From: Pseudomonadaceae bacterium
GTDB taxonomy: Bacteria > Pseudomonadota > Gammaproteobacteria > Pseudomonadales > Azotimanducaceae
Reading direction: 5' to 3'
Assembly: GCA_024743175.1 (NCBI GenBank)
Contig: JANSXA010000004.1
Location: 1 to 64,000, forward strand
DNA: 64,000 bases
Made by a program: the position numbers and the translations under genes. Each line of letters begins with the position of its first letter. The stretch's first letter is position 1. This document shows positions 1 to 64,000 of this stretch, in pieces. The notes below the pieces were generated by a model. The model had not been told where the DNA came from. It did no database searches and saw only the letters and a program-made list of their open reading frames with translations.

Positions 1-83
1 ACTCAGCGCTCGAAAGCACGGTACGATACCTAGGTATCGAAGTGGACGACGCGCTGGAGCTATCTGAGAATACAGAGATCTAA
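1..83 (+). CDS. Tyrosine recombinase/integrase, C-terminal end (partial)
   Basis: The window opens inside a reading frame (frame from base 3) that ends at the TAA at 81-83. The visible tail reads LESTVRYLGIEVDDALEL and a few more residues. This matches the C-terminus of phage/plasmid-type tyrosine recombinases, where the Tyr of VRYLG is the expected nucleophile that attacks DNA. Only the last ~26 residues are present, so the catalytic Arg/His residues cannot be checked and the exact family is unknown. The gene-poor, remnant-bearing DNA that follows suits the edge of a mobile or formerly mobile segment. Confidence 0.7.
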   Translation, partial: SALESTVRYLGIEVDDALELSENTEI

Positions 84-89
84 GCTAAC

Positions 90-110
90 GTGGCGGCTCG
101 CCGCCACTTT
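90..110 (+). terminator. Terminator-like hairpin after the integrase
   Basis: Seven nucleotides after the integrase stop there is a perfect GC-rich stem, GTGGCGG (90-96) and CCGCCAC (101-107), around a four-base loop, followed by only three T. Position and stem strength suggest a Rho-independent terminator; the short T-run makes it a weak one. Confidence 0.6.
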
Positions 111-209
111 CCGCTTTCATGCACCGAAGCAGACTATAACGCTAGAGTTGTCCGAATACGTGCTATCGACCCGAAACAGTCTTTCCTATTAACGCAGGAG
201 AACGCAATG

Positions 210-443
210 CTATCTCGCGAACATGCTCAACAACCCAAGTCCCAGTAGACACCAGGAAATCGGCCTGGCTCGTCGACAATAGAGACGGCCTTTTTCGTTA
301 AAGAGTTCTTCTTCGAAGCACCAGGAAGGCGAGAGGGCTGCAAACTGTTTTTGCTTGTCTTCCAAATGACTGAATGCAGCAACCCAGCAGTAGGTGTAGG
401 GTATTGCGAGTATTGCGATTGCAATGATTAGGATAGAGAACAT
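210..443 (-). CDS. Small putative membrane protein, unknown function
   Basis: A 77-residue ORF from the ATG at 443 (an upstream TTG at 452 gives 80). It starts with a hydrophobic segment, MFSILIIAIAILAIPYTY, has a polar middle (FNEKGRLYCRRARP) and a second hydrophobic stretch near the end, so a two-pass or hairpin membrane protein is possible. I do not recognise a family. There is no clear ribosome binding site before either start and nothing related nearby. The charge pattern looks protein-like, but this could be a chance ORF in a gene-poor region. Confidence 0.35.
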   Translation of the reverse strand: MFSILIIAIAILAIPYTYCWVAAFSHLEDKQKQFAALSPSWCFEEELFNEKGRLYCRRARPISWCLLGLGLLSMFAR

Positions 444-514
444 AAGCCGCAAAGTTTATCAGTTCTGAATGTCCGCAGTTGGCCGAAACTTCCGCTTTTA
501 CGCCCAGAAACTTT

Positions 515-549
515 GACTGTTTTAGGTCTGCTTTAGCAGTAAAACAGTC
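515..549. repeat. Nested inverted repeat (two stacked stems)
   Basis: Outer arms GACTGTTTTA (515-524) and TAAAACAGTC (540-549) are perfect 10-bp complements. Inside them CTGC (528-531) and GCAG (536-539) pair around TTTA. The element folds as one long hairpin with a 3-nt bulge on one side and a 0-nt gap on the other. It lies ~430 bp after the integrase end, between no recognisable genes, so it is not an ordinary gene terminator. Function unknown. Confidence 0.6.
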
Positions 550-701
550 CTAGAGATAATCCATAGTGAAAGCCAAAACAGATCAATCGAATGTAACTTG
601 TGTCCGCGCAGTGTCGCTTTGAAAGGCCAGTTGAATGACTGCTGGTTCAGCTCTAAAAATGTGCCCAGATCGGCCAACAACTGTTATTCGAGATAGAATT
701 T

Positions 702-872
702 CTATGGCACATCATCGGTATGTCCAGCAGTTCTGCGGTGCTCGCCAGGTTCCACAGGACCACCAGTAGGCAGCCATAGCTCAGCGTTGATACGATACTC
801 TAAGAAAATGTAGCCACCATCGATGACGGCGAAACATAAAATCAAATGTTTTTGTAACACGCCCAGATCTTT
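702..872 (-). pseudogene. Nudix hydrolase remnant (probable)
   Basis: An open frame of 56 codons on the minus strand, bounded by a TGA just upstream (873-875) and a TAG at 702-704, contains HLILCFAVIDGGYIFLEYR followed by LWLPTGGPVEPGEH. This resembles the start of Nudix hydrolases: the first beta strands, then the W-LP-GG-VEPGE lead into the Nudix box. No start codon with a ribosome binding site is visible. The frame ends where the catalytic REXXEE helix should begin, so the enzyme cannot be functional. The alternative is a chance similarity over ~30 residues. Confidence 0.4.
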
Positions 873-897
873 TCAAAAGAACCAGCACTACTCTACC

Positions 898-1728
898 TCA
901 ATTGCGCATCATACCTTCCTGCGCCACTGATACGATATGTTGGCCATCGCTTGAGTAGATGTGTCCAAACGCCAGACCGCGCCCACCGTCTGCGGCGGGG
1001 CTGTTGGTTTCGTACAGCAGCCACTGATTGAAATCCACGGGCTGATGAAACCACATGCTGTGATCCAGGCTGGCACCACTCATCTGTCCCTGGTCAGCGT
1101 GTGGCCGCCAGGCGGTGTCCAGCAGGCAGCGATCACTGGCGTAGACCAGCATGGCAGTGTGTAATCTGCTGTCTTCGGGCAACCTGCCGTTCATACCTAA
1201 CCAGATCTGTTGGTGTGCTGGCAGTGGTTCCTGTGCCGTCAGCGGTGTGACCATACGGACATCCAGCGGCATCTCCTGCCAGTTTGCCCGTCCGCGCAGC
1301 GCATCTCTGTTGGGTGAATCTTCAGGTGCTGGCACTTCGGGTGCGCTGGGCTGATGGTGGAGACCTTCTACGGGTCGCTGGAAACTGGCCTGCAGTTGAA
1401 AGATCAGTGACCCACTCTGCCAGGCTGCGACATTGCGGACCGCGAAGTTACGCCCTTCTTTGCTGCGGGTGACGTGGAACTCAATGTCAGCATCCGGTCG
1501 CCCCGGACGTAGAAAGTAGCTGTGTAGAGAATGAATCGGGAACTCTTCTACAGTGCGCATCGCAGCCATGGCCGCCTGGGCGGCAACCAACCCGCCAAAC
1601 AGGCGCTCGTTAGCGGTTACGCCGCCGCTGCCGGCACCCCCGAGATAAACGTCGGTATCCCCCGGATTGAGCTGCAGGCGCTGGATCAGCCGCTCGAGCA
1701 TGGCAACGGGTTTGTGGTCCTGGCTCAT
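898..1728 (-). CDS. tesB: Acyl-CoA thioesterase II
   Basis: A 276-residue TesB-type thioesterase, which hydrolyses acyl-CoA to free fatty acid and CoA in the cytoplasm. It has the double-hotdog layout: an N-terminal hotdog (LFGGLVAAQAAMAA, then HSLHSYFLRPG around residues 45-75) and a C-terminal hotdog with LDHSMWFHQPVDFNQWLL and AQEGMMRN at the end. The Asp of LDHSMW and the Gln of AQEG are the expected triad positions of Escherichia coli TesB. The start overlaps the stop of arfB by 4 bp, so it is the last gene of a three-gene minus-strand unit. A second TesB paralogue lies at 7831-8637. Confidence 0.92.
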   Translation of the reverse strand: MSQDHKPVAMLERLIQRLQLNPGDTDVYLGGAGSGGVTANERLFGGLVAAQAAMAAMRTVEEFPIHSLHSYFLRPGRPDADIEFHVTRSKEGRNFAVRNVAAWQSGSLIFQLQASFQRPVEGLHHQPSAPEVPAPEDSPNRDALRGRANWQEMPLDVRMVTPLTAQEPLPAHQQIWLGMNGRLPEDSRLHTAMLVYASDRCLLDTAWRPHADQGQMSGASLDHSMWFHQPVDFNQWLLYETNSPAADGGRGLAFGHIYSSDGQHIVSVAQEGMMRN

Positions 1729-2135
1729 GCGTCGAAGTTCGGTTTACGACGTTGAGATTTAGTCTGGCCGCGCTGCTTTTTGCTGTCGACGCGCCTGCGC
1801 TTGGCATTCAGGCTAGGTTTTGTGGGTATGCGCTTTTTAGGCATCTGTGACGCCTCGTGCACCATCTGCTCTAACCGGCTCAAGGCATCTTTGCGGTTTT
1901 TCAACTGCGAGCGGAAAGTCTCAGCCTGGATGATCAGCTCACCCTGCTTGTTGATTTTGCCACGCTGCTGCAGCGCCAGCCGGCGCCCAACTTCGGGGCG
2001 CAGGCGCAGCGCGTTCAGGTTCACACGCAGCTCAACCGCTGTGGAGGTTTTATTGACATGTTGCCCGCCCGGCCCCGAGGCCTGCACAAAACGGAATTCT
2101 AACGCGTCATCTGGAAAAGGATGTTGCACACTCAT
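1725..2135 (-). CDS. arfB: Alternative ribosome-rescue factor B (peptidyl-tRNA hydrolase)
   Basis: A 136-residue ArfB/YaeJ homologue. The catalytic loop SGPGGQHVNKTSTAVEL carries the GGQ motif that release factors use to hydrolyse peptidyl-tRNA. The basic C-terminal tail (RRRVDSKKQRGQTKSQRRK) is the part of ArfB that enters the empty mRNA channel of stalled ribosomes. Length is normal and no stop-codon recognition domain is present, which separates it from RF1/RF2. It overlaps the phosphoesterase stop by 4 bp (ATGA) and the tesB start by 4 bp, so the three are probably translationally coupled. Confidence 0.95.
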   Translation of the reverse strand: MSVQHPFPDDALEFRFVQASGPGGQHVNKTSTAVELRVNLNALRLRPEVGRRLALQQRGKINKQGELIIQAETFRSQLKNRKDALSRLEQMVHEASQMPKKRIPTKPSLNAKRRRVDSKKQRGQTKSQRRKPNFDA

Positions 2136-2842
2136 GCATATAGAGTAACCGGTTGCCAGTTATCATCGAAGTGCTGAGTGTTTTTAAATATCTGCACGTT
2201 CTCATTTGGGCTTAACGGCTGTTTTTTGACTTCGTGCACCGTTGGCTCCAGTTCGAAGCCTCGTACTTCATCTTCACGCAGATCCACCAGGCTGAATCCG
2301 GGTCGGTGGTGGCCGCGCAGGGTTCCAGCATTCAACAGGGTGAGCGCGTCAAAATGAATCAGTGTTCGATAGTGCAGATGCCCGTTGACCATCAGCGGCG
2401 TATCACCCCGGGCGATAATGTCGTCCAGCCGGGTGCTGCGCTCAGCAGGCATACGTTCAGTGCCTGGCCAGACCTTCTGTAAGTCGTTGCTACCCACGCC
2501 GTGGCAGAGCAGCAGGTTGCCCAGCCTGGTCTCCAGCTCGATCTGCAGGGGTAGATTCTGCAGATAACTCAGCACGTCATCGTCTAACTCATCGCGCCTG
2601 TGCGCATCAGGAATGTGGCGGGCTTTGTCCTGTAGGACCCAGCGATCGTGATTGCCGCGGACCGTATGCACATCATAGTTCTGCAGGAGTTCAATGCAGG
2701 TGTGGATATCTCCAGGTCCGTCAGCAATATCCCCGGTACAGATGATCTGATCCACGCCCAGGCTGGTCAGGTGCGCTAATGCCTGTCGCAGATACTGATC
2801 TTGTGCATGGACATCGCCAATGATGCCGATACGGCTGAGCAT
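2132..2842 (-). CDS. Metallophosphoesterase (YfcE/calcineurin-like)
   Basis: A 236-residue phosphoesterase with the dimetal motifs in order: GDVHAQ (near residue 8), CTGDIADGPGD, VRGNHDRW, LLCHGVG and NGHLHYR. These are the D-x-H, G-D, G-N-H-D, H and G-H-x-H blocks of the calcineurin-like superfamily. The substrate cannot be read from the sequence; relatives act on phosphodiesters or protein phosphate. The ATG at 2842 is preferred over upstream starts because GDVHAQ then falls at its usual place close to the N-terminus. It is first in the minus-strand unit with arfB and tesB. Confidence 0.88.
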   Translation of the reverse strand: MLSRIGIIGDVHAQDQYLRQALAHLTSLGVDQIICTGDIADGPGDIHTCIELLQNYDVHTVRGNHDRWVLQDKARHIPDAHRRDELDDDVLSYLQNLPLQIELETRLGNLLLCHGVGSNDLQKVWPGTERMPAERSTRLDDIIARGDTPLMVNGHLHYRTLIHFDALTLLNAGTLRGHHRPGFSLVDLREDEVRGFELEPTVHEVKKQPLSPNENVQIFKNTQHFDDNWQPVTLYA

Positions 2843-2961
2843 GGATAAAACCTCTATCGATAACCCGTGACATGGCAATCTTGTTAAAGTGGCATGTTAA
2901 GTGGTGTGTCGTTAGCATTTCGTGAAGGCTGATGTGCACGCGGGTTGCATTAGGAAAGATT

Positions 2962-4461
2962 ATGGATATGACGTTTGCCTTCAAGGCATTCAGTGTGATG
3001 GTAGAACTGTTCGTGATGCTGCTGGGTCTTGGCGTTCTTGCAGTTATCGTCATGTATGTGATTGATCGCACCCAGAAGACACATGCGGTGCGTCGTAACT
3101 TCCCTGTGATTGGTCGTTTTCGTTACGTCTTTGAGCATCTGGGTGAGTTTTTCCGTCAGTACTTTTTTGCCATGGATCGCGAAGAGATGCCTTTCAATCG
3201 TGCAGAAAGAACCTGGGTGTATCGTGCCGCAAAAAACGAAGACAGTACCATTGCCTTTGGCTCGACGCGTGATCTTCGCCCACCAGGGACAGTTCTGTTT
3301 GTGAATTATCCTTACCCAACGCTTGAAGAAGATGCGCTTGCAACGTCGTCCATAGTGTTTGGACCCTATGCCGGGACACCTTACGCCACGGATTCGGTGT
3401 TTCACATTTCAGGCATGAGTTTTGGTGCCATCTCCAAACCCGCGGTGCGCGCATTGTCTAAGGGTGCCAAAAAGGCTGGAATCTGGATGAATACCGGTGA
3501 GGGTGCGTTGTCCCCCTGGCACCTGGAAGGCGGCGCCGACATCATTTATCAGATTGGCACAGCAAAATACGGCGTGCGCGATGCGGCTGGTCATTTAAGT
3601 GATGATCGACTGCGTGAAGTGGCGGCGCATGAACAGGTGCGCATGTTTGAAATCAAACTGAGCCAGGGTGCAAAGCCCGGTAAAGGCGGTATTCTTCCGG
3701 GTGAGAAGGTGACTGCGGAAATCGCCAGGATTCGTTTTATCAAAGAAGGCGAGGATTCCATCAGCCCTAACAGACACCCTGAGGTGTCGTCAGCAGATGA
3801 TCTGCTCGATATGATCAATCATGTGCGTGATGTGACAGGCAAGCCCACGGGTTTTAAGGCGGTCATCGGCGCTTACGCCTGGTTAGACGACTTGTGCACT
3901 GCCATACACCAGCGTGGTATTGAATCCGCGCCTGATTTCATCACCATCGACAGCGCAGACGGCGGCACAGGTGCCGCGCCGGCCAGCTTAATGGACTACA
4001 TGGGCCTGCCGCTGAAAGAAAGCCTGCCGCTGGTGATCGATATTCTCTACAAACACGGTTTGCGTGATCGCATTCGCGTTGTTGCCAGCGGTAAGCTGGT
4101 CACGCCGGGACAGGTTGCCTGGGCTTTGTGCCTTGGCGCTGATGTAGCCGCTACCGCGCGCGGGTTTATGTTTTCGTTAGGTTGTATACAGGCCCTGCAG
4201 TGTAATAAGAATACCTGTCCTACGGGAATTACTACCCACGATAAAGACCTGCAGCGAGGACTGGATGTTACAGATAAGGCGGAGCGCGTTTATCAGTACG
4301 CGAAGAATATGCGTAAAGAAGTTGGCATCATTTCACACTCCTGTGGTGTACCTGAGCCGCGTCTGTTAAAACGTTTTCACTGTCATATCGTACAGGACAA
4401 TGGTCGCTCACTTTCTCTCGATGATCTGTATCCGATAACAACAGCCGAACCAAAAAATTAG
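2962..4461 (+). CDS. Membrane-anchored FMN-binding glutamate synthase-domain protein
   Basis: A 499-residue protein. After an N-terminal hydrophobic anchor (FVMLLGLGVLAVIVMYVI, roughly residues 15-35) it contains the FMN-binding TIM barrel of the glutamate synthase large subunit: HISGMSFGAISKPAVRALSK, MNTGEGALSPWH, KLSQGAKPGKGG, TIDSADGGTGAAPASL, VASGKLVTPG and the cysteines of CNKNTCPTGITT, which in GltB hold a 3Fe-4S cluster. The glutaminase and GXGXG domains of true GltB are absent, so it is a GltS-domain oxidoreductase of unknown substrate. The ATG at 2962 has AGGAAAG upstream. A MAPEG gene follows 1 bp later. Confidence 0.85.
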   Translation: MDMTFAFKAFSVMVELFVMLLGLGVLAVIVMYVIDRTQKTHAVRRNFPVIGRFRYVFEHLGEFFRQYFFAMDREEMPFNRAERTWVYRAAKNEDSTIAFGSTRDLRPPGTVLFVNYPYPTLEEDALATSSIVFGPYAGTPYATDSVFHISGMSFGAISKPAVRALSKGAKKAGIWMNTGEGALSPWHLEGGADIIYQIGTAKYGVRDAAGHLSDDRLREVAAHEQVRMFEIKLSQGAKPGKGGILPGEKVTAEIARIRFIKEGEDSISPNRHPEVSSADDLLDMINHVRDVTGKPTGFKAVIGAYAWLDDLCTAIHQRGIESAPDFITIDSADGGTGAAPASLMDYMGLPLKESLPLVIDILYKHGLRDRIRVVASGKLVTPGQVAWALCLGADVAATARGFMFSLGCIQALQCNKNTCPTGITTHDKDLQRGLDVTDKAERVYQYAKNMRKEVGIISHSCGVPEPRLLKRFHCHIVQDNGRSLSLDDLYPITTAEPKN

Positions 4462-4462
4462 G

Positions 4463-4867
4463 ATGGAAGAAATGCAGATTGTGTTGTGGTGTCTGTTAGG
4501 CGGTGTTTTGCTGCCGTATATCTGGGCTTTTGCTTCGGTACCATTCCGTAGCCGTCAGCTGGGCGAAGTTGATATCGCGCAACCGCGTGTGCAGGCGCAA
4601 CTGCTGACAGATGCGGGGGCGGGTGTCTGGGGTGCGCAACTCAATGCCTGGGAAGCACTTGCTGTATTCATGGCGGCAACGCTGGCGGCTTATATGCAGG
4701 GTTTAGATCCGGCAGGCAATTGGGCGTTGGCCAGTATGATCTGGCTCGGCGCACGTTTTGCGCATGGGCTGTTCTATACGCTTAATGTGCCGGTGTTACG
4801 GGTACTGAGTTTTGCGCTCGGGCTGGGTATGTCTTTGTGGATATTTGTTATGGCGCTTCTGGCGTAA
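4463..4867 (+). CDS. MAPEG family membrane protein
   Basis: A 134-residue integral membrane protein with about four hydrophobic helices and the MAPEG signature region around NAWEALAVFMAATLAA and ARFAHGLFYTLNVPVLR. The family includes microsomal glutathione S-transferases and leukotriene synthases; bacterial members mostly have unknown substrates. It starts right after the glutamate-synthase-like gene, so co-transcription is likely. Its last 20 bp overlap the 3' end of the convergent gene at 4848-5393. An in-frame ATG at 4472 is an alternative start. Confidence 0.85.
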   Translation: MEEMQIVLWCLLGGVLLPYIWAFASVPFRSRQLGEVDIAQPRVQAQLLTDAGAGVWGAQLNAWEALAVFMAATLAAYMQGLDPAGNWALASMIWLGARFAHGLFYTLNVPVLRVLSFALGLGMSLWIFVMALLA

Positions 4868-5393
4868 CCCGATCAAACACGCGATTGTAAGTGCGGGCTT
4901 TGTCACCTCGGGGGTTCAATTTCACCGATACCAGCAGCCGCCCATCGTCACGTAGCGTCCAGGTCTTGCGCACGCTGCGTTCAGACGTTTTGTACTTCTG
5001 CTCAATTTTTTTCTTCGACCATTTGCTGGTGCGGCCGCGATAGTCGCCTTTCACCAGTTTTTCTTTGTCCGCGCTGTCGTAGACGAGGGCGACGTTTTTC
5101 TTACCTACGGCAATCTGCATATCCGTGCAGCGCAGTACTTTGGGATCTTTGGCGGCAAGGTTGGACATTGGAGATTGTCGATAGCTTTTGGGTAGCGGTA
5201 ATCCCATCACTGATATGCTGGGTTTGAAGTTACCGCCGGATACCCCACTGCCTTCTTTGAACTTCACCGCTACTTTGTCGGTTTCTTCGAGATTGATGCG
5301 CCAGTGCCCCTCTAACGGCGAAGCAGCTGCACCCGCAAGGGGCGCAGCTAACAGTGCAACTAGAACCGGCAGAGCTAATATGACTGGGCGCAT
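4848..5393 (-). CDS. Exported protein of unknown function
   Basis: A protein of about 181 residues whose N-terminus, MRPVILALPVLVALLAAPLAGA, is a convincing Sec signal peptide. The mature part is rich in Lys and beta-strand-like patterns (GHWRINLEETDKVAVKFKEG, VRKTWTLRDDGRLLVSVKLN). I do not recognise a family. The frame stays open up to 5450, where an ATG overlaps the end of the two-hydrolase lipoprotein gene. That start would give a long non-signal N-region, so the ATG at 5393 is chosen. Coupled expression with the upstream lipoprotein gene is plausible. Confidence 0.7.
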   Translation of the reverse strand: MRPVILALPVLVALLAAPLAGAAASPLEGHWRINLEETDKVAVKFKEGSGVSGGNFKPSISVMGLPLPKSYRQSPMSNLAAKDPKVLRCTDMQIAVGKKNVALVYDSADKEKLVKGDYRGRTSKWSKKKIEQKYKTSERSVRKTWTLRDDGRLLVSVKLNPRGDKARTYNRVFDRVTPEAP

Positions 5394-5439
5394 ACAACAT
5401 AGAGCGTGAAAGCGGCTGAAAGTTCCGGGCCAGTTCATC

Positions 5440-7422
5440 TCAGTCATCACTGTCGAGCACAGCAGTCAGTTCATCCAGTGGATCTTTTGCAGTACCGGCC
5501 TGCTCTGCAACCAGCTTCGCTTCTGCGTTGGCAACAAACGTAGCGAGCGCTGCCTTATAGCCCGCAGGGTCAACAAAGAAATGAGGTTGGCCAGCCTGAC
5601 GCTGCTCGAGCAAGGCGGCGCGTTCAAATACCCCGCCCATGGCTGCGTGGTTAGGTAGGCTGACGCTGATGTCATCTGCCATGTCGATCAGGCGCGCGTA
5701 GCTGTCCAGGTACATCTGGGTACGCTCAACGCCGGAGAAGTTCAGACCCACACCACCTAAGGTGATGGCTTTGTAGGTGTTGTCACCGTCGCGCACGTCG
5801 TAAACCAGGCTCAGCACACCGGTGGTGTGCCCTGGCGTCTTGAACATCTGCACCCGGGTGTCTCCCAGCTCAATCACATCGCCATCAGCGGCGACAATAT
5901 CCTGTTCCGGCACCGGCATATAAAACGCAGGTAACGAAGGCGCCTCTGCTGCCAGTGCCCAGTCTTCAGCGCTCATCACTGCGCGTGCATCATAAACTTC
6001 CTGAAACAGACGCGTGCCACCGGCGTGATCAAAGTGACCGTGGGTGTTGATGACATATTTCACGTCGGCAGGGTCAAGGCCCAACTGGCGCATGTTGTTA
6101 ACCAGCTGCCGTACCCATTTGCCGTACAGTGAGTCGATCAGGATCAAACCGTCACCGGTGTCGATGACGTAAGCGGCTACCCAGTCGATGCCGACGTAGT
6201 AGAGGTTATCGAATATTTTGAACGGTTTAACGTACTGTTCCTCTGGATCCTCCCAGCTCTGCCACATTTCAGCCATCGCTGGCGGCATCGCTGGCCCGGC
6301 AAAAGTGTCGTTTGCACAGTCCTCACAGGTCACATCGTCCGGCGCAGAGAAGTTGGCCAGCTGAGCAACCCAGTCTCTGATGCCAACACCCTGGGCGCCA
6401 TAACTGTAAAACTCAGGGCGACGTAAAATGGTGTGTGATTCACCTCCGGCGACAAACGAACGAATGTTTGAGACCTCAGCTGCAATATCGGCATGATTGG
6501 CCTGCAACGCTGGCAGCAGCTGTACGTCGGTGGCGCCGCCCAGTGCCAGGAAACGCTTCTGCACAGAATCTTCCGCCGCGTCATACCGCGCAAACAGGAT
6601 CTCAGGATTGGCTCTGGCCGCTGCAATGTAGAGTTTTTCGTAGTTAAACCCTTCCGGCACCAGGGTTTCAAACCCTGCCTCTTTGTTGAGGAAATCGAAG
6701 GTCCCCCACTGCTCGTCCGGGCGGGCATCAGCGTTCATGCGTCGATAGCCGCCAGCTCCGTCACCCAGTTGCGCCACTTTTGCATCCCTGTAGTGATTGG
6801 CAATGAGTGCCGCGTAAAAGGGTGATGGGATGGCCCCCGCGGATGAGCCGGTGACAAACACGCGCTCAGGGTCGGGTACGTTGCTGTAGGTCCAGTCGAG
6901 TACGGCCTGGGCATTGGCGCGGCCCTGGTGGTGGACGGTCAACGGTTCGCCGCCTTCTTCCAGCGGTGGATAGACCGTGTCGGATGCGCCGATGTGTACA
7001 TCGCCGGTGCAGTATGGCGCCATCACCACGCTGTAATCTTTAAACGGATTATCGGCATTTTCGAAATTGAATGCGCCAAACGGCTCCGGGCTCCAGCCTT
7101 CGGCGATATTGACGGTGTACGTGGGTTGGCCTGCCGGGTCGCAGGTCTGGCGGGTCCAGCAGGCACCACCACCCTGGAAAAACACCATCAATTTGTCAGT
7201 ATCACCGGGCCGCACAAAAAAGCGGTAAGGGGTGCCGTCAGAGCAGGTGGTTTCGCCACCGGGTGCAATTTCTGTCCAGCCAGCGGCCAGCGTGCTGATG
7301 CCGGCCTCGGGCACTGCTGGTGGTGTTTCCTGGGTCGCTGCAGGGTCTGCTGCCTGATCCTGTCCACAGCCCCAAATGCCCACGGCAATGACCAGCATCG
7401 CCAGTTTTTTCATTAACGTCAT
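5440..7422 (-). CDS. Lipoprotein fusing a pectinacetylesterase-like hydrolase to a metallo-beta-lactamase fold
   Basis: About 660 residues. The start at 7422 has GGGAGAG upstream and gives a lipoprotein signal ending GIWGC. The N-terminal half resembles the pectinacetylesterase/vtpJ hydrolases: KLMVFFQGGGACW forms the oxyanion region and FVTGSSAGAIPS carries the nucleophile Ser. A Cys-containing linker (CEDCAND) and a Pro-rich stretch lead into a metallo-beta-lactamase domain with NTHGHFDHAGG (HxHxDH zinc ligands), TPGHTTGVLS and a late SLPNHAAM, most like subclass B3. Substrates of either half are unknown. Both would sit at the cell envelope on one lipid anchor. Confidence 0.8.
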   Translation of the reverse strand: MTLMKKLAMLVIAVGIWGCGQDQAADPAATQETPPAVPEAGISTLAAGWTEIAPGGETTCSDGTPYRFFVRPGDTDKLMVFFQGGGACWTRQTCDPAGQPTYTVNIAEGWSPEPFGAFNFENADNPFKDYSVVMAPYCTGDVHIGASDTVYPPLEEGGEPLTVHHQGRANAQAVLDWTYSNVPDPERVFVTGSSAGAIPSPFYAALIANHYRDAKVAQLGDGAGGYRRMNADARPDEQWGTFDFLNKEAGFETLVPEGFNYEKLYIAAARANPEILFARYDAAEDSVQKRFLALGGATDVQLLPALQANHADIAAEVSNIRSFVAGGESHTILRRPEFYSYGAQGVGIRDWVAQLANFSAPDDVTCEDCANDTFAGPAMPPAMAEMWQSWEDPEEQYVKPFKIFDNLYYVGIDWVAAYVIDTGDGLILIDSLYGKWVRQLVNNMRQLGLDPADVKYVINTHGHFDHAGGTRLFQEVYDARAVMSAEDWALAAEAPSLPAFYMPVPEQDIVAADGDVIELGDTRVQMFKTPGHTTGVLSLVYDVRDGDNTYKAITLGGVGLNFSGVERTQMYLDSYARLIDMADDISVSLPNHAAMGGVFERAALLEQRQAGQPHFFVDPAGYKAALATFVANAEAKLVAEQAGTAKDPLDELTAVLDSDD

Positions 7423-7488
7423 CCGCTCTCTCCCACTTTCGCTTAAACTCTTCGTCGTCAAGATTCTACATGGCATGAGGAGAAATGG

Positions 7489-7827
7489 GTGACAACGCGT
7501 GATGACCTGCGCACGGTGCTGGCGGCCTGGCAAAGTGGTGAGAAAGACGAACTGACAGTCTGGCAGTGGGCGGAAGCCGCCCAGGCTGAGCAACCTGAGG
7601 ATAAACTGGTCAGGGATCTGGTGGATGTTCTTGCCGGGCTGCCCTTTGACCTCATCCTGAAAGACGACATTCCGGTCATGCAGGATGCGCTGGCCAACCC
7701 GGCGGACGAAACGGACCTGTCGATCAATCTGTTATGGAACCACCTTGATGGCATCTACACGGATCAGCGCCGAGAAGAGCTGAGTAATCATCCGTTCTAC
7801 GGTCAATTCTGCGACGGTATGGGCTGA
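7489..7827 (+). CDS. Conserved-looking small protein, unknown function
   Basis: A 112-residue acidic soluble protein from the GTG at 7489, preceded by GAGGAGA at good spacing. The sequence is mostly helical in character (WQSGEKDELTVWQWAEAAQ, LVRDLVDVLAGLPFDLI). No signal peptide, membrane segment or known motif is visible. The second tesB gene begins 3 bp after its stop and pncC follows, so the three form a plus-strand unit. Function not recognised. Confidence 0.7.
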   Translation: MTTRDDLRTVLAAWQSGEKDELTVWQWAEAAQAEQPEDKLVRDLVDVLAGLPFDLILKDDIPVMQDALANPADETDLSINLLWNHLDGIYTDQRREELSNHPFYGQFCDGMG

Positions 7828-7830
7828 ATC

Positions 7831-8637
7831 ATGGTCAGCCAACTCCAGCAGCTGATTGAGCTGCTCAAGCTGGAACAGGTGGAAGAAAATCTTTTTCGCG
7901 CCTTTCATCCGAAAGATCGACAACGACGACTCTATGGTGGCCAGATCATGGCTCAGGCGTTGATGGCTGCTGCGCAAACTGTCGAGGATGAGCGGGCTGT
8001 ACATTCCCTGCATGGCTATTTTCTGCGACCAGGGGACCCAAAGGTGCCCGCGGTAATCAAAGTTGAGCGGCTGCGCGATGGGCGTTCTTTTTCGACCCGG
8101 CGCATTCTGGTGGTGCAACATGGCGAAGCGATTTTCAGCATGGATGCTTCATTCCAGGTTTTAGAGCAGGGTTTAACACATCAGGTCGCTATGCCGGATC
8201 TGCAACCGCCGGCGCCGGAGAAAATCCCCGCTTATCTGTATGACAGCGCCTTCATAACCTGGCGCAATGAATTTCGCCGCCTGCAGTCTGCCGAACCGCA
8301 GCCGCCGGAGCAGTTTGTATGGTTCAAAAGCAACGGCGAAGTTCAGCCTGATCCGATACTGCATGCCTGTCTGCTGGTGTATGAATCGGACAATACGCTG
8401 CTGGGCACGTCGCGCTTACCCCACCGGGGCGAATACCAGCCGGACAACATGCAGGTCGCCAGTCTCGATCACGCCATGTGGTTTCATCAAGCCATTGATG
8501 TCAATCAATGGCTCCTCTATGCCCAGGATTCTCCCAGCGCCTCCGCCGGCCGCGGCCTGACTCGTGGCACGATCTTTAACCAGCAGGGTGAGCTGGTGGC
8601 CTCGACGGTGCAGGAAGGGTTGATCAGAGTACGCTAA
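7831..8637 (+). CDS. tesB: Acyl-CoA thioesterase II (second TesB)
   Basis: A 268-residue double-hotdog acyl-CoA thioesterase. The N-terminal hotdog contains RRLYGGQIMAQALMAAAQTV and VHSLHGYFLRPGDPK. The C-terminal hotdog contains ASLDHAMWFHQAIDVNQWLL, the SPSASAGRG segment and STVQEGLIR. The triad positions (Asp of LDH, Ser of SPSAS, Gln of VQEG) are kept. It is closer to classical TesB than the copy at 898-1728, which has a longer N-terminal loop. It stands between a small unknown gene and pncC. Confidence 0.93.
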   Translation: MVSQLQQLIELLKLEQVEENLFRAFHPKDRQRRLYGGQIMAQALMAAAQTVEDERAVHSLHGYFLRPGDPKVPAVIKVERLRDGRSFSTRRILVVQHGEAIFSMDASFQVLEQGLTHQVAMPDLQPPAPEKIPAYLYDSAFITWRNEFRRLQSAEPQPPEQFVWFKSNGEVQPDPILHACLLVYESDNTLLGTSRLPHRGEYQPDNMQVASLDHAMWFHQAIDVNQWLLYAQDSPSASAGRGLTRGTIFNQQGELVASTVQEGLIRVR

Positions 8638-8646
8638 GGAGCGGAC

Positions 8647-9126
8647 ATGTTTGAGCGGCAGTTAGAACAGCTGAGCCAACACTTCATACGCCGAAACTGG
8701 CGGTTGGTTTCCGCGGAATCGTGCACGGGAGGGTTGCTTGCTGCCAGCGTCACAAATCTTGCTGGCAGCAGCGAATGGTTTGAGGGGGCGTTTGTCACCT
8801 ATCGTCTGACCGCTAAAACCCGTTTTCTGGGTGTGCAGGCGGCAACGCTGCGCCGCCATGGCGCGGTCAGTGAACCCGTGGCCCGGGAAATGGCTCAGGG
8901 TGCGCTGGATCACAGTGATGCAGATATTTCTGTTGCCATCACCGGGCTGGCAGGCCCCAGTGGTGGCGAACCTCTGCAGCCTGTAGGTACCGTGTGGTTT
9001 GCCTGGTGCGACGCAAATGGTCTTATTCAGGCGCAAGCGCATGTCTTTAAAGGCACGCGAGCCCAGGTGCGGGAAGCTGCAGTCGCAACAGCCCTGGATG
9101 GACTGCTGCGATTGTTCGACGAATAA
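8647..9126 (+). CDS. pncC: CinA C-terminal domain protein, nicotinamide-nucleotide amidase
   Basis: A stand-alone 159-residue CinA C-terminal domain, the PncC amidase that converts NMN to nicotinic acid mononucleotide in pyridine nucleotide recycling. The signature SAESCTGGLLAA carries the active-site Ser and Cys region, and VAITGLAGPSGG with PVGTVWFAW follow in the normal order. Length fits the single-domain form with no N-terminal CinA half. Many relatives sit beside recA; this one does not. ATG at 8647 follows AAGGAGCGG. Confidence 0.9.
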   Translation: MFERQLEQLSQHFIRRNWRLVSAESCTGGLLAASVTNLAGSSEWFEGAFVTYRLTAKTRFLGVQAATLRRHGAVSEPVAREMAQGALDHSDADISVAITGLAGPSGGEPLQPVGTVWFAWCDANGLIQAQAHVFKGTRAQVREAAVATALDGLLRLFDE

Positions 9127-9132
9127 GCATCG

Positions 9133-10179
9133 TTAGAGGGTGTCGACCAGGTTGCGCAGAGATTCACACTGAGCGACCCGGTCTGCGCGATCTTTGCCTG
9201 CCAGGCTGATGTTCAGTGCCGTCACACCGGACTCGCGTAGAGCGTACAGCCGTTCTTTGACAAAGCCAGGGTCACCAATCAGCGAGCTCTTGGCCAGATA
9301 ATCATCGGGAATGGCATCTTCCGCCGCTTTCTTTTCACCGGACAGATAGAGGTCCTGGATGAGTTTGGCTTCGTCCGGATAGCCACTCTTGGAAAAAATG
9401 TCGTTGTAAAAGTTTTTTGATCGCGCGCCCATGCCGCCAATGTACAGTGCAGCACCTGGCCTGGCTCGATCGCGCAGATGTTCCATGCCCTCGCCGATAG
9501 CCACCGTGCCGCCCGCAAAAATCTCCAGCGGTTTACGGTTCGGGTCGCGTTTCTCAGCGCCGCGAGTCAGGGCATCCCCCCACACATCCGCGGCAGCTTC
9601 AGCGGTGTAAAAGGCGGGTAACCAGGCATCTGCCAGCTCCGCGGTCATGGCAACGCTGGCAGGTCCTAAAGAAGCTATCGCAATCGGAATTTCGTCGCGC
9701 ACCGGATGGTTGATGAGTTTCAGGGGCTTGCCCAGCCCGGTGCCCTGATCCTGCGGGAGTGGGATCTGATAGTGCTTGCCCATATGCTGGACTTTTTCGC
9801 GTCGCCACACCATGCGGCAGATTTCAATAATCTCGCGCAGGCGTGCCACGGGTGCCTGGTAAGGTACGCCATGAAAACCTTCAATCACCTGTGGCCCTGA
9901 TGCGCCCAGGCCCAGCATGCAGCGTCCATCGGACAGATAATCCACGCCTGCTGCCGTCATGGCGAGCAACGATGGGGTGCGGCTGTATACCGGCAGAATG
10001 CCAGAGGCAATGGTAACCGTCTTGGTTTGTGCCGCGACATAACCCATTGCACTGGGTGCGTCGAAGGAATAAGCCTCGGGCACCCAGACGACATCCAGGC
10101 CGGCTTGTTCCAGCTCCTGTACTTCGGTAACGGCCTCTTTGAAGCCGCCGGCGTAACTGAGCAATGTTGATATCCGCAT
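9133..10179 (-). CDS. LLM-class flavin-dependent oxidoreductase
   Basis: A 348-residue luciferase-like monooxygenase (TIM barrel). Visible family features are the N-terminal strand (MRISTLLSYAGGF), GLDVVWVPEAYSFDA, ASGILPVYSRTPSLLAMTAAG, RCMLGLGASGPQVIEGFHG and the late GDPGFVKERL. Sequences of this type are usually named F420-dependent, but cofactor (FMN or F420) and substrate cannot be decided here. It converges on pncC with 6 bp between the stops and diverges from the M20 peptidase. Confidence 0.85.
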   Translation of the reverse strand: MRISTLLSYAGGFKEAVTEVQELEQAGLDVVWVPEAYSFDAPSAMGYVAAQTKTVTIASGILPVYSRTPSLLAMTAAGVDYLSDGRCMLGLGASGPQVIEGFHGVPYQAPVARLREIIEICRMVWRREKVQHMGKHYQIPLPQDQGTGLGKPLKLINHPVRDEIPIAIASLGPASVAMTAELADAWLPAFYTAEAAADVWGDALTRGAEKRDPNRKPLEIFAGGTVAIGEGMEHLRDRARPGAALYIGGMGARSKNFYNDIFSKSGYPDEAKLIQDLYLSGEKKAAEDAIPDDYLAKSSLIGDPGFVKERLYALRESGVTALNISLAGKDRADRVAQCESLRNLVDTL

Positions 10180-10267
10180 GGTTTCCCCTTTTGCGCTGTT
10201 GTGGTTGCTATTGCGTGATTATGATCAGTTAGGCAAGGTCAGCAACTCGTTTGTGTGGAACGTTGTT

Positions 10268-11683
10268 ATGAAGTCCGTGGGAAAGCGACCAGAGTCAGGG
10301 TTCAAATTCGCGACAGCACTTGCAGCATCGCTGCTGAGTTTCTTTGCCGGTGCGCAACCCGACCTTGAATCCTACTCGCGCCAGGGTGTCGAGCGGCTTT
10401 CTAGCTATCTGCAGATTGATACAGTTAACCCACCGGGCAACGAAAGCCGTGGTGTTGAGTTTTTAAAAACCATTTTCAGCGAGGCCGGGTTGGCATTTGA
10501 GCACGTTGAATCTGCGCCCGGCAGGGGCAATATCTGGGCGAAACTACCGGCGACCACAACCCCTAAACAAGCCGGGCTGATCCTGCTGCATCATATCGAT
10601 GTTGTACCTGCAAACCGCGATTACTGGAGCTTTGATCCGCTCTCGGGCGAGGTCAAAGACGGGTTTGTTTATGGGCGCGGCGCTATTGATACCAAAGGTC
10701 TGGGCATCGCTCAATTGCAGGCTTTTCTGGCTCTGGCGGAGTCCGGCTTGCCGCGTAATCGTGACGTCTGGCTGATGGCCACTGCTGATGAGGAAGCCGG
10801 TGGATTTTTTGGTGCAGGTTGGCTGGTTGAGAATCGGCCGGAGCTGTTTGCCGACGTTGGCTATGTGCTGAATGAAGGTGGCTCAGGCCGTGTGTTCGGC
10901 GAGGACATTGCGGTCATGGTCGAGGTGACTCAGAAGGTGCCGCTGTGGTTGAAACTGACCTCCACAGGTCGCCCTGGTCATGGCTCGGCACCGCTGGTTG
11001 AAACCTCGGTCACGCGCATGGTGCGTGCGTTAAAGCGGATCAGTGAAACAGAGTTTCCGGTGCGCGTCATGCAGCCGGTTGCAGAGATGTTTGAAGGCAT
11101 CGCACCGTATCAGAGTGATGCGGATCGCCAGACGTTTGCCACTATCGGCCAGGGCAATCTGAGCGATGAGTATCTGCTTGAACTGAAAATGCGCAGTCCG
11201 GGTTATCACGCTCTGCTGCGCAACACCTGTTCTATTACCCGCCTGGAAGGCAGTGCAAAAATTAATGTGATCCCGGCAGAAGTGCATGCTGAACTGGATT
11301 GTCGCCTGCTGCCGGACCAGGACCCGGAAGAGTTTCTGCAGGCACTGAATGTCATTATCAATGACCCACATGTGTCCATCGGCAAAATCATGGGCTTCAC
11401 GCCTGCGGTGAGTACAACCCAGACACCTTTGTTCAAGGCGATTGTTGACGTTTCCGCGGACGAATTTGGCGCCCAGGTGGTGCCAACTGTTGCGGGCGGG
11501 TTTACCGACAGCCATTTTTTCCGTGATCTGGGCATCACCAGCTATGGATATTCACCATTTGCGTTCACCACAGCAGAATTTGCCGGTGTACATGGCAATG
11601 ATGAGCGCGTGTCCGTGATTAACATAGAAAGAGGCATCAGAGTTTATTATCAGCTGCTGGCAAAATTTGTCGGTGGGCAATAA
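10268..11683 (+). CDS. M20 family metallopeptidase, exported
   Basis: About 471 residues from the ATG at 10268, which gives a signal peptide (FKFATALAASLLSFFAGA). The catalytic core shows the M20 dizinc motifs: LLHHIDVVPAN (His, Asp), GRGAIDTKG (bridging Asp), ADEEAGG (general base and ligand Glu) and GGFTDSHFFRDLG (C-terminal His). The dimerisation insert, with HGSAPL and INVIPAEVHAELDCRLLPDQ, is present. Likely a periplasmic aminoacylase or carboxypeptidase; substrate unknown. A longer frame to 10178 exists but lacks a signal peptide. Confidence 0.85.
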   Translation: MKSVGKRPESGFKFATALAASLLSFFAGAQPDLESYSRQGVERLSSYLQIDTVNPPGNESRGVEFLKTIFSEAGLAFEHVESAPGRGNIWAKLPATTTPKQAGLILLHHIDVVPANRDYWSFDPLSGEVKDGFVYGRGAIDTKGLGIAQLQAFLALAESGLPRNRDVWLMATADEEAGGFFGAGWLVENRPELFADVGYVLNEGGSGRVFGEDIAVMVEVTQKVPLWLKLTSTGRPGHGSAPLVETSVTRMVRALKRISETEFPVRVMQPVAEMFEGIAPYQSDADRQTFATIGQGNLSDEYLLELKMRSPGYHALLRNTCSITRLEGSAKINVIPAEVHAELDCRLLPDQDPEEFLQALNVIINDPHVSIGKIMGFTPAVSTTQTPLFKAIVDVSADEFGAQVVPTVAGGFTDSHFFRDLGITSYGYSPFAFTTAEFAGVHGNDERVSVINIERGIRVYYQLLAKFVGGQ

Positions 11684-11725
11684 CCCATAAAACCAGGAGA
11701 GAGCATCATTAACACTATTCAAACC

Positions 11726-12916
11726 GTGAACCACGACCTCGACTTTGCGCCGTTGCATGAGCGTATGTCGAGCTATGTTGATCAGGACATTCTGTCCTGC
11801 TGCAGCACAATCATCATGCGCGGCACGGACATCCTTGACTATAAAACCTTCGGTTACATGGACAAAGACAGCGCCGCGCCATTGACTGAAGACGCGATTT
11901 ATCGAATGTACTCCAATACCAAAATTGTCACGTCGGTTGCTTTGATGATGCTGTTCGAAGAAGGCAAGTTTGCCCTGGACGATGAATTGTCGCGCTACAT
12001 GCCTGAATTCGCTGATCCCAAAGTGTTACGTCCGGATGCAGAATCTGCGGATGATGTGGAAGCTGCCACCCAACCGATTCTGATCAAGCACATCCTCAGC
12101 CACAGCGCTGGCCTGAGCTACGGGTTTATTGAGCCGGAGTCGATAGTTGACCAGGCCTACGCCGGAAAGTTGAACGTGCTGAGTGACTTCAGTGTTGATC
12201 TGGAAGAGTTCTGCAGCCGTGCAGCCTCGTTACCGCTGGCATATCAGCCGGGTACCAGCTGGCGTTATTCAGTGGCGACTGACGTCTGCGCGCGTTTGAT
12301 TGAGGTGCTCAGCGGTCAGCGTTTTGATGAGTTTCTGAAAAGCCGTATATTTAATCCGTTAGGCATGAGTGATACAGATTTCTGGGTACCACCAGAAAAG
12401 GCTGATCGCTTCATAACCATGTATGCCCCAATAGATCTGTTAGATCCTATGAAACCCGGCATGGTGAAAGTTGACGACCCGGTATCTGGTACTTACAACA
12501 GCCCGCGTAAGCTGCTCAGTGGCGGCGGCGGTCTGGTGTCAACCATGGGCGATTATATGACATTCATCCGCGCGATTGTGAATAACGGCAGCTGGCAGGG
12601 CGTGCAGCTGTTGCAGCCGCAGACGCTGCAACTGATGCGCACCAATCAGCTGGCGCCCGGCGTCGGCGTATCCTTTCCGATGTGGGATATGCCCGGCACA
12701 GTGTTTGGCCTGGGTTTTGCTTTGCATGAAACTCTGCAACCCGGTGAGCCTGCCGGTGCAAAAAATGAATACCACTGGGGTGGTATGGCCGGCACACATA
12801 CATGGATGGCACCTGAGGCGGGTATTACCGGTATGTGCTCAACACAACGCATGCCCGGCTTCTGGCACCCGTTCAGCCATGAATTCAAATCTCTCGCCTA
12901 TCAGATCGCCGGATGA
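11726..12916 (+). CDS. Serine hydrolase, class C beta-lactamase fold
   Basis: A 396-residue penicillin-binding-protein-like hydrolase. The nucleophile motif SNTK (MYSNTKIVTSVA) is the SxxK of the family, YSVATD takes the place of YxN, and HWGGMAGTH is the third box (HxG). LLSHSAGLSYG and YQPGTSWRYS are also typical. There is no signal peptide, so it is probably a cytoplasmic esterase-type member. The annotated start is the GTG at 11726, but AGGAG at 11695-11699 fits an in-frame ATT at 11708 much better. The VOC gene overlaps its stop by 4 bp. Confidence 0.87.
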   Translation: MNHDLDFAPLHERMSSYVDQDILSCCSTIIMRGTDILDYKTFGYMDKDSAAPLTEDAIYRMYSNTKIVTSVALMMLFEEGKFALDDELSRYMPEFADPKVLRPDAESADDVEAATQPILIKHILSHSAGLSYGFIEPESIVDQAYAGKLNVLSDFSVDLEEFCSRAASLPLAYQPGTSWRYSVATDVCARLIEVLSGQRFDEFLKSRIFNPLGMSDTDFWVPPEKADRFITMYAPIDLLDPMKPGMVKVDDPVSGTYNSPRKLLSGGGGLVSTMGDYMTFIRAIVNNGSWQGVQLLQPQTLQLMRTNQLAPGVGVSFPMWDMPGTVFGLGFALHETLQPGEPAGAKNEYHWGGMAGTHTWMAPEAGITGMCSTQRMPGFWHPFSHEFKSLAYQIAG

Positions 12917-13314
12917 AGCAGAGGGCTATGAGCAATCAGACATTTACAGTGGTGGGCCTTGATCATGTAGTGCTTCGCGCGCGGCAAGCTGAACAGCTGG
13001 TCGATTTTTATCGCCAGCTGTTTGGGGTTCCGGTTGAACGCACGGCGGGTGATTTTCTCTGGCAGCTGCGTATTGGACACAGTCTGTTGGACATCATAGC
13101 CGCACCTGATGCCAGTGGCGCAAACATGGATCATTTCTGTGTGCGCGTCACGCCTTATGACGAGCAGGCGATTCTTGCTGCGTTAGAGAAGATGGGTGTT
13201 GTTGGTGAGGTTGCAGGCAACATTTACGGCGCGCAGGGACTGGGGCCGTCGATTTACTTTAACGACCCGGAAGGCAACAAAGTTGAGCTGAAGGCCCATA
13301 AAGAAGCCGGTTAG
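12913..13314 (+). CDS. VOC family (glyoxalase-like) protein
   Basis: A 133-residue single vicinal-oxygen-chelate module. Paired beta-alpha-beta-beta-beta units are seen, with GLDHVVLRAR (metal His), MDHFCVRV (second His) and DPEGNKVELK (Glu) at the metal positions. VOC proteins include glyoxalase I, dioxygenases and resistance proteins; this one has no clear substrate. Its ATG overlaps the stop of the serine hydrolase (ATGA), so the two are probably co-translated. The ATG at 12928 is an alternative. Confidence 0.85.
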   Translation: MKQRAMSNQTFTVVGLDHVVLRARQAEQLVDFYRQLFGVPVERTAGDFLWQLRIGHSLLDIIAAPDASGANMDHFCVRVTPYDEQAILAALEKMGVVGEVAGNIYGAQGLGPSIYFNDPEGNKVELKAHKEAG

Positions 13315-13838
13315 CGTTGCCTGAAAAGCGAATATCCCCGGTCTGCCATGGATAACACGGTGGTAAATACAAGCAGCCAGGCGAAGTAACCCGCAGCAGT
13401 CAGCAACCCTGTCCAGTTGAACACTTGAGCGCCGATCACCACGCCGACCAGAACGTAGTAAGCAATGCCGTTGTTGCGACCAATGAAGCTCATACGCAGC
13501 GCAACCCCCGCGAGCGCTTTTGAATCAAGCATGTATTGGATAAAAGCCAGGCCAATCAGCCAGGGCAGATACGGGTTTATCAGACCCAGACTGCTCAAAG
13601 CGCCACAGCAAAGGCTGACAAACAGAGCGTCGGTGCCGTGATCAAACAACCCACCTAAGGGGCTGGTCTGATTCAGTTTGCGGGCAATTTTGCCATCGTA
13701 AACATCAGTGACAACTGCCATCGTGAACAGCACAGCAGCAAACATCCACAGATCGCTGATCAAGGCGTAAATGATTACAGGGAGGCTGGCTAAGCGTAAG
13801 CCGGTTAACAAGTTCGCCCACGTCAGCCATCGTAACAT
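13311..13838 (-). CDS. CDP-alcohol phosphatidyltransferase family protein
   Basis: A 175-residue membrane enzyme with several hydrophobic helices and the full CDP-alcohol phosphotransferase signature: D-V-Y-D-G-K-I-A-R, then eight residues, then G-G-L-F-D-H-G-T-D (residues ~45-70). The four Asp hold the metal ions. Such enzymes swap CMP on CDP-diacylglycerol for an alcohol head group. The acceptor alcohol cannot be read here; it is short for PgsA and not near pgsA neighbours. The stop overlaps the VOC gene end by 4 bp, convergent. Confidence 0.85.
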   Translation of the reverse strand: MLRWLTWANLLTGLRLASLPVIIYALISDLWMFAAVLFTMAVVTDVYDGKIARKLNQTSPLGGLFDHGTDALFVSLCCGALSSLGLINPYLPWLIGLAFIQYMLDSKALAGVALRMSFIGRNNGIAYYVLVGVVIGAQVFNWTGLLTAAGYFAWLLVFTTVLSMADRGYSLFRQR

Positions 13839-13844
13839 GGGCTA

Positions 13845-14291
13845 TCAGCGAGGGCTTAAGCGGAACAGAACGCCATCTTCTTCTTCAACAAAATCTTCCT
13901 GTTCCATTTCGTACTTCTCAACATACTGGTCTGCGACGTTGAAGATTTCCTCCTCAACAACAACCTGCGTGGCCCTTGCACGTATCAACTTCCCGTCAAC
14001 ACTGACAATGACGTTCGGATTTTCCATTATGTTTCTTGCCCAGCGAGAATCGCCATCTCCAGCTGCTATGTAAGGCACACCGTCGGCGACAACGATCCAT
14101 ATCGTGACTGAATATGGATCAATTGGGTCGGTTTCCAGTAATACGTTTTCGATTTTGTTGGTGTAGGTCCAGTCGCTTGGCCAGTCAATCGGTGCGCCTT
14201 CAAGCTCCCCCCCTGCAATAGGGCCCATGGGTCCGGAACATCCACTGAAAATAAACAGGCCAAAAAGCGCGACAACCGCGTTGCGTATCAC
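13845..14291 (-). CDS. Lipoprotein with pyridoxamine-phosphate-oxidase-like split barrel
   Basis: 148 residues. The N-terminus MIRNAVVALFGLFIFSGC is a lipoprotein signal with lipobox FSGC. The rest looks like a PNPOx-type flavin-binding split barrel: VTIWIVVADGVPYIAAGDGDSRWARNIMENPNVIVSVDGKL contains the paired strands and the W-x-x-N-x-x-xNPxV pattern of nitroreductase-like members. Normally these are soluble cytoplasmic proteins, so the lipid anchor is unusual. It lies 6 bp upstream of the CDP-alcohol transferase gene on the same strand. Confidence 0.65.
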   Translation of the reverse strand: MIRNAVVALFGLFIFSGCSGPMGPIAGGELEGAPIDWPSDWTYTNKIENVLLETDPIDPYSVTIWIVVADGVPYIAAGDGDSRWARNIMENPNVIVSVDGKLIRARATQVVVEEEIFNVADQYVEKYEMEQEDFVEEEDGVLFRLSPR

Positions 14292-14372
14292 TTCGCCCCC
14301 AAGATATTGTTATTAGGTCGCTTATGCTACTGCATGAGCGTCGAAAAGAAATCAAACTTTACTGGAATGTAT

Positions 14373-15299
14373 ATGGAATCAACGCAAAAGCCACAAACCT
14401 GGATGATTACCGGTGCAAACGGCAACCTGGGTAAGCGTTTGATCAGTGAAATACTGAGCGATAACAACAGTGAGGTTGTTGCGGTGGTTCGCAGTGCTCG
14501 TGCTCAGCATGAAATCGAATCGCTGGAGCTCGATGCTGATAAGGTCGCACGGCTTGAAGTCAAAGTGCTCAACTACGACGATGTGGCGGCGTTGACAGAG
14601 GTGGCCCAAGGTTGTGATAAGGCTGTACATCTGGTGGGTATTCTCAAAGAAACCAAAATGGCCAACTATTTTGATGCGCACGAAGCGAGCACCAGTGCGC
14701 TTCTGCAGGCGCTGGAGAACTCGACGGTTAAACATCTCACCTATCTGTCGATAGTGGGCTCAACACCCGATTCGAACAACGCGTGTCTTGCTTCTAAAGG
14801 TCGAGCTGAACAGCTCTGTCTCAAACATAACCTTGCCACCTGCGTTTTGCGGGTGCCCATGGTGCTGGGGGAAGGAGATTACGCCAGTTTTGCTCTGCGT
14901 AAACGCGCTCAAGCCGGACGCAGTATTACCTTTCGCGCAGACAGTATGGAGCAACCGATATATGCCGGTGATGTGGTGCGGGCGGTTATTGCCGCGGGTA
15001 CCAGAGAGATTGATGGAGACCTGAACCTGGCCGGACCGGAAGTCTTGAGCCGGCGTGCTTTAACTGAACGCGCAGCTGCCATTGTAGGTGGTGGCGGCAA
15101 AGTGGTTTCCCTGCCTCTGGGTCTCGGGCTGGGTATGGCCGGGCTGTTTGAGACGTTCATGGCTAATCCACCGGTGACAAAGGCGATGCTCGAGGTACTA
15201 GACCACGATGACGAGGTTGACCCGCAGGCGGCCTGTCAGGCGCTGGGACTTGAGGCATTGACGCCGTTGGATGACATGTTGAAGGCGGTGCTGAGTTAA
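14373..15299 (+). CDS. NmrA-like NAD(P)-binding protein
   Basis: A ~308-residue atypical short-chain dehydrogenase. The Rossmann motif TWMITGANGNLGKRL lies at the N-terminus, with VHLVGILKETKM and HLTYLSIVGS further on. It lacks a clear YxxxK catalytic pair, as in NmrA/complex-I-assembly type SDRs that bind NAD(P) and act as sensors or quinone reductases. The ATG at 14373 puts the nucleotide motif close to the N-terminus; 14334 and 14367 are other in-frame starts. The end overlaps the convergent esterase by 4 bp. Confidence 0.8.
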   Translation: MESTQKPQTWMITGANGNLGKRLISEILSDNNSEVVAVVRSARAQHEIESLELDADKVARLEVKVLNYDDVAALTEVAQGCDKAVHLVGILKETKMANYFDAHEASTSALLQALENSTVKHLTYLSIVGSTPDSNNACLASKGRAEQLCLKHNLATCVLRVPMVLGEGDYASFALRKRAQAGRSITFRADSMEQPIYAGDVVRAVIAAGTREIDGDLNLAGPEVLSRRALTERAAAIVGGGGKVVSLPLGLGLGMAGLFETFMANPPVTKAMLEVLDHDDEVDPQAACQALGLEALTPLDDMLKAVLS

Positions 15300-16390
15300 G
15301 CGATCCGCCTGGCCAGGAAAGGCAGGCTTAAGTCCATACGATAATCAATCCCACTGTGGTTATCGTTAAACTCCTCATAGCGGTGCGCAATGTTGTGTTT
15401 GTGCAGTTGCTCGGACAACAGACGACTGCCGAAGTGGATGTGGTACTGGTCCCGCCAGCCACAGTCGATATAAATACCACGCAGGGTTTTCAGATTATCT
15501 TTGTATTGCCCGACCATATGTATGGGGTCGTGTTTGAGCCACTTTTCCCAGCGTTTTGGCAGGAGTTCACCGGTATTCAGATCAAAAGGCAGGCGAAACC
15601 CTCCTGAGACTTTAGGGTCCGGGTCGTAGGTAGCGGCCATGCAGATCATCATAAGCGTTGTGATATCACTTCCGCTGGGTTTTTCATTGGACCAGCAATG
15701 CTCCAGAAAGCGTTTCACGCGACCATCGTCAATGCCGGGTTTGCTCTCCCGCGCGATACGTTTGCGGGTACCTGGTTTCAGTGCCGGTTCAACAAAGTTC
15801 TGCAGGCTGGTCAAAACCTGGGGCCACTCGGATTTATAAACGAAATCAAAATAGGCATCCCCGGAATGATTGCCTACGGCACCCCAGTACTTGGCATACT
15901 TCATGCCATGCACAATGGCGCCATAACCTCCGGATGATTTACCAAAACAGGCACGATGTTCACGGCTGCCCAGAGTGCGCAGCGTTTTGTCGACAAACGG
16001 AATCAGTTCCCTGGTCAGGTAATCGGCATAGCGTCCGATGGCGCTCGAGTTGATGTACTGATTGCCGCCCAGGGCGGTAAAACAGTCCGGGAAAACCACG
16101 ACACACGGCGGCATTTTCTTTTCGCTGATAAGGCGATCCAGTCTTTCCGGCACGTTTTCATCAAAACTGCGCCAACCGACATGGGAAGGACCGGAACCGG
16201 TGTATCCCACCAGATCAAAAAGCACGGGAAAACGCCGATTTCGATAGCGCGGTTCGTCATACGCTGCCGGAATGTAGATGGGCAGCGTTCGTGTAGCCGG
16301 GTCTTCAAGTGGATTGTCAGCAAGGATGCGGGAACAGTGCTCTTCAAAAATCAGACGGCCAGCCCGGGCGACAGGCGTTTTTCGTGCCAT
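15296..16390 (-). CDS. Alpha/beta hydrolase, putative esterase (EstD/S-formylglutathione-hydrolase-like fold)
   Basis: A 364-residue putative esterase-family protein. CFGKSSGGYGAIVHG holds the GxSxG nucleophile, VLFDLVGYTGSG the oxyanion strand, CVVVFPDC an early strand, and the C-terminal EFNDNHSGIDYR the catalytic His. No signal peptide. The ATG at 16390 has AGGACA upstream and is preferred over 16423. Natural substrate unknown; relatives cleave short esters or ferric enterobactin. Confidence 0.82.
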   Translation of the reverse strand: MARKTPVARAGRLIFEEHCSRILADNPLEDPATRTLPIYIPAAYDEPRYRNRRFPVLFDLVGYTGSGPSHVGWRSFDENVPERLDRLISEKKMPPCVVVFPDCFTALGGNQYINSSAIGRYADYLTRELIPFVDKTLRTLGSREHRACFGKSSGGYGAIVHGMKYAKYWGAVGNHSGDAYFDFVYKSEWPQVLTSLQNFVEPALKPGTRKRIARESKPGIDDGRVKRFLEHCWSNEKPSGSDITTLMMICMAATYDPDPKVSGGFRLPFDLNTGELLPKRWEKWLKHDPIHMVGQYKDNLKTLRGIYIDCGWRDQYHIHFGSRLLSEQLHKHNIAHRYEEFNDNHSGIDYRMDLSLPFLARRIA

Positions 16391-16572
16391 GTTGGTCTTG
16401 TCCTGATGAAAAGCGTAAAGCATACCGTATTCCGCTTGAGGTCACGCTTTGTTAGGGTTCTGGCAGGCGCAGCGTGATACAGGTCGCAAAAGCTCAACCG
16501 CCGGATTCAAGAAACGGTCCTAATCGGTTAGCTTGGCGATTCGCCGTGACAGTTGTGAATGGACACACACTT

Positions 16573-19101
16573 ATGCAAATCGACGGGCCTGCTAATATTC
16601 CTGCCGAAGACGATGGCTCGACCATAGATTTGGATGCTTTGCGTGCCGAAGTCAGCAAATGGCAGGAGCGTGTACCCAAACTGGCCAAGGCCCTGCGCGA
16701 GCGTACCGAGGAACTGGCCGCTGCTCGTGAAGAGTTGCGCACAGCACAATCCAGCCCCGCCTCAGAAAGCCTGTCTTCCGAAGATACTGATGCCCGTTTG
16801 CAGGCGCGTAATGCCCTGATAGCGGAATTGCAGGAGAAAGTTACCGAGCTGGGCGAAAAACATCGCCAATTGTCCGGCACCCTGCATACCACCAACCTCG
16901 ATCTTGAAAGCGCCCGGGAAGACGCGCAGAACTGGCAGAGCAAGTGGCAGGCAGTGACTGCCTCTTTAGATGACTCAGTGGCTGTGGCAAGTCGCAGCAG
17001 CAGTGAGTTAGAGCAAGCACGAAAAGCCTGGGAAGAGGAGAAACAAGCCCTGGCTGAAGCCCACGATCAGGCGATGCAGCAGCTGCAGCGGGAAACAGAA
17101 TCTCTGCGCGTGCGTAATGCCAATCTGGGCGAAACAGTTGAGTTTGCCAACAAGCAGATCGAGTCACTTGGCGAAGACATGCAGCTTTTGATGGATCGCG
17201 GCAAGACCGCTGACGCCACCATAGCTCAGAGCCAGGAAGAGCTGGCACAGCTGCAAAAACAGATTGAAGAGCTCAATCAGAACAACACGACGCTGCAAAC
17301 CCAGCTGTCAGATCGACAGGGTTTATTGGATGACGCACAACAAGCTCTGCAGCAACGCGACGAGCAAGCTGCTCAGGCTGCTCAGCTTGCGCAACAGAAA
17401 CTGGAAGAAGCGCAAGCTGCGCTTGCTGAGACAGAAGCCCACTATCAGACCGGTATGCAGGCGGCTAACGAAGAGCAGACTCAGCTTGTGGATCAGCTCG
17501 ATAAGAAAGACGCGCAGATAGAGTCCTTAAATAAACAGTTAGATGAGGGGCTGACACTCGCGCAGAAACAGCGCGCGGCCCATCAGGAATTAGAGACAAA
17601 TGTGCAGTCGTTGCAGCAACAACTGCAACAGGCAGATGTCCGGTTTGAAGAAGCGTTGGCTGTGAAAGAAACAGCCCTGAGCGAAACACAGACAGCCCTG
17701 AGCGAAACTCAAACAGCCCTGAGCGAGTCGCAGACAGCCTTGAGCGAATCACAAACAGCCTTGAGCGAATCACAAACAGCTCTCAGTGAAACCCAGACAG
17801 CCCTGAGCGAATTAAAAACTGAGCTCAGTGAGATGCAGGCTGCCCAGCAGGCCAGTGAACAGGCACACCAGGCAGAGCTCGAAGCGCTACAAAAAGCTCA
17901 GTTACAGCAGCGCGAGAGCGATGCTGCAGAACTGGCTAAGCTGCGCGAGGATCAGGCGCGCTGGGTTGCTGTAGAACAGGACCTGCTGAATCAGGTGAAT
18001 GCGGTTGCTGAGGCCGGCAAAAACAAGCAGTTGGAGCTGGATACAGAGATTGAACGTTTGTCTGAGTGTGTCACTCAGGCCCAGGGCAGCCATTCAGAAC
18101 GCGAGGCGGAGCGTCGTGCTCTGACGACCCGCATAGATGAACTGGCAGACGAAAATGAAAAGTTAAAAAGCAGCCTTGAAGAGCGTTCTGCGCTGGTGCG
18201 AGAACTGGAAAACGAACGTGAAGCCCAGCGTCAGAACCAGCACAGCAGCGCATCGACATTGGCCGCCGAAGAGCAGCGACGTATTGAGCTCGAGCGTAAA
18301 GTGGCTACTTTTCAGGAGCATGCACAGAATCTTGAAGCGAAGCTTGCGACCCAACAGGGTTTGATGGGTGAGCTGGAAGCTGAGCTGAGCGAAGCGCGAA
18401 GCGAAAGCAGCCAGAGCCTGAAAGACGCAGAACATAAGTATCGTCAGGAAAAAGAAGAGCGTGCAGCGTTGGCTGAACAGCTCACCGCGCTGCAGCATCG
18501 CACTGGTGATCTGGAGCGTCATAACAAGGAACTGACAGCGGCAGCGCAATCGTACAAAGAGGCCATCAACGAATCCGAAGATGCGCTGCAACGAGAACGC
18601 TCAGCCAGGCAGGATCAGCAGAATGCAGTGAGCAATCTGCAGGCAGAGATCGAACAGCTGCAGGCCTCTGCCTCATCCACGTCGACTAAAGAGCAGGAAA
18701 CAAGCGGTACGCCGGCAACTCATCAGACCAAGGAGCTTGAACAGTTACTGCGCGAAAGAACTGAAGAGTTAGACAAGCTGCGCTGGAAGCTTGAGCAACC
18801 GGTGGAAAACGATGACAAGCTGGTGATGATTCTGAATCAACAGCTTGATGATGCGAGACAGGAAAATAAACGCCTTAGAGAAAAAGCCGCAGCGGCGAAT
18901 GCCGGTGAGGAGCTCACGCGTATCAAAGGCATTGGTGATAAACTGGCTCAACAGCTGCAGGAATTTGGTGTCACAACGGTGGCCCAGGTAGCAGCGATAA
19001 ACCTGGCCGCGCTGGATAACGAAAACCATCCGCTGCACTCGCTGCAGAGCCGCATCAGCCGGGATGAATGGATAGAACAGGCAAAAGATCTTTTGAAATA
19101 G
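16573..19101 (+). CDS. Long coiled-coil protein with C-terminal HhH-like domain
   Basis: About 842 residues, nearly all Glu/Gln/Ala/Leu-rich heptads from residue ~20 to ~750, predicted as one very long coiled coil. Residues ~367-422 are eight tandem heptads of the type TALSETQ. The last ~65 residues switch to a compact domain, ELTRIKGIGDKLAQQLQEFG, a helix-hairpin-helix-like module also found at the C-termini of ribosomal and DNA-binding proteins. No membrane segment. The start is uncertain: the frame is open to a GTG at 16474, but that extra part looks non-coding. It could be a structural or nucleoid protein. Confidence 0.75.
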   Translation: MQIDGPANIPAEDDGSTIDLDALRAEVSKWQERVPKLAKALRERTEELAAAREELRTAQSSPASESLSSEDTDARLQARNALIAELQEKVTELGEKHRQLSGTLHTTNLDLESAREDAQNWQSKWQAVTASLDDSVAVASRSSSELEQARKAWEEEKQALAEAHDQAMQQLQRETESLRVRNANLGETVEFANKQIESLGEDMQLLMDRGKTADATIAQSQEELAQLQKQIEELNQNNTTLQTQLSDRQGLLDDAQQALQQRDEQAAQAAQLAQQKLEEAQAALAETEAHYQTGMQAANEEQTQLVDQLDKKDAQIESLNKQLDEGLTLAQKQRAAHQELETNVQSLQQQLQQADVRFEEALAVKETALSETQTALSETQTALSESQTALSESQTALSESQTALSETQTALSELKTELSEMQAAQQASEQAHQAELEALQKAQLQQRESDAAELAKLREDQARWVAVEQDLLNQVNAVAEAGKNKQLELDTEIERLSECVTQAQGSHSEREAERRALTTRIDELADENEKLKSSLEERSALVRELENEREAQRQNQHSSASTLAAEEQRRIELERKVATFQEHAQNLEAKLATQQGLMGELEAELSEARSESSQSLKDAEHKYRQEKEERAALAEQLTALQHRTGDLERHNKELTAAAQSYKEAINESEDALQRERSARQDQQNAVSNLQAEIEQLQASASSTSTKEQETSGTPATHQTKELEQLLRERTEELDKLRWKLEQPVENDDKLVMILNQQLDDARQENKRLREKAAAANAGEELTRIKGIGDKLAQQLQEFGVTTVAQVAAINLAALDNENHPLHSLQSRISRDEWIEQAKDLLK
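17671..17838 (+). repeat. Eight tandem 21-bp repeats inside the coiled-coil gene
   Basis: Eight head-to-tail 21-bp units encode the heptad TALSE(T/S)Q. Units 1 and 2 differ by two bases and units 4 and 5 are identical, while the last two units have drifted (LSELKT, LSEMQA). Because 21 bp is exactly one coiled-coil heptad, changes in copy number would lengthen or shorten the rod without breaking frame or register. Confidence 0.92.
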
Positions 19102-19120
19102 GTCAATCCTGAACGCCGGT

Positions 19121-20851
19121 TCAGCCGCGCTTTGTCAACTGTTGCAGTATCTCTTCCCAGTACTGGTAGAAAACTGCAGAGCCGTGGTTTCCAAATACCC
19201 GCAGCTCAAAATCCAGACCCTTAAGTTCAGCCAGCAGATTGTCGAGCGGGCTCAGCGTGTCATCTTCTCCATGCCAGACAGATACAGAAGCGCTGATCGT
19301 GTTGAGGTCAATTTTTTCCGGGTGAGTCAGGCAGCGTATCTCGCCGGCGATGCCACTGGCTGAAACCACAAGACTTTCCAGAGATGCCTTCACCATGTGT
19401 TCAAGTACTTCTGGATTTGCTGCAAAAAACCTTTTGTCAGAATCAGCAGAACAATAGAATCTTCGAATCAATGCCCGATTTGTACTTTCTGTTGCGCGGC
19501 TCCGCAAAATGTTGAAAAACGTTGTCAGCAGCCAGGGCTGCTTTGATAGATGTTGACGCAGCGCCGTAATAGAACCGCCATCGGCGTGGTTGTATCCCGC
19601 AGGACCACGCCCGCTAACCAGCATCAGGTGTTTAACGCGACTGCGCAGGCGCGCTGCAGCGGCAAGCGCATGAGCTGCACCGGCGAGAAATCCCAACAGT
19701 GAAACTTCGTTGATGCTCAGAGCATTCATTAAATCTTCAATGTCGGCTGAAGTAGTCTCAAACGTGTATTGATCAACAGGATCAGAAAAACCAGTGCCGG
19801 GTCTTTCGACGGCAATCAGTTTAAGTCCCAGCTGACTTGCCAGAGCTTCTGTACCGGGCAGTAACCTCGAGCAGCCCACCGACTCATGGAAATAGATCAC
19901 TGTCTTCTCACCCTCACCATAGGTGCGATAAGCCAGCCTGCGGGGCTTGTCGCCCCTGGAAATGATGACAAACTGATGTTGTGGGTACTGATCGGTTGAG
20001 ACCAGTTCAGCAGTTGGGTCAGCCGGACCCGCGATTACAGACAAAATCACCTGTAGCTGGGTCATCATCAGAATCAGATCGCCCTGACGATTTATTTTAG
20101 TTTTTTCAAAAACGGCCTGTAGCTGGTTGCGAACAGTATTTGGGCTGATGTTCAGTGCCTTTGCTATTTGTTTCAGCTGTAAACCACTGTTCAGGTGTTG
20201 GCAGATTTCACTTTCCGCAGGCGTCAGCCCGAAGCTTGTTTGTAGGACACGTGTAGCCTGTGTGCTGGTAGAGCTGGGGGCAATCAGGAAGCCTGCGTCT
20301 ACGTTCTTGTTTTGCAGGTTAAACGCTGCGGGCAGGTCATCTGCAGCCACCATATATCCGTAGCGTGAAGTTGTTCCAGTGCCATGTAGACTGACAAGTG
20401 CATGGCGTTGTTTTCGAGCAGTGACAGCTGCCAGAGCCTGATCAAACTCTGCGGCGGAGGCTGGGTCAATAAATGTAAGGCTTTCACCCTCGATAGAGCA
20501 GTAGTTACTCAATGAGCCGTTTTGCTCGCTGGCTTCGACAATGCAGGCATTGTTGTCCAACAGGAAATAGTGACAGCCCACGTAGCTGTTCTGCTGGCCG
20601 GATTCACCGCGTAGCTGCCAGGCCAGTGTTTCAGCCTGGCTCAATGTGGTTAACAGTTGAGTTGGATCCAGCGCCTCAATTTTCTGACCATCACGATTCA
20701 GCGCCTGAGCAAATGCTTCCCAGGCTGTGGGGTCCAGGGCATAGCCGATCAGCGCATCAATAAAACCCGCCGGTAATGCATCAGTTGAGTCAGATTTTAA
20801 CAACGCCTGTCGGCTCCATTTTATTTGCAGCGGCAATCGACGCGAACTCAT
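19121..20851 (-). CDS. LuxR-type transcriptional regulator fused to an alpha/beta-hydrolase-like domain
   Basis: 576 residues in three parts. Residues ~1-190 form a PAS-like sensor (HYFLLDNNACIVEASEQN) of the kind found before LuxR HTH domains. Residues ~200-275 are the HTH: FGLTPAESEICQHLNSGL, then IAKALNISPNTVRNQLQAVF. Residues ~290-576 form an alpha/beta hydrolase: YFHESVGCSRLLPG, AVERPGTGFSDP, the elbow LLGFLAGAAHAL, WHGEDDTLSP and FGNHGS. The acid and His remain, but the nucleophile position is Leu where GxSxG is expected. This suggests a ligand sensor rather than an enzyme. GTG at 20872 and TTG at 20854 are other starts. Confidence 0.82.
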   Translation of the reverse strand: MSSRRLPLQIKWSRQALLKSDSTDALPAGFIDALIGYALDPTAWEAFAQALNRDGQKIEALDPTQLLTTLSQAETLAWQLRGESGQQNSYVGCHYFLLDNNACIVEASEQNGSLSNYCSIEGESLTFIDPASAAEFDQALAAVTARKQRHALVSLHGTGTTSRYGYMVAADDLPAAFNLQNKNVDAGFLIAPSSTSTQATRVLQTSFGLTPAESEICQHLNSGLQLKQIAKALNISPNTVRNQLQAVFEKTKINRQGDLILMMTQLQVILSVIAGPADPTAELVSTDQYPQHQFVIISRGDKPRRLAYRTYGEGEKTVIYFHESVGCSRLLPGTEALASQLGLKLIAVERPGTGFSDPVDQYTFETTSADIEDLMNALSINEVSLLGFLAGAAHALAAAARLRSRVKHLMLVSGRGPAGYNHADGGSITALRQHLSKQPWLLTTFFNILRSRATESTNRALIRRFYCSADSDKRFFAANPEVLEHMVKASLESLVVSASGIAGEIRCLTHPEKIDLNTISASVSVWHGEDDTLSPLDNLLAELKGLDFELRVFGNHGSAVFYQYWEEILQQLTKRG

Positions 20852-20961
20852 CAATGTACCTGCCCAATCCACCTCAGACCAGGTTTGAGCGGCAAAATCA
20901 GGGTTTCACATTACCAGATGGCCTCGTTATGATGGAGATCTTCCAGCCATCAGCAGGGGTT

Positions 20962-21195
20962 ATGGATAACCAAATTTCGCCCGAAAAGCGGCTTTCGTCT
21001 GAGCACACAGAATTGCCGGATGATGACAATCGTCGCAGCGAATCGGATCGCAGAGCTGAAGATCGTCGCCGCAGTGCACAAGGTTTGTTTGAATTGCGCG
21101 CGCGACGTGATCGTGTGGTAGAAGACCGGCGCCGTATTGATCGCCGTGACGGTCCCCGCTGGCGGCTCGCTTTCTGGCGTCGCAACGAAACCTGA
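20962..21195 (+). CDS. Small Arg/Asp-rich protein, unknown function
   Basis: 77 residues from the ATG at 20962, which follows CAGGGGTT. The composition is striking: NRRSESDRRAEDRRRSAQ and DRVVEDRRRIDRRDGPRW, with repeated D-R-R units, ending LAFWRRNET. Similar DRR-rich tails occur in small uncharacterised proteobacterial proteins; no function is known to me. It runs divergently from the LuxR-hydrolase gene; the frame is open further upstream (ATGs at 20929 and 20932), but those starts lack a ribosome binding site. Confidence 0.6.
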   Translation: MDNQISPEKRLSSEHTELPDDDNRRSESDRRAEDRRRSAQGLFELRARRDRVVEDRRRIDRRDGPRWRLAFWRRNET

Positions 21196-21318
21196 AACAT
21201 CTGTATTCGACACGTTCTTCAACGTGCCGCAAAAGCAACGTAAAAATACCCCTCCCAACGGCGCCATCGTGCTGAATATCGGCTAAAATCCGCGCCTCTC
21301 TTTTTTCAAGGAATGGTC

Positions 21319-21954
21319 ATGGCGCGTTGGGTTTTGCAACTGGTTGTATTAGGTGCAGGCATATTGGGCGGTTATTCATCAGCTGTGGCTGGCGATGCTG
21401 AGGCGGGCAAAAGCCTTTATCCGGTTTGTACAGCCTGCCATGGTCCAACGGGGCTCGGTAACCAGGCGATGAATGCACCAAAGCTTGCCGGCCAGGAACC
21501 CTGGTATATCGTTAAACAAATGCAACTGTTCCAGAATGGCGCTCGTGGTACAGCGCCTGGCGATATGCACGGCATGCAGATGGCAATGATGTCAAAAGGA
21601 CCTCAACTTGCTGGTGAGGAGGCACTGCAGAATCTCGCAGCCTACATCGGCACTTTCCAGGATGCAGACGTACCCGAAACAGTCAGCGGTGATGTTGCCG
21701 CAGGAAAAACCCTCTACACCACATGTGCGGCCTGTCACGGCCCAGCAGGTCAGGGTGTTGAAGCCATGGCTGGACCTAAACTTGCCGGACAGAGCGACTG
21801 GTATCTGGTCAATCAGCTGAACAAATTCAAGCAGGGGCAGCGTGGCTACCACAACATGGACCATGGTGGTCGGCAAATGCGTCCCATGGTCGCAACGTTG
21901 GTAGACGACAAAGCGATCAATGATGTTGTCGCTTACATCAATGCGCTGAAGTAG
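21319..21954 (+). CDS. Diheme cytochrome c (c4-like)
   Basis: 211 residues with a signal peptide (VLQLVVLGAGILGGYSSAVAG) and two tandem cytochrome c domains. Each has a heme site, VCTACHGPTG near residue 36 and TCAACHGPAG near 136, each followed by PKLAGQ and a later Met-containing segment (MMSKGPQLAG, MRPMVATL) that can supply the distal ligand. A periplasmic electron carrier. AAGGA is 6 nt before the ATG at 21319; the ATG at 21313 is too close to it. Alanine racemase follows 26 bp later. Confidence 0.92.
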   Translation: MARWVLQLVVLGAGILGGYSSAVAGDAEAGKSLYPVCTACHGPTGLGNQAMNAPKLAGQEPWYIVKQMQLFQNGARGTAPGDMHGMQMAMMSKGPQLAGEEALQNLAAYIGTFQDADVPETVSGDVAAGKTLYTTCAACHGPAGQGVEAMAGPKLAGQSDWYLVNQLNKFKQGQRGYHNMDHGGRQMRPMVATLVDDKAINDVVAYINALK

Positions 21955-21980
21955 CTGCTACCCATGTGCTCAGAAGCGTT

Positions 21981-23048
21981 ATGACCAGCCGGTTGTCGAT
22001 ATCGCTCGGCAACTTGGCAGCAAATTACCAGCTGCTGCGTAAGCACAATAACGGACCGGTAGCAGCTGTCGTGAAAGCAGATGGTTACGGCCTTGGCAGC
22101 GTTGCTGTTGCGCGACGCCTGCTGCGCGAAGGTTGTGATCGTTTTTTTGTCGCAACACCTGAAGAAGGTACAGATCTGCGCTCGGGCCTTGATGCAGTTG
22201 ATGCTCGACAGGTTAAAATATACGTGCTGTCCGGGGTTTACTCTGAAGTGCTGCCGCTGTTCACCAGCCATAATCTTACGCCGGTGCTGAACTCAACAGA
22301 ACAGATTCAAACCTGGTCGCCCCTGCAACGTCCGGCTGCTCTACATTTTGACAGCGGTATGCATCGACTGGGATTGCCGCTGCAGCCGGCAGACTATATC
22401 GGGTTGCCGTTCGACGTTGAGCTGTTTGTCAGCCATTTTGCAAATGCGGATGAGCGGAAACACCCGTCTATCAGGGAACAGCAGGAGCGTGCGCTGTCCT
22501 GTTACTCAATGCTGCATGAACACTACCCGGAGATGCAGTTCAGCCTGTCCAATTCAGCTGGCGTGTTGCATGACCTTGATGTTCCGCAACTCGCCAGAGC
22601 AGGAATTGCATTGTACGGCGGCAATCCATTTGTAGATGAAGACAACCCGCTGTTACCGGTTGCTCGATTGCAGGCAAAGGTGCTGCAGGTTCGGACGCTG
22701 CCGCCAGGCACGTCAATTGGTTACGGAGCAAGCTATACAACCAGCGAAGAAACCGAAGTAGCCACGCTTGGTGTGGGTTATGCTGATGGTGTGCCACGCC
22801 TTTTGTCCGGCAGAGGCAACGTCTGGTTTGCCTCAGGACAGGCGCCGATGGTGGGACGGATCAGTATGGATCTGATCACCGTTGACGTTTCTGGTTTGTC
22901 GGTGAGCGCTGGCGAGTGGGCGGAAATTTTCGGTCCGAACATCAGTATCGATGAAGTGGCGTCCCAGGCTCAAACCATCAGTTACGAAATTCTCACTGGC
23001 TTAGGCCGTCGTTCAGAACGGGTCTATCTTGAAGGGATGTTGACGTAG
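21981..23048 (+). CDS. alr: Alanine racemase
   Basis: A 355-residue PLP enzyme that interconverts L- and D-alanine for peptidoglycan. AAVVKADGYGLG carries the PLP Lys; SIGYGASYTTSEET carries the second catalytic base Tyr; RISMDLITVDVSG and GPNISIDEVA complete the C-terminal beta domain. Length is normal. A GTG at 21966 is also in frame. The 3' end overlaps the convergent TPR gene by 56 bp. Alanine dehydrogenase lies 2 kb downstream, so two alanine enzymes are close but not in one operon. Confidence 0.94.
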   Translation: MTSRLSISLGNLAANYQLLRKHNNGPVAAVVKADGYGLGSVAVARRLLREGCDRFFVATPEEGTDLRSGLDAVDARQVKIYVLSGVYSEVLPLFTSHNLTPVLNSTEQIQTWSPLQRPAALHFDSGMHRLGLPLQPADYIGLPFDVELFVSHFANADERKHPSIREQQERALSCYSMLHEHYPEMQFSLSNSAGVLHDLDVPQLARAGIALYGGNPFVDEDNPLLPVARLQAKVLQVRTLPPGTSIGYGASYTTSEETEVATLGVGYADGVPRLLSGRGNVWFASGQAPMVGRISMDLITVDVSGLSVSAGEWAEIFGPNISIDEVASQAQTISYEILTGLGRRSERVYLEGMLT

Positions 23049-23667
23049 CTGCCAGGTTCAGCACACGCACGTACTCCTGGTAATCCGCAGCGGCTTCCTG
23101 ATAGTCACCCTGAGCGCGTAGCGCCATTGAACGGTTATGGTGCAGCGCGGCTGTCACGTTGAGCTGTTGGTTTGACTGCGCCATGCCAAGCAGCCCTTTG
23201 CTGAACGCGTCGGTAGCAGCAGCAAAACTGTTCTGACGGATCAGCACAACCCCCCAGTTGTTCAGCACCGATGGGTTATCTGGCTCGATAACCAGTGCTT
23301 CTTCAATATAGTTTCTGGCTGCAGCGAGGTCGTTGCTGGCGACGCTCAGCCTGCACATGGCGATAAGAATCTGCGTGCGTGTGGCGGGTGAGTTGTTGCT
23401 CGACAGCGCTGCTTCGCAGCGTCTGAATTGGTCTTCACCGATTGCGGGTGTCGGGTTCAGGCACTGTTCAACATTGTCAGTCACCGGGCGGCTTGACAGC
23501 TCAATCCGGGGGACAGGATTGTTGATGCGCGTGTCAGCCGCACTCTGGGCGTAGCTGCCCGCAGCGAAAGAAAGACACAGTGTGGCCAGCAATAGTTTGA
23601 ACAGCAATTTGGCAACTTGAGCTAGTGAGCGAGCCGCATTGTCATATAAGCCCGGCGTCTGTCGCAA
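22993..23667 (-). CDS. Exported TPR-repeat protein
   Basis: A 224-residue frame with a hydrophobic export signal (LLFKLLLATLCLSFAAGSYAQ) and tetratricopeptide helices: AARNYIEEALVIEPDNPSVLNNWGVVLIRQ and ALRAQGDYQEAAADYQEYV. It probably scaffolds protein contacts in the periplasm. No ATG is available: TTG at 23667 or TTG at 23607 are the candidates, so the exact N-terminus is open. Its last 56 bp run antisense to the end of alr. Confidence 0.72.
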   Translation of the reverse strand: MRQTPGLYDNAARSLAQVAKLLFKLLLATLCLSFAAGSYAQSAADTRINNPVPRIELSSRPVTDNVEQCLNPTPAIGEDQFRRCEAALSSNNSPATRTQILIAMCRLSVASNDLAAARNYIEEALVIEPDNPSVLNNWGVVLIRQNSFAAATDAFSKGLLGMAQSNQQLNVTAALHHNRSMALRAQGDYQEAAADYQEYVRVLNLAATSTSLQDRPVLNDGLSQ

Positions 23668-23726
23668 CTACTGCCAGCAAAGACGTTGCTGGGGTAAGCT
23701 TGGGGCTTTGTTGGAGGGAGAAGATC

Positions 23727-24539
23727 ATGGCTCAAGGGGTAAACAGGAACGGTGTGCTGGCCGGTCAGGTGGCACTGGTGACGGGCGCCAGTCGGGGTAT
23801 CGGGCTGGCCATCGCAAAACGCTTTGCGATGGAAGGCGCCAAAGTTGTGGTGACAGCGCGTACGGTGTCAGCTGATCAACATTACCTGCCGGGTACTATT
23901 TCGGAGACCGTCGCGCAGATTAATGAGGCGGGCGGCGAAGCGATTGCGGTGCAGGCGGATTTGGGCGTCAGCGAGGACAGGCATCGACTGGTCGCCGAGG
24001 CCGAGGCGGCATTTGGTGGCGTGGATATCCTGGTAAATAACGCTGCCATCACCTATTTCATTCCTGTTGCAGACTTTCCCGAGAAACGCTTCCGCCTGAT
24101 GATGGACGTGCAGGTCTGGACACCATTTGAGTTGGCGCAGCTGGTTCTGCCGGGTATGCGCGAGCGCGGTCGCGGTTGGATTCTGAATGTTTCCTCTCAC
24201 GCAGCGATCCACCCGGAGAAAACCATGCCCGGGCGGGGCGGTACCGTGTATGGCATGTGCAAAGCCGCGCTGGAGCGATTCACCACCGGGCTTGCCCAGG
24301 AGTTGTATGATGAAAAAATTGGTGTGAATGTGATCTCTCCGGGTCTCGTTGCAACCCCTGGCGTGATGCATCACAAACTGATCAACGAGCAGAATAAAGA
24401 CAACGTCACGCCAGTGGAACACATGGCGGAAGCCTGTTTACGGCTGTGTCATGGCGATCCGCAGAGCCTTACCGGGCGCATTGATTACGCGGATGCGGTG
24501 ATGGAAGAATTTGACCTGCAAGCTGCGGAACTGATTTAG
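23727..24539 (+). CDS. Short-chain dehydrogenase/reductase (SDR)
   Basis: A 270-residue classical SDR. LVTGASRGIGLAIAKRF is the TGxxxGxG cofactor motif, ILVNNAAIT the NNAG motif, NVSSHAA the catalytic Ser and YGMCKAALERF the YxxxK pair. Arg-containing VVVTARTV suggests NADP preference, which is only an inference. The ATG at 23727 has a strong GGAGGGAGAAG upstream. No neighbour gives the substrate. Confidence 0.9.
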   Translation: MAQGVNRNGVLAGQVALVTGASRGIGLAIAKRFAMEGAKVVVTARTVSADQHYLPGTISETVAQINEAGGEAIAVQADLGVSEDRHRLVAEAEAAFGGVDILVNNAAITYFIPVADFPEKRFRLMMDVQVWTPFELAQLVLPGMRERGRGWILNVSSHAAIHPEKTMPGRGGTVYGMCKAALERFTTGLAQELYDEKIGVNVISPGLVATPGVMHHKLINEQNKDNVTPVEHMAEACLRLCHGDPQSLTGRIDYADAVMEEFDLQAAELI

Positions 24540-24562
24540 CGAGTAAATACTTACTAACCGCA

Positions 24563-25048
24563 TCAGGTCTTTGCAGCGCGTATGGGTAACTCGGTTTTTT
24601 TGGTGACCGTGCGTAATGCAAAGCTGGAGTGCACTCGGTCAACACCGGGCAGGCGGGTCAGATGCTGGCTGTGCACGCGTTCGTAGTCGCGTGCATCGGC
24701 GACCACAACCCGCAGTAAATAGTCAGCGTCGCCACTCATCAGGTAACACTCCATCACTTCGGGAAGACCGCGGGCTTCTGCCTCAAAAGCGGCAAGGTCT
24801 GCCTGCTGCTGGCTGAGCAGCGTGATACGCACAAATACATTGTCTGGATAACCCGCACTGGACTGATCCACCAGGCCGACGTAACCCCGGATAAAGCCAC
24901 TTTCCTCCAGCGCTCTTACGCGCCGTAAGCAGGCGGACTCAGACAGACTGACCCGCTCGGCCAGCGCGGCGTTGCTGAGGCGGCCATCTGACTGTAGTTC
25001 TCGCAGGATCAATCGGTCAATTCGATCAATATCGCTGTAATTTGCCAT
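24563..25048 (-). CDS. Lrp/AsnC family transcriptional regulator
   Basis: A 161-residue Lrp-type regulator. The N-terminal HTH (IDRLILRELQSDGRLSNAALAERVSLSESACLRRVRALEE) binds DNA and the C-terminal RAM domain (VFVRITLLSQQQADLAAFE, VMECYLMSGDADYLLRVVVAD) binds amino acids and oligomerises. It is transcribed away from ald across a 137-bp gap, so it probably controls the alanine dehydrogenase operon in response to an amino acid, as known for several ald systems. An ATG at 25063 is also in frame. Confidence 0.9.
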   Translation of the reverse strand: MANYSDIDRIDRLILRELQSDGRLSNAALAERVSLSESACLRRVRALEESGFIRGYVGLVDQSSAGYPDNVFVRITLLSQQQADLAAFEAEARGLPEVMECYLMSGDADYLLRVVVADARDYERVHSQHLTRLPGVDRVHSSFALRTVTKKTELPIRAAKT

Positions 25049-25185
25049 TAAATACTCATTCATTGAAAGATTATTGCTTTTCTAGCCTATTCTAAGACCA
25101 CAACGCAAGGAACCCCACCCGCAGCTTTCGTAAACTGTCGAAGAAGCAGAACACATACTATTTATGTTCAAAAAGGAGCTGGCTG

Positions 25186-26283
25186 ATGCGTATCGGTGTC
25201 CCTAAAGAAACAAAAGTCCATGAATATCGGGTGGGTTTATCACCTGCCAGTGTGGGTGAACTGACGGCCCAAGGACATGAGGTCTGGGTTGAAGCCCAGG
25301 CGGGTACGTCGATTGGTTTTGATAACGATGACTATCGTAGTGCTGGCGCACAGATTGTCGACCAGGCTGCCGCCTTTGCCGCGGAGATGGTTGTTAAAGT
25401 TAAAGAGCCGTCACTGGAAGAGTGCGCGCAGCTGCAGCAGGACCAGATCCTGTTTACCTATCTGCACCTGGCTGCAGCTCAGCCCCAGGCGCGTCTGTTA
25501 ATGGAGCGCGGTGTTACCGCCATAGCGTATGAAACCGTAGAAGATGCCGCAGGACGCTTGCCGCTGCTGTCGCCAATGAGTGAAGTGGCGGGTCGCATGT
25601 CGATCCAGGTGGGTGCTTATGCGCTGCAGAAAGCTGCCGGTGGCCGAGGTACCTTGCTGGGCGGTGTTCCAGGTGTAGCGCCCGGCAAAGTGGTGATTCT
25701 CGGTGGCGGTATGGCCGGTACAAATGCAGCGTACATGGCGGTGGGTATGCATGCCGATGTGACTATTCTGGATAAGTCGGTTGACCGATTGCGCGCGCTG
25801 TCGACAGAGTTTGGCGGTCGCGCCAAAGTTTTGATGGCCTCGCGCGCCAATATCGCCCAGGCAGTGCGGACTGCAGACCTTGTGGTGGGCGCCGTGCTGG
25901 TGCCTGGCGCAAGTGCACCAAAACTGGTTGATCGGCAGTTGTTGAGTGAAATGCTGCCAGGCTCGGTGCTGGTCGATATTTCCATCGACCAGGGCGGCAC
26001 GTTTGAATCGAGCCGTCCTACTTCCCACGACCAACCTACCTACATTGAACAGGGCGTAGTGCATTACTGCGTGACTAACATGCCCGGCGCTGTGGCGCGC
26101 ACCGCAACAGAAGCGCTGAACAACGTCACCCTGCCCTATGTCCTGGCGATCGCTGATAAAGGCTGGCGCAGTGCTCTGGATGATGACCCAGGTTTTGCCA
26201 AGGGTTTGAACGTCTCTGCGGGCTGCATCTGTCATCCTGAAGTGGCTAAAGCGTTGGGAATAACCGGTCCGCTCGCGGCTTAA
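25186..26283 (+). CDS. ald: Alanine dehydrogenase
   Basis: A 365-residue NAD-dependent enzyme: L-alanine + NAD + water gives pyruvate, ammonium and [24 protein letters not shown] (substrate Arg), VVKVKEPS (Lys), FTYLHLAA (His) and the Rossmann motif [17 protein letters not shown] are all present, as is DISIDQGG. Ribosome binding site AAAAGGAGC precedes the ATG. It sits divergent from an Lrp regulator and is followed by an omega-aminotransferase that would make alanine from pyruvate, so Ald can regenerate the amino acceptor. Confidence 0.95.
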
Positions 26284-26345
26284 GTTGTGCGTCACAGCAG
26301 GTTGTGGGACGCTAGCGCGAGCTGAATTGTCTGCGAGGGAGTGCT

Positions 26346-27755
26346 GTGAAAGAGGTACCGGTTAATACGTTGCACAACGAGTTTCCACCTGGGTCGGTGG
26401 AGGCAAAAGACCTGCAGCACCTGCTGCACCCCACAACCAACCTGAAACTGCACGCGCAGAAAGGGCCGCTGGTGAACGAGCGCGCGCAGGGTGTGTACAT
26501 CTGGGATAACCAGGGCAAACAATACCTCGAAGGGATGGCTGGTCTCTGGTGCACGGCGCTGGGTTACGGCAACGAAGAGCTTGCTGACGTTGCTGCCCAG
26601 CAGATGAAAAAGATGTCTTACTCACAACTCTTCGCGGGTAAAACTAACGAACCCTCTGTGTTGCTGGCGGAGAAGCTCACCGCGATGGCACCGTTTGAGG
26701 CTTCCAGGGTATTTCTTGGTCTTTCCGGCAGCGATGCAAACGATACCCAGATAAAGTTGATGTGGTACTACAACAACGCTCTGGGTCGACCCGAGAAGAA
26801 AAAAATCATCAGTCGCACGCGTGGCTATCATGGGGTCACGATAGCCAGCGGTTCGCTCACCGGTCTGCCTGCCTTTCACAACGCGTTTGATCTGCCGATG
26901 GCGGGTGTTGTGCACACAGATTGTCCGCATTTTTACAGCGAGGGTCTGCCGCAGGAAACCCAGGACCAGTTTGTTGATCGGATTGTTAACAATCTGGAAG
27001 ATCTGATTTTGACTGAGGGACCCGAGACCATTGCTGCATTTGTGGCGGAGCCTATTCTCGGCGCGGGTGGGGTGATTGTACCGCCCAAAGGGTATTATCC
27101 GAAGGTTCAGGCGGTGCTCGATAAGTACGAGATTCTGTTCATCGATGATGAAGTGATCTGTGGGTTTGGTCGCACCGGCCAGGCCTTTGGCGCGCAAACC
27201 ATGGATATAAAACCTACTACCATGAGCGTGGCAAAAGCCCTTTCTTCTGCTTATCTGCCTATCAGTGCGGTGTTGTTGCCTGAGTTTATGTTTGATGCCT
27301 TTACTGCGGTTTCGGATGAGCTGGGTGTGTTTGGACACGGCTTTACCTACTCCGGTCATCCAGTCTGTGCAGCTGTTGCGCTGCGTAATCTTGAGATAAT
27401 GGAAGAGCGCGCCCTGTTTGCTCATGCAGCTGACGTTGGTGCGGTGATGCAGGATCGACTGCGGGAATTTGCAGATCATCCGCTGGTTGGAGAGGTGCGT
27501 GGTGAGGGGTTGATTGCCGGTGTCGAGCTGGTGAAAGAAAAACAGCCCCGTGTTGCCTTTCCATTGAGCCAGGGTGTCGCCGCGTACTGTGCGGCAGCTT
27601 GTCAGGAGGCGGGCCTGGTGGTGCGCAACATTGGCGATACCATTGCTTTCTGTCCGCCGCTGATCATTTCTGAAGCGCAGGTCCACGAGATGGTCGAAAA
27701 GTTCGCAACGGGTTTGAACGCGACGCTGGACTGGGTGTCGAAAAACACGCAATAA
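26346..27755 (+). CDS. Class III omega-aminotransferase (pyruvate-dependent type)
   Basis: A 469-residue PLP aminotransferase of the omega-amino-acid/amine:pyruvate group. [52 protein letters not shown] (Asp to pyridine N) and [13 protein letters not shown] (PLP Lys) are in the usual order. It moves an amino group from an amine or omega-amino acid to pyruvate, leaving an aldehyde and alanine. GTG start at 26346 after GAGGGAG. It follows ald by 62 bp and precedes a ThDP enzyme by 67 bp. The amine substrate cannot be read; taurine, beta-alanine and putrescine are possible types. Confidence 0.88.
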
Positions 27756-27822
27756 GGCAAATCAACACCACACTAAACTGCTGATACAACAGCAGCACGA
27801 CAAAGACGGAAAAGGATATCCA

Positions 27823-29475
27823 GTGAAAGCATCAGATCTGTTTGTACAGTGCCTGGAGGCGGAAGGCATTGAGCTCATCTTTGGCGTGCCCGGTGAAGAA
27901 AATGCCGATTTCATGATGTCCCTGGAAAAATCTGACGCTATCCGTTTTGTGCTTACCCGGCATGAGCAGGGTGCTGCATTTATGGCAGAAATTTACGGCC
28001 GTCTCACAGGCAACCCGGCGGGTTGCCTGGGTACGCTCGGCCCGGGTGCAACCAACCTGATCACAGGTGTTGCTGACGCTGATATGGATCGCGCGCCAAT
28101 GCTGGTGCTGACCGGGCAGGGTTCCACCGAGCGCCTGCACAAAGAGTCTCATCAGGTGATGGACGTGGTTGCGATGTTTGAGCCTGTAACAAAATGGGCG
28201 ACGTCCATATTGCACCCGAATACCATTCCCGAAGTTGTGCGCAAAGCTGTGCGTCTGGCGAGAACAGAGAAACCCGGTGCGGTTCACATCGAACTGCCTG
28301 AAGACCTTGCCAAACACGACACGCTGGCATTGCCTATTGAGCCACGACGCTTCCGACGCCCGGTACCGGCAGACAAGATTGTTGATACCGCCTTTGACCT
28401 TCTGAAGAATGCCAAAAAACCGGTGATCATCGCCGGTAACGGCTGCATTCGAAGGCGCGCCAGCAAACAGCTGCGAAAGTTCTGCGACACCACGGGTATT
28501 GGTGTCATCAGCACCTTTATGGCAAAAGGCGCCGTGGATATGGACAGCGATTATTGTCTGTACACCGTGGGACTGGGCAGCAAAGACCGTATGAACCTGG
28601 TGCTCGATGAAGCAGACCTGGTTCTGACCCTTGGTTTTGACATGGTGGAGTACCATCCACAGCTCTGGAACCCTGGACGTGACAAGACCATAGTCCACGC
28701 GGATTTCCTGCCTGCAGAAATCGATGAACACTATCACCCGACAGCTGAAGTGGTGGGGGATCTTGCGCATTTTCTGTGGATGATGAATGAGCGGCTTGAT
28801 GCCCATGGTGCAATCGAGTTTGATCTTGAACACCAGCGCGAAGCGCGCAAAGCCATGTCTGCTGATCTTGCGGAATATGCACAAGACACCCAGACAGGGT
28901 CAATCCGGCCACAGAAAGCGCTTTGGGACTGCCGGCAGGTGCTGGGACCTGATGATGTATTGCTGTCCGATGTGGGGGCGCACAAGATGTGGATCGCGCG
29001 TCACTATCACTGCCATGAACCCAATACCTGTTTGATTCCCAACGGCTTCTGTTCGATGGGCTTTGCGCTTCCCGGCGCCATAGATGTATCGTTAGTCTAT
29101 CCCGAGCGCAAAATTCTGGGGATCGCAGGTGACGCCGGTTTCCTGATGAACGTACAGGAAATGGAAACTGCAAAGCGTCTCAACTGCAACCTGGTGATGA
29201 TGATTTGGGAAGACCACGCCTACGGTCTGATTGCCTGGAAACAGGAAAACGAGTTCGGACGTCACACTGATTTGAGTTTTGATAATCCAGAGTGGATGGG
29301 TCTGGCGCAATGCTTCGGCTGGCATGGCCATCGCTGTGAAGACAGCTCAGATCTACAAGACACATTAGAAGCCGCGTTTGCGGAATCTGGTCCGAGTCTG
29401 ATCGTGATCCCCATCGACTATCGGGAAAATTCTTTGCTGACGCAGAAGCTGGGTGAAATAACCGCCAACATATAA
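27823..29475 (+). CDS. Thiamine-diphosphate enzyme, acetolactate synthase large subunit-like
   Basis: A 550-residue ThDP enzyme with the usual three domains. LTRHEQGAAFMAEIYGRLTG holds the catalytic Glu, LGPGATNLITGVADADMDRAP is the pyrimidine-domain signature, and GDAGFLMNVQEMETAKR with WEDHAYGLI forms the ThDP/Mg motif. It is closest in pattern to the AlsS-type catabolic acetolactate synthase-like proteins rather than IlvB; no small subunit gene is nearby. Position behind ald and the aminotransferase suggests it handles the aldehyde product or pyruvate. It does not look like Xsc. GTG start after AAAGGAT. Confidence 0.82.
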   Translation: MKASDLFVQCLEAEGIELIFGVPGEENADFMMSLEKSDAIRFVLTRHEQGAAFMAEIYGRLTGNPAGCLGTLGPGATNLITGVADADMDRAPMLVLTGQGSTERLHKESHQVMDVVAMFEPVTKWATSILHPNTIPEVVRKAVRLARTEKPGAVHIELPEDLAKHDTLALPIEPRRFRRPVPADKIVDTAFDLLKNAKKPVIIAGNGCIRRRASKQLRKFCDTTGIGVISTFMAKGAVDMDSDYCLYTVGLGSKDRMNLVLDEADLVLTLGFDMVEYHPQLWNPGRDKTIVHADFLPAEIDEHYHPTAEVVGDLAHFLWMMNERLDAHGAIEFDLEHQREARKAMSADLAEYAQDTQTGSIRPQKALWDCRQVLGPDDVLLSDVGAHKMWIARHYHCHEPNTCLIPNGFCSMGFALPGAIDVSLVYPERKILGIAGDAGFLMNVQEMETAKRLNCNLVMMIWEDHAYGLIAWKQENEFGRHTDLSFDNPEWMGLAQCFGWHGHRCEDSSDLQDTLEAAFAESGPSLIVIPIDYRENSLLTQKLGEITANI

Positions 29476-29481
29476 AGCTCG

Positions 29482-29501
29482 CCGCTGGTTCCATTCAGCG
29501 G
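29482..29501 (+). terminator. Hairpin after the ThDP enzyme gene
   Basis: CCGCTG (29482-29487) and CAGCGG (29496-29501) pair around an 8-nt loop, starting 6 nt after the stop. No T-run follows, so termination would be weak or Rho-dependent. Confidence 0.35.
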
Positions 29502-29576
29502 TGTATAGCTGGACAAGCTCTTTGCCCCTCGGCACACTCATCTCGCTGATTTAACGGGTGAGGATTGGGGTAGTAA

Positions 29577-30245
29577 ATGCAATGCGGTCTTAAACTGGTG
29601 CTGCTGTCTGCACTATTGGTGTTGCTCGGGTTTTCTGCCTCAGCGGCTGAAGTCGTCATCAGCGATGATGGACGCCAGATCCAGATCAATGGTGACGGTA
29701 CCTGGGTACAGTTGTCGAAAGACCGGTATGCAACCAACGCAGACGGACAACGGATACGTCTCAAACCCGACGGTACCTGGAGTCTGCTTGGTGACGTCAC
29801 ATCGCCAGATTCATCCGGCCAGACCGCCTTGACTCCTATCAGCGCGGCGCTCGAAAGCACGTTGTTTCTGTCGAAAGTCGAAATTCTGAAACGACGTATT
29901 GAGCGGGCAAAATCGACCCATGCGCAAGTGCGCACTGTGTACCACCTTGAGGTGGTCAACGACAGTCCTGCAGATATTACGCTGGATGATTCCTTGTCCA
30001 CAAAGCTGCTGCCCGGCAGTTCCTCGGGTGCCGAGTTTGAAGTTATCTCGGTCAGTTATCCAACCGGCCTGATTAAGCCGGGGGAGCGTGAAACCATCGA
30101 AGTTGTCGCTGATGGTGCACCGCGCTGGTTTGGCGTCAAGGCAATGACCCTCGAAGTACCGGCGGGTGTTTTAGGCAACCGTCAATCGAGGGTACTGAGT
30201 AAGATCATGAGTGATGTTGAGCGGCGTAATGTCGAAGACTTTTAG
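29577..30245 (+). CDS. Exported protein with two DGTW motifs, unknown function
   Basis: 222 residues with a signal peptide (LVLLSALLVLLGFSASAA). The mature N-terminus has two similar units, DDGRQIQINGDGTWVQL and DGQRIRLKPDGTWSLL. A beta-rich region resembling an Ig-like fold follows (YHLEVVNDSPADITLDD, LIKPGERETIEVVADGAP). I do not recognise a family name with confidence. It lies between the ThDP enzyme and the methylcrotonyl-CoA carboxylase genes; membership in either operon is not evident. Confidence 0.72.
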   Translation: MQCGLKLVLLSALLVLLGFSASAAEVVISDDGRQIQINGDGTWVQLSKDRYATNADGQRIRLKPDGTWSLLGDVTSPDSSGQTALTPISAALESTLFLSKVEILKRRIERAKSTHAQVRTVYHLEVVNDSPADITLDDSLSTKLLPGSSSGAEFEVISVSYPTGLIKPGERETIEVVADGAPRWFGVKAMTLEVPAGVLGNRQSRVLSKIMSDVERRNVEDF

Positions 30246-30269
30246 AACGCAAAACAGCTGAGATCAGAT

Positions 30270-31880
30270 ATGGCCATTCTTACAAGCGCAATAGATACCC
30301 GCAGCGATGCCTTTGCCGCGAACGACGCGCATAACCGCAAACTGCGCGACGAACTGCGGGCGCTGGTCACGCAGATCAGCCTGGGTGGTGACGAGCGCTC
30401 CCGCTCGCGCCATAAAAGTCGTGGCAAGCTGCTGCCGCGGGAACGCATAGATCGCCTGTTAGATCCCGGCGCAGCCTTTCTTGAGGTGGCCCAGTTGGCT
30501 GGCTATGAACTGTATGACGATCAGATCCCCAGTGGCGGTATCATTACCGGTATTGGTTGTGTGTCCGGACAACCCTGCGTGATTGTGGCTAATGATGCCA
30601 CGGTCAAAGGCGGCACCTATTATCCCATCACCGTAAAGAAGCACCTGCGTGCGCAGGAAATTGCGATGGAAAACGCCCTGCCCTGTATTTATCTGGTTGA
30701 TTCAGGCGGCGCTTTTCTGCCGCTGCAGGCGGAAGTGTTTCCAGACAAAGATCACTTTGGCCGGATATTCTATAACCAGGCCAATATGTCCGCGCGTGGC
30801 ATTCCGCAGATTGCCGTTGTTATGGGTTCGTGTACCGCTGGAGGTGCCTACGTGCCCGCCATGTGTGACCAGGCAATTATTGTTAAAGATCAGGGCACTA
30901 TATTCCTGGGTGGGCCACCGCTGGTGAAAGCAGCCACCGGAGAAGTTGTTGATGCCGAAACGCTGGGTGGCGGTGAAGTGCACAGTCGCACCTCCGGCGT
31001 TGTTGATTATCTGGCAGACGATGACGAACACGCACTGCTGCTGGCACGTGAAGCGGTTGCCCACAGCCACCAGCAGTTTGGCTCAAGTGTGACCCCGTCA
31101 CCACCTCGAGCACCCCGGTATCCAGCAGAAGAATTGTATGGTGTGATGCCAACAGATACACGCACGCCATTTGACGTACGCGAGGTTATTGCTCGCCTGG
31201 TAGATGACTCGGAGTTCCACGAGTTTAAAAAGCTTTATGGAGAAACCCTGATTTGCGGCTTTGCCCACATTCAAGGTATGCCCATTGCCATTGTTGCCAA
31301 CAACGGCATTCTGTTTTCGCAGAGTGCAGTGAAAGGCGCTCACTTTATACAGTTGGCTGATCGTCGTGGGATCCCGCTGCTGTTTCTGCAGAACATCACC
31401 GGCTTTATGGTTGGGCAGAAATACGAGCACCAGGGTATTGCAAAAGATGGCGCTAAAATGGTTACCGCTGTTGCGTGTGCTTCGGTACCCAAATTCACCG
31501 TTGTGATAGGCGGATCCTTTGGTGCGGGTAACTACGCCATGTGCGGACGTGCTTACGGTGCACGCATGTTATGGACCTGGCCGAATGCGAGAATTTCCGT
31601 GATGGGCGGTGAGCAGGCTGCACATGTTCTAGCGACAGTGCGGCAGGATGGTCTGGACGCGCGGGGTGAAAGCTGGGAAGAGAGCGACAAGCAATCTTTC
31701 ATGCAGGGGATCCGCGATGCCTATGATGTTGAGGGCCACCCATTCTATGCGTCCGCCCGTTTATGGGATGACGGCGTGATAGACCCTGCAGACACCCGTC
31801 AGGTACTGGCGCTGGCGCTGCACATTGCCACCCGGCAGTCGCACCAGGCCCAGTCAGAATTCGGCATCTTCAGGATGTAG
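30270..31880 (+). CDS. liuB: Methylcrotonyl-CoA carboxylase, carboxyltransferase (beta) subunit
   Basis: A 536-residue carboxyltransferase with crotonase-like N and C domains: [53 protein letters not shown] and the C-terminal [17 protein letters not shown] with [15 protein letters not shown]. The pattern matches MccB/LiuB rather than propionyl-CoA carboxylase. It transfers CO2 from carboxybiotin to 3-methylcrotonyl-CoA, step three of leucine degradation. The biotin-carrying alpha subunit follows 18 bp later. Confidence 0.92.
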
Positions 31881-31898
31881 CCGATTGAGGATGTTAAT

Positions 31899-33794
31899 GT
31901 GATCAGAACTTTGTTAGTCGCCAATCGTGGCGAAATAGCTTGCCGCATCTTCAGCACCGCGCGCCGTCTTGGTATTCGAACGGTTGCGGTTTACTCCGAA
32001 GCAGATGCCCAGGCTCTACATGTCAAAAGTGCGGACAGTGCTATCTGCATTGGTCCGGCAAATGCTACTGACAGCTATCTGAACGTTGCAGCGGTGATTG
32101 CCGCAGCACAGCAGAGTGCAGCAGATGCAATTCATCCAGGCTACGGTTTTCTGTCAGAGAATGCAGAATTTGCTTCCGCTTGCGAGCAGGCAGGCATTAT
32201 TTTTGTTGGCCCACCTGCAGATGCAATCAGCACCATGGGGTCTAAAACTGCCGCGAAACAGCTGATGCAATCTGCGGGGATACCAATATTGCCTGGCTAT
32301 CACGGCGAGGAGCAGGATGCGGATTTTCTTGCCACTCAGGCTGACGAGATTGGTTATCCGTTGTTGATCAAAGCGTCCGCCGGTGGTGGTGGCAAAGGTA
32401 TGCGTCTGGTCACTCAAGCCGCAGAATTTGCAGACCAGCTGGCCGGCGCAAAACGCGAAGCGAAATCTGCCTTTGGCGACGATGTGGTTCTGCTTGAACG
32501 TTACCTCACCGCACCAAAACATATCGAAGTTCAGCTTATGGCAGATCAGCATGGTGACGTGGTGCACCTGTGGGAGCGCGATTGTTCAGTGCAACGGCGT
32601 CATCAGAAGGTGATTGAAGAAGCGCCCGGGCCGACGGTGTCGTCGCAGCTGCGGAACCGTCTCGGGCAGACCGCCGTGATGGTTGCCAAACAGGTAGGTT
32701 ACGTAGGTGCTGGAACGGTGGAATTTATCGCAGAGGGTGATGAATTTTATTTCATGGAAATGAATACCCGGCTGCAGGTTGAACATCCGGTTACTGAAGC
32801 AATCACCGGTCTAGATCTGGTGGAGATGCAGCTGAATGTCGCAGCGGGTGAACCCCTTGGGTTGAACCAATCTGATGTCAAACTTGACGGCCACGCGATA
32901 GAAGTACGGCTATATGCGGAGAATCCAGCTAAACGTTTTCTGCCTTCTACCGGCAAGCTGGTCAAATTTGAAACGTCGAATTCAATCCGGGTGGACACTG
33001 GCGTGCGCACCGGTGACAGCGTCAGCATGCACTATGACCCTATGCTGGCGAAACTGATTGTGCACGCAGCCCATCGTGATGCCGCGATTGAGCAACTGGT
33101 GCATGCGCTACGCCAATGCAGAATTGCAGGTATCGAACATAACCTGGGTTATCTTGTTGGCATGTTGAGTCACCAACTGTTTAAGTCAGGGGATTACACG
33201 ACTGGTATTGCGGAGCTCATTCACGATGAGATAGTGCCCGATCGCAAGCTTGAGTTTGCCGGTGCCGCGGGTGAATTCCTGTTAAACCGTGACCGCGAAC
33301 GTTCAACCACAATTCCTGAGACGCCCTGGGTGGGGAGCGGTTTTCGCGTGAACCAGGAAGCGGTACGCAAAGTGATGCTCCGCCAGGGAAAGGTTAATTA
33401 CACCCTTGAGGTTGTTGCTGATGAACTTCGTGTCAATGGCGAACCGGTGGTCAGCCTTGACCCACAATGCTGTGAAGTGCTGGCCGAAAGCGACTTTTTA
33501 TATATCATGGCCGATGGCCATACGGAAAAGTACGTTGATCAAACAGATGATATGAGCCGTTATCAGAATCAGGCGCTGACCACGGCAGGTATTGTTGCGC
33601 CAATGCCTGGTGCGGTAATTGCTGTGAATGTGCAGGAAGGTGACACTGTCAAAATCAACGATGTGCTGGTGGTGGTTGAAGCCATGAAAATGGAACACAG
33701 TATTCGTGCGACAAAAGACGGCGTGGTGAAACAGCTTAAATGTGCGGTTGGGGATCGAGTTGAAGAAGGCCTGGAGCTGGTCGACATTAAGTGA
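31899..33794 (+). CDS. liuD: Methylcrotonyl-CoA carboxylase, biotin carboxylase (alpha) subunit
   Basis: A 631-residue biotin-dependent carboxylase subunit. ANRGEIACRIF opens the biotin carboxylase domain; KASAGGGGKGMR is the ATP-grasp loop; HIEVQLMAD, RDCSVQRRHQKVIEEAP and MNTRLQVEHPVTE are catalytic segments. A BT-type linker follows. The C-terminal biotinyl domain has VVEAMKMEHSI with the biotin Lys at ~595. GTG start at 31899 after GAGG. It pairs with liuB; isovaleryl-CoA dehydrogenase lies 1.6 kb downstream, while methylglutaconyl-CoA hydratase is not in the window. Confidence 0.93.
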   Translation: MIRTLLVANRGEIACRIFSTARRLGIRTVAVYSEADAQALHVKSADSAICIGPANATDSYLNVAAVIAAAQQSAADAIHPGYGFLSENAEFASACEQAGIIFVGPPADAISTMGSKTAAKQLMQSAGIPILPGYHGEEQDADFLATQADEIGYPLLIKASAGGGGKGMRLVTQAAEFADQLAGAKREAKSAFGDDVVLLERYLTAPKHIEVQLMADQHGDVVHLWERDCSVQRRHQKVIEEAPGPTVSSQLRNRLGQTAVMVAKQVGYVGAGTVEFIAEGDEFYFMEMNTRLQVEHPVTEAITGLDLVEMQLNVAAGEPLGLNQSDVKLDGHAIEVRLYAENPAKRFLPSTGKLVKFETSNSIRVDTGVRTGDSVSMHYDPMLAKLIVHAAHRDAAIEQLVHALRQCRIAGIEHNLGYLVGMLSHQLFKSGDYTTGIAELIHDEIVPDRKLEFAGAAGEFLLNRDRERSTTIPETPWVGSGFRVNQEAVRKVMLRQGKVNYTLEVVADELRVNGEPVVSLDPQCCEVLAESDFLYIMADGHTEKYVDQTDDMSRYQNQALTTAGIVAPMPGAVIAVNVQEGDTVKINDVLVVVEAMKMEHSIRATKDGVVKQLKCAVGDRVEEGLELVDIK

Positions 33795-33920
33795 GTTCGA
33801 GTTGCGGATTCTTTGTTTTCTGCCTCATAGTGTTCACACAATCTGGATCATTCAGATGCTATTGGTTTCGACGCGTGAACGGCGGCGCTCTTTAGAATAG
33901 TCGTTCATCAAGCCGAGCGA

Positions 33921-33941
33921 CTGGCTCTTGTCGGCCAGAAG
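33921..33941 (+). repeat. Direct repeat, left copy
   Basis: A 21-bp sequence starting CTGGCTCT and ending TCGGCCAGAAG recurs at 35155-35175 in the same orientation with two mismatches. The two copies enclose the NTF2-like and DUF6306-like genes. Confidence 0.8.
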
Positions 33942-34024
33942 AGGACATACTAAATCAGCGCAAGAATGGTCAGTGGCAAAATTTGTTGTTGTGGGCGCAC
34001 AAAGTGAGGATTACTTCACCAGAT

Positions 34025-34387
34025 ATGAAACCAACCGAAATCATTAAACAGTTTTACGCTTCGGGGGCGAGCGGCGACATTGATAACATCATGTCATTGT
34101 TTTCAGAAAATGCTGTATGGGATAATCGCATAGACGATGATCCGCTGGGTGGATTGTATGAGGGGCGCAGTGAGATTCGCACTGGGTTAATCGAACCACT
34201 TTTCCAGTACCTGCCGAGTGGTATAACGACGGATATAGAAAGAGTCCTTGAAGCTGAAGACTCCGCCGTCTGCCTCAACTCCGGCAGCGGGATCACAGTT
34301 GAAGGTGAGCGATTCGAGAAACGGTATGCGCACATCTTTGATTGCAGCAACGGGAAGATCGTAAGAGTTACCGAGTTTCGCGCCTAA
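34025..34387 (+). CDS. NTF2-like (SnoaL-type) protein
   Basis: A 120-residue single-domain protein with the SnoaL-like opening EIIKQFYASGASGDIDNIMSLFSENAVWDNRIDDDP and ending HIFDCSNGKIVRVTEFRA. This cone-shaped fold holds polyketide cyclases, limonene epoxide hydrolases and many unknowns; the residues are too divergent to name a substrate. ATG at 34025 gives the normal length although no good ribosome binding site is present; a TTG at 33983 is upstream. It is inside the patch that splits the leucine-degradation genes. Confidence 0.8.
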   Translation: MKPTEIIKQFYASGASGDIDNIMSLFSENAVWDNRIDDDPLGGLYEGRSEIRTGLIEPLFQYLPSGITTDIERVLEAEDSAVCLNSGSGITVEGERFEKRYAHIFDCSNGKIVRVTEFRA

Positions 34388-34482
34388 GAGATCTCGCAGA
34401 GCGTTCGCTCTGGTTCGAAATCAGTCATTTAACTAGCTATGCCTATTTCACCTATCGGCCAGGAACGGTCATTTGCGCGGAC

Positions 34483-34986
34483 CTACTCACTTTCAACAAA
34501 CGGTGCTACCTGCTGATTTGCTTTCTCAATGTTCACAACGTGTACGTCATGCATTTCCTGCAGGTCAGTGTATAGATCATCGTCCTGCAATCGTGGAAGC
34601 ATTTCAGCTAGCATCCTGACTACTGCACTCTGCCCACGATCAAGCAGAGAGATTTGCGCCCCTAAGCCTTCCCGGGTAATTAATTTCTCGAAAAAAGTAC
34701 CCGTAGCATCGCTGGGTATCCCGCCAAGGCGCTTAATGTGCCCCCGCAGCATCACGCAGAATCGGCCTTCGTCTTGAGCCAACGCTTGCAGCAGAGCCAC
34801 CAATTCCGGCGGGTGAGGCCGCTTGCTTAATTCGTTCAATCCGCGAGCACCTGCGCGTTCTGACTTCAGAAGTTCGTTCAATAGCGATAAGAGCTCGCCC
34901 CGACCGTAGGGTTCGTTGCGCATTTCGTCTGCGTAGCATGGAGATGAAGCAAACTTCCGCAGATCGTCATGGGGAGCGTTCGTCAT
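34483..34986 (-). CDS. DUF6306-like / ferritin-like helical protein
   Basis: A 167-residue all-helical protein. LLSLLNELLKSERAGARGLNEL and LLQALAQDEGRFCVMLRGHIKRLGG resemble the paired helices of ferritin-like proteins, with E-R and E-x-x-F-C-x-x-L-x-x-H positions that could bind metal. I recall this pattern as DUF6306; that is from memory and not verified. The ATG at 34986 follows a strong AAGGAGAGG. Function unknown; stress or metal related roles are only guesses from the fold. Confidence 0.72.
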   Translation of the reverse strand: MTNAPHDDLRKFASSPCYADEMRNEPYGRGELLSLLNELLKSERAGARGLNELSKRPHPPELVALLQALAQDEGRFCVMLRGHIKRLGGIPSDATGTFFEKLITREGLGAQISLLDRGQSAVVRMLAEMLPRLQDDDLYTDLQEMHDVHVVNIEKANQQVAPFVESE

Positions 34987-35408
34987 ATAGCCTCTCCTTA
35001 CCGTGAGTCTTTAGAGCATATCGAGAGAATAGGTCTTTGTCGCCTTCGGGTCGATTTTTGCCGGTCGCCCATGCGATTTGCATGACTGCTTTGGAGACAT
35101 TCTAGAATTTACCTTAACAATTCCACAAAGCGGACGTTCGAAAGGGATCTTGAACTGGCTCTGATCGGCCAGAAGCCGCCATAGCGACTGCTTGCAGGTG
35201 CGCCATCCAGTCAATCCTTTGAAGCGCACAGACCGCTGAAATGACTGCTCGATGCTTCCAAATCCTGAAAATCCGCCTGTTTCAGTCCCGCTAACGATTC
35301 TGGCCCATTTTGGATCCGCTTTTTCAGGTCTTTATCATGAGCAATCATCTGGCTGCCGGCACCTGTTTGCTATGATCAGCGCTCTGATTAAAGAGAAGAA
35401 TATTTACA
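34987..35408. other. Intergenic region with direct repeat, no gene
   Basis: No credible gene. It contains the right 21-bp direct repeat (35155-35175), a sequence of the GCGGACGTTC / TCGGCCAGAAG type seen elsewhere in the accessory DNA, and near its end a possible -10 box TATGAT (35371-35376) for the downstream dehydrogenase, without a good -35 box. A 72-codon minus frame at 35011-35229 shows no protein-like features. Confidence 0.5.
35155..35175 (+). repeat. Direct repeat, right copy
   Basis: Second copy of the 21-bp repeat at 33921-33941, same orientation, 19 of 21 bases equal (differences at the ninth and tenth bases). Confidence 0.8.
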
Positions 35409-36578
35409 GTGAGCAACCTACCTGATTTTGACTTCGGTCACGGTGAAACCATCAACCTGCTGCGCGACAGTGTTGCTCAGTTTGCGGCTAAAGAGATCAC
35501 GCCTCGTGCCCGGGAAATAGATCAACAGAATCAGTTTCCGCGCGATCTGTGGAGCAAACTTGGCGACCTTGGCGTTATGGGTATGACCATTGAAGAGCAG
35601 TTTGGTGGTGTGAACCTCGGCTACCTGGCGCATACCGTGGTGATGGAAGAAATCAGCCGAGCATCTGCGTCGGTGGGATTGTCTTATGGTGCCCACTCAA
35701 ACCTGTGTGCCAACCAGATTCGTCGCTTTGGCAATGACGAGCAGAAGCAGAAATATCTCCCTGGTCTGGTATCGGGTCAGTATTTAGGTGCGCTGGCGAT
35801 GAGTGAGCCGGGTGCGGGTTCAGATGTGGTGGGCATGTCCCTGCGTGCCCGGGAGGATGGTGACAACTACATTCTGAACGGCAACAAAATGTGGATAACG
35901 AATGGGCCAGGTGCAGACGTGCTTGTAGTGTATGCCACCGTTGACCCCGCTCTCGGCTCAAAAGGTATCACCGCGTTTCTTGTTGAAAAGGAGATGACCG
36001 GGTTCAGCACAGGTGTGAAGCTCGATAAGCTGGGCATGCGGGGTTCTGATACTGCTGAGCTTATCTTTGAAGATTGCCGGGTGCCGAAGACACAGGTTCT
36101 GGGCCAGGTGGGTAAAGGTGTGCAGATCCTGATGAGCGGTCTGGATTACGAGCGCGTAGTGCTGGCGGGTGGTCCACTGGGCATCATGCGCAGCGCGCTG
36201 GATGTGGTCATGCCCTACCTGCACGAACGCAGTCAGTTTGGTCAGTCGATCGGACAGTTTCAGCTCATGCAGGGCAAAGTGGCGGATATGTACACGGAAA
36301 TGAATGCCGCACGGGCCTATGTTTATGCGGTGGCCCAGGCGTGTGATGCAGGACGTACCACACGCTTTGACGCGGCAGGTTGTATCCTTTTTGCGGCGGA
36401 AAAAGCGACACAGATTGCTCTGCAGGCCATTCAGGCTCTGGGTGGTAACGGGTACATCAACGACTACCCCACAGGGCGGCTGCTCCGGGATGCTAAGCTT
36501 TATGAAATAGGCGCGGGCACCAGTGAAATAAGACGCATGTTGATAGGTCGGGAGCTGTTCGACGCCACTGCCGTCTAG
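35409..36578 (+). CDS. liuA: Isovaleryl-CoA dehydrogenase
   Basis: A 389-residue acyl-CoA dehydrogenase. [16 protein letters not shown] and [17 protein letters not shown] are the family signature blocks; [34 protein letters not shown] is the C-terminal block. The catalytic Glu of isovaleryl-CoA dehydrogenases lies in the helix G/ loop region, matched here by [12 protein letters not shown] near residue 250, rather than at the usual medium-chain position. It oxidises isovaleryl-CoA to 3-methylcrotonyl-CoA, the substrate of LiuBD upstream. GTG start at 35409. Confidence 0.9.
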
Positions 36579-36601
36579 CGCTATAATGCGCGCCGTTTTT
36601 C

Positions 36602-36651
36602 GCCAGCTCGGTGCTAGCTTTGTGCCAGCTCGGTGCTAGCTCATTGCTAGC
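36602..36651 (+). repeat. Short tandem repeat upstream of cytochrome c5
   Basis: GCCAGCTCGGTGCTAGCT occurs at 36602-36619 and again at 36623-36640, and a truncated third unit (TTGCTAGCT) ends at 36651. The core GCTAGC is self-complementary. The repeat lies between liuA and the cytochrome gene, in the likely promoter/leader of the latter. Confidence 0.8.
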
Positions 36652-36696
36652 TGTCAGTCGATCAAAAAGTCGGCACACATTTGTTGGAGATATGTT

Positions 36697-37113
36697 TTGA
36701 AGCGTAGTTTCAGTTCTTCTATGGCCGTGATAGCGGTTGTTGCGAGCGTTTGGGTGTTTGCGTTGCCGCCAGGTACAACGGAAGAAATCAGTCAACGAAT
36801 TGATCCTTTTGGCAGTGTCAGTCGCCTCGGTGATGCTGGCGGTGCCCCGGTCCCGGCCGCGTCTGCAGAACCGCTTTCCGGCCAGGCTGTGTATGATCAG
36901 TTCTGTTTCGCCTGTCATAACAATGGCGTAGGCGGTGCTCCTACCTTGGGTGATGCCTCACAGTGGGCAGAGCGGGTTGATCAGGGCATGGACGTGCTGA
37001 TGGATCACACCATTAACGGTATCCGCACGATGCCGGCAAAAGGTACCTGCATGAACTGTTCAGACGATGAACTGAATGCAGCAGTCACCTACATGCTGGA
37101 TGAGCTGCCCTAG
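36697..37113 (+). CDS. Cytochrome c5 family protein
   Basis: 138 residues with an N-terminal signal/anchor (MAVIAVVASVWVFAL), a linker, and one class I cytochrome domain. FCFACHNNG is the heme site, IRTMPAKGTCMNCSDDEL holds the distal Met and the extra Cys pair that is characteristic of cytochrome c5. A periplasmic electron carrier. The start is TTG at 36697 after TTGGAGA; the next ATG (36721) would remove the basic n-region of the signal. Confidence 0.9.
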   Translation: MKRSFSSSMAVIAVVASVWVFALPPGTTEEISQRIDPFGSVSRLGDAGGAPVPAASAEPLSGQAVYDQFCFACHNNGVGGAPTLGDASQWAERVDQGMDVLMDHTINGIRTMPAKGTCMNCSDDELNAAVTYMLDELP

Positions 37114-37131
37114 CAACCTGGGTTTCACCCC

Positions 37132-38724
37132 TCAGCGCAGATTGTTCTCCCAGTCGAGTCCCCGATAAGACAGCGCCTCAGTGATGTCACTGAGGCGAAT
37201 ATCCTGGCTCTCAGCAAGATCAGCAATACTGCGCGCAATGCGCCATATTTTGTGATAACTGCGCGCTGACAGATCAAAGCGCTGGATGGCTTGTTGCAGA
37301 AATTTGTCGTCCAGTTGCGCTCGCGCTATCTCTGTATCGAGTTGCTCGCCGCTCAGCAGTGCATTAATGCAACCCTGGCGCATCTGCTGAGTGTGCCGGG
37401 CTTTTGCCACACAGGCCTGCAGAGTTTTGGTCGTGTCGCTGGGCTGTTTGTTGTCCAGACGGGTTAACAGTTCCTGCTCGAGTGCCGGCACCTGGACCTG
37501 AATATCAATTCGATCAAGCAACGGTCCTGAAATCCGGCTCTGATAGCGCTGCACCTGTGTAGGCGTGCAGCGGCAGTTGTCTTCGCGGCAGATCCGTCCT
37601 GCCGGGCAGGGGTTCATGGCCGCAATCAATTGAAAGCGACAGGGATAAGTGACTTTGTACCTGGCGCGTGTGATGACCGCTGAGCCCGTCTCTATGGGCT
37701 CCCGTAAAAGGTCCAGTGCCGAAGGTTTGAAGTGTGGCAACTCATCAAGAAACAGTACACCGTGATGAGATAGCGCAACCTCGCCCGGTTGCGGCGGATT
37801 GCCGCCGCCCATCAATGCAGGCGCGCTGGCTGAATGGTGTGGGTCACGAAACGGTGCCAGTCGATAGTTCTGTCTGGGCAGACCAGCTGCTGAGTAAACT
37901 GCTGCACACTCCAGCGCCTGAGTGTCGGTAAGTAAGGGCAGCAGGTTGGCAAAACTGCGTGCCAGCATGGTTTTGCCAGTGCCCGGTGGACCGACCATCA
38001 GCAGGTGGTGCCCACCCGCTGCGGCAATTGTCAGGGCGCGTTTAGCCGCCTCCTGGCCAACAATCTGATGCAGCTGCGGCGTTTGGTTCTGCCGAGTAAG
38101 CGGGGTAACCAGATTCTGGATCGAAGCAGGTGCGCTCATACCGGCCGGCAAGGTCGAGTTTGTCACCTGTTGTTTCTGGGTTTGTGTAAGATAACTTGTT
38201 ACAGCCAGTAGGCTGTCTGCCAGCAGCATGGCCCCAACAGGTGCAATCTGCGCTTCATCTCGATTGGCGGCAGGAACAATCAGAACTCGATCGGCAGATT
38301 GAGATGCCAGCGCGCAGGTTAAACTACCGCTGACTTTGCGCAGCTCGCCAAACAGACCAAGCTCACCTAAAAACTCAAAATGTTTCAGAGACGTACCTGG
38401 AATCTGTCGGTCGGCGCTGAGAACCGCCAGGGCAATTGGTAAATCCAGCGCTGCGCTTGATTTGGTCAGACTGCCTGGGGCCAGATTGATAACCACTGCA
38501 CCGTCGGGATAGTTGAATCCGGAATTGATGATAGCGCTGCGAACACGGTCACGCGCTTCGCGAACAGCGCCGTCCGGCAGCCCAACTATTGTTGTATGTG
38601 GCAGGCCACTGCCGATATGGCATTCAACGGTTACCGATGCGGCATGCAACCCCAGCAGCGACCGGGTGTGTAGTTCTGGTGGGGATGCAGCTTCAGGGCG
38701 GCAGGCCTCAGGCAGTTTCTTCAA
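37132..38724 (-). CDS. yifB: YifB/ComM family Mg-chelatase-like AAA+ ATPase
   Basis: 530 residues. The N-terminal Lon-protease-like fold segment (SLLGLHAASVTVECHIGSGLPHTTIVGLPDGAVREARDRV) is typical of YifB. The AAA+ core has MVGPPGTGKTMLARSF (Walker A), GVLFLDELPHF (Walker B) and the Cys-containing NPCPAGRICREDNC insert. ComM homologues are hexameric helicases that widen branch migration during natural transformation. The start is TTG at 38724, overlapping the end of ubiK by 17 bp. Confidence 0.93.
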   Translation of the reverse strand: MKKLPEACRPEAASPPELHTRSLLGLHAASVTVECHIGSGLPHTTIVGLPDGAVREARDRVRSAIINSGFNYPDGAVVINLAPGSLTKSSAALDLPIALAVLSADRQIPGTSLKHFEFLGELGLFGELRKVSGSLTCALASQSADRVLIVPAANRDEAQIAPVGAMLLADSLLAVTSYLTQTQKQQVTNSTLPAGMSAPASIQNLVTPLTRQNQTPQLHQIVGQEAAKRALTIAAAGGHHLLMVGPPGTGKTMLARSFANLLPLLTDTQALECAAVYSAAGLPRQNYRLAPFRDPHHSASAPALMGGGNPPQPGEVALSHHGVLFLDELPHFKPSALDLLREPIETGSAVITRARYKVTYPCRFQLIAAMNPCPAGRICREDNCRCTPTQVQRYQSRISGPLLDRIDIQVQVPALEQELLTRLDNKQPSDTTKTLQACVAKARHTQQMRQGCINALLSGEQLDTEIARAQLDDKFLQQAIQRFDLSARSYHKIWRIARSIADLAESQDIRLSDITEALSYRGLDWENNLR

Positions 38725-38932
38725 GCTGCTTCAGTCGTTGTTCAAGCGTGCCCACCTGTATTTCCAGCGACTTCAGCATATCCAGGTGTGCTTGATATTC
38801 ATGTTTCGGCACCAGCTCAAATCTGGCCATGAAATCTGCAACAGCGGTTTCAAGGGTTTGCAGGGTCTCTTTGGGTACCCGTCCAGCCAGGTTCTGTTGC
38901 ATCAGGTCAAGAAAAGCGCGCAGCGGGTCCAT
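38708..38932 (-). CDS. ubiK: Ubiquinone biosynthesis accessory factor UbiK
   Basis: 74 residues from the ATG at 38932 (a TTG at 38944 is possible). LRAFLDLMQQNLAGRVPKETLQTLE is the family N-terminus, and VPKHEYQAHLDMLKSLEIQVGTLEQRLKQLE forms the C-terminal coiled coil. UbiK (YqiC) trims helper complexes for aerobic ubiquinone synthesis. It precedes yifB as in many gammaproteobacteria and diverges from the nitrogen-control block. Confidence 0.9.
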   Translation of the reverse strand: MDPLRAFLDLMQQNLAGRVPKETLQTLETAVADFMARFELVPKHEYQAHLDMLKSLEIQVGTLEQRLKQLEETA

Positions 38933-39043
38933 GTTCTGTCTCAAGAGTTGCAGGAAAACTCATGGTACTGCAGTCATTGTGTGATGCGGAGGGGGTAAAA
39001 CCGCTCTTTGTGTAGGTTTATGCCCCAAATGAGTGCAGGAAGC

Positions 39044-39058
39044 GCACTGATGTTGTGC
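39044..39058 (+). promoter_or_regulatory. NtrC-like enhancer site
   Basis: GCAC (39044-39047) and GTGC (39055-39058) are separated by seven bases, the core of the NtrC binding consensus (TGCACC-N5-GGTGCA). It lies 63 bp upstream of the sigma-54 -24 box. A second, differently oriented AGTGC..GCACT dyad overlaps it at 39032-39048. Confidence 0.6.
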
Positions 39059-39120
39059 TCCAAAAAGGGGCGTTTTTCGAGGCTTCTTCATAAGCCGTTG
39101 TTTTTAGTGCTTTTCTCAAC

Positions 39121-39136
39121 TGGCACGCAACCTGCA
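39121..39136 (+). promoter_or_regulatory. Sigma-54 promoter (-24/-12)
   Basis: TGGCACG at 39121-39127, four bases, then CTGCA at 39132-39136. The invariant GG and GC are exactly ten bases apart; only the first T of TTGCA differs from consensus. Initiation would fall ~80 bp before the TorF-like gene and could also serve glnK-amtB by read-through. Confidence 0.75.
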
Positions 39137-39234
39137 CTAGGGAAGACTCACAGCATTCATGGTCAACCATGGTGCAGTGTTAAACCAAGGGGTTAGAAAA
39201 ATATTGACCATTAAAGGGTCGCAAAGGAGAACAC

Positions 39235-39888
39235 ATGAGAGCTTTTAACAAATTTATCGCCGCCGCTACGCTTGCATCAGGTGCATTGATGACGTCCAGC
39301 GTTGCCAGCGCCGATGTGTCGTACAACATCGGCTATGCATCTGAGTATTACTTCCGTGGTGTGCTGCAGAAGAATTCGTCCGCCAGTGTTGGTGCGGATT
39401 TTGAGCAGGGCGGTTTTTATGCCGGCACCTGGGCAGCGGACGTTGGTGATGGGCTGGAAGTAGACGGCTACTTCGGCTATGGCATTGAAACCGATGAAGG
39501 CTTCACCGCCAGTCTTGGTTTTACCGGCTATTACTACACAGGTGAGTTCGACGACACTTACGAAGAAATCAACCTGAATCTGGGTTATGGCCTGTTCAGC
39601 CTGGAATACAGTGTTGGTGAGTACGATAACTTCGACGGTCCTGACCTCGATTATGACTTTCTTGCTGGCACCGTCGCTTTAGAGAACGGCCTGTATGGTA
39701 CCTACGGTACTTTTGGTGACGACTTTGATGGCGACTACATCGAGCTGGGTTGGGGTACAACCATTTCTGAAATCGATTTTGGCATCGCCCTGATCCTGTC
39801 CAGCGATGAGATCTCAGACCAGTTAGACGACGATGGCGACGCCACAGAAAGCGAAGCTGTTGTATTCACCATTGGGAAAACTTTCTAA
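39235..39888 (+). CDS. TorF family putative porin (TIGR02001-type)
   Basis: 217 residues with a signal peptide (MRAFNKFIAAATLASGALMTSSVASA). The mature part is an acidic, aromatic-rich beta-barrel: YNIGYASEYYFRGVLQKNSSASVGADFEQGGFYAGTWAADVG is the family signature, and the protein ends in Phe (TIGKTF) as outer-membrane barrels do. It sits between a sigma-54 promoter and glnK-amtB, so it is probably an outer-membrane channel induced by nitrogen limitation. Substrate unknown. Confidence 0.88.
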   Translation: MRAFNKFIAAATLASGALMTSSVASADVSYNIGYASEYYFRGVLQKNSSASVGADFEQGGFYAGTWAADVGDGLEVDGYFGYGIETDEGFTASLGFTGYYYTGEFDDTYEEINLNLGYGLFSLEYSVGEYDNFDGPDLDYDFLAGTVALENGLYGTYGTFGDDFDGDYIELGWGTTISEIDFGIALILSSDEISDQLDDDGDATESEAVVFTIGKTF

Positions 39889-39909
39889 ATAGCGCTTCTT
39901 TACCGCTGG

Positions 39910-39952
39910 CTCACAGCAGTTCTGTGAGTTAGTGGTATCTCTAAGCCACTAA
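39910..39952 (+). terminator. Two adjacent hairpins between the porin gene and glnK
   Basis: CTCACAG/CTGTGAG (39910-39916 and 39922-39928, 5-nt loop) is followed at once by TTAGTGG/CCACTAA (39929-39935 and 39946-39952). No T-run follows. They may attenuate read-through into glnK or protect the 3' end of the porin mRNA. Confidence 0.55.
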
Positions 39953-39968
39953 TTATTAGAAAATCCTA

Positions 39969-40018
39969 GGGATGCGGGTTGAGATGATCTTCCACAAAGC
40001 CTGTCTGGCACGCATCCC
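39969..40018 (+). promoter_or_regulatory. Leader dyad before glnK
   Basis: GGGATGCG (39969-39976) and CGCATCCC (40011-40018) are perfect complements 34 nt apart, ending just before the glnK ribosome binding site (TAGGAGAT). It may form a leader structure; no known riboswitch is matched. Confidence 0.35.
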
Positions 40019-40032
40019 CAACTAGGAGATAA

Positions 40033-40377
<345 letters not shown>

Positions 40378-40401
40378 CGCTCGGCAATCACGGAGAAAAT
40401 T

Positions 40402-41640
40402 GTGGAAGATCTAGTTCAACTCAGTTATTCAGTAGACACGCTCTACTTCCTGGTCATGGGCGTGCTTGTCATGTTCATGGCACCCGGTTTTGCCATGCTT
40501 GAAGCGGGCATGGTACGGGCCAAAAACACGTCCGAAATATTACTTAAGAACGTCGCTCTGTTTTCCATTGCGTCCATCATGTACCTGCTGGTCGGGTACG
40601 CGATCATGTACGGCGATGGCAGCGGTTGGATGCCCGGGTTCGGGTTCCTGATCGGGGCAGAAAATACGGCTGAAGAAGTGCTTGCCTCTGGTGGTGACAC
40701 ATACTACTCAGCGCGCTCAGACTTCTTTTTCCAGGTTGTGTTTGTTGCAACCGCCATGTCTATTGTGTCTGGTGCCGTCGCTGAACGCATGAAGCTGTGG
40801 GCTTTCCTTGCTTTTGCAGTGGTTATGACCGGCTTTATCTATCCTGTCCAGGGTTTCTGGAAGTGGGGTGGTGGCGGCCTCGACGAGCTTGGTTTCCTGG
40901 ACTTTGCAGGTTCGGGTGTCGTGCACATGTGTGGTGCTGCTGCGGCCCTTGCAGGCGTTATGCTGCTTGGCCCACGTCTGGGTAAGTATGGCCCCAACGG
41001 TCAAATCAACCCGATTCAAGGCGCCAACATGCCGCTGGCCACTCTGGGTATGTTTATCCTCTGGTTTGGCTGGTTCGGGTTCAACGGTGGTTCCGAGCTG
41101 ATGGTCAGCAACGTCGATGAAGCTAACGCGGTGTCGCAGGTATTTGTGAATACAAATACAGCTGCTGCAGGTGGCCTGGTTGCCGCGCTGATCCTGGCAC
41201 GCATCATGTTTGGTAAAGCTGATCTGACAATGGCGCTCAACGGTGCTCTTGCAGGTCTGGTGTCGATTACAGCAGAACCGCTGACTGGCTCTAACCTGGC
41301 TTCTCTGGGAATAGGTGCTGTTGGCGGTATCATTGTTGTGCTGTCCATCGTCATGCTCGACAAGCTCAAAATTGACGACCCGGTAGGTGCTATTTCAGTG
41401 CACGGTACCTGTGGTATCTGGGGTCTGCTCGCGGTTGTGATCACTAACTCTGATGCCACCATCGGTGCGCAGCTGATTGGTATTGCAGTGATCTTTGCCT
41501 GGACCTTCGGTGTCAGCCTGATTGTCTGGTTGATCATCAAAGCGGTAATGGGTATCCGAATCTCTGAAGAAGAAGAGTATGCGGGTGCTGATATCACCGA
41601 AACCGGTATCGAAGCTTATCCGGAGTTTGCTAAAAGCTGA
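40402..41640 (+). CDS. amtB: Ammonium transporter
   Basis: 412 residues with 11 predicted membrane helices. FMAPGFAMLEAGMVRAKN, the pore His residues in VVHMCGAAAALAGVMLLG and SVHGTCGIWGLLAV, and WFGWFGFNGGSEL are typical Amt/Rh features. The C-terminal tail MGIRISEEEEYAGADITETG is the cytoplasmic part that contacts GlnK. It carries NH3/NH4+ inward. GTG start; 24 bp after glnK. A strong terminator follows. Confidence 0.96.
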   Translation: MEDLVQLSYSVDTLYFLVMGVLVMFMAPGFAMLEAGMVRAKNTSEILLKNVALFSIASIMYLLVGYAIMYGDGSGWMPGFGFLIGAENTAEEVLASGGDTYYSARSDFFFQVVFVATAMSIVSGAVAERMKLWAFLAFAVVMTGFIYPVQGFWKWGGGGLDELGFLDFAGSGVVHMCGAAAALAGVMLLGPRLGKYGPNGQINPIQGANMPLATLGMFILWFGWFGFNGGSELMVSNVDEANAVSQVFVNTNTAAAGGLVAALILARIMFGKADLTMALNGALAGLVSITAEPLTGSNLASLGIGAVGGIIVVLSIVMLDKLKIDDPVGAISVHGTCGIWGLLAVVITNSDATIGAQLIGIAVIFAWTFGVSLIVWLIIKAVMGIRISEEEEYAGADITETGIEAYPEFAKS

Positions 41641-41725
41641 TCTGATCGGGTCCTGTTGAATCAGGACAGCGGAGGACAGCGCTGGATACAAGCCGCGCAT
41701 CCTACCGCCGATTAACAGGAGAGAG

Positions 41726-41754
41726 CCGGGCTTTGTTAAAAAGCCCGGTTTTTT
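41726..41754 (+). terminator. Rho-independent terminator after amtB
   Basis: CCGGGCTTT (41726-41734) and AAAGCCCGG (41740-41748) form a 9-bp stem with a 5-nt loop, followed by TTTTTT. A textbook intrinsic terminator. Confidence 0.93.
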
Positions 41755-41861
41755 CTTTTCTGGCGGTGAAAAACTGGCACTTTTCAGAATCTGTTCTATA
41801 ACTACTGTCGAGGTCTGCTGCTGCGGATCAAAAGCCGAGAATTAAAGCGAAGAGAAGTGTT

Positions 41862-42062
41862 ATGGAAACGACTGCAACCCCCGGCACCAACGAAGATTCT
41901 GGTAGCTATACCCCTGAAGCCCGTGCGGAAACCCGCAGCGAGCTGGAAGCTGATATTGAAAAGTTTCTGCAGTCCGGCGGCAAGGTAGATGAAATTGCCA
42001 AAGGCGAACGGGCTGATCCACCGCGCAAACCTGAAAATAACTACGGTCGCGGGTCTATCTGA
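41862..42062 (+). CDS. sutA: SutA-like RNA polymerase-binding transcriptional regulator
   Basis: 66 residues. The C-terminal half, EKFLQSGGKVDEIAKGERADPPRKPENNYG, closely follows the conserved part of Pseudomonas SutA as I remember it (a GGKV.E..., then ADPPKKP...YG pattern). SutA binds RNA polymerase and aids transcription of housekeeping genes during slow growth. The acidic N-terminal tail of the Pseudomonas protein is much shorter here. Position after amtB also agrees with Pseudomonas gene order. Confidence 0.72.
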   Translation: METTATPGTNEDSGSYTPEARAETRSELEADIEKFLQSGGKVDEIAKGERADPPRKPENNYGRGSI

Positions 42063-42141
42063 TATCAGTACTACGCAAACACTGCACCGGGCGTAATTAT
42101 CAGTAGAATAGCGCGCTTGGAAAATCCACAAGTAGTTGGTT

Positions 42142-43518
42142 ATGAAATATTGCAGCACGCGGGGCGGTGTCGCTGATTTATCGTTTGTTGATGCTCTGCT
42201 GATGGGGCTGGCGCCGGATGGTGGCCTGCTGGTGCCTGCCGAGCTACCCGATGTCACCTCAAAACTGGACCAATGGCGTGGACTTGATTTCATTAGCCTT
42301 GCCCAGGCAGTTATTGCGCTGTTTGTGGATGACATTGACCGCCCCACCCTGGATAAGCTCATTGCCGAGGCGTACGAAACCTTTGAACATCCTGATGTGA
42401 TTGGCTGGCAGCAGCTTGATGATGTCGACGTCATGGAGCTCTATCACGGTCCAACCCTTGCGTTTAAAGACGTTGCGCTGCAGCTCCTCGGTCGTCTGTT
42501 TGAACATGTGTTGGGTGAGCGTCAGCAGCATCTGAATATTCTGGGTGCCACCAGCGGTGATACCGGTGGTGCGGCCATCGCCGGCGTGCGTGGTCAGGAC
42601 AACATCGACATTTTCATTCTGTTTCCCGAAGGCAAAGTCAGCCCGCTGCAGGAGCTGCAGATGACTACCGTTGCTGATGCGAATGTGCATTGTGTTGCGG
42701 TGCAGGGTAGTTTCGACGATTGCCAGTCGCTGATGAAAGAGATTTTTGCAGACCTTGAATTCAAAGCTGAGTTTCAGCTGGGCGCTGTGAATTCTGTCAA
42801 CTGGGCCCGGGTAATGGCGCAGATTGTTTATTATGGGTATGCGAGTTTACGTTACGAGCGAGCCCCCGCCTTCTGTGTGCCAACAGGCAACTTCGGCAAC
42901 GTATTTGCTGCTTTTCTGGCCAAAGAAATGGGTTTCCCGATTGACCGTCTGCTGGTTGCGACTAACGAGAACGATATTCTGGCGCGTTTTTTTGCAACAG
43001 GAGAGTATGCTCGTGGTGACGTGCACTTTACCCTCTCGCCCGCGATGGATATACAGGTAGCCAGCAATTTTGAACGCTTTCTGTACTACTACTTTGATAA
43101 AGACACGGCGCGGCTGAAAGAATTTATGCACGCATTCAGCAGTCGTGGTCATGCCTCCCTGGACGGTCCACCAGACGCCCGGTTCATGCAGGCAACCGCG
43201 GTGACCACTGAACAGACACTGACTGCCGTCAAGGATGTGCATGAACAGTTCAATTATGTGCTGGACCCGCATACCGCGGTGGGTTACGCGGCTGCGCAGG
43301 TCTTCAAGCGCAATGTCGATGCGCCGTTGGTCTGCGTTGCCACAGCGCATCCGGCTAAGTTTCCTGATGCTGTAAAACAGGCGGCAGCAAACGCTCCGGC
43401 GAACCACCCGGCACTTGATGCACTGGTTGGCCTACCCGCTCGCAAAGAAGTCATTCCCGCTACCGTTGAAGCGGTCAAAAAAGTGATAATCGAACACGCG
43501 CGAGGCTTTTCAGCCTGA
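42142..43518 (+). CDS. thrC: Threonine synthase
   Basis: A 458-residue PLP enzyme converting O-phosphohomoserine to threonine. KYCSTRGGVADLSFVDALLMGLAPDGGLLVP is the ThrC N-terminus; HGPTLAFKDVALQLLGR holds the PLP Lys; LGATSGDTGGAAI binds phosphate; CVPTGNFGNVFAAF follows. Length fits the fungal/gammaproteobacterial long form. ATG at 42142 rather than 42136. The last 9 bp overlap the convergent HAD gene. Confidence 0.95.
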   Translation: MKYCSTRGGVADLSFVDALLMGLAPDGGLLVPAELPDVTSKLDQWRGLDFISLAQAVIALFVDDIDRPTLDKLIAEAYETFEHPDVIGWQQLDDVDVMELYHGPTLAFKDVALQLLGRLFEHVLGERQQHLNILGATSGDTGGAAIAGVRGQDNIDIFILFPEGKVSPLQELQMTTVADANVHCVAVQGSFDDCQSLMKEIFADLEFKAEFQLGAVNSVNWARVMAQIVYYGYASLRYERAPAFCVPTGNFGNVFAAFLAKEMGFPIDRLLVATNENDILARFFATGEYARGDVHFTLSPAMDIQVASNFERFLYYYFDKDTARLKEFMHAFSSRGHASLDGPPDARFMQATAVTTEQTLTAVKDVHEQFNYVLDPHTAVGYAAAQVFKRNVDAPLVCVATAHPAKFPDAVKQAAANAPANHPALDALVGLPARKEVIPATVEAVKKVIIEHARGFSA

Positions 43519-44214
43519 AACAATCTGTTGTACAGCCTCATCGACTGCACCTAAGTGGGTTACTTCCCTGCTGGGTGTAACATCAACAGGTTGCGCCCCT
43601 ACCAGGTTGACCCAGATGCTGTGCATACCGACATCGGTTGCGCCCTGGATATCATCCACCAGATGATCGCCAATGTGGATAGCCTGATCGGGTTGTAACT
43701 GCAAAGCTGACAGAGGCGCTTCAAACATGGCCGGGTGAGGCTTTTTGTTACCGACGTCTGCTGCGCTGTAGGCACCACTGAAAAAGTCAGCCAGTCCGGT
43801 TCTGTTAATATTGGCGTTGCCATTGGTCAAAGCAATGATGTCGAATTTGCTGCTCAGTGAGCGTAACATTTCCAGCGCCCCATCAAACAGCTTCACCTGA
43901 TTCCGCCCCTCAAAGAAAACGTCAAATCCGGCCTGTGCCTGACGTCGTGCTTCACCTTCAGATAAACCAGTCTGGCGCATGATCTCGAAAAGGATCTGGG
44001 TTCGCATGAAGCTTAGATCATGGGTTTTGTCCGCGTGACGCGTGGCCACATCCTGACGCAGCCTGTTCAGATTGTCCGGCTGATAATGTGCCAGCGAATC
44101 AGGAACCTGTTCTGATAACCATGTTTTTAACATGTTTTCCGCGTTGATGATGATGCTGTCGACATCCCACAACGTATTGTCCAGGTCCAGCGTGATAAGT
44201 TTGACCCTGCTCAT
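43510..44214 (-). CDS. yigB: HAD-superfamily phosphatase, YigB-like
   Basis: A 234-residue HAD hydrolase: LITLDLDNTLWDVD (motif I with nucleophile Asp), ALTNGNANI (motif II), KKPHPAMFE (Lys, motif III) and HIGDHLVDDIQGA (motif IV). YigB-type enzymes dephosphorylate 5-amino-6-(5-phosphoribitylamino)uracil for riboflavin synthesis and FMN. Gene order next to xerC supports YigB. Start overlaps the xerC stop by 4 bp. Confidence 0.85.
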   Translation of the reverse strand: MSRVKLITLDLDNTLWDVDSIIINAENMLKTWLSEQVPDSLAHYQPDNLNRLRQDVATRHADKTHDLSFMRTQILFEIMRQTGLSEGEARRQAQAGFDVFFEGRNQVKLFDGALEMLRSLSSKFDIIALTNGNANINRTGLADFFSGAYSAADVGNKKPHPAMFEAPLSALQLQPDQAIHIGDHLVDDIQGATDVGMHSIWVNLVGAQPVDVTPSREVTHLGAVDEAVQQIVSG

Positions 44215-45134
44215 GGCAATTTCTTCTTTTCCGCTTCATCTGCAATCAGACCGCTGCGCGGATGAGCCGCATCATAAACTTTTGCCAGGTGCTGAAAATC
44301 CAGATGGGTATATACCTGGGTTGTTGCAATATCACTATGCCCCAGCAATTCCTGTATGGCGCGGAGGTCACCTGAGGATTCGAGCATATGAGTGGCAAAA
44401 CTGTGGCGTAACATATGTGGATGCAGGGAGTTGTCGGCTAATTGCTCGGTCGCAATTTTTTTCAGTCGACTCTGTATCGTGCGCGGGCTGATACGCTGAT
44501 TACCCCGTCCAAGAAATACGGGTCGGTCTGCAAGACACTCGCCGGATTCGTCCAGCCAGGCGCGCAGAGCATCCAGGCAGTGGTGGCCCAGTGGTACGTT
44601 GCGGGCTTTGTTACCTTTGCCCATTACCCGCACAAATCCGGACTGCAGATCAATGTCGCCAATGTTCAGATTGGTCAGCTCCATCAGACGCAGGCCAGAG
44701 CCGTAAAACAGCTCCAGCATGGCGCGGTCGCGTTTTTCTATGGCGGACCCCGGTTCTTTATCAAACAGGCGGGAGGCCTGGTCCGTATCCAGCACTTTCG
44801 GTAATTTACGTTTTGCTTTTGGCACCCGGGCGATAGCCGCCGGATTGTTTTTCAGTTTCCCCTGCCGCTGCCAGTAGGTGAAAAAACTGCGCAGGGCAGA
44901 TACCGCGCGTGCGATGCTTTTTGGTTGCAGTCCTTTCTGGCGCAGGTGACCGATGTACAGGGTGACGTCGTGGCTGCGCGTTTCCAGCAGGTTACGTTTG
45001 AAGTATTGCTGAAACTTGTGCAGCTCGTGCTGGTAACCGCTCAGGGTGTGTTTCGAATAACGCTTTTCTACCGTCAGGTATTGCAGAAAATCGACAATTT
45101 CCTGGCTGGCGGTGGCGTTACTGTCCGTGTTCAC
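44211..45134 (-). CDS. xerC: Site-specific tyrosine recombinase XerC
   Basis: 307 residues. The SAM-like N-domain (FLQYLTVEKRYSKHTLSGYQHEL) and catalytic domain are complete: GSGLRLMEL (Arg), VMGKGNKAR (Lys), HPHMLRHSFATH (His/Arg), LLGHSDI (His) and TQVYTHLD (Tyr nucleophile). With XerD it resolves chromosome dimers at dif. The neighbours DUF484, dapF and lysA are the classic xerC operon, which marks it as chromosomal XerC rather than an element integrase. GTG start at 45134. Confidence 0.95.
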   Translation of the reverse strand: MNTDSNATASQEIVDFLQYLTVEKRYSKHTLSGYQHELHKFQQYFKRNLLETRSHDVTLYIGHLRQKGLQPKSIARAVSALRSFFTYWQRQGKLKNNPAAIARVPKAKRKLPKVLDTDQASRLFDKEPGSAIEKRDRAMLELFYGSGLRLMELTNLNIGDIDLQSGFVRVMGKGNKARNVPLGHHCLDALRAWLDESGECLADRPVFLGRGNQRISPRTIQSRLKKIATEQLADNSLHPHMLRHSFATHMLESSGDLRAIQELLGHSDIATTQVYTHLDFQHLAKVYDAAHPRSGLIADEAEKKKLP

Positions 45135-45167
45135 GGTTTATGCCTCGGTTCTGGTTCCGTTCTGATA

Positions 45168-45836
45168 TCAGAGGCGATTCAGCACCTTGGTCAGAACATC
45201 CGCTATATAAGTAACAAACAGCGTGTCCATATCGGTGCTGAAGCGTTGTGGATCACGGCTGCCAATAGCCAGGACGCCAGGCTGGTTGGACAGCGCCAGC
45301 GGTAAGAGAACGGCGCTGCCGCTTTCATCGTGATTTGATGCGGGAAACAGTTGTGTCAGTTCAGTGCGCCGCAGGGTTGTGCAGGTGGCGCTCTCACCAT
45401 TGAAAAAACCGCTGAAGGGATACTCGTCGCGGTGATTCTGGATATGATCCAGAGAAAATGCGCGATCGCGCACGTGGCAGCAGACAAAGTCGGCATTGAA
45501 GTCGACCAGCACATAGGTGGCCAGCACTTCGTTTAACTCCTGCAGAGAACCGGTATCCAGCAATGCCAGGGTTAGCGAGCGGGTTTTGGCAAACAGGCCG
45601 TCATTATCCCGTGCTGCATCCAACAGCTCGTTCATTCTGCGACGCATATCCATGTTGCGCTCACGCATGATGGTGACCTGATGTTCTACAAGGGAAATAG
45701 CCTTGCCGGATGCGTGCGGTAGATTAAGCTCAGTCAGCAGGCCTGGATGACGGATAAAAAAATCGGGATGCGCGCGCAGGTAGTCGATCAGTTCCTGTTC
45801 GGATAGCGTATCTTCAGGTAGCTCGTCAGCTTGCAT
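45168..45836 (-). CDS. DUF484 family protein
   Basis: 222 residues. EQELIDYLRAHPDFFIRHPGLLTELNLPH is the family N-terminal motif and a GAF-like C-terminal domain follows (LLDTGSLQELNEVLATYVLVDFNADFVCCHV, SGSAVLLPLALSNQPGVLAIGS). Found between dapF and xerC in many gammaproteobacteria, with no proven role; GAF-like fold suggests sensing. 33 bp upstream of xerC. Confidence 0.9.
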   Translation of the reverse strand: MQADELPEDTLSEQELIDYLRAHPDFFIRHPGLLTELNLPHASGKAISLVEHQVTIMRERNMDMRRRMNELLDAARDNDGLFAKTRSLTLALLDTGSLQELNEVLATYVLVDFNADFVCCHVRDRAFSLDHIQNHRDEYPFSGFFNGESATCTTLRRTELTQLFPASNHDESGSAVLLPLALSNQPGVLAIGSRDPQRFSTDMDTLFVTYIADVLTKVLNRL

Positions 45837-45848
45837 GGTTGTCCCCTG

Positions 45849-46712
45849 TTAATCCAGCTGCAGCTCGCCGCGGTAAACGTAGCTTGCCTCGCCAGCCATT
45901 GTAACCGGGCTGTCAGGATCCGGCCATTTGATTCGAAGTTTGCCACCAGGTAAAGAGACTTTAACCCGCTCATCCACTTTATCGAGCAGTCTTGCGGCAA
46001 CTACGGCACCGCAGGCACCACTGCCACAGGCTTGTGTTTCCCCTACCCCGCGCTCAAAAACCCGCAGGCGCATGAATTGACGATCAACTATCTGACAGAA
46101 ACCTATATTGGCACCTTCCGGAAAAGCCGGATGACCTGTTAACAGACCACCGATTTCGTCAATGTTGATGCTGAAGATATCATCACAGAAGAGCACCGCG
46201 TGGGGATTGCCCATGGACACCGGAGTGACGGCAAAGTGCTGGTCGCCAGTGTGCAGGGTGTAAACATACAGATTTTCTGTAGCATCCGCGTGCTCTGTTG
46301 CAAAAGGTACCTCAGCGAGTTTGAGAACGGGCACCGTCATGATGGTTTCAATTTGCGCGGGTGAACTGAATTCAGTTTCGAATAAACCCGCAGCAGATTG
46401 CCACACCAGCCCTGGCTTGGCACTTAAACCGAGTTGCTGCACCAGCATGGCAATACACCTTGTGCCGTTGCCACACTGCTGAGCCTGGCTTCCATCTGCG
46501 TTGTATATCGTGTAGCTGAAGTCAGCTTCCGGCGTGGTTGGTGCTTCAATAATCAGTAACTGATCGAAACCAATGCCACGATGGCGATCTCCCCAGCCTG
46601 CGATGGCCTGGGGCTGAAGGTCGACAGATTGTGAAACCGCGTCTATCACCATGAAGTCATTGCCCAGGCTGTGCATTTTGTGAAATACAATTGGACGACG
46701 GCGCGCGTTCAC
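45849..46712 (-). CDS. dapF: Diaminopimelate epimerase
   Basis: A 287-residue PLP-independent epimerase that turns LL-DAP into meso-DAP for lysine and peptidoglycan. KMHSLGNDFMVID opens it; QQCGNGTRCIAM and TQACGSGACGAVVAA carry the two catalytic Cys. GTG start at 46712 overlaps the lysA stop by 4 bp (GTGA), so the two are translationally coupled. Confidence 0.96.
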   Translation of the reverse strand: MNARRRPIVFHKMHSLGNDFMVIDAVSQSVDLQPQAIAGWGDRHRGIGFDQLLIIEAPTTPEADFSYTIYNADGSQAQQCGNGTRCIAMLVQQLGLSAKPGLVWQSAAGLFETEFSSPAQIETIMTVPVLKLAEVPFATEHADATENLYVYTLHTGDQHFAVTPVSMGNPHAVLFCDDIFSINIDEIGGLLTGHPAFPEGANIGFCQIVDRQFMRLRVFERGVGETQACGSGACGAVVAARLLDKVDERVKVSLPGGKLRIKWPDPDSPVTMAGEASYVYRGELQLD

Positions 46713-47998
46713 AATGCGTTCCTGGATGCGTCGAGGCCGGTTTCCAGACGCAGCTGGTCAGTGATGGTTTCGCGTCGACGAATCAATTCAAAAGTTTCAC
46801 CATCAACCATAATCTCGCAGGCGCGACCGCGGCTGTTGTAGTTAGAAGCCTGCACCATGCCGTAGGCTCCGGCGGACAAAACGGCCAGGACGCTGGAGGC
46901 ATCCAGACCCAGTGTTCGATCCTTGGCGATAAAGTCACCCGACTCGCAAACCGGGCCGACAATATCCCACTGGTCTGGTGGCAGTGTCCGATCCGGATTA
47001 ACCACCCGCACATCGTGCCAGGCCTGGTATAAAGCCGGGCGAATCAAGTCGTTCATGGCTGCATCGACAACGGCAAAGTTTGGCGCGTCGGGTTCAGCGG
47101 CTTGTTTGAGATATTCGATCCGGGTCAGCAGGACGCCGGCGTTGGCGACAATTGAGCGCCCCGGCTCAAGGATTATGGTCTGGCCGCGACCGCCGAGTAT
47201 CTGTCTTACGCTGGCGCCATAAGTTTGCAGGTCCAGAGGTGTTTCGTCCTGGTAAACGATGCCCATGCCGCCACCCAGGTCGATATGCTTCAGCTCAATA
47301 CCCATGGACGCCAGCTCGTCTACCAGGCTCAACATGTTGGTGAACGCATCCAGTAACGGTTCGATCTCTGTGATCTGTGAGCCGATGTGGCAATCGATGC
47401 CAACAATATTGAGCTGCGGATTTTCTGCTGCAGCCTGATACATGGCCAGCGCCTGATCGGGCTGAACGCCGAACTTATTCTGTTTCAGACCGGTGGAGAT
47501 ATAGGGGTGTGTCTGAGCGTCCACATTCGGATTCACGCGAATGGATATCGGCGCAACCTGCCCGCTTACCTCGGCGCGTTCTGCAATGCGATGCAGCTCA
47601 GCTTCGCTTTCAACATTGAAACACTCAATGCCGACCTTCAGAGCAAAATCTATTTCCTCGACAGTCTTACCGACCCCTGAGAATATGACTGTGCCCGGGT
47701 CGCCACCAGCAGCGATGACCCTGCTGAGCTCGCCACCAGATACGATATCAAAACCGGTACCCAGGTCGCTGCACAGCTTCAGGATGGCAAGGTTTGAGTT
47801 TGCTTTAACCGCGTAATGCAGATTGAAATCGACACCTGCAAAAGCCTCGTTGAGCGCCTCAATGGCATCGGTGATATGTGCCTTGGAATAGACGTACGCC
47901 GGTGTGCCGACAGCGTCAGCCAGACCGTGCAGGTCGACACGTTCCAAGCACAGATGGCCGTCTACTTCAGTAAGGTATGGGGCGTGTGCGTCGGTCAT
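46709..47998 (-). CDS. lysA: Diaminopimelate decarboxylase
   Basis: A 429-residue fold-III PLP enzyme making lysine from meso-DAP. NLHYAVKANSNLAIL holds the PLP Lys; GSQITEIEPL, DLGGGMGIVY and EPGRSIVANAG line the cofactor site; GPVCESGDFIAKDR provides the catalytic Cys across the dimer; SNYNSRGRA closes the site. It starts 4 bp inside the lptM stop. Confidence 0.96.
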   Translation of the reverse strand: MTDAHAPYLTEVDGHLCLERVDLHGLADAVGTPAYVYSKAHITDAIEALNEAFAGVDFNLHYAVKANSNLAILKLCSDLGTGFDIVSGGELSRVIAAGGDPGTVIFSGVGKTVEEIDFALKVGIECFNVESEAELHRIAERAEVSGQVAPISIRVNPNVDAQTHPYISTGLKQNKFGVQPDQALAMYQAAAENPQLNIVGIDCHIGSQITEIEPLLDAFTNMLSLVDELASMGIELKHIDLGGGMGIVYQDETPLDLQTYGASVRQILGGRGQTIILEPGRSIVANAGVLLTRIEYLKQAAEPDAPNFAVVDAAMNDLIRPALYQAWHDVRVVNPDRTLPPDQWDIVGPVCESGDFIAKDRTLGLDASSVLAVLSAGAYGMVQASNYNSRGRACEIMVDGETFELIRRRETITDQLRLETGLDASRNAL

Positions 47999-48153
47999 TG
48001 AACTGTCTGGATCGACGCTGTTGTGCTGATGAAGAAAACAGTTGTGATGTCTGTACTGTTTGTGCGCTCAGGCAACTGCAGTGGACCTTTCTGTCCACAG
48101 GTTGCAGTCCACGTCACCAGGACCAGTAGAGTTGTCCAGCGCCACGTTGTCAT
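47995..48153 (-). CDS. lptM: Small lipoprotein LptM (YifL-like)
   Basis: A 52-residue ORF missed by simple length cut-offs. It starts with a lipoprotein signal, MTTWRWTTLLVLVTWTATC, and continues directly with GQKGPLQLPE. CGxKGPLxxP after the lipidated Cys is the hallmark of LptM, which helps LptD/LptE assemble. The stop overlaps the lysA start (ATGA), the same order as in Escherichia coli and Pseudomonas. Residues after ~30 are unordered and rich in Thr/Ser. Confidence 0.88.
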   Translation of the reverse strand: MTTWRWTTLLVLVTWTATCGQKGPLQLPERTNSTDITTVFFISTTASIQTVQ

Positions 48154-48185
48154 GAGGTACTACCGCTGCGTCGTTAAAACCGGCG

Positions 48186-48191
48186 AGTATA
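48186..48191 (-). promoter_or_regulatory. -10 box ahead of lptM-lysA-dapF
   Basis: On the minus strand TATACT lies 33 bp before the lptM ATG. A loose -35 (GTGACC, 16 bp upstream) is visible. It would drive the whole lptM-lysA-dapF-DUF484-xerC-yigB unit. Confidence 0.45.
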
Positions 48192-48244
48192 ACGCGATCC
48201 CATGGCCGGTCACCAAACATGTTTAGCGCTCGTGAAACACGAAA

Positions 48245-49648
48245 CTAGAGCCGTGCGCGGGCTCTGCTCACTGCCTGACGAACCTGATTTGGTGCTGTGC
48301 CGCCAAAATGGTCCCTGGCAGCAACAGACCCGGCCAGACTTAATACCTGGTAAACGTCATCGGTAATGACACCGCCATGCGCACCATTCAACTCTTCCAG
48401 GCTCAAGGCTTCCAGAGGCATGCCTTTAGCCACGGCCTGGGCCACGGCCCTACCCACAATCTCGTGGGCGTCGCGGAATGGCACGTTCTTTCGCACCAGG
48501 TAATCCGCCAGATCTGTGGCTGTGGTATAGCCTTTTAATGTGGCTTCACGCATCGCTTCAATGTTGGGCTCAATATGCGGCACCATGCCGTTCAGTGCGG
48601 TCAGACATCCGTGCAGGGTATCAACCGCATCAAACAGGGGTTCTTTGTCTTCCTGGTTGTCTTTGTTGTAAGCCAGCGGCTGGCTTTTCATAAGTGTCAG
48701 CAGAGAAAACAGGTGACCGTTGACGCGCCCGGTTTTGCCGCGGATGAGTTCCGGTACATCCGGATTTTTCTTCTGCGGCATGATGCTTGACCCGGTACAG
48801 AATCGGTCTGGCAGGTTTACAAAACCGAACTGCTGTGAGGACCATAACACCAGCTCTTCGCACCAGCGCGACAGGTGGGTCATGGTCAGTGCTGCTATTG
48901 CGCAGAATTCGATCGCAAAATCCCGGTCGCTTACTGCATCCAGCGAGTTTTCACACACGCCATCAAAACCAAGCGCCTGGGCGACAAATTCACGGTCAGG
49001 TTTGTACGGCGTACCCGCCAGCGCAGCGGCACCCAGCGGCAGTACATTAATACGCTTGCGCGCATCCTGCAGGCGCTCGCGATCACGCAACAGCATTTCA
49101 AACCAGGCCATCAGATGATGCCCAAAGGTAATCGGCTGTGCCGCCTGCAGGTGGGTGAAACCCGGCATGATGGTATCTGCGTTTTGTTCAGCCAGCTCGG
49201 TCAATGCGCCCAGCAGCGTGGTTTCAAGCGCAATCAGCTCATCAACCGCGTCGCGCAGGTACAGACGAATATCTGTAGCCACCTGGTCGTTACGCGAACG
49301 ACCGGTATGCAGCTTTTTGCCGGTATCGCCGATGCGTTCAATCAGGCGGCTTTCGATGTTCATATGCACATCTTCAAGCGCCACCTGCCAGTTGAATTCG
49401 CCGGCTTCGATTTCCCGCTGGATGTCCTGCAGCCCGGACAGAATCTGCTCACATTCCGCATCGTTAAGGATGTCGATTTTATTCAGCATACGCGCATGCG
49501 CAATTGAGCCGGCAATGTCCTGCCGGTACAGGCGCTGATCAAAACTGACAGAAGCGGTGAACGCCTCCACAAATTCATCCGTAGCTTCACTGAAGCGGCC
49601 ACGCAATAAGCCCGCGGCGGATGGCTTCGGTGTATTATTCGCACTCAT
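48245..49648 (-). CDS. argH: Argininosuccinate lyase
   Basis: A 467-residue fumarase-superfamily lyase that splits argininosuccinate into arginine and fumarate. [45 protein letters not shown] and the signature [15 protein letters not shown] are all present; the Ser of GSS is the catalytic acid. It diverges from algZ by 60 bp, an arrangement well known in Pseudomonas. Confidence 0.96.
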
Positions 49649-49708
49649 CTCTATTACACAGATTGGTTGGATGCCCGATTATAGCGGAAAGTTTCGAATG
49701 CGAGCGCG

Positions 49709-50731
49709 TTGCCTGTGAGTGAGCGCCCGATTCATTTCGATATTCCTCACCTGTGTAACACCACGGCCATCACGCTGCTGGTGCTGTTCAGCCAGTTGCT
49801 GGTCATTATTCTGCTGTTTGCCGGCGATGAACTGAGCTGGGGTCGTTTTGGTCTGATGTCACTGTTTGTGCAGTGGGTGGCGCTGGCAAGCGCGGGTATT
49901 TTATGCCTGTTGCGCAGCACCATTGCGCGCATGAATATCGTCATGGGCTCCGGGCTTGCGTTTGCCCTGGTGATGGCCGTGACGCTGTTTGTCAGCCTGG
50001 CCGCTGAGTGGCTGGTGGGGCGCGGGCCCGAGCCGCTGATGCGCATTTCTGGCCAGCTGATCATTGCAGGCATCATTACCGGCCTGGTATTCCGCTATTT
50101 CTATGTGCAGCAGCGCCTGCGTATCCAGGAGCAGGCTGAACTGCAGTCACGTATCCAGGCTCTGCAGTCGCGCATTCGCCCCCACTTTCTGTTTAACAGC
50201 ATGAACATTATCGCCAGCCTCATAGCGACCGATCCGGATACCGCAGAAAGTGTGGTGGAAGATCTGTCCGAACTGTTTCGTGCCAGCCTCAATGATGCAG
50301 GTAACCAGGTATCGATCGCTGAAGAGCTGGATCTGTGCGAGCGGTATCTGCGTATAGAGGCATTGCGTCTGGATGAGCGGCTGCAGCTTAAATGGGATGT
50401 GGCGCCTTTACTGCCCGGCACGCGGATACCGCTGCTGACCCTGCAGCCGTTGCTGGAAAACGCCATTTATCATGGTATTCAGCCTCTACCTGAGGGCGGT
50501 ACGATAGAGCTGCAGATAAGGTACGAAGACGATTTTGTGGTGGTGAGAATTGTTAATCCGATACCACCACCAAACCAGGTGAGTGAATCCCAGGGCAACC
50601 GCATGGCGCTGCAGAATATTCGCAGTCGCCTGGCTGTGCTGTATGGCACTCAGGCAAGTTTGAAAGCGGATACACAGGGAGAGACGTTTGTAACTGAGCT
50701 GCGCTTTCCCGCGGTGGCCACCGCTGTTTAG
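49709..50731 (+). CDS. algZ: AlgZ/FimS-type sensor histidine kinase (LytS family)
   Basis: 340 residues with about four N-terminal membrane helices and a short cytoplasmic kinase. IRPHFLFNSMNIIASLIATDPDTAE is the LytS-type H-box with the phospho-acceptor His. The HATPase part is short (LLTLQPLLENAIYHGIQPLPEGGTIELQI), lacking some classical G-boxes, as in AlgZ. It pairs with AlgR downstream. The start is TTG at 49709 or GTG at 49715, both without a strong ribosome binding site. Confidence 0.9.
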   Translation: MPVSERPIHFDIPHLCNTTAITLLVLFSQLLVIILLFAGDELSWGRFGLMSLFVQWVALASAGILCLLRSTIARMNIVMGSGLAFALVMAVTLFVSLAAEWLVGRGPEPLMRISGQLIIAGIITGLVFRYFYVQQRLRIQEQAELQSRIQALQSRIRPHFLFNSMNIIASLIATDPDTAESVVEDLSELFRASLNDAGNQVSIAEELDLCERYLRIEALRLDERLQLKWDVAPLLPGTRIPLLTLQPLLENAIYHGIQPLPEGGTIELQIRYEDDFVVVRIVNPIPPPNQVSESQGNRMALQNIRSRLAVLYGTQASLKADTQGETFVTELRFPAVATAV

Positions 50732-50759
50732 CAGAACAGGGGTATAGCAGGACAGGACT

Positions 50760-51488
50760 ATGCGAATTCTGATTGTGGATGATGAGACGCTTGCTCGAGA
50801 TCGACTCAAACGGATGTGTGAGGGTGAAGCGCAGCACGAGGTGGTTGGAGAAGCAGCAAACGGCACCCAGGCGGTGCAGTTGTGTGATGAACTGCAACCG
50901 GAACTGGTGCTGCTCGACATTCGCATGCCGGGCATGGACGGGTTGGAAACCGCGCGTCACTTTCTCGGCCTGGACGATCCGCCGGCGGTAATTTTCTGCA
51001 CGGCTTATGAAGAGCACGCCATAGCTGCGTTTGATCTGCAGGCGGTCGGCTATCTGCTCAAACCGGTACGAAAAGACAAATTGCTCGACGCGCTGGGTAA
51101 GGCCGTTCGCCTCAACCGTGCGCAGCTGTCCGCATTGCAGGGTGACAATCAGGCTCGTCGTTCGCATATAGCCGCGCGTACACACAAAGGCATTGAACTG
51201 ATCAGCCTGGATACGGTGCGTTACTTTCAGGCAGACCAGAAGTACGTCACGGTGCGTTACAGTGAAGGCGAAGTTATTGTTGATGAAACGCTGCGCGAAC
51301 TGGAAACAGAATTTGCTGATTTATTTGTGCGTGTGCACCGCAATGCGCTTGTAGCCATGCGGCACGTGGAAGCACTTGTTAAAGATGGCGATGGACATGT
51401 GGCGGTAAGGTTGCAGGGTCTGGATGAGACCATCGCGATCAGCCGGCGCCACTTACCCGGCGTGCGCAAAGTAATAAAAAGGTTGTAA
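50760..51488 (+). CDS. algR: LytTR response regulator AlgR
   Basis: 242 residues. The receiver has ILIVDDETLARDRL, LVLLDIRMPGMDGLE (phospho-Asp), TAYEEHAIAAFDLQAVGYLLKP (Lys). The C-terminal LytTR DNA-binding domain follows (GIELISLDTVRYFQADQKYVTV, FVRVHRNALVAMRHVEAL). AlgR controls exopolysaccharide, twitching and virulence genes in Pseudomonas. The TAA and the hemC ATG share one base (TAATG), tying regulator and heme genes together. Confidence 0.93.
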   Translation: MRILIVDDETLARDRLKRMCEGEAQHEVVGEAANGTQAVQLCDELQPELVLLDIRMPGMDGLETARHFLGLDDPPAVIFCTAYEEHAIAAFDLQAVGYLLKPVRKDKLLDALGKAVRLNRAQLSALQGDNQARRSHIAARTHKGIELISLDTVRYFQADQKYVTVRYSEGEVIVDETLRELETEFADLFVRVHRNALVAMRHVEALVKDGDGHVAVRLQGLDETIAISRRHLPGVRKVIKRL

Positions 51489-52405
51489 TGAAAAAAATCA
51501 CCATCGCCACGCGCGAAAGTAAGCTGGCATTGTGGCAGGCGCATTTTGTGCGTGATCAACTGCTGGCGGCTCACGCTGATCTTGAAGTTGAATTGCTGGG
51601 TATGACGACCAAGGGCGATCAGTGGCTGTCAGCGCCACTGAATGAAGTTGGTGGTAAAGGCCTGTTTGTGAAAGAGCTTGAGCAGGCGATGCTGCAGGGA
51701 CATGCAGACATAGCGGTACATTCGGCAAAAGATCTACCGGCGCAGATGCCTGATGGATTTCTTTTGCCGGTACTGGCCTATCGCGCAGACGTTGAAGATG
51801 TCCTGGTTTCAACATACGGTGATTTGCAGAACCTGCCCCAGGGTGCAAAAGTTGGTTCTTCAAGCCTGCGACGTAAAACCCAGCTGTTATCTTTACGACC
51901 GGACCTGGATATTCAGCCGGTCCGCGGAAACGTCGGTACCCGCCTGCAGAAACTCGAAGAAGGTCAATACGATGCCATCGTTCTGGCGGCAGCAGGGCTG
52001 GATCGGCTGGGTATTTCCCGCAGCACCTGGCACACCCTTGATGTTGGCCTGTGTTTACCCGCGCCGGGTCAGGCGGCCCTGGGGATCGAGTGTCTGGATA
52101 ATCCTGAAGTACTTGCCGTACTGGCCGCCCTTGAAGATCAGAATGTGGCGCGATGTGTGCGTGCGGAGCGCGGTATCAGCGCTGGCCTCGGTGCAGATTG
52201 CTCTTTGCCGGTTGCCGCGCTGGCTAAACCATTAGAGGGTAATACTCTGGAGCTCAATGCATTGATTGGTAACGCAGATGGCAGTCGAATTCTGCGCAGC
52301 TGCGTGCGCGGTACAGACCCTGATGAGATCTCGGCCACGGCGGTAGCAGAGCTGCGTGCCCAGGGTGCTGAAGATATTTTGCAGCAAGTGCGTCAGGCGC
52401 ACTGA
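51488..52405 (+). CDS. hemC: Porphobilinogen deaminase
   Basis: 305 residues. IATRESKLALWQAHFV, VGGKGLFVKELEQAML, AVHSAKDLPAQMPDG, SLRRKTQL and RGNVGTRLQKLEEGQYDAIVLAAAGLDRL are the substrate and cofactor segments. GADCSLPVAAL contains the Cys that holds dipyrromethane; the preceding residues are Ala-Asp instead of the common Gly-Gly. It joins four porphobilinogens into hydroxymethylbilane. Confidence 0.96.
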   Translation: MKKITIATRESKLALWQAHFVRDQLLAAHADLEVELLGMTTKGDQWLSAPLNEVGGKGLFVKELEQAMLQGHADIAVHSAKDLPAQMPDGFLLPVLAYRADVEDVLVSTYGDLQNLPQGAKVGSSSLRRKTQLLSLRPDLDIQPVRGNVGTRLQKLEEGQYDAIVLAAAGLDRLGISRSTWHTLDVGLCLPAPGQAALGIECLDNPEVLAVLAALEDQNVARCVRAERGISAGLGADCSLPVAALAKPLEGNTLELNALIGNADGSRILRSCVRGTDPDEISATAVAELRAQGAEDILQQVRQAH

Positions 52406-52413
52406 CCTGACCT

Positions 52414-53160
52414 GTGGGAAAAGTTCTCATCACACGCAGCGAGCCCGGCGCCAGTGCGCTGGGGCAATTTCTGCAGCAACAGGGTTTTGAGGTGATATGC
52501 GCGCCGCTGGTTAAGATTGTTGATGTTGTGCCGCCGAACATCCTGCAAATGGATGCGCAAGCTACGGCCCTGCCCGCCGCGCCAGCTGCGGACCCGGATG
52601 TGGTGATCTTTTTATCGGCACATGCAAGCCGGCGCTTTGTTGATCGAGGCTGGTTGGATCGGATAAAGGCATCAAGCTGTCTTGCGGTTGGTGCAGCGAG
52701 CGCTGGATTGTTGCGTGAACATGGACTGGTTGTAGAGGTACCCGAGCAGAACACAACGGAAGGTCTGCTGGACATGGCGGCGCTCAAAAAGCTTACACCT
52801 CAGCATTCGGTCTGGTTAATCGCCGGCGTCGGGGGGCGATCAACTCTGGCACAAACCCTGATCAGGCAGCATCGCTGCGGTGTCGTAAAATTTGAGTTAT
52901 ATCGGCGTCTCAGCCTTGATTTACCTGCATTCGACGTAGACGCTGTCAGCGCTGTGGTGGTTTCGTCCGAAGGCAGCCTTGAAGTGCTGGCGCGGCAATG
53001 GCGCGGTTCCCGGCAGGTGCCTGTGGTGGTGCCATCAGCCCGCCTCGCGGCAATTGCGAGCACATCGGGCTTTCAACAGGTGCAGGTGGCGCGTAATGCA
53101 TCAGCAGAGGCAACGTTGGATATTTTGCAGCCGCTGAAGGCAGTAAAGCGTTTACAATAG
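52414..53160 (+). CDS. hemD: Uroporphyrinogen-III synthase
   Basis: 248 residues, two Rossmann-like lobes. Motifs include VLITRSEPGASALGQFLQQQGFEV at the start, VVIFLSAHASRRF, CLAVGAASAGLLREHG and VVVSSEGSLEVLARQW. The family is very divergent, so the call leans on these and on the hemC-hemX neighbours. It closes and inverts hydroxymethylbilane to uroporphyrinogen III. GTG start 8 bp after hemC. Confidence 0.93.
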   Translation: MGKVLITRSEPGASALGQFLQQQGFEVICAPLVKIVDVVPPNILQMDAQATALPAAPAADPDVVIFLSAHASRRFVDRGWLDRIKASSCLAVGAASAGLLREHGLVVEVPEQNTTEGLLDMAALKKLTPQHSVWLIAGVGGRSTLAQTLIRQHRCGVVKFELYRRLSLDLPAFDVDAVSAVVVSSEGSLEVLARQWRGSRQVPVVVPSARLAAIASTSGFQQVQVARNASAEATLDILQPLKAVKRLQ

Positions 53161-53213
53161 AGCTTGTCGGGGTTGCTCGACAAACCTTCAAAGACAAAAA
53201 AGCAACAGAAAGT

Positions 53214-54443
53214 ATGAGTGAGCAGAAACCACCCGCCGACGACCCTGAGACATCACCTTCTGATACTGAACATCGGGAGGATGCGGAATCTGATGTACAG
53301 GATCCTCAATCCTCGGCAGAGGAAGCGCAGGCCTCTTCGGATATAGAGGCGGATACAGAGGCGGATTCAGCGCCTGAGTCTGAACCCGAACCCGATCCTG
53401 AACCTGAACAGGAGCCCGCACCGGAGCCGGTCGACGAAGTCGAAACCCCGCCTCCTGCAAAGGCCAAAGGCCGTGCCCTGGCATTCCTGGCACTGTTGCT
53501 TGCGCTGGCTGCAGCAGGTGGCGTTGGCTACCTGTATTACGAACTGGTTTATTTAAAACCCCTGGCGCAGATCGAACAGCTTGATGACGAGCTCGACAGC
53601 CGCTATTCCGGACTCGAAAATCAGCTGTCGGCGCGGATTGCGTCGCTGCAGGAATCGACTCAAAGCGCCATTGAATCGGTACGCGGTGAACAGGCGGAAC
53701 GCCTCGCCAGCAATGAAGACGCTGTGCTCGAATCGCTGAACGAAGCGCTGAATGCGGCACCTCCGTCACAGCGCGAGTGGAAACTGGCCGAAGCGGAATA
53801 CCTGATGCGGGTTGCCAATCATCGCGTGCTGATGGAACAGGATTCCAATGGCGCGCTGAGTTTATTGCAGGCTGCTGATCAGATCATGGCGGAGTTGGAT
53901 GACTTTGCTTTGTATCAGGTACGCGCACGCCTGGCAGACGAGATTATTGCGCTTCGGCAAGTGCCCAGGGACGACCTGCAGGGTATCTATCTGCGACTGG
54001 AAGCCATCAAGTCTCAGGTTGATGCCTTACCGCTGCCGGAACCTGCCTACGTGGATGCGCGTCGTGAAGAATCCGCAGAGCGATCTGTCTGGCAGACCCT
54101 CGCTGAAGAGCTGAAACAGTTTGTACGCGTAAGATCTCTTTCCGGCGAAGAGGCGTTAAAACCACTGCTTGCCCCGGAAGAAGAAAGATATCTGGAATTG
54201 AACCTGCGTCTGGCTCTGGAACAGGCGCAGCTGGCAACCCTGAAGCGCCATCAGGAGGTCTTTGAACAGAGTCTTCTGAACGTTCGCAGTTGGCTGGTTG
54301 ATCATGCAGATACAACAGATGAGCGCACTACGGCTTTGCTCAGTCAGGTTGACGAGTTGCTGATCATTGAACTGGCCAGGCCGTTACCGGATGTGTCCGG
54401 ATCACTGAATGAACTGCTGTCTATCCGGCGGAGCGGCTCATGA
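53214..54443 (+). CDS. hemX: HemX-like membrane protein
   Basis: 409 residues. Residues 1-85 are a very acidic, Pro/Glu-rich tail (EADSAPESEPEPDPEPEQEP). One membrane helix follows (ALAFLALLLALAAAGGVGYLYYEL). The rest is periplasmic helical: AEAEYLMRVANHRVLMEQDSNGALSLLQAADQIM is the conserved HemX region. The old name uroporphyrinogen methyltransferase is not supported, as no SAM-binding motifs are seen. Overlaps hemY by 4 bp. Confidence 0.9.
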   Translation: MSEQKPPADDPETSPSDTEHREDAESDVQDPQSSAEEAQASSDIEADTEADSAPESEPEPDPEPEQEPAPEPVDEVETPPPAKAKGRALAFLALLLALAAAGGVGYLYYELVYLKPLAQIEQLDDELDSRYSGLENQLSARIASLQESTQSAIESVRGEQAERLASNEDAVLESLNEALNAAPPSQREWKLAEAEYLMRVANHRVLMEQDSNGALSLLQAADQIMAELDDFALYQVRARLADEIIALRQVPRDDLQGIYLRLEAIKSQVDALPLPEPAYVDARREESAERSVWQTLAEELKQFVRVRSLSGEEALKPLLAPEEERYLELNLRLALEQAQLATLKRHQEVFEQSLLNVRSWLVDHADTTDERTTALLSQVDELLIIELARPLPDVSGSLNELLSIRRSGS

Positions 54444-55651
54444 AACTGTTTGTCTTTGCTGTGCTCGCCGCGATCGTGCTGGGTGGCCTGGTCGGTACCC
54501 TGCTGGTCCGGGATCCGGGTTACGTGCTGATTGCGTACGCAGACACCGCGCTGGAAACCAGTTTATGGGTTGCCGTGTTGCTTTTTATTGGTCTGTATAT
54601 TGCTGTGCGTCTGATCAGCGTTGTGGTTTTCAGGTTGACTCAGGGCCAGTCAAAAGTTTTGCGCTGGCGCTCAGGCCGCAAAGTGCGTGCGGCTCGCTCG
54701 CAAACCGTAAGAGGCCTGTTGGTCATGGCTGAAGGACGCTGGGCGGATGCAAAGAAACTGTTAGCTGGGGCCGCAGACGACGTTGAGACACCGCTTATTA
54801 ACTATTTGAATGCCGCGCGAGCTGCCCACGAACTGGGTGAGTTGAATGAGCGGGATGAGTTTCTCAAACGCGCTCACGAAACCACGCCTGGGGCCAAATT
54901 TGCAGTCTCGCTGACACAGGCTGAATTCAACATCCACGAAGGGCGTTATGAGCAGGCTCTTGCCGCCCTGCTGCTGCTACGTAAACGGGCACCCAAACAC
55001 GGCGCTGTGCTGGCGATGCTGGCACGGTGTTACGAAGCGCTGCCAGACTGGCAGGCACTGACGCAACTGATGGGTGATCTGAAAAAAAACAAGGTTTTAC
55101 CAGAGCCTGAACTGCACCGCATGGAGCAGGCTGCATGGCAGGCGAAGTTGCTGGCAGAGAACAGCAATGCCGGTTTATGGAAAAAGCTGCCCAAGCATCT
55201 CCGTACCGAAGTGCCGTTGATGTGTAAATGGGTCCACCAGCTGCGCAAAGATAACAAGCCGGATGAAGCGGAGCAGGTTATCCGTCAGGTGCTGGGGCAG
55301 CGGTGGGATGCCGAGCTTGCCCTGATCTACGGCGAAATTCGCAGCAGTGATCCAGCCCGGCAACTGGCCGTTGCGCAGGGTTGGGCCAAGCAGCGTCCGG
55401 ATGATGCAGAGGTTGCGTTGTCGGTTGGTCGGCTGTGTTTGCTCAATGAAAAATTTGAACAGGCTCGAGAGTATTTTGAACATAGTCTGCGCCTGGCGCC
55501 CAGCGATGCCGTTTATGGCGAGTTGGGGCGATTGTGTGTGGCTATGGGGGATGAACGTCGAGGCACAGAATATCTGCTGCTGTCATTGAGCAACCTGTCG
55601 AATCTGCCTCAACCCAGCGAGCCGATGCTGCGTAAAACAAACGCCTCGTAA
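54440..55651 (+). CDS. hemY: HemY-like membrane TPR protein
   Basis: 403 residues with two N-terminal membrane helices (LFVFAVLAAIVLGGLVGTLLV and LWVAVLLFIGLYIAVRLISVVVF) and a C-terminal periplasmic or cytoplasmic TPR region (ADAKKLLAGAADDVETPLINYLNAARAAHEL, VALSVGRLCLLNEKFEQAREYFEHSLRLAPSD). This is the gammaproteobacterial HemY of the hemCDXY operon, not the protoporphyrinogen oxidase of Gram-positive bacteria. Role in heme synthesis remains loose. Confidence 0.92.
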   Translation: MKLFVFAVLAAIVLGGLVGTLLVRDPGYVLIAYADTALETSLWVAVLLFIGLYIAVRLISVVVFRLTQGQSKVLRWRSGRKVRAARSQTVRGLLVMAEGRWADAKKLLAGAADDVETPLINYLNAARAAHELGELNERDEFLKRAHETTPGAKFAVSLTQAEFNIHEGRYEQALAALLLLRKRAPKHGAVLAMLARCYEALPDWQALTQLMGDLKKNKVLPEPELHRMEQAAWQAKLLAENSNAGLWKKLPKHLRTEVPLMCKWVHQLRKDNKPDEAEQVIRQVLGQRWDAELALIYGEIRSSDPARQLAVAQGWAKQRPDDAEVALSVGRLCLLNEKFEQAREYFEHSLRLAPSDAVYGELGRLCVAMGDERRGTEYLLLSLSNLSNLPQPSEPMLRKTNAS

Positions 55652-55683
55652 ACGACTGTTTCCAATCCAACACAGCCAGGGTG

Positions 55684-56358
55684 TTATCGAGGCGCATACT
55701 CGTAAGCATCTGCGTGAAGCTGCTGCTCGGTGAAGCCTGCTGCTGTTAACAGGTCAGTAACGGTGTAAACAAAACCCGGACTGCCAGCAATCAGCACGTA
55801 GGCGTTGATAAATTTTGCTGCGTTGTTGTGCAGCCAGACCATGCCCTCATTTTCAGGGGTGCGCCGGTTGTCGATACAGACGTGCAGCTGCACATTCTTC
55901 ATCGCACGCAGGGTCTCTTGTCCATAGATGTCCTGCGCCGTATCGGCACACCATAGAATAACTGTGTTTCCTCTGGCTTTGATGGCAGCTCGGTGTTCTG
56001 CGCAACTGAACGCCTGGGCAGCACCGCTGCCGCCGGCAATGATGAACAGATCTTCATCAGGTTCGCCGCTGCCTACCTCTCCCAGTGCAGATGTAATATT
56101 GAGTTGTTTGTCTTCTAACAGTTTGTCTAAGGCATCTGCTTCTGCAGCGCCGGCTACCGGTCGGTAATGCAATTCCAATTCAGGCAGGCGCTCAGGGGCG
56201 GAGGCGATAGACATGGGAATCAGGGAGTCATCGGGTGCAACAATATTCAGATGTTGCCCTGATTTGAACGCATAAGGCTGGTTGATGTGCAGCCGGATGC
56301 GGCGCACTGGAATGCCGCTGATGCCAATGATGTCGGCGGCAATGAAAGGGTTTTTCAA
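55684..56358 (-). CDS. NAD(P)H-flavin reductase-like protein (Fre/LuxG type)
   Basis: 224 residues of a ferredoxin-reductase fold. An FAD/flavin barrel (YAFKSGQHLNIVAPDDSLIPMSIASAPE, matching the RxxS-like flavin site) is followed by the NAD domain (DLFIIAGGSGAAQAFSCAEH, WCADTAQDIYG). No iron-sulfur Cys set is present. Fre homologues reduce free flavins. In many relatives fre, ubiD and rho are close, but ubiD is not here. The start is TTG at 56358. Confidence 0.8.
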   Translation of the reverse strand: MKNPFIAADIIGISGIPVRRIRLHINQPYAFKSGQHLNIVAPDDSLIPMSIASAPERLPELELHYRPVAGAAEADALDKLLEDKQLNITSALGEVGSGEPDEDLFIIAGGSGAAQAFSCAEHRAAIKARGNTVILWCADTAQDIYGQETLRAMKNVQLHVCIDNRRTPENEGMVWLHNNAAKFINAYVLIAGSPGFVYTVTDLLTAAGFTEQQLHADAYEYAPR

Positions 56359-56398
56359 GCTGGGACCTGTGAGCTTCGAACTGGTACCTGTGCGTTTG

Positions 56399-57661
56399 TT
56401 AACGCCGCATGGAGTTGAAAAACTCTTCGTTGGTCTTGGTTTCTTTGAGCTTATCCATCAAAAACTCAATGGCAGCAACATCATCCATATCATGCAGTAG
56501 TTTGCGTAATATCCAGACGCGCTGTAACTCTTCTTCGCCCATCAGCAGTTCCTCGCGCCGGGTAGCAGAACGTCGTATGTTGATGGCTGGATAAACACGC
56601 TTTTCCGCAATTTTGCGTTCCAGGTGCAGTTCCATGTTACCGGTACCTTTGAATTCTTCGTAGATCACTTCATCCATCTTCGAACCGGTATCTACCAGGG
56701 CGGTGGCAACAATTGTCAGGCTGCCACCTTCTTCGATGTTACGCGCAGCGCCGAAGAAACGCTTAGGTCGTTCCAGTGCGTGTGCATCAACACCACCGGT
56801 CAGGACCTTGCCTGAACTCGGCACGATCGTGTTGTATGCGCGCGCCAGGCGGGTAATCGAGTCAAGAAGGATCACCACATCTTTCTGATGTTCGACCAGG
56901 CGTTTGGCTTTCTCAATGACCATCTCTGCCACCTGTACGTGACGTGAAGGTGGCTCGTCAAAAGTTGAAGCCACAACTTCGCCGCGCACGGAACGCTGCA
57001 TTTCTGTGACTTCTTCCGGACGCTCATCAATCAGCAGAACAATCAATACTGTTTCAGGATTGTTGTTCGTGATCGATTGCGCAATATTCTGCAGCACCAG
57101 CGTTTTACCCGCTTTTGGTGGGGACACGATCAAGGCGCGTTGACCTTTGCCAATAGGTGCCACCAGGTCGATGATACGTGCAGTCAGATCTTCGGTACTG
57201 CCGTTACCACGTTCCAACGTGAGGCGATCATCCGGGAACAGAGGCGTAAGGTTCTCAAAGAGGATTTTGTGTTTTTTGCTGTTTGGCTCACTGAAGTTGA
57301 TTTCATCTACTTTCAGGAGTGCAAAATAGCGCTCGCCATCCTTCGGTGGACGAATTTTGCCGGCGATGCTGTCACCCGTGCGCAGGTTAAAGCGTCGTAC
57401 CTGACTGGGAGAAACGTAGATATCATCCGGACCTGCCAGATATGAACCTTCCGGGGAGCGTAGAAAGCCAAAACCATCCTGCAGAATTTCCAGCGTACCT
57501 TCGCCGTAAATATCTTCGCCGTTTTTGGATTGTTTGCGGACAATCGCCGCGATGACTTCCTGTTTGCGTGAGCGGCCAACGTTGTCGAGACCCATTTCCC
57601 GGGCCATTTCAACAAGTTCGCCGACAGGCTTGCTTTTAAGATCGGATAAGTTCATTGCCAT
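56399..57661 (-). CDS. rho: Transcription termination factor Rho
   Basis: A 420-residue hexameric RNA helicase. [35 protein letters not shown] is the N-domain, [46 protein letters not shown] the RNA-binding cold-shock domain, [13 protein letters not shown] the Walker [16 protein letters not shown] the Walker B and [13 protein letters not shown] the Q-loop. Starts at 57661 or 57655. trxA, its usual upstream neighbour, is 3.4 kb away. Confidence 0.97.
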
Positions 57662-57934
57662 GTGTAGTGCTCTACTCGATTTTGCGAGTTAGTTAAGTTC
57701 TTTATCTTTTTTCAGTCATTTTTTGACCGTCTCTTTTAATCGTTTCTTTATTTGTAAAGAATGACAGACAGGTCTGGTAACGATTGGATAAAGAAGGGGG
57801 ATGTGTCGCTAGGGGACCGCTTGTCTCGCGGGCTTTAATAAGCGAACAGGGTTAGTGTAGTGCTTTCGAGGCACGGGTCAAGGGTTTAATTGCCCCAGAA
57901 ATGTGATCGGTTCACAGTATTTTCAGGAGGGGAA

Positions 57935-58342
57935 ATGGCGATTTCCGGTGAATGTTTTTGTGGTCAGGTGTCTTATGAGATATCTGGCAGATTGCGTGAT
58001 GCACGCTCGTGTCATTGCTCACGGTGCCGTAAAGCGTTCAGCTCACAGGCTTCTGCTTATGCACTGGTAGAATCTGACGAGTTTCAATGGGTCCGGGGTG
58101 CGCAGCAACTCACGTCTTATGTCAGTAACGCCGGTTTTGGTTTTCAATTCTGTCGAAACTGCGGCTCAACGCTATGTGGCACGTTCAATGGCGAGGTTCA
58201 TGGCGTGACCTTGGGGTGCATAAATGGCGATCCAGAAATCGAAATTGGTTACCATATTTACGTTGATTCGAAAGCAGTCTGGGAAGTGATACCCGCCGGT
58301 GTTACGACGTTTGGCGGACCGCTGGTTGAAGCGAGTGATTGA
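57935..58342 (+). CDS. GFA family zinc protein 1
   Basis: 135 residues of the glutathione-dependent formaldehyde-activating (GFA/CENP-V) fold. Zinc ligands are CFCG, SCHCSRCRKAF and FCRNCG. An actual glutathione-formaldehyde role is doubtful for most family members. ATG at 57935 has a strong AGGAGGGG. It is followed 3 bp later by a second GFA gene. Confidence 0.88.
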   Translation: MAISGECFCGQVSYEISGRLRDARSCHCSRCRKAFSSQASAYALVESDEFQWVRGAQQLTSYVSNAGFGFQFCRNCGSTLCGTFNGEVHGVTLGCINGDPEIEIGYHIYVDSKAVWEVIPAGVTTFGGPLVEASD

Positions 58343-58345
58343 AGC

Positions 58346-58747
58346 ATGGTTCAAGGTGAATGTAATTGCGGTGCTATCGCGTTTGAGGTTGATGCTGAGC
58401 TAAACGATGTCTTCATCTGTCATTGCTCAATCTGTCGGCGCGCAACGGGTAGCAATGGCATAGCGGTCGTTGTTGTTGAGAAGCAGCTGTTTTCCTGGAT
58501 CCGCGGTGAACATGAGATGGTGACCTGGAAAAAGCCCGCAGCTGACTGGCAAATCTGGTTCTGCAGGATCTGCGGGTCGCCGGTACCCGGTATCAATGAT
58601 GAATCGCGAATGTTTATCCCTGCCGGATTAATAACAACGGGTGGTGATGCGCTCGCTGTTGTTCATCATATATGGGTAGGTTCCAAGGCTCGCTGGGATA
58701 GAATTTGTGATGACGGACAGTGCCATGAAACAGCGTATCAGGAATAG
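58346..58747 (+). CDS. GFA family zinc protein 2
   Basis: 133 residues, a second GFA-fold protein next to the first. ECNCGAIAFEV, ICHCSICRRATG and FCRICGSPVPG are the zinc clusters. The two share the fold and cysteine layout but little else in sequence, so they are old paralogues rather than a recent duplication. Substrate unknown. Confidence 0.88.
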   Translation: MVQGECNCGAIAFEVDAELNDVFICHCSICRRATGSNGIAVVVVEKQLFSWIRGEHEMVTWKKPAADWQIWFCRICGSPVPGINDESRMFIPAGLITTGGDALAVVHHIWVGSKARWDRICDDGQCHETAYQE

Positions 58748-58756
58748 ACCCTTTTG

Positions 58757-59596
58757 ATGTGTAGGCGACTGCTTGTTATGGCTTGTCTTATGGTGTCGGC
58801 AACAACCGCGCGTGGCACAAACCTGCAAATCGAAGAAGTCAGTTTTGTTAGTAGAGGGATCCTTCTATCGGGTTCTATCGTATTTCCAGTTGATCAAAAA
58901 CCTCGTGCAGGTGTTGTTTTTGTTCATGGCTCAGGAAAACAAACACGCAACATAAGGTTGGCGGAGAAGTTCGCCGAGTTCGGAATTGCTGCACTGGTGT
59001 ACGATAAACGCGGCGTTGGATTGTCCGGTGGAAGTTACGAGGCTGCCCAGCCCGTCAGTGAAAAGAACCTGACGTTGCTTGCTGATGATAGCCATGCCGC
59101 CCTGAATGCGCTTGCCGCTCATACCGCTTTAGAAAATATACCCGTTGGCCTTTCCGGCATCAGCCAGGCGGGCTGGATTGTGCCGCTGGCAGCCGTGAAA
59201 AGCGAAGTCGTAGATTTTATTGTTCTGTGGAGCGCTCCGGTTTGTAAGGTGAGCGAGGAGGATATTTTCAGCAGCTATACATCTGATGTGGATGGCACAA
59301 AGGCCCCCAGTTATGTAGAGGCGCTTCGAGCAAGGCGCACGCCTTACATTTGGCCTGACTTTCTCGGCGACGACACTGACCCTGCCGTCAGTTTGGCAAA
59401 ACTGGACATTCCTGGGCTTTGGATATTTGGCGCTAAGGATGGAAGCGTGCCAACGGATCTGTCTATACGCAGGCTTGAAGAGCTGCAACAAGCCGGCCAT
59501 CAGTATGAGTATGTGCTCTTTTCAGGCGTCGGCCACAACAATATGCGCGAAACTTTTGCTGTGGCAGCAGACTGGATAAAGAGAAGCCTCAACTAG
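58757..59596 (+). CDS. Exported alpha/beta hydrolase
   Basis: 279 residues. A signal peptide-like start (MCRRLLVMACLMVSATTARG) is followed by a BAAT/Acyl-type alpha/beta hydrolase: VVFVHGSGKQTRNI (oxyanion HG), DKRGVGLSGG, VGLSGISQAGWIVP (GxSxG-like, Ser nucleophile), FGAKDGSVP (Asp) and SGVGHNNM (His). It starts 9 bp after the second GFA gene, so a three-gene unit is likely. A TTG lies directly before the ATG. Confidence 0.85.
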   Translation: MCRRLLVMACLMVSATTARGTNLQIEEVSFVSRGILLSGSIVFPVDQKPRAGVVFVHGSGKQTRNIRLAEKFAEFGIAALVYDKRGVGLSGGSYEAAQPVSEKNLTLLADDSHAALNALAAHTALENIPVGLSGISQAGWIVPLAAVKSEVVDFIVLWSAPVCKVSEEDIFSSYTSDVDGTKAPSYVEALRARRTPYIWPDFLGDDTDPAVSLAKLDIPGLWIFGAKDGSVPTDLSIRRLEELQQAGHQYEYVLFSGVGHNNMRETFAVAADWIKRSLN

Positions 59597-59605
59597 GCGA
59601 AAGCG

Positions 59606-60112
59606 CTACAGATCCAAACGCCATTCCCGTCTGGCAACTGTCATGCCTGACAGATAACCCAGATATGCTGTGACCATCCAGATAGCAATCGCGACGCCGC
59701 CATCGGTCCAGTAACTGAACCAGATCATCGCGGCGATGAAATTGCTTAATTGATTAAGCAATAAGGAGATAATCAGGTTTATCAGGCCGTTTTCAAGAAG
59801 TGTGCTGAAACCCGGGAAATTCGAAAACAAATCGATCAACTCGTTCAGTTCTATGATGAGGAACGTCCAAAGCGCGGCACAGCCATAGAAGCCGCCGCCA
59901 AACTGCATCCACTTCGTCTGCACCAAATCAGAAGGCAGGGCTTTGTTCTGTTTCCGACTTCTACGAATCTGCTTGATGTTTTCTGCCACGGTTTTGCTGT
60001 CGTGACTGCGATCGAGTTGTCCGCTCGCGTAGAGTCGTTGGAGCACAAACCAGCTCAGGCAGGCTACAGGTAAACCGAGCTTCAGAGCGGCTTCAAGAAT
60101 TTCGAGTATCAA
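59606..60112 (-). CDS. Membrane protein of unknown function
   Basis: 168 residues with about four hydrophobic segments (ILEAALKLGLPVACLSWFVL, FYGCAALWTFLIIEL, LLENGLINLIISLLLN, GVAIAIWMVTAYLGYL) and a basic cytoplasmic loop (KQIRRSRKQNK). No family recognised. It is encoded directly downstream of the peptidase-like gene on the same strand with an 18-bp gap, inside the trxA-rho insert. Confidence 0.7.
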   Translation of the reverse strand: MILEILEAALKLGLPVACLSWFVLQRLYASGQLDRSHDSKTVAENIKQIRRSRKQNKALPSDLVQTKWMQFGGGFYGCAALWTFLIIELNELIDLFSNFPGFSTLLENGLINLIISLLLNQLSNFIAAMIWFSYWTDGGVAIAIWMVTAYLGYLSGMTVARREWRLDL

Positions 60113-60130
60113 TCAGACTCCCCTGGCGCC

Positions 60131-60949
60131 TCAGGGTATCTCGGGAAACCCGGGCTGCCGTTTAAATTCATCCATACAATGACGGAAAACCTTGCCGCTT
60201 GCGAGCTGGTCCAGACGTTCAATCAGGCTCTGAAGCGAAGCGTCTTCGTTGCGGCAGCAGCTGACGTAGCTCGCCAGAGTTGCAAGCAGAGAAATGCTGC
60301 TTTGGGTTTCTAACTGTTGTGCCACTTGTTTGAAGTAAACCGCACCCCCCCAGTACATGGTCGGATATTGGCCCATCGCGCGCAGTTTCGGTGCGGCTTC
60401 GGCAAACGGAAGATCATCAAGCGCAAACTTCTGTTCAGCTCTTTCGATGCGTTGTGTGTACCGTTGTTTTGCATCTGTACTGGTCAGTACACCCATCTGC
60501 ATCATCACCTGGTACTGCATGTAGCTGGCGAACCCCTCTGCAAACCAGGCGTTCTTTCTGCCCAGGTAAGGAATCACAAGATGACTGAGTTCGTGAGGCG
60601 CGGTCCAGTCCTGCATGAAATCCTCCTGTGGATAACTCAGATCGACGTAGAAATGCACGCCTTGAGCTGAACCGCGTTGAGTGTGTGCCCAGGGCACAGG
60701 TTCGCGAGACCCATCACGGCGATGAAAGAAAATATGCCGGGTGAAAGGCAGTTCACCAACCAGTTCTGTCAGGGCCTTATCGGTATCGATAATCCAGTTT
60801 TGCAGGCGCTGCTGCTCAGTGGCGTTGAACGAGTCTTCCCAGTGAAAACTGAGGTTTGGATGTTGGCTGTAGACAGGCAGGCTGGTGAAGATGGCGCCCA
60901 CGGCCAGATAATTTTTGCAGAGGAAGTTGCTGGATAGATAACTGTGCAT
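60131..60949 (-). CDS. Gluzincin-like zinc peptidase, exported (putative)
   Basis: About 272 residues. TAPHELSHLVIPYLG provides HExxH and NAWFAEGFASYMQYQV the downstream Glu, the arrangement of MA-clan gluzincins such as M1 or collagenase-like peptidases. The N-terminus (FLCKNYLAVGAIFTSLPVYSQ) looks like a signal peptide. The start may be the ATG at 60949 or the one at 60988, whose first codons lie in a strong hairpin. Substrate unknown. Confidence 0.78.
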   Translation of the reverse strand: MHSYLSSNFLCKNYLAVGAIFTSLPVYSQHPNLSFHWEDSFNATEQQRLQNWIIDTDKALTELVGELPFTRHIFFHRRDGSREPVPWAHTQRGSAQGVHFYVDLSYPQEDFMQDWTAPHELSHLVIPYLGRKNAWFAEGFASYMQYQVMMQMGVLTSTDAKQRYTQRIERAEQKFALDDLPFAEAAPKLRAMGQYPTMYWGGAVYFKQVAQQLETQSSISLLATLASYVSCCRNEDASLQSLIERLDQLASGKVFRHCMDEFKRQPGFPEIP

Positions 60950-60953
60950 GACC

Positions 60954-60981
60954 AGAGCATACCGGTTAAGCGGTATGCTCT
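60954..60981. repeat. Perfect 11-bp hairpin before the peptidase gene
   Basis: AGAGCATACCG (60954-60964) and CGGTATGCTCT (60971-60981) are exact complements with a 6-nt loop. On the minus strand it follows trxA and sits 4 nt before the ATG at 60949, covering where a ribosome binding site would be. There is no T-run. Confidence 0.85.
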
Positions 60982-60998
60982 GCCTCATACTGTCACAT

Positions 60999-61021
60999 CG
61001 GTCCGTATTACTGTCGGACCG
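60999..61021. terminator. Hairpin after trxA
   Basis: CGGTCCG and CGGACCG pair perfectly around nine bases, 15 nt after the trxA stop on the minus strand. No T-run; with the next hairpin it may end trxA transcripts or protect their 3' end. Confidence 0.55.
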
Positions 61022-61036
61022 AGTCGTGGACCTGGC

Positions 61037-61360
61037 TTAGATGTTGCTGTCCAGAAAAGCCTGCAGTTGTGACTTTGAAAGCGCGCCAACTTTTGTAGCT
61101 TCCACTTCGCCATTCTTGAACAGCATGAGCGTGGGGATGCCACGAATGCCGTACTTTGGTGGCGTACCCTGGTTCGCGTCTATATCAATTTTGCATACCT
61201 TTATACGATCGCCGTATTCAGTAGCAATTTCGTCCAGGATAGGGGCAATCATTTTGCATGGACCACACCATTCTGCCCAGTAATCTACCAATACTGGCTT
61301 GTCTGCGTTGATGACGTCTGTGTCAAAGGCGTCGTCGCTTGTATGTACGATGCTGCTCAT
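61037..61360 (-). CDS. trxA: Thioredoxin 1
   Basis: 107 residues, a single thioredoxin domain: [24 protein letters not shown] has the WCGPCK active site, and [15 protein letters not shown] the cis-Pro loop. The protein reduces disulfides of ribonucleotide reductase, peroxiredoxins and others in the cytoplasm. It diverges from ppx, as in Pseudomonas, but rho is separated from it by the five-gene insert. Confidence 0.97.
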
Positions 61361-61449
61361 TTGAATGTCTCCAAGAATATTCAGGCGCGGAGTTTAACAC
61401 CTTGCTGCGTTATCATGTACTACACATTATCAGGTTAGGCATAAACCCG

Positions 61450-62982
61450 TTGAACCGTGACGTAAGACACGCCTGGGCAGCATTGGATCTTGGCTCAAAC
61501 AGTTTCCATTTGTTGATCGTTCAGCCCCAGGGTGCGAGTTTTATTGTGCATGAGCGGCTTAAAGAAAAGGTCCAGTTGCTTGGCGGTTTCAAAGATGATC
61601 GCCTGGCGGAAGATGCGCAACAACGTGGGCTCGCGTGCCTGCGCAGGTTTGCACAGAGACTGGCAGCAATACCTGCGGAACGCCTGGTTGTAAAAGGTAC
61701 CTATGCGCTGCGACGGGCACTTGATACGCAGAAGTTCCTGCAGGCTGCACAACAGATATTAGGGGTGCCGGTAGAGGTGATCAGCGGCGACTACGAGGCC
61801 CGCTTGATTTATGCCGCGGTCACCCACCATGCCAGTACCTCAAAAGCACCTCAGCTGGTTCTGGATATTGGCGGCGGCAGCACAGAGTTTGCGTTCGGAT
61901 TTGGCCCGAATGTGGAAGCCGCAGCCTCCGTCGACACAGGTTGTGTGGCATTTAAAGATCGCTACTTCAGCGACGTCGATCAGGCGGAAGGTTACGCTGC
62001 GGCGAAGCGCGCGGCTAAAGCCGCGTTGGCCGAGCAATTAGCAGGTGGTGGAATTTCCGCTGCGCAACTGCGCGCTGTAAGCGCTCAAGTCTTTGGCACC
62101 AGCGGCACCATCGAATCAATCCAAACGGTATCCGAGGCGAACGGCTGGTCCCGCGGTTGTATTACCCATGAGGCAATGCAGCGGCTTGAGCGCGCCATAG
62201 TCGAAGATCGCTGGGTGCTGCAAGCCGGTTTGCCGGGACTGCCACCAGATCGTGCGGATATATTCCCGGCCGGAGCTGCGATTCTCAGTGCATGCTTTGA
62301 AGTACTGGAAATCGAACAACTGACCTATGTTGATGTATCTTTGTTACAGGGCATTATTTGTGAGCAACTGGTGATCGATACGCAACGCGACGTACGCGAA
62401 GATACGGTAGAGCAGCTACGTAAACGTTTTGCAATAGATGCGGAGCAGGCGCGTCGGGTAACCACAACAGCATTAGGGCTTTATGACCAGTGTGGTGATT
62501 GGTGTGAGGGTGGTGAAGACTATCGTGATCTGTTGCGTTGGGCGGCTGATCTGCATGAAATTGGCGTGCATATCGCTGCACGGCATTATCACCGTCACGG
62601 GGCTTATGTGGTCAAGCACGCTGAACTGCCAGGTTTCAGCGAACACCAGCAGAGTGTGCTGGCGTTGTTGATTCGAGGACATCGGCGCAGTATGCCGGGC
62701 CTGGCCTTCCGCATTTTTGACAGTGATGAGGCGCGCATTCTGATGCGCCTGGTTGCTTTGTTACGTATTGCGGTGATTCTGGAGCGCAGTCACAGTGATG
62801 CGCAATCTCCGCAGCTTGTCCTCAAAGCCTCGGGTAACCGACTTGAAGTGTTGTTTGAAAACAGCTGGCTGGCGAACCACCCGCTGTCGCTGCGTGAACT
62901 GGAAGTTGAGTCTCAGCAACAGGCGTTAGTCGACTTGGAGCTGGTTTGCGCGGATGCTTCACGCGCAGATCAGCTTGATTGA
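61450..62982 (+). CDS. ppx: Exopolyphosphatase (Ppx/GppA family)
   Basis: About 510 residues. WAALDLGSNSFHLLIVQ and VLDIGGGSTEFAFGFG are the sugar-kinase-fold phosphate loops, and FGTSGTIESIQT the third. A C-terminal HD-type region follows (LLRWAADLHEIGVHIAARHYHRHGAYVVKHAELPGFS). It degrades polyphosphate or pppGpp. No ATG is available near the family N-terminus: TTG at 61450 is the best start. Divergent from trxA. Confidence 0.92.
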   Translation: MNRDVRHAWAALDLGSNSFHLLIVQPQGASFIVHERLKEKVQLLGGFKDDRLAEDAQQRGLACLRRFAQRLAAIPAERLVVKGTYALRRALDTQKFLQAAQQILGVPVEVISGDYEARLIYAAVTHHASTSKAPQLVLDIGGGSTEFAFGFGPNVEAAASVDTGCVAFKDRYFSDVDQAEGYAAAKRAAKAALAEQLAGGGISAAQLRAVSAQVFGTSGTIESIQTVSEANGWSRGCITHEAMQRLERAIVEDRWVLQAGLPGLPPDRADIFPAGAAILSACFEVLEIEQLTYVDVSLLQGIICEQLVIDTQRDVREDTVEQLRKRFAIDAEQARRVTTTALGLYDQCGDWCEGGEDYRDLLRWAADLHEIGVHIAARHYHRHGAYVVKHAELPGFSEHQQSVLALLIRGHRRSMPGLAFRIFDSDEARILMRLVALLRIAVILERSHSDAQSPQLVLKASGNRLEVLFENSWLANHPLSLRELEVESQQQALVDLELVCADASRADQLD

Positions 62983-63024
62983 CCTGTTGTCTGCCGCCAC
63001 GGGTCGCTGTGTGACCCAAAAAAT

Positions 63025-63801
63025 TTAGGTCAAGGATTTGATTATCATCCAGGACCCCATGGCAAGCATCATCAGATTTTCGGTCAATGAAATAAAACCC
63101 AGAGGCACGTTGCTGTTGCCACCAACACAGGCACATTTGATTTCTCGTTTATCGATGTAAACTGCTTTCAAGACGGAGACGGCGCCGACACCACCGATAA
63201 AAAGTGCGATCGGCGATGATAACCATACGAAGGCACCAGAAATCATCAGAATGCCGGCCAGGGCCTCTGCGTAGGGGTAGACATAACCATAACGCACCCA
63301 CCGCTTTGCAAGCAGATCATAGTTCAGAAACATCGTGGAAAAGCTCTCAATATCCTGCAGCTTCTGAACGGCAAGAAAACACATTGATATGGCAATGAAC
63401 CATTCCAAGGTTCGAAGTGTTAACAAGCTACCTAGAGCAAACCAACTCAAAGCAAGAGCCATCAGAGCAGCCACTGCAAAAATCACGACAACCGGCCGGT
63501 AAGTGGTCTCGTCTTCTCCTTTGACTTCCTGGCCAAGATGTTCTCGAAGAGCGTCGTAACCCCCAATCCTCTGATCGCCTATCCAGATCTGGGGTGTTGT
63601 TTCTACGTTGTGCTCTGCTCGAAAATCGTCGGTTTCATCACGAGTTTTGAGGTGATGATCATCAACTTCGAAGCCTTCTCGCTGAAGAAGATCTTTCGCC
63701 TTGATGCCGTAGGGGCAGGTATGGGTATCCATCACCATTCGATATAGCGTGGCGGTCTTCGGTTTATTTTTCGGGTCAATGTGCTTTTTTGTAGTACTCA
63801 T
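63025..63801 (-). CDS. Glutaredoxin fused to MauE/DoxX-like membrane domain
   Basis: 258 residues. Residues ~15-90 are a glutaredoxin: MDTHTCPYGIKAKDLLQREGFEVDDHHL has the CPYG active site with one Cys, and VETTPQIWIGDQRIGGYDAL the cis-Pro and GSH region. Residues ~105-258 have four membrane helices of MauE/DoxX type, with IKCACVGGNSNVP offering a membrane Cys pair. Such pairs suggest thiol redox transfer across the membrane. It diverges from a CsoR-type gene with a shared operator. Confidence 0.82.
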   Translation of the reverse strand: MSTTKKHIDPKNKPKTATLYRMVMDTHTCPYGIKAKDLLQREGFEVDDHHLKTRDETDDFRAEHNVETTPQIWIGDQRIGGYDALREHLGQEVKGEDETTYRPVVVIFAVAALMALALSWFALGSLLTLRTLEWFIAISMCFLAVQKLQDIESFSTMFLNYDLLAKRWVRYGYVYPYAEALAGILMISGAFVWLSSPIALFIGGVGAVSVLKAVYIDKREIKCACVGGNSNVPLGFISLTENLMMLAMGSWMIIKSLT

Positions 63802-63814
63802 AGTGCTATACTAC

Positions 63815-63831
63815 ATACCCCTATAGGGTAT
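63815..63831. promoter_or_regulatory. CsoR-type operator palindrome
   Basis: ATACCC (63815-63820) and GGGTAT (63826-63831) are perfect arms around CTATA. A/T-flanked G-tract dyads of this kind are the operators of CsoR/CstR family repressors. It lies within the 30-bp gap between the divergent glutaredoxin-MauE and csoR genes, next to the csoR start, so it can repress both. Confidence 0.72.
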
Positions 63832-64000
63832 ATGTCAAGACACATGAATTTGGAAAAAGAAGCCACCATCAAGCGACTCAACAGAATCGAGGGGCAAGTG
63901 CGAGGTATCGCGCGGATGATTGAAGAAGAGCGCTACTGCATTGATATTCTGCAGCAAATGCAGGCGATCAAATCCGCATTCGCTCGAGTGGAGGACGCGA
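63832..64000 (+). CDS. CsoR/RcnR family metal- or thiol-sensing repressor (partial)
   Basis: The first 56 codons are visible; the window ends before the stop. MNLEKEATIKRLNRIEGQVRGIARMIEEERYCIDILQQMQAIKSAF is the classical DUF156/CsoR N-terminus, with the sensor Cys in RYC. The later His and Cys that separate copper-sensing CsoR from persulfide-sensing CstR or formaldehyde FrmR fall outside. Start 63832 or 63844. Confidence 0.9.
   Translation, partial: MSRHMNLEKEATIKRLNRIEGQVRGIARMIEEERYCIDILQQMQAIKSAFARVEDA

Follow-up and report, generated by a model that had tools for sequence, protein, structure and literature searches.

The stretch of DNA analyzed here (the window, 64,000 nucleotides of a contig assigned to a Pseudomonadaceae bacterium) carries on its minus strand a real gene in which a PAS-like region, a LuxR/GerE helix-turn-helix (HTH), and an alpha/beta-hydrolase (ABH) domain are joined in one chain (Table 1). 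Residues are numbered from the upstream GTG; the true start is probably the TTG at 20801-20803, giving a protein of about 560 aa. The predicted structure of the N-terminal part is similar to PAS domains, and the HTH matches the GerE family (PF00196) at 34.7 bits against a cut-off of 23.5. Pfam includes a family for the autoinducer-binding domain of AHL quorum-sensing LuxR proteins, and no match to that domain was found in the window protein at E ≤ 1. The HTH occupies a central rather than a C-terminal position, followed by an ABH domain that is complete and has the fold of the alpha/beta-hydrolase superfamily. No NCBIfam family was found for the whole protein, as all of the matches listed (25 of 27) fall far under their cut-offs. 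By membership, the protein is a LuxR/GerE-type regulator whose ABH-fold domain lacks two of the three residues expected of a catalytic serine hydrolase.

Table 1. Features of the fusion gene and of its divergent neighbors (positions in the window; residues counted from the GTG).
Feature	Position	Strand	Remarks
PAS-LuxR HTH-alpha/beta-hydrolase fusion gene	19121..20872	-	583 aa counted from GTG (20872)
PAS-like domain	20267..20599	-	about residues 92-202; helices 35-88 precede
LuxR/GerE helix-turn-helix	20063..20227	-	residues 216-270
Alpha/beta-hydrolase (ABH) domain	19124..19981	-	residues 298-583
Oxyanion loop, H329-E330	19883..19888	-	Glu330 private to window clade among aligned rows
Nucleophile elbow, G394-F395-L396-A397-G398	19679..19693	-	Leu replaces Ser
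Arg422, loop past strand 413-419	19607..19609	-	placed by alignment; strand from model
Helical cap (lid) region	19370..19573	-	residues 434-501; conserved motif PW..-FFNILR.R
Catalytic-acid position, Asp538	19259..19261	-	retained in 12/13 clade members
His loop	19178..19186	-	His563 (variable column), Gly564, Ser565 (catalytic-His column)
Divergent intergenic region	20804..20928	.	likeliest operator location
Small Arg/Asp-rich ORF	20929..21195	+	divergent neighbor, no Pfam family; start putative, mechanical ORF from 20776
Di-domain cytochrome c	21313..21954	+	divergent neighbor; at least 9/13 orthologous loci
Alanine racemase	21966..23048	+	at least 10/13 orthologous loci

Across the intergenic region, the divergent arrangement with cytochrome c and alanine racemase recurs in at least nine of the 13 orthologous loci, and all such synteny counts are lower bounds because several loci (L065, L072, L075, and L076 among them) stop at contig ends. 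Pfam families recognized in the window include cytochrome c, alanine racemase, an Lrp/AsnC regulator, and alanine dehydrogenase. Judged from these neighbors, the divergent unit would be a target of the regulator, perhaps in connection with alanine metabolism. When nine of 14 upstream regions were searched for an operator, the best palindrome upstream of the window gene was equalled in 32 of 100 shuffles, and those of the eight other regions in 11-94 of 100, so that none stood out as an operator. By eye, a promoter-like pair (TTCACA or TTTACA, 17 bases, TATGAT or TATTAT) occurs on the divergent strand in the window (20804-20961) and upstream of the gene in L064-L066, and is a candidate promoter for the unit running from the small ORF to cytochrome c. 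The product of the small ORF is rich in DRR repeats, and similar ORFs of at least 90 aa occur in five of the 13 orthologous loci. Tail-to-tail with the regulator gene lies a gene (16474-19101, plus strand) for a coiled-coil-like protein of 875 aa, present in at least eight of the 13 loci, whose C-terminus gives a weak helix-hairpin-helix match under the cut-off. Past it, an esterase-family (PF00756) protein is encoded on the minus strand (15296-16423) and is found in five of the 13 loci. Between the divergent genes of L066, CTAGGGAGCCTCTGATTAAGTCTCA and its reverse complement form a long inverted repeat that, by eye, resembles a small mobile element, and L068 has a slightly altered version of it upstream of the fusion gene.

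Among 206 genomes of the family, the own genome included, 19 gave matches at E ≤ 1e-10, and 13 of the 205 others hold an orthologue (L036-L048), at 32-49% identity and with a patchy distribution. The orthologues sit in metagenome-assembled genomes titled Pseudomonadales, Pseudomonadaceae, or Gammaproteobacteria; 12 are full length, and L043 ends at a contig end. A scan of genome contigs with the single sequence returned 35 stretches, none of them a relative, and a scan with an alignment as query returned 26 loci, of which 13 are the orthologues. The latter are identical to the genes from the family search and are counted once. Column counts for the clade refer to the 13 members with a complete ABH domain, which include the window protein and omit L043.

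Judged by alignment, two of the three triad residues, the nucleophile and the His, are lost from the window protein and throughout its clade. Serine hydrolases carry Ser (or Cys or Asp) as the nucleophile of a G-x-Nu-x-G elbow, and in the GFLAG elbow of the window protein this position is occupied by Leu396. Several alignments are concordant on this point, phmmer pairs Leu396 with the Ser in the GWSDGG elbow of valacyclovir hydrolase, and in the model the elbow is flanked by strand 390-395 and helix 398-412. Moreover, Gly394 and Gly398 flank Leu396 and not residue 397. The sequence-only reading had proposed Leu where the nucleophile Ser is expected, which the alignments, phmmer, and the model confirm, and had suggested looking to homologues and a structural model for a Ser at the elbow: none of the 13 orthologues has one, and residues 394-398 sit at the modelled elbow without Ser. 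A sequencing error at the elbow was rejected, since the 13 orthologues likewise lack Ser there. The catalytic acid had also been said to be kept, and Asp538 is indeed present, as in 12 of the 13 clade members. The further claim that the His is kept, within FGNHGS, was mistaken. His563 falls in a variable column (A 7, W 2, H 1, C 1, S 1, and K 1 in the clade), and where the triad-bearing fusion L008 reads D-W-G-H-F, the window protein reads N-H-G-S-A, which places Ser565 in the catalytic-His column; that column holds S 8, A 3, and T 2 in the clade and never His. With both nucleophile and His absent across the clade, the case for a pseudo-hydrolase is stronger than first claimed.

In the clade, the nucleophile column is filled by L 9, V 1, A 1, I 1, and M 1 (Phe in L043), and the column after it by Ser in 12 of 13 members, the window protein alone having Ala. 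Two other residues mark the clade. Glu330 is present in 13 of 13 members, in none of 51 other fusion rows, and in none of 25 rows sorted as stand-alone hydrolases, 22 of which have Gly; Arg422 is likewise found in 13 of 13 members, in four of the 51 other fusion rows, and in none of the 25 stand-alone rows, the alignment of its loop with distant fusions being uncertain. The HTH is the best conserved of the three domains, with a mean column identity of 0.731 (residues 213-275). Within the ABH domain, the six loops at the active-site ends of the strands reach 0.677, compared with 0.459 at the other ends and a domain average of 0.578; counting the unshifted arrangement, 13 of 285 circular shifts score as well. 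Three loops (0.756, 0.811, and 0.786) carry this active-face signal, among them the oxyanion loop at 0.756 and the elbow at 0.786, both of which, in enzymes with this fold, form part of the active-site lining. The remaining three do not exceed the domain average, at 0.44 for the acid loop, 0.56 for the one past strand 413-419, and 0.573 for the His loop. Over the 13 clade rows, 34 positions are invariant. The dN/dS of the ABH domain is 0.108 for L038/L039 and 0.272 for L044/L046 (dS 0.92), and that of the whole gene is 0.129, 0.136, and 0.318 for three pairs, values that describe relatives, as the pair of the window gene and L036 is saturated. The ABH domain is thus maintained under purifying selection in relatives, in the two pairs tested.

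The LuxR-ABH fusion is widespread and not private to the window clade. With the own genome included, matches were found in 22 of 390 genomes of the order (E ≤ 1e-15), 42 of 369 of the class (E ≤ 1e-40), and 34 of 398 of the phylum (E ≤ 1e-60), totals that take in hydrolases without an HTH and in which many rows cover the full model. Among plasmids, 68 records match, none covering 80% of the query at one place, and the 15 listed include no full fusion. The neighbors of other fusion loci (ten proteins, five of seven regions) show no common theme. Pairs of fusion genes lying close together on the same strand occur in at least three genomes (L131:2103-3827 with L131:5231-6994; G004:C5, L009 and L030; G151:C46, L015 and L031), and in the G151 pair the nucleophile is Cys in one copy and Ser in the other.

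From 66 distinct fusion frames, the triad table omits L043 (contig end) and L063:2782-3678 (a fragment); its 64 rows represent 63 genes, since L053:2725-4188 and L060:973-2772 are one gene. The nucleophile column of these rows holds S 15, C 13, L 11, V 10, M 4, A 3, T 3, G 2, D 1, I 1, and Y 1. Ser-Asp-His triads are found in 14 rows (L008, L009, L029-L031, L049-L051, L056, L057, L059, and L091-L093), Cys-Asp-His in three, and Cys-Asp-Arg in ten, proportions that are no unbiased census because the loci were chosen, among the matches listed, for their resemblance to the window protein or alignment A2. The ten Cys-Asp-Arg rows (L012, L013, L017-L020, L026, L028, L033, and L034) form a tight subfamily in which the oxyanion loop has DN or EN instead of HG, another separate re-working of the site. 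Eleven further loci from the phylum, roughly added to the alignment, have mixed states, with Ser-Asp-His in three.

All 21 stand-alone hydrolases in the ABH tree are Ser-Asp-His. Four of the 25 rows so sorted were dropped, A_L055 and A_L060 as fusion fragments and A_L002 and A_L025 as partial or weak (A_L025 being C-D-H); together with the doubled L053 row, this leaves 84 of 89 rows, from which the trait columns were removed. A single branch separates fusions from stand-alone hydrolases, with support of only 93/59, and the window clade of 13 is recovered at 100/92. At least seven changes are required at the nucleophile, and at least seven for the intact triad as well, on a tree in which long branches are of unsure place and two pairs of them are joined. 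If Ser is ancestral, as in the outgroup, the nucleophile changes would read as repeated losses, the count alone being blind to direction.

A hydrolase fold in signaling is also known from bacterial RsbQ, and to our knowledge neither RsbQ nor the plant proteins DAD2/D14 and KAI2 are one-chain transcription regulators; nor do we know of any GID1 fusion to a DNA-binding domain. The strigolactone/karrikin receptors DAD2/D14 and KAI2 resemble the window protein in using a hydrolase fold for signaling, and DAD2 has all three triad residues (PMC3531792, available part). The plant gibberellin receptor GID1 is a closer likeness, as a ligand receptor in which a hydrolase fold has a helical lid and has lost its catalytic His (PMC3531792, same part). 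The shared trait of an ABH fold short of a catalytic residue and put to receptor use is an analogy and not a membership: GID1 keeps Ser and Asp, whereas the window protein loses Ser and His and would place the receptor inside a transcription factor. In PAS-LuxR regulators such as VqmA (PDB 6ugl, 6ide, and 6kju), the HTH is C-terminal, unlike the central HTH of the window protein with about 285 residues of ABH domain behind it. AHL quorum-sensing LuxR proteins have the autoinducer-binding domain ahead of the HTH, where the window protein has a PAS-like N-terminal model instead. Stand-alone esterases and C-C hydrolases (9wlv, BphD, MhpC, and a P. fluorescens esterase) are enzymes, in contrast to the window protein with Leu for Ser and Ser in the His column. 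The nearest relatives in design are the Ser-Asp-His fusions, which share the HTH-ABH order, matches to HTH and ABH profiles, and a length of 556-624 aa (783 aa in L049), but keep an enzyme-like triad; the window clade lacks two of its residues and has Glu330 and Arg422 in addition. Among the open-literature matches listed, which are mostly without subscription papers, no LuxR-ABH regulator or non-catalytic ABH sensor is described, with PMC2447327, where LuxR is counted four times and "hydrolase fold" twice, a possible exception. In the available part of PMC9601222, the hydrolase RcgR and the membrane protein RcgA are separate and not fused, and that of PMC3466318 contains no word beginning "hydrolase". 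The idea that the architecture is undescribed thus stands insofar as no description was found, but the protein belongs to a widespread fusion family and is not a one-off.

These observations make it fairly likely that the protein is a one-component transcription regulator whose former serine-hydrolase domain acts as a non-catalytic ligand receptor, a reading in keeping with purifying selection and with the residues that the clade alone conserves in loops of the former active site. The sequence-only reading had likewise seen a hydrolase turned receptor; the catalytic loss bears out its first half, and the receptor role is consistent with the conserved residues and the selection on the domain. 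A pocket, placed from the strand ends and the alignment, is inferred beneath the helical lid, where a small molecule would bind and probably present a polar or charged group to Glu330, Arg422, and Asp538. Closing of the lid would shift the pose of the HTH dimer, and the shifted pose would alter transcription, first of all from the divergent promoter serving the unit of small ORF, cytochrome c, and alanine racemase. The PAS-like domain may provide a second input or a dimerisation part. Against the receptor reading, half of the six loops on the active face are no better conserved than the ABH domain as a whole, no operator was found upstream, and the gene is patchy.

Conserved loops would also be expected on a face in contact with another protein or with a further domain of its own chain, so the ABH domain could instead be a non-catalytic protein-protein or dimerisation module, docking a partner or the PAS or HTH of its own dimer, with no small molecule involved. 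The loss of the triad and the conserved surface loops suit such a docking face, and the plant receptors of this fold do act through partners, GID1 through DELLA proteins and DAD2 through PhMAX2A (PMC3531792, available part), but the oxyanion loop and the elbow rank high in conservation and Glu330 and Arg422 are specific to the clade, which leaves this explanation unlikely, if still worth serious attention. Continued catalysis through other residues (His329/Glu330, Asp538, or the Ser397 of orthologues), which would make the protein an enzyme-regulator, appears improbable. It could draw on Asp538, on the Ser one place past the nucleophile column in most of the clade, and on the complete triads of other fusions (Ser-Asp-His in 14/64 and Cys-Asp-His in 3/64); yet the window protein itself has Ala at 397, His is missing from the catalytic-His column throughout the clade, and the elbow glycines frame residue 396. 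Least credible, to the point of being very hard to sustain, is that the ABH domain is a remnant in decay, with function left to PAS and HTH alone. The drift of triad residues to many letters across the fusions would agree with decay, but 12 of 13 orthologues have the complete domain and the 13th (L043/L072) is cut by the contig end, no same-locus relative among the 13 loci has lost it, and the 34 invariant positions tell against disuse. Decay was rejected because dN/dS is low and the domain is complete in orthologues.

A broader proposal can be made more tentatively, at somewhat less than an even chance: that the fusions form a widespread, undescribed family of bacterial one-component regulators, with an ABH domain behind a LuxR HTH, in which the catalytic site was given up and, on several independent occasions, remade into a receptor pocket. 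The window clade would then be one such conversion, bearing the Glu330/Arg422 signature, and a bacterial single-chain counterpart of the gibberellin receptor. Because the divergent neighbor genes are conserved, the questions of ligand and target are directly testable. If the proposal is true, bacteria made hydrolases into single-chain transcriptional receptors, and did so more than once. The Ser-Asp-His cousins in the same family would constitute a natural series from enzyme to receptor in which the origin of a sensor could be studied, and the family would be a possible source of new biosensors.
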